DNA of 15,233 nt from Candidatus Omnitrophota bacterium (lineage in GTDB: Bacteria; Omnitrophota; Gorgyraeia; Gygaellales; Profunditerraquicolaceae): NCBI GenBank assembly GCA_023247875.1, contig JAHFFQ010000016.1, positions 1 to 15,233 of the forward strand, in the 5' to 3' direction. Position numbers and translations under genes: made by a program. Shown here piece after piece: positions 1 to 15,233 of the stretch. A model generated the notes under the pieces. The model was not told the origin of the DNA. It ran no database searches and worked only from the letters and a program-made list of their open reading frames with translations. Each line of letters begins with the position of its first letter. Within the stretch, counting starts at the first letter, position 1.

Positions 1-2
1 CG

Positions 3-593
3 TACATAGATGAAAAGGAAAAACTGATCAATTTCAAGTATTTTTTTACCAGGAAACTGATATTCGTAAAGGAGACCGACGCGACCGCTCTTTTCCCGGG
101 CGGCTTCGGCACCAATGACGAAGGGTTTGAAATGCTTACACTGACTCAAACCGGGAAGTCCAAGCCCAGGCCGATAGTTTTAATGGAGCCGCCGGGGTCA
201 GCCTATTGGGCTGATTGGAAACGTTTTGTGAATAACCACCTGCTTAAAGACGGGTTTATCAATAAGGATGATTTTAGCCTTTTCCGTATCGTAAAGAATA
301 TTGAGGAGGCGGTAAAATATATAGATGGTTTTTACCGGGTGTACCACTCCATAAGGTATGTTGCGGGATTGACCGTAATAAGGCTCAATAATGAGCTGAC
401 GGATAAGACATTGAGCTTGCTGAACCGGAAATTCAAAGATATCCTGATAAGCGGCGGGATAATCCATTCCCCGGCGACAAAAGAGGAGGTTGAAAACGGG
501 GAGTATCCGGATTTACCCCGGATTACCATGAATTTTAATATGCGTGACTACGGCAGGCTTTTTGAGATGATCGGGGCCATCAACAGGGATTAG
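3..593 (+). CDS. LOG-family nucleotide 5'-monophosphate phosphoribohydrolase, C-terminal part (5' end outside window)
   Basis: The reading frame is open from the left edge, so the N terminus and true start are missing. About 35 residues into the visible part is PGGFGTNDEGFE, the PGGxGTxxE signature of the LOG/'lysine decarboxylase-like' family, whose Rossmann-like fold cleaves the N-glycosidic bond of nucleoside 5'-monophosphates. The usual upstream nucleotide-binding half is off the window. After the signature the protein carries roughly 150 more residues, longer than in minimal LOG proteins, so it is a long-form member with a C-terminal extension. A start at the internal Met codon at 132 would remove the signature and can be excluded. 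The stop (591-593) lies 6 nt before the next gene, implying co-transcription. Family assignment is firm; substrate (purine/pyrimidine monophosphates or cytokinin-like nucleotides) is not visible. Confidence 0.85.
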   Translation, partial: YIDEKEKLINFKYFFTRKLIFVKETDATALFPGGFGTNDEGFEMLTLTQTGKSKPRPIVLMEPPGSAYWADWKRFVNNHLLKDGFINKDDFSLFRIVKNIEEAVKYIDGFYRVYHSIRYVAGLTVIRLNNELTDKTLSLLNRKFKDILISGGIIHSPATKEEVENGEYPDLPRITMNFNMRDYGRLFEMIGAINRD

Positions 594-599
594 GAAAAT

Positions 600-992
600 A
601 TGAACAATTCTGAAGGTAAAATAAAGCAGGGGAAAAAGATCCTGATCATTGAAGATGAGAATGAGCTTTGTGATTTTATCGGATTGAGGCTGGAGAGGAA
701 CGGTTTTGAGGTCATTGCGGCTAATGACGGCGTTGAAGGGTTAAATAAGGCCAGGGTTGAGAAACCGGATTTAATTATCCTTGACCTGATGCTGCCGAAG
801 ATGCCCGGTGAAGAGGTCTGTAAACAGGTGCGTAAAGATGCCGGGATCTGCGAAATTCCGATCATAATGCTTACCGCCAAATGCAGCGATGCCGACAGGG
901 TTATTGGTACGGTAATAGGGGCGAATGTTTACATGGCCAAGCCCTTTGAAGGGGCTAAGTTAATGCAGGCAATTAATGAACTGCTTGGATAA
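600..992 (+). CDS. Stand-alone response regulator receiver (CheY-like)
   Basis: This 130-residue protein is a single receiver domain with no output domain. The acidic pocket is E18/D19 (LIIEDEN), the phospho-acceptor is D62 (LIILDLMLP), the switch Thr is T92 (IIMLTAK) and the conserved Lys is K114 (MAKPFE). The segment before the Lys reads GANVYMAKPF instead of the more usual GADDYxxKPF. A 12-residue Lys-rich N-terminal extension precedes the first strand. The start is supported by TTAGGA overlapping the upstream stop codon; the spacing makes it the second gene of an operon with the LOG gene. It presumably accepts phosphate from a histidine kinase elsewhere and works by protein contact; the partner is unknown. 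Confidence 0.92.
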   Translation: MNNSEGKIKQGKKILIIEDENELCDFIGLRLERNGFEVIAANDGVEGLNKARVEKPDLIILDLMLPKMPGEEVCKQVRKDAGICEIPIIMLTAKCSDADRVIGTVIGANVYMAKPFEGAKLMQAINELLG

Positions 993-1015
993 AACCGCTC
1001 AAAGAAGGAAATTGC

Positions 1016-1043
1016 TTGAAATTATTTTAGAAAGCTCTATAAT
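1016..1043 (+). promoter_or_regulatory. Sigma70-type promoter of the zinc-ribbon gene
   Basis: A TTGAAA -35 box (1016-1021) and a perfect TATAAT -10 box (1038-1043) are separated by 16 bp. The expected start near 1050 leaves a leader of about 19 nt holding an AAAAGGAGG ribosome-binding site just before the ATG at 1069. The small gene can therefore be transcribed independently of the LOG/receiver pair. Confidence 0.75.
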
Positions 1044-1068
1044 TACTGAATAACTAAAAGGAGGCAAC

Positions 1069-1236
1069 ATGGCGTATCAACAGGGTGGTGGTGGATTCGG
1101 TGGGCCCAGGGAAATGCACAAGGCGGTTTGCGCGGAGTGCAAAAAGGAATGCGAAGTGCCTTTTAAACCCAGAGAGGGCGGCAAGCCGGTATTATGCAAG
1201 GAATGCTATTCAAAGAGTAAAGGGCAAAACCGTTAA
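1069..1236 (+). CDS. Small CxxC...CxxC zinc-ribbon protein
   Basis: A 55-residue protein with a very strong ribosome-binding site (AAAAGGAGG, 5 nt before the ATG). A Gly/Gln-rich N terminus is followed by two knuckles, C21-AE-C24 and C43-KE-C46, plus C28; the core contains CEVPFKPREGGKP. This matches the short 'CxxC-x17-CxxC' zinc-ribbon family common in candidate-phylum genomes, although here the spacer between knuckles is 18 residues. Zinc binding is inferred from the cysteines. The molecular role is unknown; small size, basic charge and strong expression signals would fit a nucleic-acid-associated or ribosome-associated protein, but nothing in the sequence proves it. It has its own promoter and terminator, so it is monocistronic. 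Confidence 0.85.
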   Translation: MAYQQGGGGFGGPREMHKAVCAECKKECEVPFKPREGGKPVLCKECYSKSKGQNR

Positions 1237-1242
1237 ATAAAG

Positions 1243-1289
1243 AGGCGTTTCTATTTTCTTATTGATGAGGATAGAGGCGCCTTTTTTTT
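1243..1289 (+). terminator. Rho-independent terminator after the zinc-ribbon gene
   Basis: Arms AGGCGTTTCTAT (1243-1254) and ATAGAGGCGCCT (1271-1282) pair over 12 bp with two G-U pairs, a 16-nt loop, and an uninterrupted T run to 1289. It lies only a few bases before the lexA -35 box and insulates lexA from upstream transcription. Confidence 0.85.
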
Positions 1290-1290
1290 C

Positions 1291-1320
1291 TTGACAAGCC
1301 ACACATTTGTGTGGTATACA
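1291..1320 (+). promoter_or_regulatory. lexA promoter with embedded inverted-repeat operator
   Basis: TTGACA (1291-1296) and TATACA (1315-1320, preceded by TGG and so an extended -10) are 18 bp apart. The spacer holds a perfect inverted repeat CCACACATTTGTGTGG (1299-1314, 7-bp arms around TT). A repressor bound here would block polymerase, the expected arrangement for LexA autorepression; that LexA binds it is an inference. The predicted transcription start, about 1326-1328, coincides with the ATG at 1328, so the message would be leaderless. Confidence 0.72.
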
Positions 1321-1327
1321 TGTAGGC

Positions 1328-1930
1328 ATGGAAGAGAAGCCGTATTTGACGCCGAAGCAGGAGAGAGTGCTTAATTTTATCCGCAAGAGGGTAAGGGAGA
1401 GGCTCCCTCCTACAATTCGCGAGATAGGGGAGGAGTTGGGATTTAAATCTACCGGAACAGTAAGGGATTATCTTAAGGTTTTAATGCAGAAAGGTTTGGT
1501 GAGGCGGATGAACAATAAATCCCGGGCAATTGAGCTGACTGAACGCGCAAGCTTCAAGATCCCCATAATTGGTACCATAATGGCCGGCAAGCCGAATCTG
1601 GCTTATGAGGAAATCCAGGGTTATGTTGATGCCGATGACCTCTTCCTCGGCCGCCTGGGCTTTGATGATGTTTTTGCTTTAAGGGTCAAAGGAGACAGCA
1701 TGATCGATGCCGGCATCCTGGATGGTGATGTCGCTATTATCAAGAAACGGCCCAATGCCGACAATAATGATATAGTTGCGGCACTCCTGGATAATAATGA
1801 AGTTACCTTAAAAAGGCTGCGCAGTAAATCCGGTAAGTTTCACCTGGAAGCCGCTAACGCGAATTACCCGCCAATCTTCGAAGAGTTCAAGGTCATCGGC
1901 AAGCTGATCACGGTAATAAGAAAATATTAA
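1328..1930 (+). CDS. lexA: LexA repressor (SOS regulator, self-cleaving)
   Basis: This 200-residue protein has the family's usual length. Residues 1-70 form the winged-helix DNA-binding domain (LTPKQERVLNFI, PPTIREIGEELGF, TVRDYLKVLMQKGLV). The self-cleavage site is A86-G87 (GTIMAGKP), the catalytic serine is S124 (KGDSMIDAGI) and the general-base lysine is K162 (VTLKRL), so RecA-stimulated autoproteolysis should be intact. The start at 1328 is chosen because an in-frame start at 1307 would lie inside the promoter/operator and add seven residues that LexA proteins lack. There is no Shine-Dalgarno sequence, consistent with a leaderless mRNA. It heads a cassette with a small hypothetical gene and a Y-family polymerase, a typical SOS mutagenesis context. 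Confidence 0.96.
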   Translation: MEEKPYLTPKQERVLNFIRKRVRERLPPTIREIGEELGFKSTGTVRDYLKVLMQKGLVRRMNNKSRAIELTERASFKIPIIGTIMAGKPNLAYEEIQGYVDADDLFLGRLGFDDVFALRVKGDSMIDAGILDGDVAIIKKRPNADNNDIVAALLDNNEVTLKRLRSKSGKFHLEAANANYPPIFEEFKVIGKLITVIRKY

Positions 1931-1948
1931 CCTAGGGACGGTTCTCAA
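1927..1948 (+). repeat. Palindromic-repeat fragment, first copy (22-bp direct repeat)
   Basis: A 22-bp sequence containing ACCTAGGGACGGTTCTCAA begins inside the lexA stop codon and recurs exactly at 2275-2296. It is followed by a degenerate GTGTCCCC, reminiscent of the CTGTCCCC arm of the complete element near 2305. This looks like a decayed copy of the dispersed palindromic element found intact upstream of dinB. Confidence 0.8.
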
Positions 1949-1974
1949 GCTAAAGCAGAAGTGTCCCCATCAAT

Positions 1975-2283
1975 ATGAATCAAAATAGTTTTAATCCTAA
2001 GGCGCGCTGGGATAGGTTTGAGCCGGAGAAAACCGGCTTTAATCCTGATGCCCTGAATGAGCGCATTGAAGTCATGGCCTATTTTAAGCACGCCAGGATC
2101 TTCCCCAAAAGCTTTTTCTGGCATGATAAAGAATATAATATTGAAACCATCACCTATAACTGGCAGGAGCGCAAAGGCCTTGCCCTGGTCAATTACTTTT
2201 CCGTGTTTTGCGCCGGCCAGCTTTACCAGATATCTTTTGATAATTCCACCTTCCGCTGGCAAATCGACAAAATCTTAACCTAG
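1975..2283 (+). CDS. Hypothetical protein between lexA and dinB (DUF6504-like)
   Basis: A 102-residue soluble protein with no signal peptide or membrane segment. The N-terminal 40 residues are basic and polar. The rest shows a tryptophan/aromatic pattern (FFWHDKEYNIETITYNW, then YFSVFCAG, YQISFD, FRWQIDKI) predicted as a small beta domain. This layout resembles DUF6504, a family known beside error-prone polymerases in other phyla; the resemblance is by eye and needs a profile search. There is no Shine-Dalgarno site before the ATG. The gene sits between two exact 22-bp repeats, and its last codons and TAG stop fall within the second copy. Its position between lexA and dinB suggests an accessory role in SOS lesion bypass. 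Confidence 0.7.
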   Translation: MNQNSFNPKARWDRFEPEKTGFNPDALNERIEVMAYFKHARIFPKSFFWHDKEYNIETITYNWQERKGLALVNYFSVFCAGQLYQISFDNSTFRWQIDKILT

Positions 2284-2352
2284 GGACGGTTCTCAACTCA
2301 ATCTTAACCTGTCCCCAGGGGACAGGTTAGCTTTGTGTTCAGAACCGTCCCT
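2275..2352 (+). repeat. Nested palindromic (REP-like) element, complete copy
   Basis: The outer arms AGGGACGGTTCT (2282-2293) and AGAACCGTCCCT (2341-2352) are perfect 12-bp inverted repeats. Inside them TAACCTGTCCCC (2305-2316) and GGGGACAGGTTA (2318-2329) form a second perfect 12-bp palindrome around one A. The left end repeats the 22 bp seen at 1927-1948. As RNA or single-stranded DNA it would form a hairpin within a hairpin. It spans the end of the 102-residue gene and the space before dinB. REP-type elements mobilised by Y1 (RAYT) transposases have this design; no transposase is present here. Confidence 0.85.
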
Positions 2353-2361
2353 GAATTGAAT

Positions 2362-3465
2362 ATGATACTGCACATTGATATGGATGCGTTTTTTGCCTCA
2401 ATTGAGCAGGCGATCAACCCCAGGCTTAAAGGCAAACCTTTGATCATCGGCTCACGAGCTAATAAAATGCGCACCGTGGTTTGCGCGGCCAGTTATGAGG
2501 CTAAGGCCCTGGGGATCCATTCCGGGATGCCTTCAGGTGAGGCCTTTGCCAGGTGTTCAAACCTTGAATTTGTGGCAGCGGACCAGGCCAAGTATATCTG
2601 GACTTCGGAACAGATATTTGACCTGCTTAAGGGCTATGATCTGCCTTTAAATTACGCCTCAATCGATGAGTTCCAGATGGAGCTGTCCGGGTACCAAAAC
2701 CCGGTAAGTTTGGGGAAGGAAGTCCAAGAGAAGATATATGCAAACTTTAACATTACTGCTTCGGTAGGGATTGCCGGGAATTGGCTTTTAGCCAAGCTGG
2801 CTTCCAAGCTGAACAAGCCGGATGGCCTGACCTTGATTGACGATTCAAACTTTGAAACTGTTTTACGTAAAGCGCCCCTGGATAAGCTCTGCGGCATGGG
2901 TGGTAAAAATGGCGCCGGCTTAATGGCCAAGGGTATAAAAACCTGCTGGGACTTATACCTGAACTTACCGGCATTTTTTAATGAAAATCCCGGTAAGTTT
3001 GATGAAAATTGCGGTAAGTCTGATGAAAAGCCTAAATCAATAAGCCATTCATATACTTTGCCGAAAGCCCAGATAAACCCCCAGGTTATTCTGGCCTGGA
3101 TCAGGCTTCTGTCAGAGATGGTTAGCGTAAGGCTCAGGCAGAAAAATTTAGTCAGCGCAACTGTGCATCTCTGGCTGAATGGCCCGGAAATCGGCAATTT
3201 CGGGGCCCAAAAGACGTATCAGGCAGCTGTCAATGACGGCTATGAGATATATCAGAGAGCCCTTAAAATAATGGCCAAATCAGGCCTTGAAAACTCAAGA
3301 GTAAGGGCAATTGGGGTCACCTGCGCGGGCCTTTCCAGGGGTATCTACCAGCCTTTACTTAGGGAAGAAATACGCAGGGAGGAGCTTATAAAGGCCTTAG
3401 ACCGCATAAATAACCGCTATGGAGAGGGGTCAATTTACCCCGCAATTACCGCTTTTACCCGCTAG
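2362..3465 (+). CDS. dinB: Y-family DNA polymerase (DinB/Pol IV-like), lesion bypass
   Basis: A 367-residue translesion polymerase. The palm metal ligands are D6 (HIDMDAFFASIE) and D102/E103 (ASIDEFQMELSG); the steric segment VVCAASYEAKALGI and the GNWLLAKLASKLNKPDG motif follow, then a helix-hairpin-helix region (LCGMGGKNGAG, GIKTCWDL) and a little-finger domain beginning near KSISHSYTLPK. SIDEF is unusual, since most Pol IV proteins have SIDEA. The linker before the little finger contains a tandem heptad, NPGKFDE-NCGKSDE (residues 209-222). The start at 2362 gives the standard N terminus; an in-frame GTG at 2335 would translate part of the palindromic element. No clear ribosome-binding site precedes it. 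It probably shares the LexA-controlled transcript. Confidence 0.9.
   Translation: MILHIDMDAFFASIEQAINPRLKGKPLIIGSRANKMRTVVCAASYEAKALGIHSGMPSGEAFARCSNLEFVAADQAKYIWTSEQIFDLLKGYDLPLNYASIDEFQMELSGYQNPVSLGKEVQEKIYANFNITASVGIAGNWLLAKLASKLNKPDGLTLIDDSNFETVLRKAPLDKLCGMGGKNGAGLMAKGIKTCWDLYLNLPAFFNENPGKFDENCGKSDEKPKSISHSYTLPKAQINPQVILAWIRLLSEMVSVRLRQKNLVSATVHLWLNGPEIGNFGAQKTYQAAVNDGYEIYQRALKIMAKSGLENSRVRAIGVTCAGLSRGIYQPLLREEIRREELIKALDRINNRYGEGSIYPAITAFTR
2986..3027 (+). repeat. 21-nt tandem duplication inside dinB
   Basis: Two in-frame 21-nt units (2986-3006 and 3007-3027), each ending GGTAAGTYTGATGAA, differ at three positions. They encode NPGKFDE and NCGKSDE in the flexible linker between the thumb and the little finger. 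Confidence 0.85.
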
Positions 3466-3756
3466 CCAAAATATTTGATTAAACGCAAAAAATCCAGAGA
3501 AGAAGCCGCATAAATCCTGCCTGAATTGTTAAGCTTAAAAAACAGCGGTAAGTTTAAGTAAAGAAGTTTTGCCTTTTCCACAGCTTAAGAACACAACTCA
3601 ATAACATCTTATCCTCCATTGGGTTAGATACACTTACACAAGATAGACAAGTTAACATAAGATATATTATAGGAAGTACACCTATAGGGAGGAAATGTGC
3701 CAAAACCGGCTTATGATAGCCGCTCAACCGGGATTTAGTAACCTTTATTTATGGGT
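3466..3756. other. Convergent intergenic region (291 bp) between dinB and the DUF134 gene
   Basis: There is no convincing gene. It holds an AT-rich stretch with a weak promoter-like TAGACA (3644-3649) and TATTAT (3665-3670), then AGGGAGGAA, an excellent ribosome-binding site, just before overlapping ATG (3695) and GTG (3697) codons that open only a 23- or 13-residue frame. A 9-bp inverted repeat AAAACCGGC/GCCGGTTTT (3702-3710 and 3770-3778) closes the region and reaches into the DUF134 3' end. No T-rich terminator for dinB is evident. Confidence 0.5.
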
Positions 3757-4095
3757 TTATATTTGATTTGCCGGTTTTTCGGAAAGATCCTGGCGGGAGC
3801 TGATCACATATTGGCCGCCCTGTATTCTAATGGCGGATCCGGTGGTTATCCCCTTTGCGACGGTTTTATGGGCCCTTCTTAATATCCGGCTAAAGGTTTG
3901 TTGGGAGATACGCATTGACTTGGCAGCCTCTTTTTGGGGTAAATCCTGGTGATCTGCCAGCCTTAGGGCCTCAAATTCATCCATCTTCAGCTCTACTTCA
4001 TCCGGCCTGCCTGCTCTGCCTCTCGGGCTGAATTGGCTGATTTTTGGGTCAACTTTGACTATTCTATACTTTTTAGGCCTGCCTCGAGGACGCAT
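3757..4095 (-). CDS. DUF134 / UPF0251 family DNA-binding protein with AT-hook-like N terminus
   Basis: A 112-residue protein matching UPF0251 (DUF134): ELKMDEFEALRLADHQ (residues 35-50), a sigma-region-4-like helix-turn-helix (LPQKEAAKSMRISQQTFSRILRRAHKTVA, given in part as QKEAAKSMRISQQTFSRI, about 52-80) and the family's SAIRIQGGQYV motif. The first residues, RPRGRPKK, are an AT-hook-type sequence, more basic than the family's usual start. It probably binds DNA as a small regulator; targets are unknown. Upstream is a pair of 20-nt direct repeats that could be its own operator. It lies 134 bp downstream of the EF-Tu-like gene, past a perfect hairpin, and may be separately transcribed. The ribosome-binding site is weak (GCAGGTAA). 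Confidence 0.88.
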   Translation of the reverse strand: MRPRGRPKKYRIVKVDPKISQFSPRGRAGRPDEVELKMDEFEALRLADHQDLPQKEAAKSMRISQQTFSRILRRAHKTVAKGITTGSAIRIQGGQYVISSRQDLSEKPANQI

Positions 4096-4126
4096 TTACC
4101 TGCTTTTACCTAAGTTTAACGCCTGG

Positions 4127-4180
4127 TTTATTATGAGTACCTACTTGCAATCAAAGGTGATTTATTATGGGTACTTACTT
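4127..4180 (-). repeat. Pair of 20-nt direct repeats upstream of the DUF134 gene
   Basis: TTTATTATGRGTACYTACTT occurs at 4127-4146 and 4161-4180, with two differences and a 34-bp period (about three helical turns). In gene orientation each unit contains CATAAT, a possible -10 box, so the repeats overlap the likely promoter. Regularly spaced copies suggest operator sites. Confidence 0.65.
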
Positions 4181-4193
4181 ATAAATAGTTATT

Positions 4194-4228
4194 TTTTAGG
4201 GCCTGCTTGAGCTTAACAGGCCCTAAAA
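4194..4228 (-). terminator. Perfect 12-bp hairpin after the EF-Tu-like gene (terminator-like, no T tail)
   Basis: TTTTAGGGCCTG (4194-4205) pairs with CAGGCCCTAAAA (4217-4228) around an 11-nt loop, 1 nt beyond the stop codon. In the - strand the stem is followed by AATAAC rather than a T run, so it may protect a 3' end or terminate weakly rather than act as a classical terminator. Confidence 0.55.
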
Positions 4229-4229
4229 T

Positions 4230-4646
4230 TTATAGCTTATAAACTTTATCGTGCTGCCTGACCCGGGAACTGACCAGTAACCCTATTTCATCCCCTTTTT
4301 TGGCGCTGGAAATATCAACCCGGTCGATCTGCATGGAGGTGATAAGCTGGGTCAGGTCAGTGGTGTGCCCCTTTATCTTTACTGTGTCCCCCATTGCCAG
4401 AGGACCCTTTAATTTTATTACCGCAGCCTGCACATGAGGGAAATAATGGGTGATTGAGCCGACAAGATTGCCCTCTTTTTTTACGGCCTTTTTAGCCGCA
4501 GCTCGCTTTTTCCCTGCGGGTTTCTTTTTTAGAAGAGGTTTCCTTCTGGCGGCTTTTTTAGCCGCTTTCCTGACCGGTTTCTTTACCGCTTTCTTTGACC
4601 TTTTCTTTGCCGCTTTCCTGACTTTCCTTTTTTTCTTTAAAGCCAT
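4230..4646 (-). CDS. Lys/Ala-rich histone-H1-like tail fused to an EF-Tu domain 2-like beta-barrel
   Basis: A 138-residue protein in two parts. Residues 1-58 are almost only Lys, Ala, Arg and Pro (KKAVKKPVRKAAKKAARRKP and similar), like bacterial histone-H1-type tails that bind nucleic acid. Residues 59-138 match the small 'translation elongation factor-like' family that resembles EF-Tu domain 2: GSITHYFPHVQAAVIKL, GDTVKIKGHTTDL, SMQIDRV, KKGDEIGL, VRQHDKVYKL. There is no GTPase domain. The ribosome-binding site is strong (AAGGAGGTG). It follows the DUF4870-like gene by 37 nt, the last member of the four-gene unit that includes ParA-CBM48. Stand-alone barrels of this type have no established function; with the tail it could be an RNA- or nucleoid-binding protein. 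Confidence 0.82.
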   Translation of the reverse strand: MALKKKRKVRKAAKKRSKKAVKKPVRKAAKKAARRKPLLKKKPAGKKRAAAKKAVKKEGNLVGSITHYFPHVQAAVIKLKGPLAMGDTVKIKGHTTDLTQLITSMQIDRVDISSAKKGDEIGLLVSSRVRQHDKVYKL

Positions 4647-4683
4647 AGCGACACCTCCTTATCAAATTATTCCCCGTTAAAGC

Positions 4684-5010
4684 TTAAAGGATGACCTTTT
4701 CGGATATTTCCGTTACAACCGGGATACGGCAGTATAGGCCCAGGCCAGCCTGGATGATCCCCCAGATTGAGACCAGCAGGAACAAGGCATACCCGAAAAT
4801 ACCGATTAACCAGCCCAATAAAGGTATGATCGAAAGTATGAATGCCGCCACCTCCATGACAAAAAGAACCAAGCCCTGCTTGGCATGGTAAAGGGCGAAT
4901 TTGTTCCCCTTTTTTAATACCAGGGTTATTATGCAAAGAAAAGAAACATAGGAGATTATTGCAAAAAACTTTCCTTCGCGCCTTTCCTGTTCATCGGGCA
5001 AGTTTGTCAT
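4684..5010 (-). CDS. Small membrane protein, DUF4870/Tic20-like
   Basis: A 108-residue integral membrane protein with about three hydrophobic segments (residues 16-34, 47-66, 68-92). KGNKFALYHAKQGLVLF between the first two resembles the conserved charged loop (xxFxxxHxKQAL) of DUF4870/Tic20-like proteins, and the tail LYCRIPVVTEI matches their C-terminal YRYPLxxxI. The family's function in bacteria is unknown. The start is supported by AAGGAAG upstream. It follows the ParA-CBM48 gene by 17 nt, so the two are almost certainly co-transcribed. Confidence 0.8.
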   Translation of the reverse strand: MTNLPDEQERREGKFFAIISYVSFLCIITLVLKKGNKFALYHAKQGLVLFVMEVAAFILSIIPLLGWLIGIFGYALFLLVSIWGIIQAGLGLYCRIPVVTEISEKVIL

Positions 5011-5027
5011 GGCTATCTTCCTTAAAA

Positions 5028-6122
5028 TTATTTGTTTATTTCCAGTAAAGAATCCCGGGAGCCGTATGGATTTAACCGGTTTAAGGGGTTAACAGGGTCC
5101 TCAACCCAGTTTCCGTCAACTACAAAGCGGTACCGGTAAGATCCCTTGTCCAGTTTCAAATTTTTTGTCCAGCAGCCGTTTGTCTGTTCCATTCGGCTAT
5201 TCTCATCCAGCTTCCAGTTGTTGAATTCTCCTGCCAGGTATACTTCCTTCGCGCCGGGAGCCTTGATCATAAGAGTGACCGTGCCTAATTTTGGCAGGGT
5301 CTCTTTAAGGATCTCCTTCATGCGTTTTTCCATGGTTTTTTCCGGCAAGATAACCGGGGCCGGTGAGCCCTCCTGGGTAATGATCTCCCGTGAGAGCGAG
5401 AAATAATCCTTTGCCCCGCGGCAGTATTTATCAAAGGTGAGGATATGCAAACCCGCGTTCTGCGCCTCTTTTAATTTTACATTCACGTGGATGATATTTG
5501 AAAACATCTTTTCCTTGTAGTCGGATTTGATCTTCTCAAGCATTTTAAAGGAGTGCTGCAGCCTGGAATCGAAGTTGGATACCAGCACTCGGAAATCCAC
5601 ATCATGATTCAGCCTTTCTTTTACCAGTTTGATAATGCTGGTCAGCTGAGCTAACCCCTCCAGGGAAAACCTGCTGGCTTCAACGGGGATGATTATCTCA
5701 CTGGCTGCGCGGATGGCATTAATTGTCAGGATCCCCAGGTTAGGCGGGCAATCGATCAAAATGTAGTCATAGTTGCCTTTAAATTCCCTTAAGGTGTCCC
5801 AGAGCCGGGATTCGCGGCCGATCTCGCCGCTTAACTCCTGCTCCAGTGTGCTCAAGACTATTGATGAAGGGGCTATATCCAGGTTCTCTCCCAGGTTTTG
5901 GATGATATCTTCAAGCCGGGATTTCTTATGGGCCATCTTGGAGAGGACGTTATAAATACTCGTATCTGATTTGATGTTCAGGCCGCTTGAGGCGTGCGCT
6001 TGCGGGTCAAGGTCAATTAACAGGACCCTGCGGCCGTTGGCGGCAAGGGAAGCGGCCAGGTTTATGGATGTGGTTGTTTTTCCGCAACCGCCCTTTTGAT
6101 TCGAAATTGAGATAATGCGCAT
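5028..6122 (-). CDS. ParA-family ATPase fused to a C-terminal CBM48 glycogen-binding domain
   Basis: A 364-residue fusion. Residues 1-250 are a ParA/Soj-type ATPase: deviant Walker A KGGCGKTTT with signature K10 and P-loop K15, Walker A' D39 (LLIDLDPQAHAS) and Walker B D124 (YILIDCPPNLG). Residues 278-364 form an AMPK-beta/isoamylase-type CBM48: VYLAGEFNNWKLDE with W303, then YRYRFVVDGNWVEDPVNP with W339. These correspond to the two glycogen-contacting tryptophans of the AMPK beta subunit, so starch/glycogen binding is plausible. No ParB is nearby; instead GH57 and a membrane-anchored beta-sandwich protein lie upstream. The ribosome-binding site is AGGAGGG, 7 nt before the ATG, and the spacer to the upstream gene is 16 nt. 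By analogy with ParA-like proteins that position carboxysomes or chemoreceptor clusters, it may place or segregate glycogen granules; that role is an inference. Confidence 0.9.
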   Translation of the reverse strand: MRIISISNQKGGCGKTTTSINLAASLAANGRRVLLIDLDPQAHASSGLNIKSDTSIYNVLSKMAHKKSRLEDIIQNLGENLDIAPSSIVLSTLEQELSGEIGRESRLWDTLREFKGNYDYILIDCPPNLGILTINAIRAASEIIIPVEASRFSLEGLAQLTSIIKLVKERLNHDVDFRVLVSNFDSRLQHSFKMLEKIKSDYKEKMFSNIIHVNVKLKEAQNAGLHILTFDKYCRGAKDYFSLSREIITQEGSPAPVILPEKTMEKRMKEILKETLPKLGTVTLMIKAPGAKEVYLAGEFNNWKLDENSRMEQTNGCWTKNLKLDKGSYRYRFVVDGNWVEDPVNPLNRLNPYGSRDSLLEINK

Positions 6123-6138
6123 TTAAATCCCTCCTGTA

Positions 6139-6711
6139 TTATTTTATAACTCTTATATTATCAAGGTAAACTATCCCCGATTTTTGCCGGGCGTTCCATT
6201 CTTCGATGGTAAAGGCCAGGCTCTTCATCTGCCGCCAGTCATTGATTTTGGCGAAACGACTGAGCTCTATTTTTTGATCAGCCCATTTGCCGGGGATGTT
6301 CTTTACGTAAACCTCTGACCTCTCATCAAAGCGGTTGATGAACTCTACCTTTAATGAGATGCTGTCTTTGGGGTTGGTTTTTCTTACCGCAAAGGCCAAA
6401 GCTTTGTATTTGGATAAATTCAGTTGTTTTAAGTTCAGGGAAAAAGTTTCCTTTTTGGCAGGGTCAAAATTAAAGTTTATTTTTGCGGCGTCCTGGTATA
6501 AAAATAAGGCGATCTGGGAGTTCCGGGAGCGGCTGTTCAGGTTATAATAAGTAAGCCCGCTTGCTAAGCTAAAGATTACCAGGGCCGCTGCCAGGATCAG
6601 ATTACGTACCGGCTTAGGATAGGATTTTAACTTGCGTTTTTTCTTTGATGATTTTGAAGAGGCATCCAGGTAAATGCTGGCCAGATGCTCATAGATCTCT
6701 TTCTTATCCAT
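6139..6711 (-). CDS. Membrane-anchored protein with extracytoplasmic CBM-like beta-sandwich
   Basis: A 190-residue single-pass protein. Residues 1-36 are a hydrophilic, strongly basic cytoplasmic segment (MDKKEIYEHLASIYLDASSK followed by a KKKRKLK cluster). Residues 37-56 are one membrane helix without a signal-peptidase site. Residues 65-190 are a beta-rich domain ending MKSLAFTIEEWN and GIVYLDNIRVIK, a pattern like CBM11/galactose-binding-type jelly rolls; this likeness is by eye. It is the first gene of the unit with ParA-CBM48. ParA partners often stimulate the ATPase through a short basic N-terminal peptide, so the basic cytoplasmic tail is a candidate contact site. No Shine-Dalgarno sequence is present; the promoter places transcription start only about 4 nt before the ATG. 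Confidence 0.75.
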   Translation of the reverse strand: MDKKEIYEHLASIYLDASSKSSKKKRKLKSYPKPVRNLILAAALVIFSLASGLTYYNLNSRSRNSQIALFLYQDAAKINFNFDPAKKETFSLNLKQLNLSKYKALAFAVRKTNPKDSISLKVEFINRFDERSEVYVKNIPGKWADQKIELSRFAKINDWRQMKSLAFTIEEWNARQKSGIVYLDNIRVIK

Positions 6712-6721
6712 TTGAAGATAC

Positions 6722-6750
6722 TTTATAACATAAAAGCTGAGCTATGTCAA
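6722..6750 (-). promoter_or_regulatory. Consensus sigma70 promoter of the ParA-CBM48 unit, overlapping the GH57 stop codon
   Basis: On the - strand, TTGACA (6745-6750) and TATAAA (6722-6727) are separated by exactly 17 bp. The TGA stop of the GH57 gene (6747-6749) lies within the -35 box. The expected transcription start, about 6715, leaves only some 4 nt before the ATG at 6711, so this mRNA is close to leaderless. Confidence 0.78.
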
Positions 6751-8291
6751 GGAGTTAAGGGGTCTTTCAGATAATCAGGGGCTTTATGATCTATTAGCTG
6801 GTAGAAATTATTTAAATGCATCCGGAAGAGCCGGTCAAATGAGCCGTCCGGATCTTCACCGTACCACCAGAACCAGTCGCTTCCTTCCAGGATATACATT
6901 TGTTTTAAGGCCAGTTCACTCGGGTCTTTTATTTTTGCAAGGGCCTTCCTGGCGAGCGTAAGCCACTCCCAGGCTTTTACTTTATAGGGGTTGCCTATCC
7001 ATTTGCCGAATTCCCCGTAAATCCAGGAGCCGGCGCTTAAGCGCTTGATCTCAAGCTTCGCCGGATTTTTTTGAAGGTATTCGCTTACCGTCGTAGTCCT
7101 GACAAAATCAGTTTCGCTTATGCGATTATAAAATAATTCCAGGAAGTCATGGCCGTCATTCCTGAAATACTCCCAGGCATTTTCTCCGTCCATGGCAATG
7201 GTGACCAGGATATCTTTTCCCTTGAATGCCTTGTTGATATTTTCAAGGTGGGCCATGAAATCATTTACCGCATCCACCTCTTTCATCTTATGGTAAGTAA
7301 AGCCGATCAGGTCGGAAAGGTTACGGTCGCGGAAAACTATGTTAAGTGCCCCTCCCTTCCTTTTCAATAGATGGGGCTGGTAAAGCAGTTTTGTGTCGCG
7401 TTTTTTTATTTTCAGGGATTTGAACAGGATAGCTTCATCGGCCACGATCCATTCTATGCCGGATTCAATGATGAACGGCAGGATATGCTCACTTACTGCT
7501 TCCTCCGAAGGCCACATGCCAAGAGGTGCTGTTTCAAACCTTTGTTTATAAAATTCAACCGCGCTTTTTATATGCTCCCCGGCGTCCTGGGGAAAACTGA
7601 ATTCCTCCTTGGGCAGGAGCGTTTTTTTGTTCGCCTCTTTGGCGACATTTGTGCTGCACAATAAAGGCAGGATAGGATGATAATACGGGGTAACGCTTAT
7701 TTCAATCCGGTTATTCTCTTTGAAAAGACGGTAGGCCGGGATTATCCCTTTTAATATCTCCAGCTGTTTATCCAGGGCCACCTGTTTATCCTCTTCACTG
7801 AAGAACCTCTCCTTAAGCATTATTTTCTTAAGCTCCGGGATATTCCGGCGGAATGACGGGTCGATCCAGGCGAGATTAAAGCATAGCTGCAGGTCGAGGT
7901 AATCCTGGGTGGAAAATTCCAAGCCGCGGTGTTTGCGGGTGTAAAGCTCATAATAACGCGGGAATGTCGCTATGACCCGCTCTTTGTTTATGGAAAAAAA
8001 GTTGCTCAGGATGAATTCTTTATCGGATCTAGTCAGTTCAATCGCGGGTTTTTTGGACAGCTCAAGATAGGTATCTTTAACCCGGCCCATATTATAATCT
8101 TCTACCTGTTCAAATAATGACGGGACAACGTTAAAGGTTTGTTTGATTTTGGGGAATTTTTCCAGGAGCTGCACCATATCCAGGTAATCCTTTATCCCGT
8201 GCAGCCTTACCCAGGGCAAGTCGCTTGCCTGGGTAAGCAGGTTCTTATAATACGGCTGGTGCATATGGAAGATAAAGGCGAGATTTAGCAT
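6747..8291 (-). CDS. Glycoside hydrolase family 57 enzyme (alpha-glucan-active)
   Basis: A 514-residue cytoplasmic enzyme (no signal peptide). GH57 motifs are present in order: FIFHMHQPYY (H9, H11), EISVTPYYHPILPLL (197-211), GMWPSEEAVSEHIL with the probable nucleophile E263, FRDRNLSDLIGF with the catalytic Asp (D322 or D327), and ITIAMDGENAWEYF-type TIAMDGENAWEYF (364-376). The helical C-terminal part ends with EGSDWFWWYGEDPDG. These motifs are closest to the amylase/amylopullulanase/4-alpha-glucanotransferase branch of GH57, so it should act on alpha-1,4 (and perhaps alpha-1,6) linkages of glycogen or maltodextrin; exact specificity cannot be read from motifs. No ribosome-binding site precedes the ATG, and only 18 nt separate it from the porin terminator. 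It lies directly upstream of the ParA-CBM48 unit. Confidence 0.93.
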   Translation of the reverse strand: MLNLAFIFHMHQPYYKNLLTQASDLPWVRLHGIKDYLDMVQLLEKFPKIKQTFNVVPSLFEQVEDYNMGRVKDTYLELSKKPAIELTRSDKEFILSNFFSINKERVIATFPRYYELYTRKHRGLEFSTQDYLDLQLCFNLAWIDPSFRRNIPELKKIMLKERFFSEEDKQVALDKQLEILKGIIPAYRLFKENNRIEISVTPYYHPILPLLCSTNVAKEANKKTLLPKEEFSFPQDAGEHIKSAVEFYKQRFETAPLGMWPSEEAVSEHILPFIIESGIEWIVADEAILFKSLKIKKRDTKLLYQPHLLKRKGGALNIVFRDRNLSDLIGFTYHKMKEVDAVNDFMAHLENINKAFKGKDILVTIAMDGENAWEYFRNDGHDFLELFYNRISETDFVRTTTVSEYLQKNPAKLEIKRLSAGSWIYGEFGKWIGNPYKVKAWEWLTLARKALAKIKDPSELALKQMYILEGSDWFWWYGEDPDGSFDRLFRMHLNNFYQLIDHKAPDYLKDPLTP

Positions 8292-8309
8292 TAGAGTTAT
8301 TCGCAGTGT

Positions 8310-8354
8310 AATAAAAAAGCCCTGGAGGATTTAAGCCCCCAGGGCTTTTTTATT
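8310..8354 (-). terminator. Strong rho-independent terminator after the porin gene
   Basis: A 16-bp perfect stem (8310-8325 with 8339-8354, core AGCCCTGG/CCAGGGCT) and a 13-nt loop, flanked by A's on one side and T's on the other, so it can act in both directions. It lies 14 nt after the porin stop and just upstream of the GH57 start. Confidence 0.92.
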
Positions 8355-8368
8355 TTACATAAGTTGTA

Positions 8369-9721
8369 TTAGAATACAACCTTCATGGAGCCGATCAACT
8401 GAGTTGCGGTCTGTTTTTCAACATCCCATACTTTTCCAGGCACGAATATGCCCGCAGTTAATCCAAACTGCACATCTTCGGTGTAATCATAGGTAGCAGT
8501 GACATCGATTTCATCACCAAGATGTCTCTTGCCTTCCCTAAGGTTAGCACCACTGATGTACCGGTTAGTTCCATCATAGAAATGCTGGCTATTATATGTC
8601 CAAGTGCCTCTTTTGACGCTGGCCATATCAAAATAACCATAAAGCATTGAGAGTGTAACATCCTCAACCGGTTTGCAGCTGGCTCTCAGGTTGTATACGC
8701 TTAAGTCGCTGAAAGCTAAAAGCGCGTAAGCGATATTACCGAGTTTTTGATCATAGAACATGGAATCCCAGCCTTTTTCAGTGCTTGCATCGCCGCTTTT
8801 ATTTCCAGACAGGAGGGTATAGCTGGCTCCGATCTTAGGAGTCATCTTAACCTTGGCAAAAGTATAATCTGCCATTGCCTGAATGGCATATGCGTTATGC
8901 TGGTTGTAATTAATTGAGGTGTCGGTGGCACCGTCATTCTTACCGAATTGAAATGCGCCTTCCAAGGACATGGTAAGGTTATCAATCGGGGTGGCTGAAA
9001 CTAAGGCACCCACGGTGTTAACTTTATCAGCTTTTCCCTTGCTGGCAGATGTGCCGTCGTTATTGTCGCTCTTCAAGAAATAATAAGCTGACAGGTTAAC
9101 CTTTTTGTTCAATGCGTAGGTAGCATTAATACCGCCTAAATTAGTATCATTCTTTCTTGTAGTATCTTGCGAGTTGACTTTAGCATAAACTAAATCCACA
9201 ACCAGAGGGTCATAATCGAGGGTTGCGCGGATCGCGTCAAATGCTTTTCTTTCAGTTAGATCAGTAGGTATGTTTATTTTACCAGAAGGTACCTGCGCCC
9301 TACCAATGATCAGGCTGTTGCCAAAACTCATTTCCTGACGTCCAATGGTCAAGGTTAAAGGAGAATACAGAAATTCCTTTAAGGTAACATAGGCAAGGTC
9401 AAGATTAATGTTATCGGATCCGCTGGAATTGGTGTCATTCTGGCCATTCCAGACTCTTTCATTGATCAGTCTCACGGTCGCCATAACGTTGTCCGTAAGG
9501 TCCGCATCGATGCGCACCCTGGTTTGGGTCATGAAAAGAGATTGATCGATGTTCTTCTTGTCCCCTGCTGCTCCCGCGGCCAGATTGAAATGGTTCCTTG
9601 CTACTCCACTGGCAATGATGTCACCACTTACCTTTACGTTCTGCACTTCGGCGTAGGCAGGGCTGAATGCCAACCCAGCTACCAAAGCAAGCGCTAATAC
9701 TGCTATTAAGCGTTTACTCAT
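8369..9721 (-). CDS. Outer-membrane beta-barrel porin (alginate-export-like)
   Basis: A 450-residue exported protein. The signal peptide MSKRLIAVLALALVAGLAFS is followed by an AYA cleavage site (after residue 24). The mature protein has alternating polar/aromatic strands typical of a barrel (MTQTRVRIDADLTDNVMATV, YVTLKEFLYSPLTLTIGRQE, DAIRATLDYDPLVVDLVYAK) and ends in KVVF, with the terminal Phe needed for outer-membrane assembly. RINER/TIGRQE-like segments resemble the alginate_exp porin group; substrate is unknown. The ribosome-binding site is AAGGAGGAG. Its strong promoter, long structured leader and efficient terminator indicate a highly expressed single-gene unit, probably a major surface porin. 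Confidence 0.88.
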   Translation of the reverse strand: MSKRLIAVLALALVAGLAFSPAYAEVQNVKVSGDIIASGVARNHFNLAAGAAGDKKNIDQSLFMTQTRVRIDADLTDNVMATVRLINERVWNGQNDTNSSGSDNINLDLAYVTLKEFLYSPLTLTIGRQEMSFGNSLIIGRAQVPSGKINIPTDLTERKAFDAIRATLDYDPLVVDLVYAKVNSQDTTRKNDTNLGGINATYALNKKVNLSAYYFLKSDNNDGTSASKGKADKVNTVGALVSATPIDNLTMSLEGAFQFGKNDGATDTSINYNQHNAYAIQAMADYTFAKVKMTPKIGASYTLLSGNKSGDASTEKGWDSMFYDQKLGNIAYALLAFSDLSVYNLRASCKPVEDVTLSMLYGYFDMASVKRGTWTYNSQHFYDGTNRYISGANLREGKRHLGDEIDVTATYDYTEDVQFGLTAGIFVPGKVWDVEKQTATQLIGSMKVVF

Positions 9722-9768
9722 TTTCTTTCTCCTCCTTTTTTGTTAACTGTTGTTGAATATATGTTTAA

Positions 9769-9793
9769 CCAGGCCAATAATCTTATTGCCTGG
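9769..9793 (-). promoter_or_regulatory. Stable hairpin in the porin mRNA leader
   Basis: In gene orientation CCAGG-CAATAA pairs with TTATTG-G-CCTGG: 11 bp with a single bulged G and a 2-nt apex (probably opened to a larger loop). It lies roughly 30 nt into a leader of about 90 nt and about 50 nt before the ATG. It has no T tail, so it is more likely an mRNA-stabilising or regulatory structure than a terminator. Confidence 0.65.
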
Positions 9794-9817
9794 GATGATT
9801 TCTGTTTTCTTAAAGGT

Positions 9818-9845
9818 ATTTTACACATAACTCTTTATTTGTCAA
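9818..9845 (-). promoter_or_regulatory. Sigma70-type promoter of the porin gene
   Basis: TTGACA (9840-9845) and TAAAAT (9818-9823), 16 bp apart on the - strand. The start site should be near 9811, giving a long leader. The -35 box lies in the loop of an inverted repeat AACTCTT/AAGAGTT (9829-9835, 9844-9850), a possible operator. Confidence 0.75.
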
Positions 9846-9853
9846 GAGTTTTT

Positions 9854-10327
9854 TTACTTGACCGGAGACTTTGCCTTTTTAGGCACGATTTGCGATTTCG
9901 GGCCCAGGGATATGGTTAGAATGATGGCGCTGCCTTTCGGCTCCATGGTAATTATGCAGCTTTCATTCTCTCGCTCAAAGTTCATAAGCCGCTGTCCGTA
10001 TTCAACGATATTTACCAGGTTCCAGTTATACATGGGCATTTGTTCTTTGTAAAAATTGACTACCTGGTCAGGGTTATTTTTACCCTGGTATTTTAAAACA
10101 CCCACGCGCACCCCTGAACTTTCAAAAGAGTATGACTGGGTAGGGAGGTTCTTTAAACCGACAGGCACAGGAACGTCCGAAAACTTCAGGATTGCCTGCG
10201 GCTCAAGTGAGCCGGCATTAGCGGATTTTGCGCCTGGATTATCCGAGAAGGTTGAACATCCCAAAATAGCGGCGCTTAGAATACAAGATGCAGCAGACAG
10301 GAAAAATAATTTCGCGAAAGAACTCAT
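9854..10327 (-). CDS. Lipoprotein of unknown function
   Basis: A 157-residue exported lipoprotein: a hydrophobic signal segment and an ILGC lipobox with the lipidated C24, followed by a Ser/Ala/Gly linker. The mature domain (about residues 45-150) reads KFSDVPVPVGLKNLPTQSYS, RVGVLKYQGKNNPDQVVNFY and KEQMPMYNWNLVN, then an acidic/aromatic strand region. The alternating pattern suggests a small alpha/beta domain common in Gram-negative-type lipoproteins, but I do not recognise a named family. The residue after the Cys is Ser, so outer-membrane sorting is expected if Lol rules apply. The ATG overlaps the stop of the PHP gene by 4 nt (ATGA), with AGGAGGGG immediately upstream, so translation is coupled. 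Confidence 0.82.
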   Translation of the reverse strand: MSSFAKLFFLSAASCILSAAILGCSTFSDNPGAKSANAGSLEPQAILKFSDVPVPVGLKNLPTQSYSFESSGVRVGVLKYQGKNNPDQVVNFYKEQMPMYNWNLVNIVEYGQRLMNFERENESCIITMEPKGSAIILTISLGPKSQIVPKKAKSPVK

Positions 10328-10977
10328 TTCCCCTCCTTTTTGATTAGGAATTCCTCCAGCTCCTTATAAATATTATCGATTTCAGCCCGGGTCAATCCGG
10401 AATCCAATCCTACCTTTATCAGTTCATCCGGACTGATTATGTCTTCGGGGGCATGGCTGTCATTATTTAAGATTAATTTTGCCCCGAATTTTCTGGCCTG
10501 TTTTATTACGTAGGCGTTAGTTTCGCTGTGGCCGCGCCTGCTGGTGACCTCAAGGAATATCCCGCGTTCTTTGGCCAGGCGCGTATCTTCATCGGAGATC
10601 AATCCCGGGTGGGCCAGTATATCTATATCCGCCAAGAGGGCTAAGCGGTTGGTGTCTTTTGCCACCGGCTCAACCGGGGTTTCGCCGTGGGCAATAATGA
10701 TCTTGATCCCCTCCTTCCTGGCCAATGCCGCCAGTGGCTTGAACTGCTCCGGAGGCAGGTGGGTCAATTCGATCCCCGGAAGGATTTTTATCCCTGAATT
10801 TTTCGGCCAGCGACGGCAGAACTCCACGATGGCTTTAGAGGCCTGCTTAATGTTGCTGTAGTCCGCGTGGTCGGTTATGGCGATTGTCTTGTAGCCTTTA
10901 TCCTGATAGCGTACCGCTACCTCCGAAGGAAGAAGCTGGCCGTCGCTTAAAAATGTGTGTGCGTGTAAATTATACAT
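10324..10977 (-). CDS. PHP-domain phosphoesterase
   Basis: A 217-residue protein with the full set of PHP metal-binding motifs: NLHAHTFLSDG (H5, H7, D12), TDHAD (H37), PGIELTH (E70), IAHGET (H97), LAHPG (H123) and NNDSHAP (D173, H175). PHP proteins of this size hydrolyse phosphate esters or nucleotides with a two- or three-metal centre, for example histidinol-phosphatase- or YcdX-type proteins; substrate is unknown. The start at 10977 is chosen because AAGGTG lies just upstream and the protein then begins at the first PHP strand; an in-frame start at 11043 would translate the downstream 79-bp repeat. It overlaps the lipoprotein gene by 4 nt. Confidence 0.88.
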   Translation of the reverse strand: MYNLHAHTFLSDGQLLPSEVAVRYQDKGYKTIAITDHADYSNIKQASKAIVEFCRRWPKNSGIKILPGIELTHLPPEQFKPLAALARKEGIKIIIAHGETPVEPVAKDTNRLALLADIDILAHPGLISDEDTRLAKERGIFLEVTSRRGHSETNAYVIKQARKFGAKLILNNDSHAPEDIISPDELIKVGLDSGLTRAEIDNIYKELEEFLIKKEGK

Positions 10978-11158
10978 TGAGCACCTTAAATATTTATCCG
11001 GCGAAACACTTGCGAGTGAAGCGAGCAAGTGCGAACCGTTCATCCTGCCGATATTTATATGCCCCTGGCAGGAATTTGAGCTCCTTACGTTCTAGTCCGG
11101 CGAAACACTTGCGAGTGAAGCGAGCAAGTGCGAACCGTTCATCCTGCCGATATTTATA
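10978..11158. other. Spacer between tRNA-Arg and the PHP gene, filled by the tandem repeat
   Basis: Besides the two 79-bp units this spacer has only AT-rich linker sequence and the PHP ribosome-binding site (AAGGTG). I see no convincing promoter. Frames open across it on both strands, but they translate repeats and tRNA sequence. Confidence 0.7.
10997..11075 (-). repeat. 79-bp direct repeat, copy distal to tRNA-Arg
   Basis: Identical over 79 bp to 11096-11174, with a 99-bp period. Its last 16 bp (11060-11075) duplicate the 3' end of tRNA-Arg (acceptor 3' strand and part of the T arm); the rest contains a CACTTGC/GCAAGTG hairpin (11007-11013, 11025-11031). It is a partial, non-functional tRNA copy. 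Confidence 0.93.
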
Positions 11159-11174
11159 TGCCCCTGGCAGGAAT
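11096..11174 (-). repeat. 79-bp direct repeat, copy joined to tRNA-Arg
   Basis: This second perfect copy runs from the 3' flank into the last 16 nt of the intact tRNA gene (11159-11174). The spacer between copies (11076-11095) is unique. The block looks like a local duplication whose boundary fell inside the tRNA, or the remnant of an element that used the tRNA end as its target. Confidence 0.93.
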
Positions 11175-11232
11175 CGAACCTGCCGCACACAGTTTAGGAA
11201 ACTGTTGCTCTATCCTTATGAGCTACAGGGGC
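11159..11232 (-). tRNA. tRNA-Arg (anticodon CCU)
   Basis: A complete 74-nt cloverleaf read on the - strand. The 7-bp acceptor stem GCCCCTG/CAGGGGC is followed by discriminator A. The D arm is GCTC...GAGC, the anticodon stem is ACAGT/ACTGT with loop TTCCTAA (anticodon CCT, reading AGG), and the T arm is GCAGG-TTCGATT-CCTGC. No CCA is encoded after the discriminator. It starts 21 nt after the apt stop codon, so it is probably transcribed with apt and processed out. Base 15 is T rather than the usual purine. Confidence 0.95.
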
Positions 11233-11253
11233 AGATTGCCCTTGCGGGCTATT

Positions 11254-11820
11254 CTATTCTCCTTCAAACTTGACCAAAGAATATACGGGGTAGCCTTTTA
11301 ATTTCTCCTTGCCCCCAAGGTCAACCAGCTCTATGACAAAACCTATACCCCGGATCGTCCCCTTTAACTGTTTTATCAAATCGATCACCGCCCTTGCCGT
11401 GCCGCCGGTAGCTAAAAGGTCATCAATGATAAGGATTTTTTCACCTGGTTTAACCGCGTCCTTATGGATCTCCAGGGTGTCTGTCCCGTATTCCAGCTGG
11501 TAAGTAGCGGAAATGGTCTTATAGGGCAGTTTGCCTTTTTTGCGCACCGGCACGAATCCGGCGCCGATCTTATGGGCCAGGGCTGCGCCAAAGATAAAAC
11601 CGCGCGCCTCCACCCCTATCACTTTATCAATCCCCATGTTTTTATATTTCCTGGCCAGGAGATCAACGGATTTTTTAAAGGCCGCTCTATTTTGGATCAA
11701 AGTAGTCACATCGCGGAAAAGGATGCCCGGCTTGGGGAAGTCGGGTATGTTTCTTATGGATTTTTCCAAAAACCGGTTATCCTTAGCGGGTTTCTTTACA
11801 GCTCTCTTTTTTAAGGTCAT
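11254..11820 (-). CDS. apt: Adenine phosphoribosyltransferase
   Basis: A 188-residue cytoplasmic purine-salvage enzyme that joins adenine to PRPP to give AMP. Visible family features are RNIPDFPKPGILFRDVTT (residues 23-40), IGVEARGFIFG (68-78), the flexible-loop segment VRKKGKLPYKT, and the PRPP-binding loop ILIIDDLLATGGTA (129-142). A basic N-terminal extension of about 16 residues (MTLKKRAVKKPAKDNR) precedes the usual start, slightly longer than typical Apt. The ATG overlaps the sigma-factor stop by 4 nt (ATGA), with AGGAGA upstream, giving translational coupling; a tRNA gene follows closely. Confidence 0.96.
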   Translation of the reverse strand: MTLKKRAVKKPAKDNRFLEKSIRNIPDFPKPGILFRDVTTLIQNRAAFKKSVDLLARKYKNMGIDKVIGVEARGFIFGAALAHKIGAGFVPVRKKGKLPYKTISATYQLEYGTDTLEIHKDAVKPGEKILIIDDLLATGGTARAVIDLIKQLKGTIRGIGFVIELVDLGGKEKLKGYPVYSLVKFEGE

Positions 11821-12632
11821 ATCTCTTTCTCCTGCCCGACGACAAATTTTCTTAATTTTCTTAAAGCCGCCTCTTCGATCTGGCGGACCCTCTCCCGTGA
11901 AACCCCCAGTTTTTCGGCAACCTCTGCCAGTGTCTGTGGTTTAGTTTTGTTCAAGCCAAAGCGCATGTCCAGTATCTCCCTCTCCCTCTCCGACATGACT
12001 TCAAGGAGATTGTCTATCCTTTCCCGGTCAAGCAGGTGTTCGATTGCCGCGTCCGGAGGTATGGCGTTCTGGTCCTCCACCAGGTCCGATACCTGGTTAT
12101 CGCTGTCTTCACCGATCGGCGCTTCCAGGGATGAGGTGGTAGTGGACATCCAGAAGTTTATCTGCTCGACTTTATCGGGGGAAAGTTTTAATCTCTTGGC
12201 GATCTCAGTATCGGAAGGGATGCGTTTTAATTTCTGGCTTAAACGCTCTTTGTTCTTTCTCCATTTGGCGATCAGGTCATTCATGTAAACAGGGACCCGG
12301 ATCATCTTTCCCTGCTCGCTGATGGAGCGGGTGATCCCCTGCTTGATCCACCAGGCAGCGTAGGTTGAAAAACGAAAACCCTTGCGGTGGTCGAATTTCT
12401 CAACTGCCTTCATTAATCCGAGGTTACCCTCTTCTATCAGGTCAAGGAAAGGTATTCCCAGGCGCATGTACCTTTTGGCGATATTGATCACCAGGCGAAG
12501 ATTGGCGCGGATCATATCTTTGCGCGCGATCTCATCCCCGCGCCTGATCTTCTTATTCAGCTCGATCTCCTGCTTGGCGGTCAAAAGAGGTATTTGCCGG
12601 ACTTCTTTAAGGTATGTTTTTAATGCTTCCAT
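11817..12632 (-). CDS. Group-2 sigma70-family RNA polymerase sigma factor (RpoS/RpoD-like)
   Basis: A 271-residue sigma factor with regions 1.2 (residues 1-33, MEALKTYLKEVRQIPLLTAK), 2 (38-108: RANLRLVINIAKRYMRLGIP, DLIEEGNLGLMKAVEKFD, FSTYAAWWIKQGITRSI), 3 (about 117-195) and 4 (205-263: LAEVAEKLGVSRERVRQIEE). It lacks region 1.1, and its length is that of group-2 rather than primary sigma factors, although the -10 and -35 recognition helices look housekeeping-like. If the genome lacks a longer rpoD it could be the primary sigma; that cannot be judged here. It lies 6 nt after the ppdK stop codon with only a weak ribosome-binding site, and its end overlaps apt. Confidence 0.93.
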   Translation of the reverse strand: MEALKTYLKEVRQIPLLTAKQEIELNKKIRRGDEIARKDMIRANLRLVINIAKRYMRLGIPFLDLIEEGNLGLMKAVEKFDHRKGFRFSTYAAWWIKQGITRSISEQGKMIRVPVYMNDLIAKWRKNKERLSQKLKRIPSDTEIAKRLKLSPDKVEQINFWMSTTTSSLEAPIGEDSDNQVSDLVEDQNAIPPDAAIEHLLDRERIDNLLEVMSEREREILDMRFGLNKTKPQTLAEVAEKLGVSRERVRQIEEAALRKLRKFVVGQEKEI

Positions 12633-12638
12633 CTTTTT

Positions 12639-15233
12639 TTATTTCTTTAGTACTGCCTGTGCTGCCGCCAATTTCGCTATCGGCACCCTGAAGGGTGAAC
12701 AGCTGACATAATCCATGCCCGCGTTATGGCAGAACTCCACGGATTTAGGCTCCCCTCCGTGCTCCCCGCAGATGCCGATCTCCAGGTTTTTATTGGTTGA
12801 GCGTCCGCGTTTTATGCCTATTTTGATCAGCTCGCCGATTCCTTCCTGGTCAATACTCTGGAAAGGGTCCTCCGGTAAAATACCTTTATTAATGTACTCC
12901 GGCAGAAACCCGCCGATGTCATCCCTTGAAAAACCGAATCCCATCTGAGTCATGTCATTGGTCCCGAAAGAGAAGAATTCGGCGACAACCGCCAGCTTAT
13001 CCGCGACCAGCGCTGCGCGCGGGATCTCGATCATTGTACCAAAGAGATGTTTTAATTTCTTTAATCCGTACTTGGACAATACCTGCTTGTATATCTTTTC
13101 GGCAATCGCGAATTGATCCTCTAATTCCTTCACATCGCAGACAACCGGTATCATGATCTCCGGATAGGGATGCTTGCCCTCTTTGGCCAATTCGGCGGCA
13201 GCCTCTAAGATCGCGCGGATCTGCATTGAGCTTACTTCAGGATAGGTTACGCCAAGGCGCACCCCGCGATGGCCCATCATCGGGTTTGATTCATGCAGGC
13301 CTTCAGCTCTCTTGGAGAGCTCATCCATCGAGATGTTCAGCTCTTTGGCCAGCTCCTCCAATTTTACTGCCTCGCGGGGAACGAATTCATGCAAGGGCGG
13401 ATCCAGTAAGCGGATCACCACCGGGAAACCATCCATAGCCGCGATCGTGCCTTTAATGTCCTTCTTTACAAATGGAAATAATTCATCCAGGGCTTTTTGC
13501 CTCTCCTCAACTGTTTTAGAAATGATCATTTTACGCAGCAGGAAGAGCGGTTCATCCGAACCTTTGCCGTAGAACATATGCTCAGTGCGGAAAAGCCCTA
13601 TCCCCTCGGCGCCGAATTGACGCGCCTTTGCGGCATCATCCGGGGTATCGGCATTGGTGCGTACGCCCAATCTCCTTATTCCATCGCAAATCTTGAGTAA
13701 CTCCGAGAGGACCATGTTCTCTTCGGAGACGTCCATCATGGAAAGCCTGCCTTCATAGACAATTCCTTTGGTGCCGTTTAAGGTGATCCAGTCGCCTTCT
13801 TTGAGCGTTTTATCCCCGGCATGCACGGTTTTATTTTCTATGTCAACATGCATGGCGCTGCATCCGACGATGCAGCATTTGCCCCAGCCGCGGGCGACCA
13901 ATGCCGCATGTGACGTCATTCCGCCGCGGGCTGTGAGTATCGCTTGAGATGCGCGCATGCCTTCAACATCTTCGGGATTGGTTTCCTCGCGCACCAGGAT
14001 CACTTTCTTCCCGGTTTTAGCCCATTCCACGGCATCATGTGACGAAAAAACTATCTGGCCGCTTGCGCCGCCCGGACCGGCAGGCAACCCTTTGGTAAGA
14101 GCTTTGTGTTCCATCTCCGCCTTCGGGTCGATGACCGGGTGCAGTAATTCATCAAGCTGCGATGGGGTCACCCGCATCACCGCCTGCTCTTTCTTGATCA
14201 ATTTCTCCCTGACCATATCGACGGCCATGCGCACCGCTGCCGGGCCGTTACGTTTGCCCACGCGGCACTGAAGCATAAAGAGTTTCCCTTTTTCAATGGT
14301 AAATTCGATATCCTGCATATCCCGGTAATGCTTTTCCAACCGGTTCTGGATACTGTGGAGTTCCTTGTAGATCCCGGGCATTGCCTTTTCCAGCGTAAGC
14401 AGTTCTTTATTATGGCTGCTGGTAGAATATTCATTGATCGGCGCGGGAGTGCGGATACCGGCGACTACATCTTCTCCCTGCGCGTTGATCAAATATTCCC
14501 CGTAGAAATTATTCTCCCCGTTGCCCGGATTTCGCGTGAAGGCGACTCCGGTTGCCGAATCATTACCCATATTTCCGAAAACCATGGTCTGCACATTTAC
14601 TGCCGTGCCCCATTCATCCGGGATATTCTCGATCCTGCGGTAGCTGATGGCCCGTTTTCCGTTCCAGGAGGAGAATACCGCGCCGATCCCTCCCCATAGC
14701 TGCTCCATCGGCTCGTCGGGGAATTCCTTTCCCAAAACCTCTTTGATCTTGGTTTTAAACGCTCCGCAGAGTTTTCTCAGGTCATCGACGTTTAAGTCGG
14801 TGTCGCTGGCGTAATTTCTTGATTTTTTCACCTCAGCCATTATCCGCTCCAGCTGTTTGCGGATACCCTCTTCGCCTTTTGGCTCAATACCCGCCGCCTT
14901 CTCCATGACTACATCGGAATACATCATGATCAGCCTGCGGTAGGCATCATAAACAAAGCGGCTGTTGCCGTTACTTTGTTTGATGAGGCCGGGGATGGTC
15001 TTTTCGGTCAAACCGACATTCAAGACCGTTTCCATCATCCCGGGCATGGATCTTCGCGCGCCCGAACGCACGGAGAATAACAGGGGGTTGTTGCTATCCC
15101 CGAATTTTCTCCCCATTAATTTTTCTACTTTTTCCAGGGCTTTAAGTACCTGTTCATTTAATTCTTTGGGGTATTTCTTTTTATTCTGATAATAATATAT
15201 GCAGACCTCTGTAGTGATGGTAAAACCCGGAGG
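12639..15233 (-). CDS. ppdK: Pyruvate, phosphate dikinase (5' end beyond window)
   Basis: The frame is open to the right edge, and 864 residues are visible. It opens with PPGFTITTEVC, normally around residue 35 of the N-terminal ATP-grasp domain, so only a short piece is missing; the Met codon at 15114-15116 is internal. Nucleotide-binding segments include SVRSGARRSMPGMMETVLN and the linker to TARGGMTSHAALVARGWG, with the phosphorylated His and the adjacent regulatory-type Thr. The C-terminal PEP/pyruvate TIM barrel has GLFRTEHMF, MGHRGVRLG, FGTNDMTQMGFGFSRDD and GICGEHGGEP with the catalytic Cys in DYVSCSPFRVPIAKLAAAQA. It interconverts pyruvate + ATP + Pi and PEP + AMP + PPi, in glycolysis or gluconeogenesis. 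It leads an apparent operon with the sigma factor, apt and tRNA-Arg. Confidence 0.97.
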   Translation of the reverse strand, partial: PPGFTITTEVCIYYYQNKKKYPKELNEQVLKALEKVEKLMGRKFGDSNNPLLFSVRSGARRSMPGMMETVLNVGLTEKTIPGLIKQSNGNSRFVYDAYRRLIMMYSDVVMEKAAGIEPKGEEGIRKQLERIMAEVKKSRNYASDTDLNVDDLRKLCGAFKTKIKEVLGKEFPDEPMEQLWGGIGAVFSSWNGKRAISYRRIENIPDEWGTAVNVQTMVFGNMGNDSATGVAFTRNPGNGENNFYGEYLINAQGEDVVAGIRTPAPINEYSTSSHNKELLTLEKAMPGIYKELHSIQNRLEKHYRDMQDIEFTIEKGKLFMLQCRVGKRNGPAAVRMAVDMVREKLIKKEQAVMRVTPSQLDELLHPVIDPKAEMEHKALTKGLPAGPGGASGQIVFSSHDAVEWAKTGKKVILVREETNPEDVEGMRASQAILTARGGMTSHAALVARGWGKCCIVGCSAMHVDIENKTVHAGDKTLKEGDWITLNGTKGIVYEGRLSMMDVSEENMVLSELLKICDGIRRLGVRTNADTPDDAAKARQFGAEGIGLFRTEHMFYGKGSDEPLFLLRKMIISKTVEERQKALDELFPFVKKDIKGTIAAMDGFPVVIRLLDPPLHEFVPREAVKLEELAKELNISMDELSKRAEGLHESNPMMGHRGVRLGVTYPEVSSMQIRAILEAAAELAKEGKHPYPEIMIPVVCDVKELEDQFAIAEKIYKQVLSKYGLKKLKHLFGTMIEIPRAALVADKLAVVAEFFSFGTNDMTQMGFGFSRDDIGGFLPEYINKGILPEDPFQSIDQEGIGELIKIGIKRGRSTNKNLEIGICGEHGGEPKSVEFCHNAGMDYVSCSPFRVPIAKLAAAQAVLKK

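Follow-up and report, generated by a model that had tools for sequence, protein, structure and literature searches.

The ParA-CBM48 gene and its surroundings

The window (the whole stretch of 15,233 nucleotides analyzed here) carries on its minus strand, at 5028..6122, an ATG-initiated ORF for a 364-residue protein in which a ParA/MinD-type ATPase is joined to a CBM48 carbohydrate-binding module. By translation, alignment and Pfam matching the protein falls into three parts: an ATPase domain (residues 1-250; 5373..6122, minus strand) with the deviant Walker A sequence KGGCGKT and residues D39, D124, R187, K216 and K218; a poorly conserved linker (residues 251-283; 5274..5372, minus strand); and a CBM48 or AMPK-beta-type glycogen-binding module (residues 290-362; 5037..5255, minus strand). 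The mean majority fraction in the alignment of fusions is 0.28 for the linker, 0.63 for the ATPase and 0.56 for the binding module. A preliminary description of this DNA had read the ORF as such a fusion, and the Pfam matches confirm it: AAA_31 over residues 1-176 (E 1.7e-57), AMPK1_CBM (PF16561) over residues 290-362 (49.8 bits, cut-off 26.8) and CBM_48 (PF02922; 26.4 bits, cut-off 22.4). The best solved relatives of residues 2-250 are ParA chains (8ray_B, 4.9e-57; Thermus Soj, 1wcv, 1.1e-38), and that of the C-terminal module is the AMPK-beta1 glycogen-binding domain (1z0n, 5e-11).

The fusion is real and old. An origin by misassembly or by a frameshift join is practically out of the question: full-length copies recur in well over a hundred genomes, both domains are present in all 120 of the best database clusters listed for the window's protein, and nothing was found in favor of an artifact. 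The window's reading frame has no internal stop codon; at least one relative (in genome G163) has a TAG within the frame.

The gene belongs to a compact run on the minus strand consisting of a GH57 enzyme (6747..8291, 514 aa; PF03065, E 1.4e-62), a membrane protein (6139..6711), ParA-CBM48, a small protein with three transmembrane segments (4684..5010; DUF4870-like below the cut-off, E 0.002) and a lysine-rich protein with a small C-terminal domain (4230..4646). Since neighboring genes are separated by only 16-37 nt, a single transcript is likely. Beyond GH57, also on the minus strand, is an alginate-export-type outer-membrane protein (8369-9721, E 4.2e-30). Neighbor frequencies are given out of 75 loci, the simple gene finder having called no ParA in 6 of the 81 first collected, and contig ends shorten some of these 75 neighborhoods. 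The three-segment protein is at +1 in 27/75 loci, the lysine-rich protein at +1 to +3 in 40/75 and the outer-membrane protein at -2 to -5 in 29/75; the lysine-rich protein, which resembles a histone tail, is possibly linked to the nucleoid. GH57, described earlier as lying next door to the fusion, is in fact one gene further away, with the membrane-protein gene between, and its nearness is no general feature: it is found near the fusion in 21 of the 75 loci, in close relatives only. The intervening gene had been overlooked, and its association with the fusion is wider than that of GH57.

Conserved positions and spread of the fusion

Alignment of 59 of the 81 first loci (6 uncalled loci were excluded, as were 16 near-duplicates, fragments or long-start calls) shows K10, K15, D39, D124, R187, W303 and W339 to be invariant in 59/59; the catalytic lysines and aspartates and the two tryptophans are as first reported. 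The hallmarks of the ParA/MinD family are all present: a KGGxGKT deviant Walker A with its signature lysine, and the Walker A' and Walker B aspartates. Basic residues of the DNA-contact type are also kept, with K or R at position 216 in 45/59 and at position 218 in 57/59; R187 and K216 correspond to the DNA-binding residues R189 and R218 of Soj, and an alignment to the Soj of this genome bears the correspondence out. In the binding module, W303 and W339 line up with the AMPK-beta1 tryptophans of 1z0n, and N or D occupies, in 58/59, the position aligned with AMPK N150, taken here as a comparison point for glucan contact.

One of the patterns used in the wide contig scan was the peptide NQKGGCGK, so the P-loop cysteine was selected for in the first loci. 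A further 37 loci (the 39 fusion regions from the window's phylum minus L128 and L132, which were uncalled) were not chosen by the P-loop peptide. In these, C13 is kept in 35/37 (2 not readable), H43 in 35/37 (one N, one not readable) and C125 in 35/37 (2 not readable). The three residues all lie near the ATP site, C13 in the P-loop, H43 after the DPQ sequence and C125 after the Walker B aspartate. Their retention in loci unselected for the cysteine identifies C13-H43-C125 as the signature of the branch. Of the same 37 loci, 36 retain both tryptophans (33 by pattern, 3 by eye), the exception being L148 (genome G012), a divergent fusion that has lost the second. Taken with the AMPK alignment, this suggests that the binding module is probably functional in glucan binding.

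The fusion is conserved in many lineages. In the window's phylum a profile of the 59 aligned fusions finds it in about 149 of 193 sampled genomes, counting as a fusion any best match with an E at or below about 1e-95; this tally includes two genomes without a listed row (G084, G100), one whose CBM was not read (G107), G012 with its lost tryptophan and a copy split over two contigs (G067), and a few rows report stops. Most fusion genomes have at least two matches in a single-query search, the second being as a rule, among the matches listed, a shorter ParA of about 260-330 aa. A Myxococcales query likewise gave both domains in all 120 of the best clusters listed. In the phylum of G206, the genome of L103 (titled Myxococcales), the fusion is present in 20/112 genomes, and the fusions (E 2.1e-119 or better) are cleanly set apart from the remaining ParA proteins (5.3e-83 or weaker). 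The best 80 of 563 relatives include contigs titled Desulfobacterales, Desulfobacteraceae, Syntrophaceae, Myxococcota, Rokubacteria, Eisenbacteria, Sedimentisphaerales, Phycisphaerae and Auribacter. A contig titled Planctomycetales (L049) has a fusion 65% identical to that of the window, and shares the window's membrane partner and GH57 neighbors; its title may be wrong.

Could this be simply the ParA of chromosome or plasmid partition, with an incidental CBM tail? The closest PDB chains are Soj-type, and many of the alternative partners discussed below begin with a ParB-type LGxGL sequence. The genome, however, has a separate soj-parB pair on contig C166, where its sole PF02195 match, a ParB with the N-terminus MERRALGKGLGALIP, lies beside a 268-aa Soj; the fusion is therefore not the chromosomal ParA, and that identity was rejected. 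The remark that no ParB is in view was correct for the window, and the fusion locus has no adjacent ParB with a DNA-binding domain of the kind that defines ParABS. None of 10 scanned partner and neighbor proteins gave a ParB match, and the C13/H43/C125 signature is specific to the fusion branch. A partition role of the ordinary kind is accordingly very improbable.

Partner genes

The gene at 6139..6711 (minus strand), which ends 16 nt before the ParA start, encodes a single-pass membrane protein of 190 aa, in which a basic N-terminal tail is followed by one hydrophobic segment and then by the outer domain at the C-terminus. The tail (6604..6711, minus strand; cytosolic by the positive-inside rule) contains EIYEHLAxxYL, conserved across the family in an alignment of 43 of 45 cluster members, followed by a lysine-rich stretch; by a crude hydropathy division, tails are net positive in 43/43, with a median of +5. 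The partner thereby has the short, positively charged N-terminal peptide expected of an ATPase activator. The outer domain (6142..6489, minus strand) resembles CBM_11/CIA30 at the level of the family: with E values up to 1 allowed, CBM_11 matches 9 of the 43 members (best 8.4e-5), CIA30 matches 4/43 and other folds match a few. The window's own copy has no Pfam family match, and no solved structure was found for the membrane-protein profile (best E 0.53).

This protein is the -1 gene in 44/75 loci and stands at -2 in one more. Across the window's phylum its family is detected at 1e-5 in 136/193 genomes; strong matches (E 7.7e-32 or better) occur in 70/193, and the fusion is present in all 70. 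The partner is directly upstream of the fusion and on the same strand in 69 of these, with 14-452 nt between match ends, and in the remaining one it is on a different contig. Only two of the top 72 fusion genomes (G151, G124) are without the family, and a Fisher test of the family against these 72 fusions gives p of about 5e-51, uncorrected for kinship. The weaker family matches listed cover the outer domain only (profile positions from about 63) and belong to other proteins. In other genomes of the phylum this outer domain recurs without the tail, often several times per genome, in proteins mostly of about 200-230 aa (for example G007:C90:36080-36436). The initial idea that a built-in CBM replaces the separate adaptor is thus not borne out, since a dedicated partner gene adjoins the fusion in many loci.

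Other loci differ in their partners. In 7/75 a longer single-pass protein (cluster 26) is at -1, and 5 of the 37 further loci have a similar tail there. Elsewhere it is the +1 gene that stands out, starting with a ParB-like motif, LGRGLxDISHLFLS. The pattern LGRGLxDISxxFLS opens the +1 gene in 10/81 loci, all among the 24 distant ones, with stray matches elsewhere in L065 and L110; inspection by eye adds variants in 8 more of the 24 and saw no LGRGL-type motif in 6. Among the further loci the motif is at +1 in 20/37 (13 by pattern, 7 by eye, a pattern hit in L147 having been set aside by eye as false), and in 12/37 neither kind of partner is next door. No locus was found with both kinds beside one fusion. 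The remainder of the +1 protein differs from case to case, that of L105 being MinD-like (CbiA, 7.1e-8).

According to passages of PMC10241942, the N-termini of such partners bind the ATPase and the rest of the protein binds cargo; the ParB N-terminal motif is characterized, in part of PMC12462528, by hydrophobic residues and one central R or K. Both partner kinds fit the published description of partner N-termini, although in the downstream kind the sequence preceding the motif is only mildly basic (median +2, net 0 in 3 of 20). The membrane tail and the LGxGL motif were also considered as a single motif, a proposal that was dropped: a PSSM of the ParB-like motif gave scattered ranks on the membrane tail (median shuffle p 0.35-0.39), no better than chance. 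Since similarity to the ParB motif is not significant, the tail is put forward as a candidate ATPase-activating peptide on its position, charge and conservation.

Two minor patterns were seen among the remaining neighborhoods. PurQ-like genes lie upstream of the fusion, with neither partner adjacent, in L115, L116, L119, L121, L142, L144, L147 and L137; the partner of these fusions, if any, would be elsewhere. In distant lineages a +1 or +2 protein has, by eye, what looks like a degenerate PD-(D/E)XK domain (L105 11940-12737; L094 11143-11796; L098 2440-3282; L100 12165-12809), with no Pfam match.

Candidate ligand, cargo and mechanism

Is glycogen the cargo? The glycogen synthase GlgA is found in 180/193 genomes of the window's phylum and, being nearly universal there, separates little. 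The fusion is nonetheless rarer without it (3/13 genomes, against 146/180 with GlgA; p 2.6e-5), and a count by family majority gives 34 families with both, 1 with the fusion only, 12 with GlgA only and 5 with neither (p 0.011). The genomes lacking GlgA, at 0.7-1.6 Mb, are small and fall into a few families, and 34 genomes have GlgA and no fusion. Of the 24 fusion genomes reached through loci, 23 of them not titled Omnitrophota, 5 gave no match to a GlgA-type synthase, although these are drafts that may be incomplete; three Rokubacteria among the 24 had trivial partial matches (E 3.5e-6 to 5e-8), and as a control the search found a match in 12 of 14 known genomes. GlgE offers another route to alpha-glucan. 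The branching enzyme GlgB (TIGR01515) exceeds its cut-off in only 3 of the 24. Phosphorylase (PF00343) occurs in 144/193 genomes, with many partial matches, and the few distances between phosphorylase and fusion on the same contig are no better than a rough chance estimate. Glycogen synthesis genes are reported for Omnitrophota MAGs in passages of PMC8542988.

The proposal of a glycogen-store system has indirect support from the distribution of GlgA in the window's phylum and is weakened by the lack of a GlgA match in 5 of the 24 genomes. The conserved CBM residues, GH57 in close relatives, and a GalT-type gene (L086) and, by eye, GlgC-like genes (L082, L091) close to some other fusions also speak for it. 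On balance an alpha-glucan is a likely ligand of the fusion and glycogen granules a possible cargo. A membrane partner would suit a cargo at the envelope as well as a granule in the cytosol.

The explanation tentatively favored is a spatial system of the ParA/MinD type, in which an alpha-glucan-binding ATPase would tether a store to the nucleoid and a dedicated partner would trigger its release. From the anatomy of the proteins, the following steps can be proposed. As ATP-bound dimers, ParA-CBM48 would attach to the nucleoid by the conserved DNA-contact surface of its ParA part, and its C-terminal CBM48 would bind glycogen (or maltodextrin), so that the tethered store would be shared out with the nucleoid. 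The partner would then set off ATP hydrolysis, and with it release. In this genome the partner would be the membrane protein, whose basic N-terminal tail is predicted to lie in the cytosol, and release would accordingly take place at the envelope, this partner being membrane-bound; in other lineages it would be the downstream protein with the ParB-like N-terminal motif. It is thus a prediction that the fusion hydrolyzes ATP and binds both DNA and glucan, that the tail activates it and that glycogen is the cargo. A more pointed version, in which the whole serves to partition storage polysaccharide, is possible but somewhat doubtful: CBM48 would grip glycogen and the ParA surface the nucleoid, release would be brought about by activators that can replace one another, among them a transmembrane protein whose outer domain is of the carbohydrate-binding kind, and the glycogen would be placed and divided between the daughter cells. 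As for the original interpretation, a non-chromosomal ParA-type ATPase with a probable glucan-binding module stands; the lone built-in adaptor is not supported, and the GH57 link is confined to close relatives.

Two other readings of the same anatomy change the part played by the CBM. It might act as a glucan sensor on the model of AMPK-beta: CBM48 would report glycogen status and the ParA part would relay it by binding the membrane partner or letting it go, so that the cargo would be a membrane complex engaged in envelope polysaccharide work. The membrane-bound partner and the carbohydrate-binding-type outer domain of its family would suit this, as would AMPK-beta as the best match of the CBM and the occurrence nearby of GH57 or, elsewhere, of a GalT-type gene (L086) or of genes that by eye look like GlgC (L082, L091); yet the fusion retains the residues of ParA catalysis and DNA contact, and the ParB-like motifs of partners in other lineages speak for a classical ParA cycle, which makes a sensor unlikely. 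Alternatively, CBM48 might have no sugar ligand and serve a structural or protein-binding purpose, in a system that positions a membrane or cytosolic protein complex as ParA/MinD systems ordinarily do. Fusions in genomes without a GlgA match (the 5 of 24 above, and 3 of the 149 in the window's phylum) and the loss of the second tryptophan in L148 would be explained in this way. An idle sugar site would leave unaccounted for the two tryptophans, invariant in 59/59 and present together in 36 of the 37 other loci, and the N or D in 58/59 at the AMPK N150 position; this explanation, too, is an improbable one.

Known tasks of ParA/MinD ATPases are the placement of DNA, carboxysomes, chemoreceptors, flagella and the division site. 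The fusion shares with Soj/ParA of the chromosomal ParABS systems the ATPase family, the deviant Walker A and the DNA-contact arginine and lysine, as well as alternative partners that often start with the LGxGL motif; it differs in its C-terminal CBM48, in C13/H43/C125, in the lack of a ParB at the locus and in coexisting with soj-parB. MinD/MinE and FlhG are of the same ATPase family, and the downstream partner in L105 is itself MinD-like, but the fusion ends in a CBM. McdA/McdB (carboxysomes), PomX/Y/Z (division site), and PpfA/TlpT and ParC (chemoreceptors) likewise combine a ParA/MinD ATPase with a dedicated partner. In those systems the partner sets cargo specificity, whereas in the fusion a carbohydrate-binding module is on the ATPase, and one of its partner kinds is transmembrane. 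A basic N-terminus is described for partners of these types in parts of PMC7993993 and PMC10241942.

No description of a ParA-CBM48 system was found in the open PMC literature, in keeping with the earlier statement that no characterized example was known; the passages drawn on from PMC10241942 and PMC9178275 mention neither glycogen nor carbohydrate, those from PMC10066038 do not mention glycogen, and ParA and CBM48 were not found in those from PMC11046441.

The fusion represents a widespread form of ParA/MinD positioning system, in which the ATPase bears a carbohydrate-binding module and the partners are interchangeable. Given the fusion and its frequent partner gene, the little-known bacteria that have them may move or tether stored sugar much as ParA moves DNA or protein bodies. 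If so, this would be, to our knowledge, the first positioning system to take a polysaccharide as cargo and to have the module that binds it on the ATPase itself. A conserved ParA branch that bears a glycogen-binding module and occurs across mostly uncultured bacteria makes the question of how carbon stores are placed or segregated directly testable, and the swap between two partner kinds tells what the ATPase needs.

The AMPK beta glycogen-binding domain (PF16561; 1z0n/1z0m) is the closest solved structure to the C-terminus of the fusion, with both tryptophans kept, the difference being one of setting: a ParA ATPase in the fusion, a kinase scaffold in AMPK. The window's genome also encodes a second, short CBM48 protein, a 107-aa frame (L001 1501-1755; G000:C20) that matches PF16561 with 58.3 bits.
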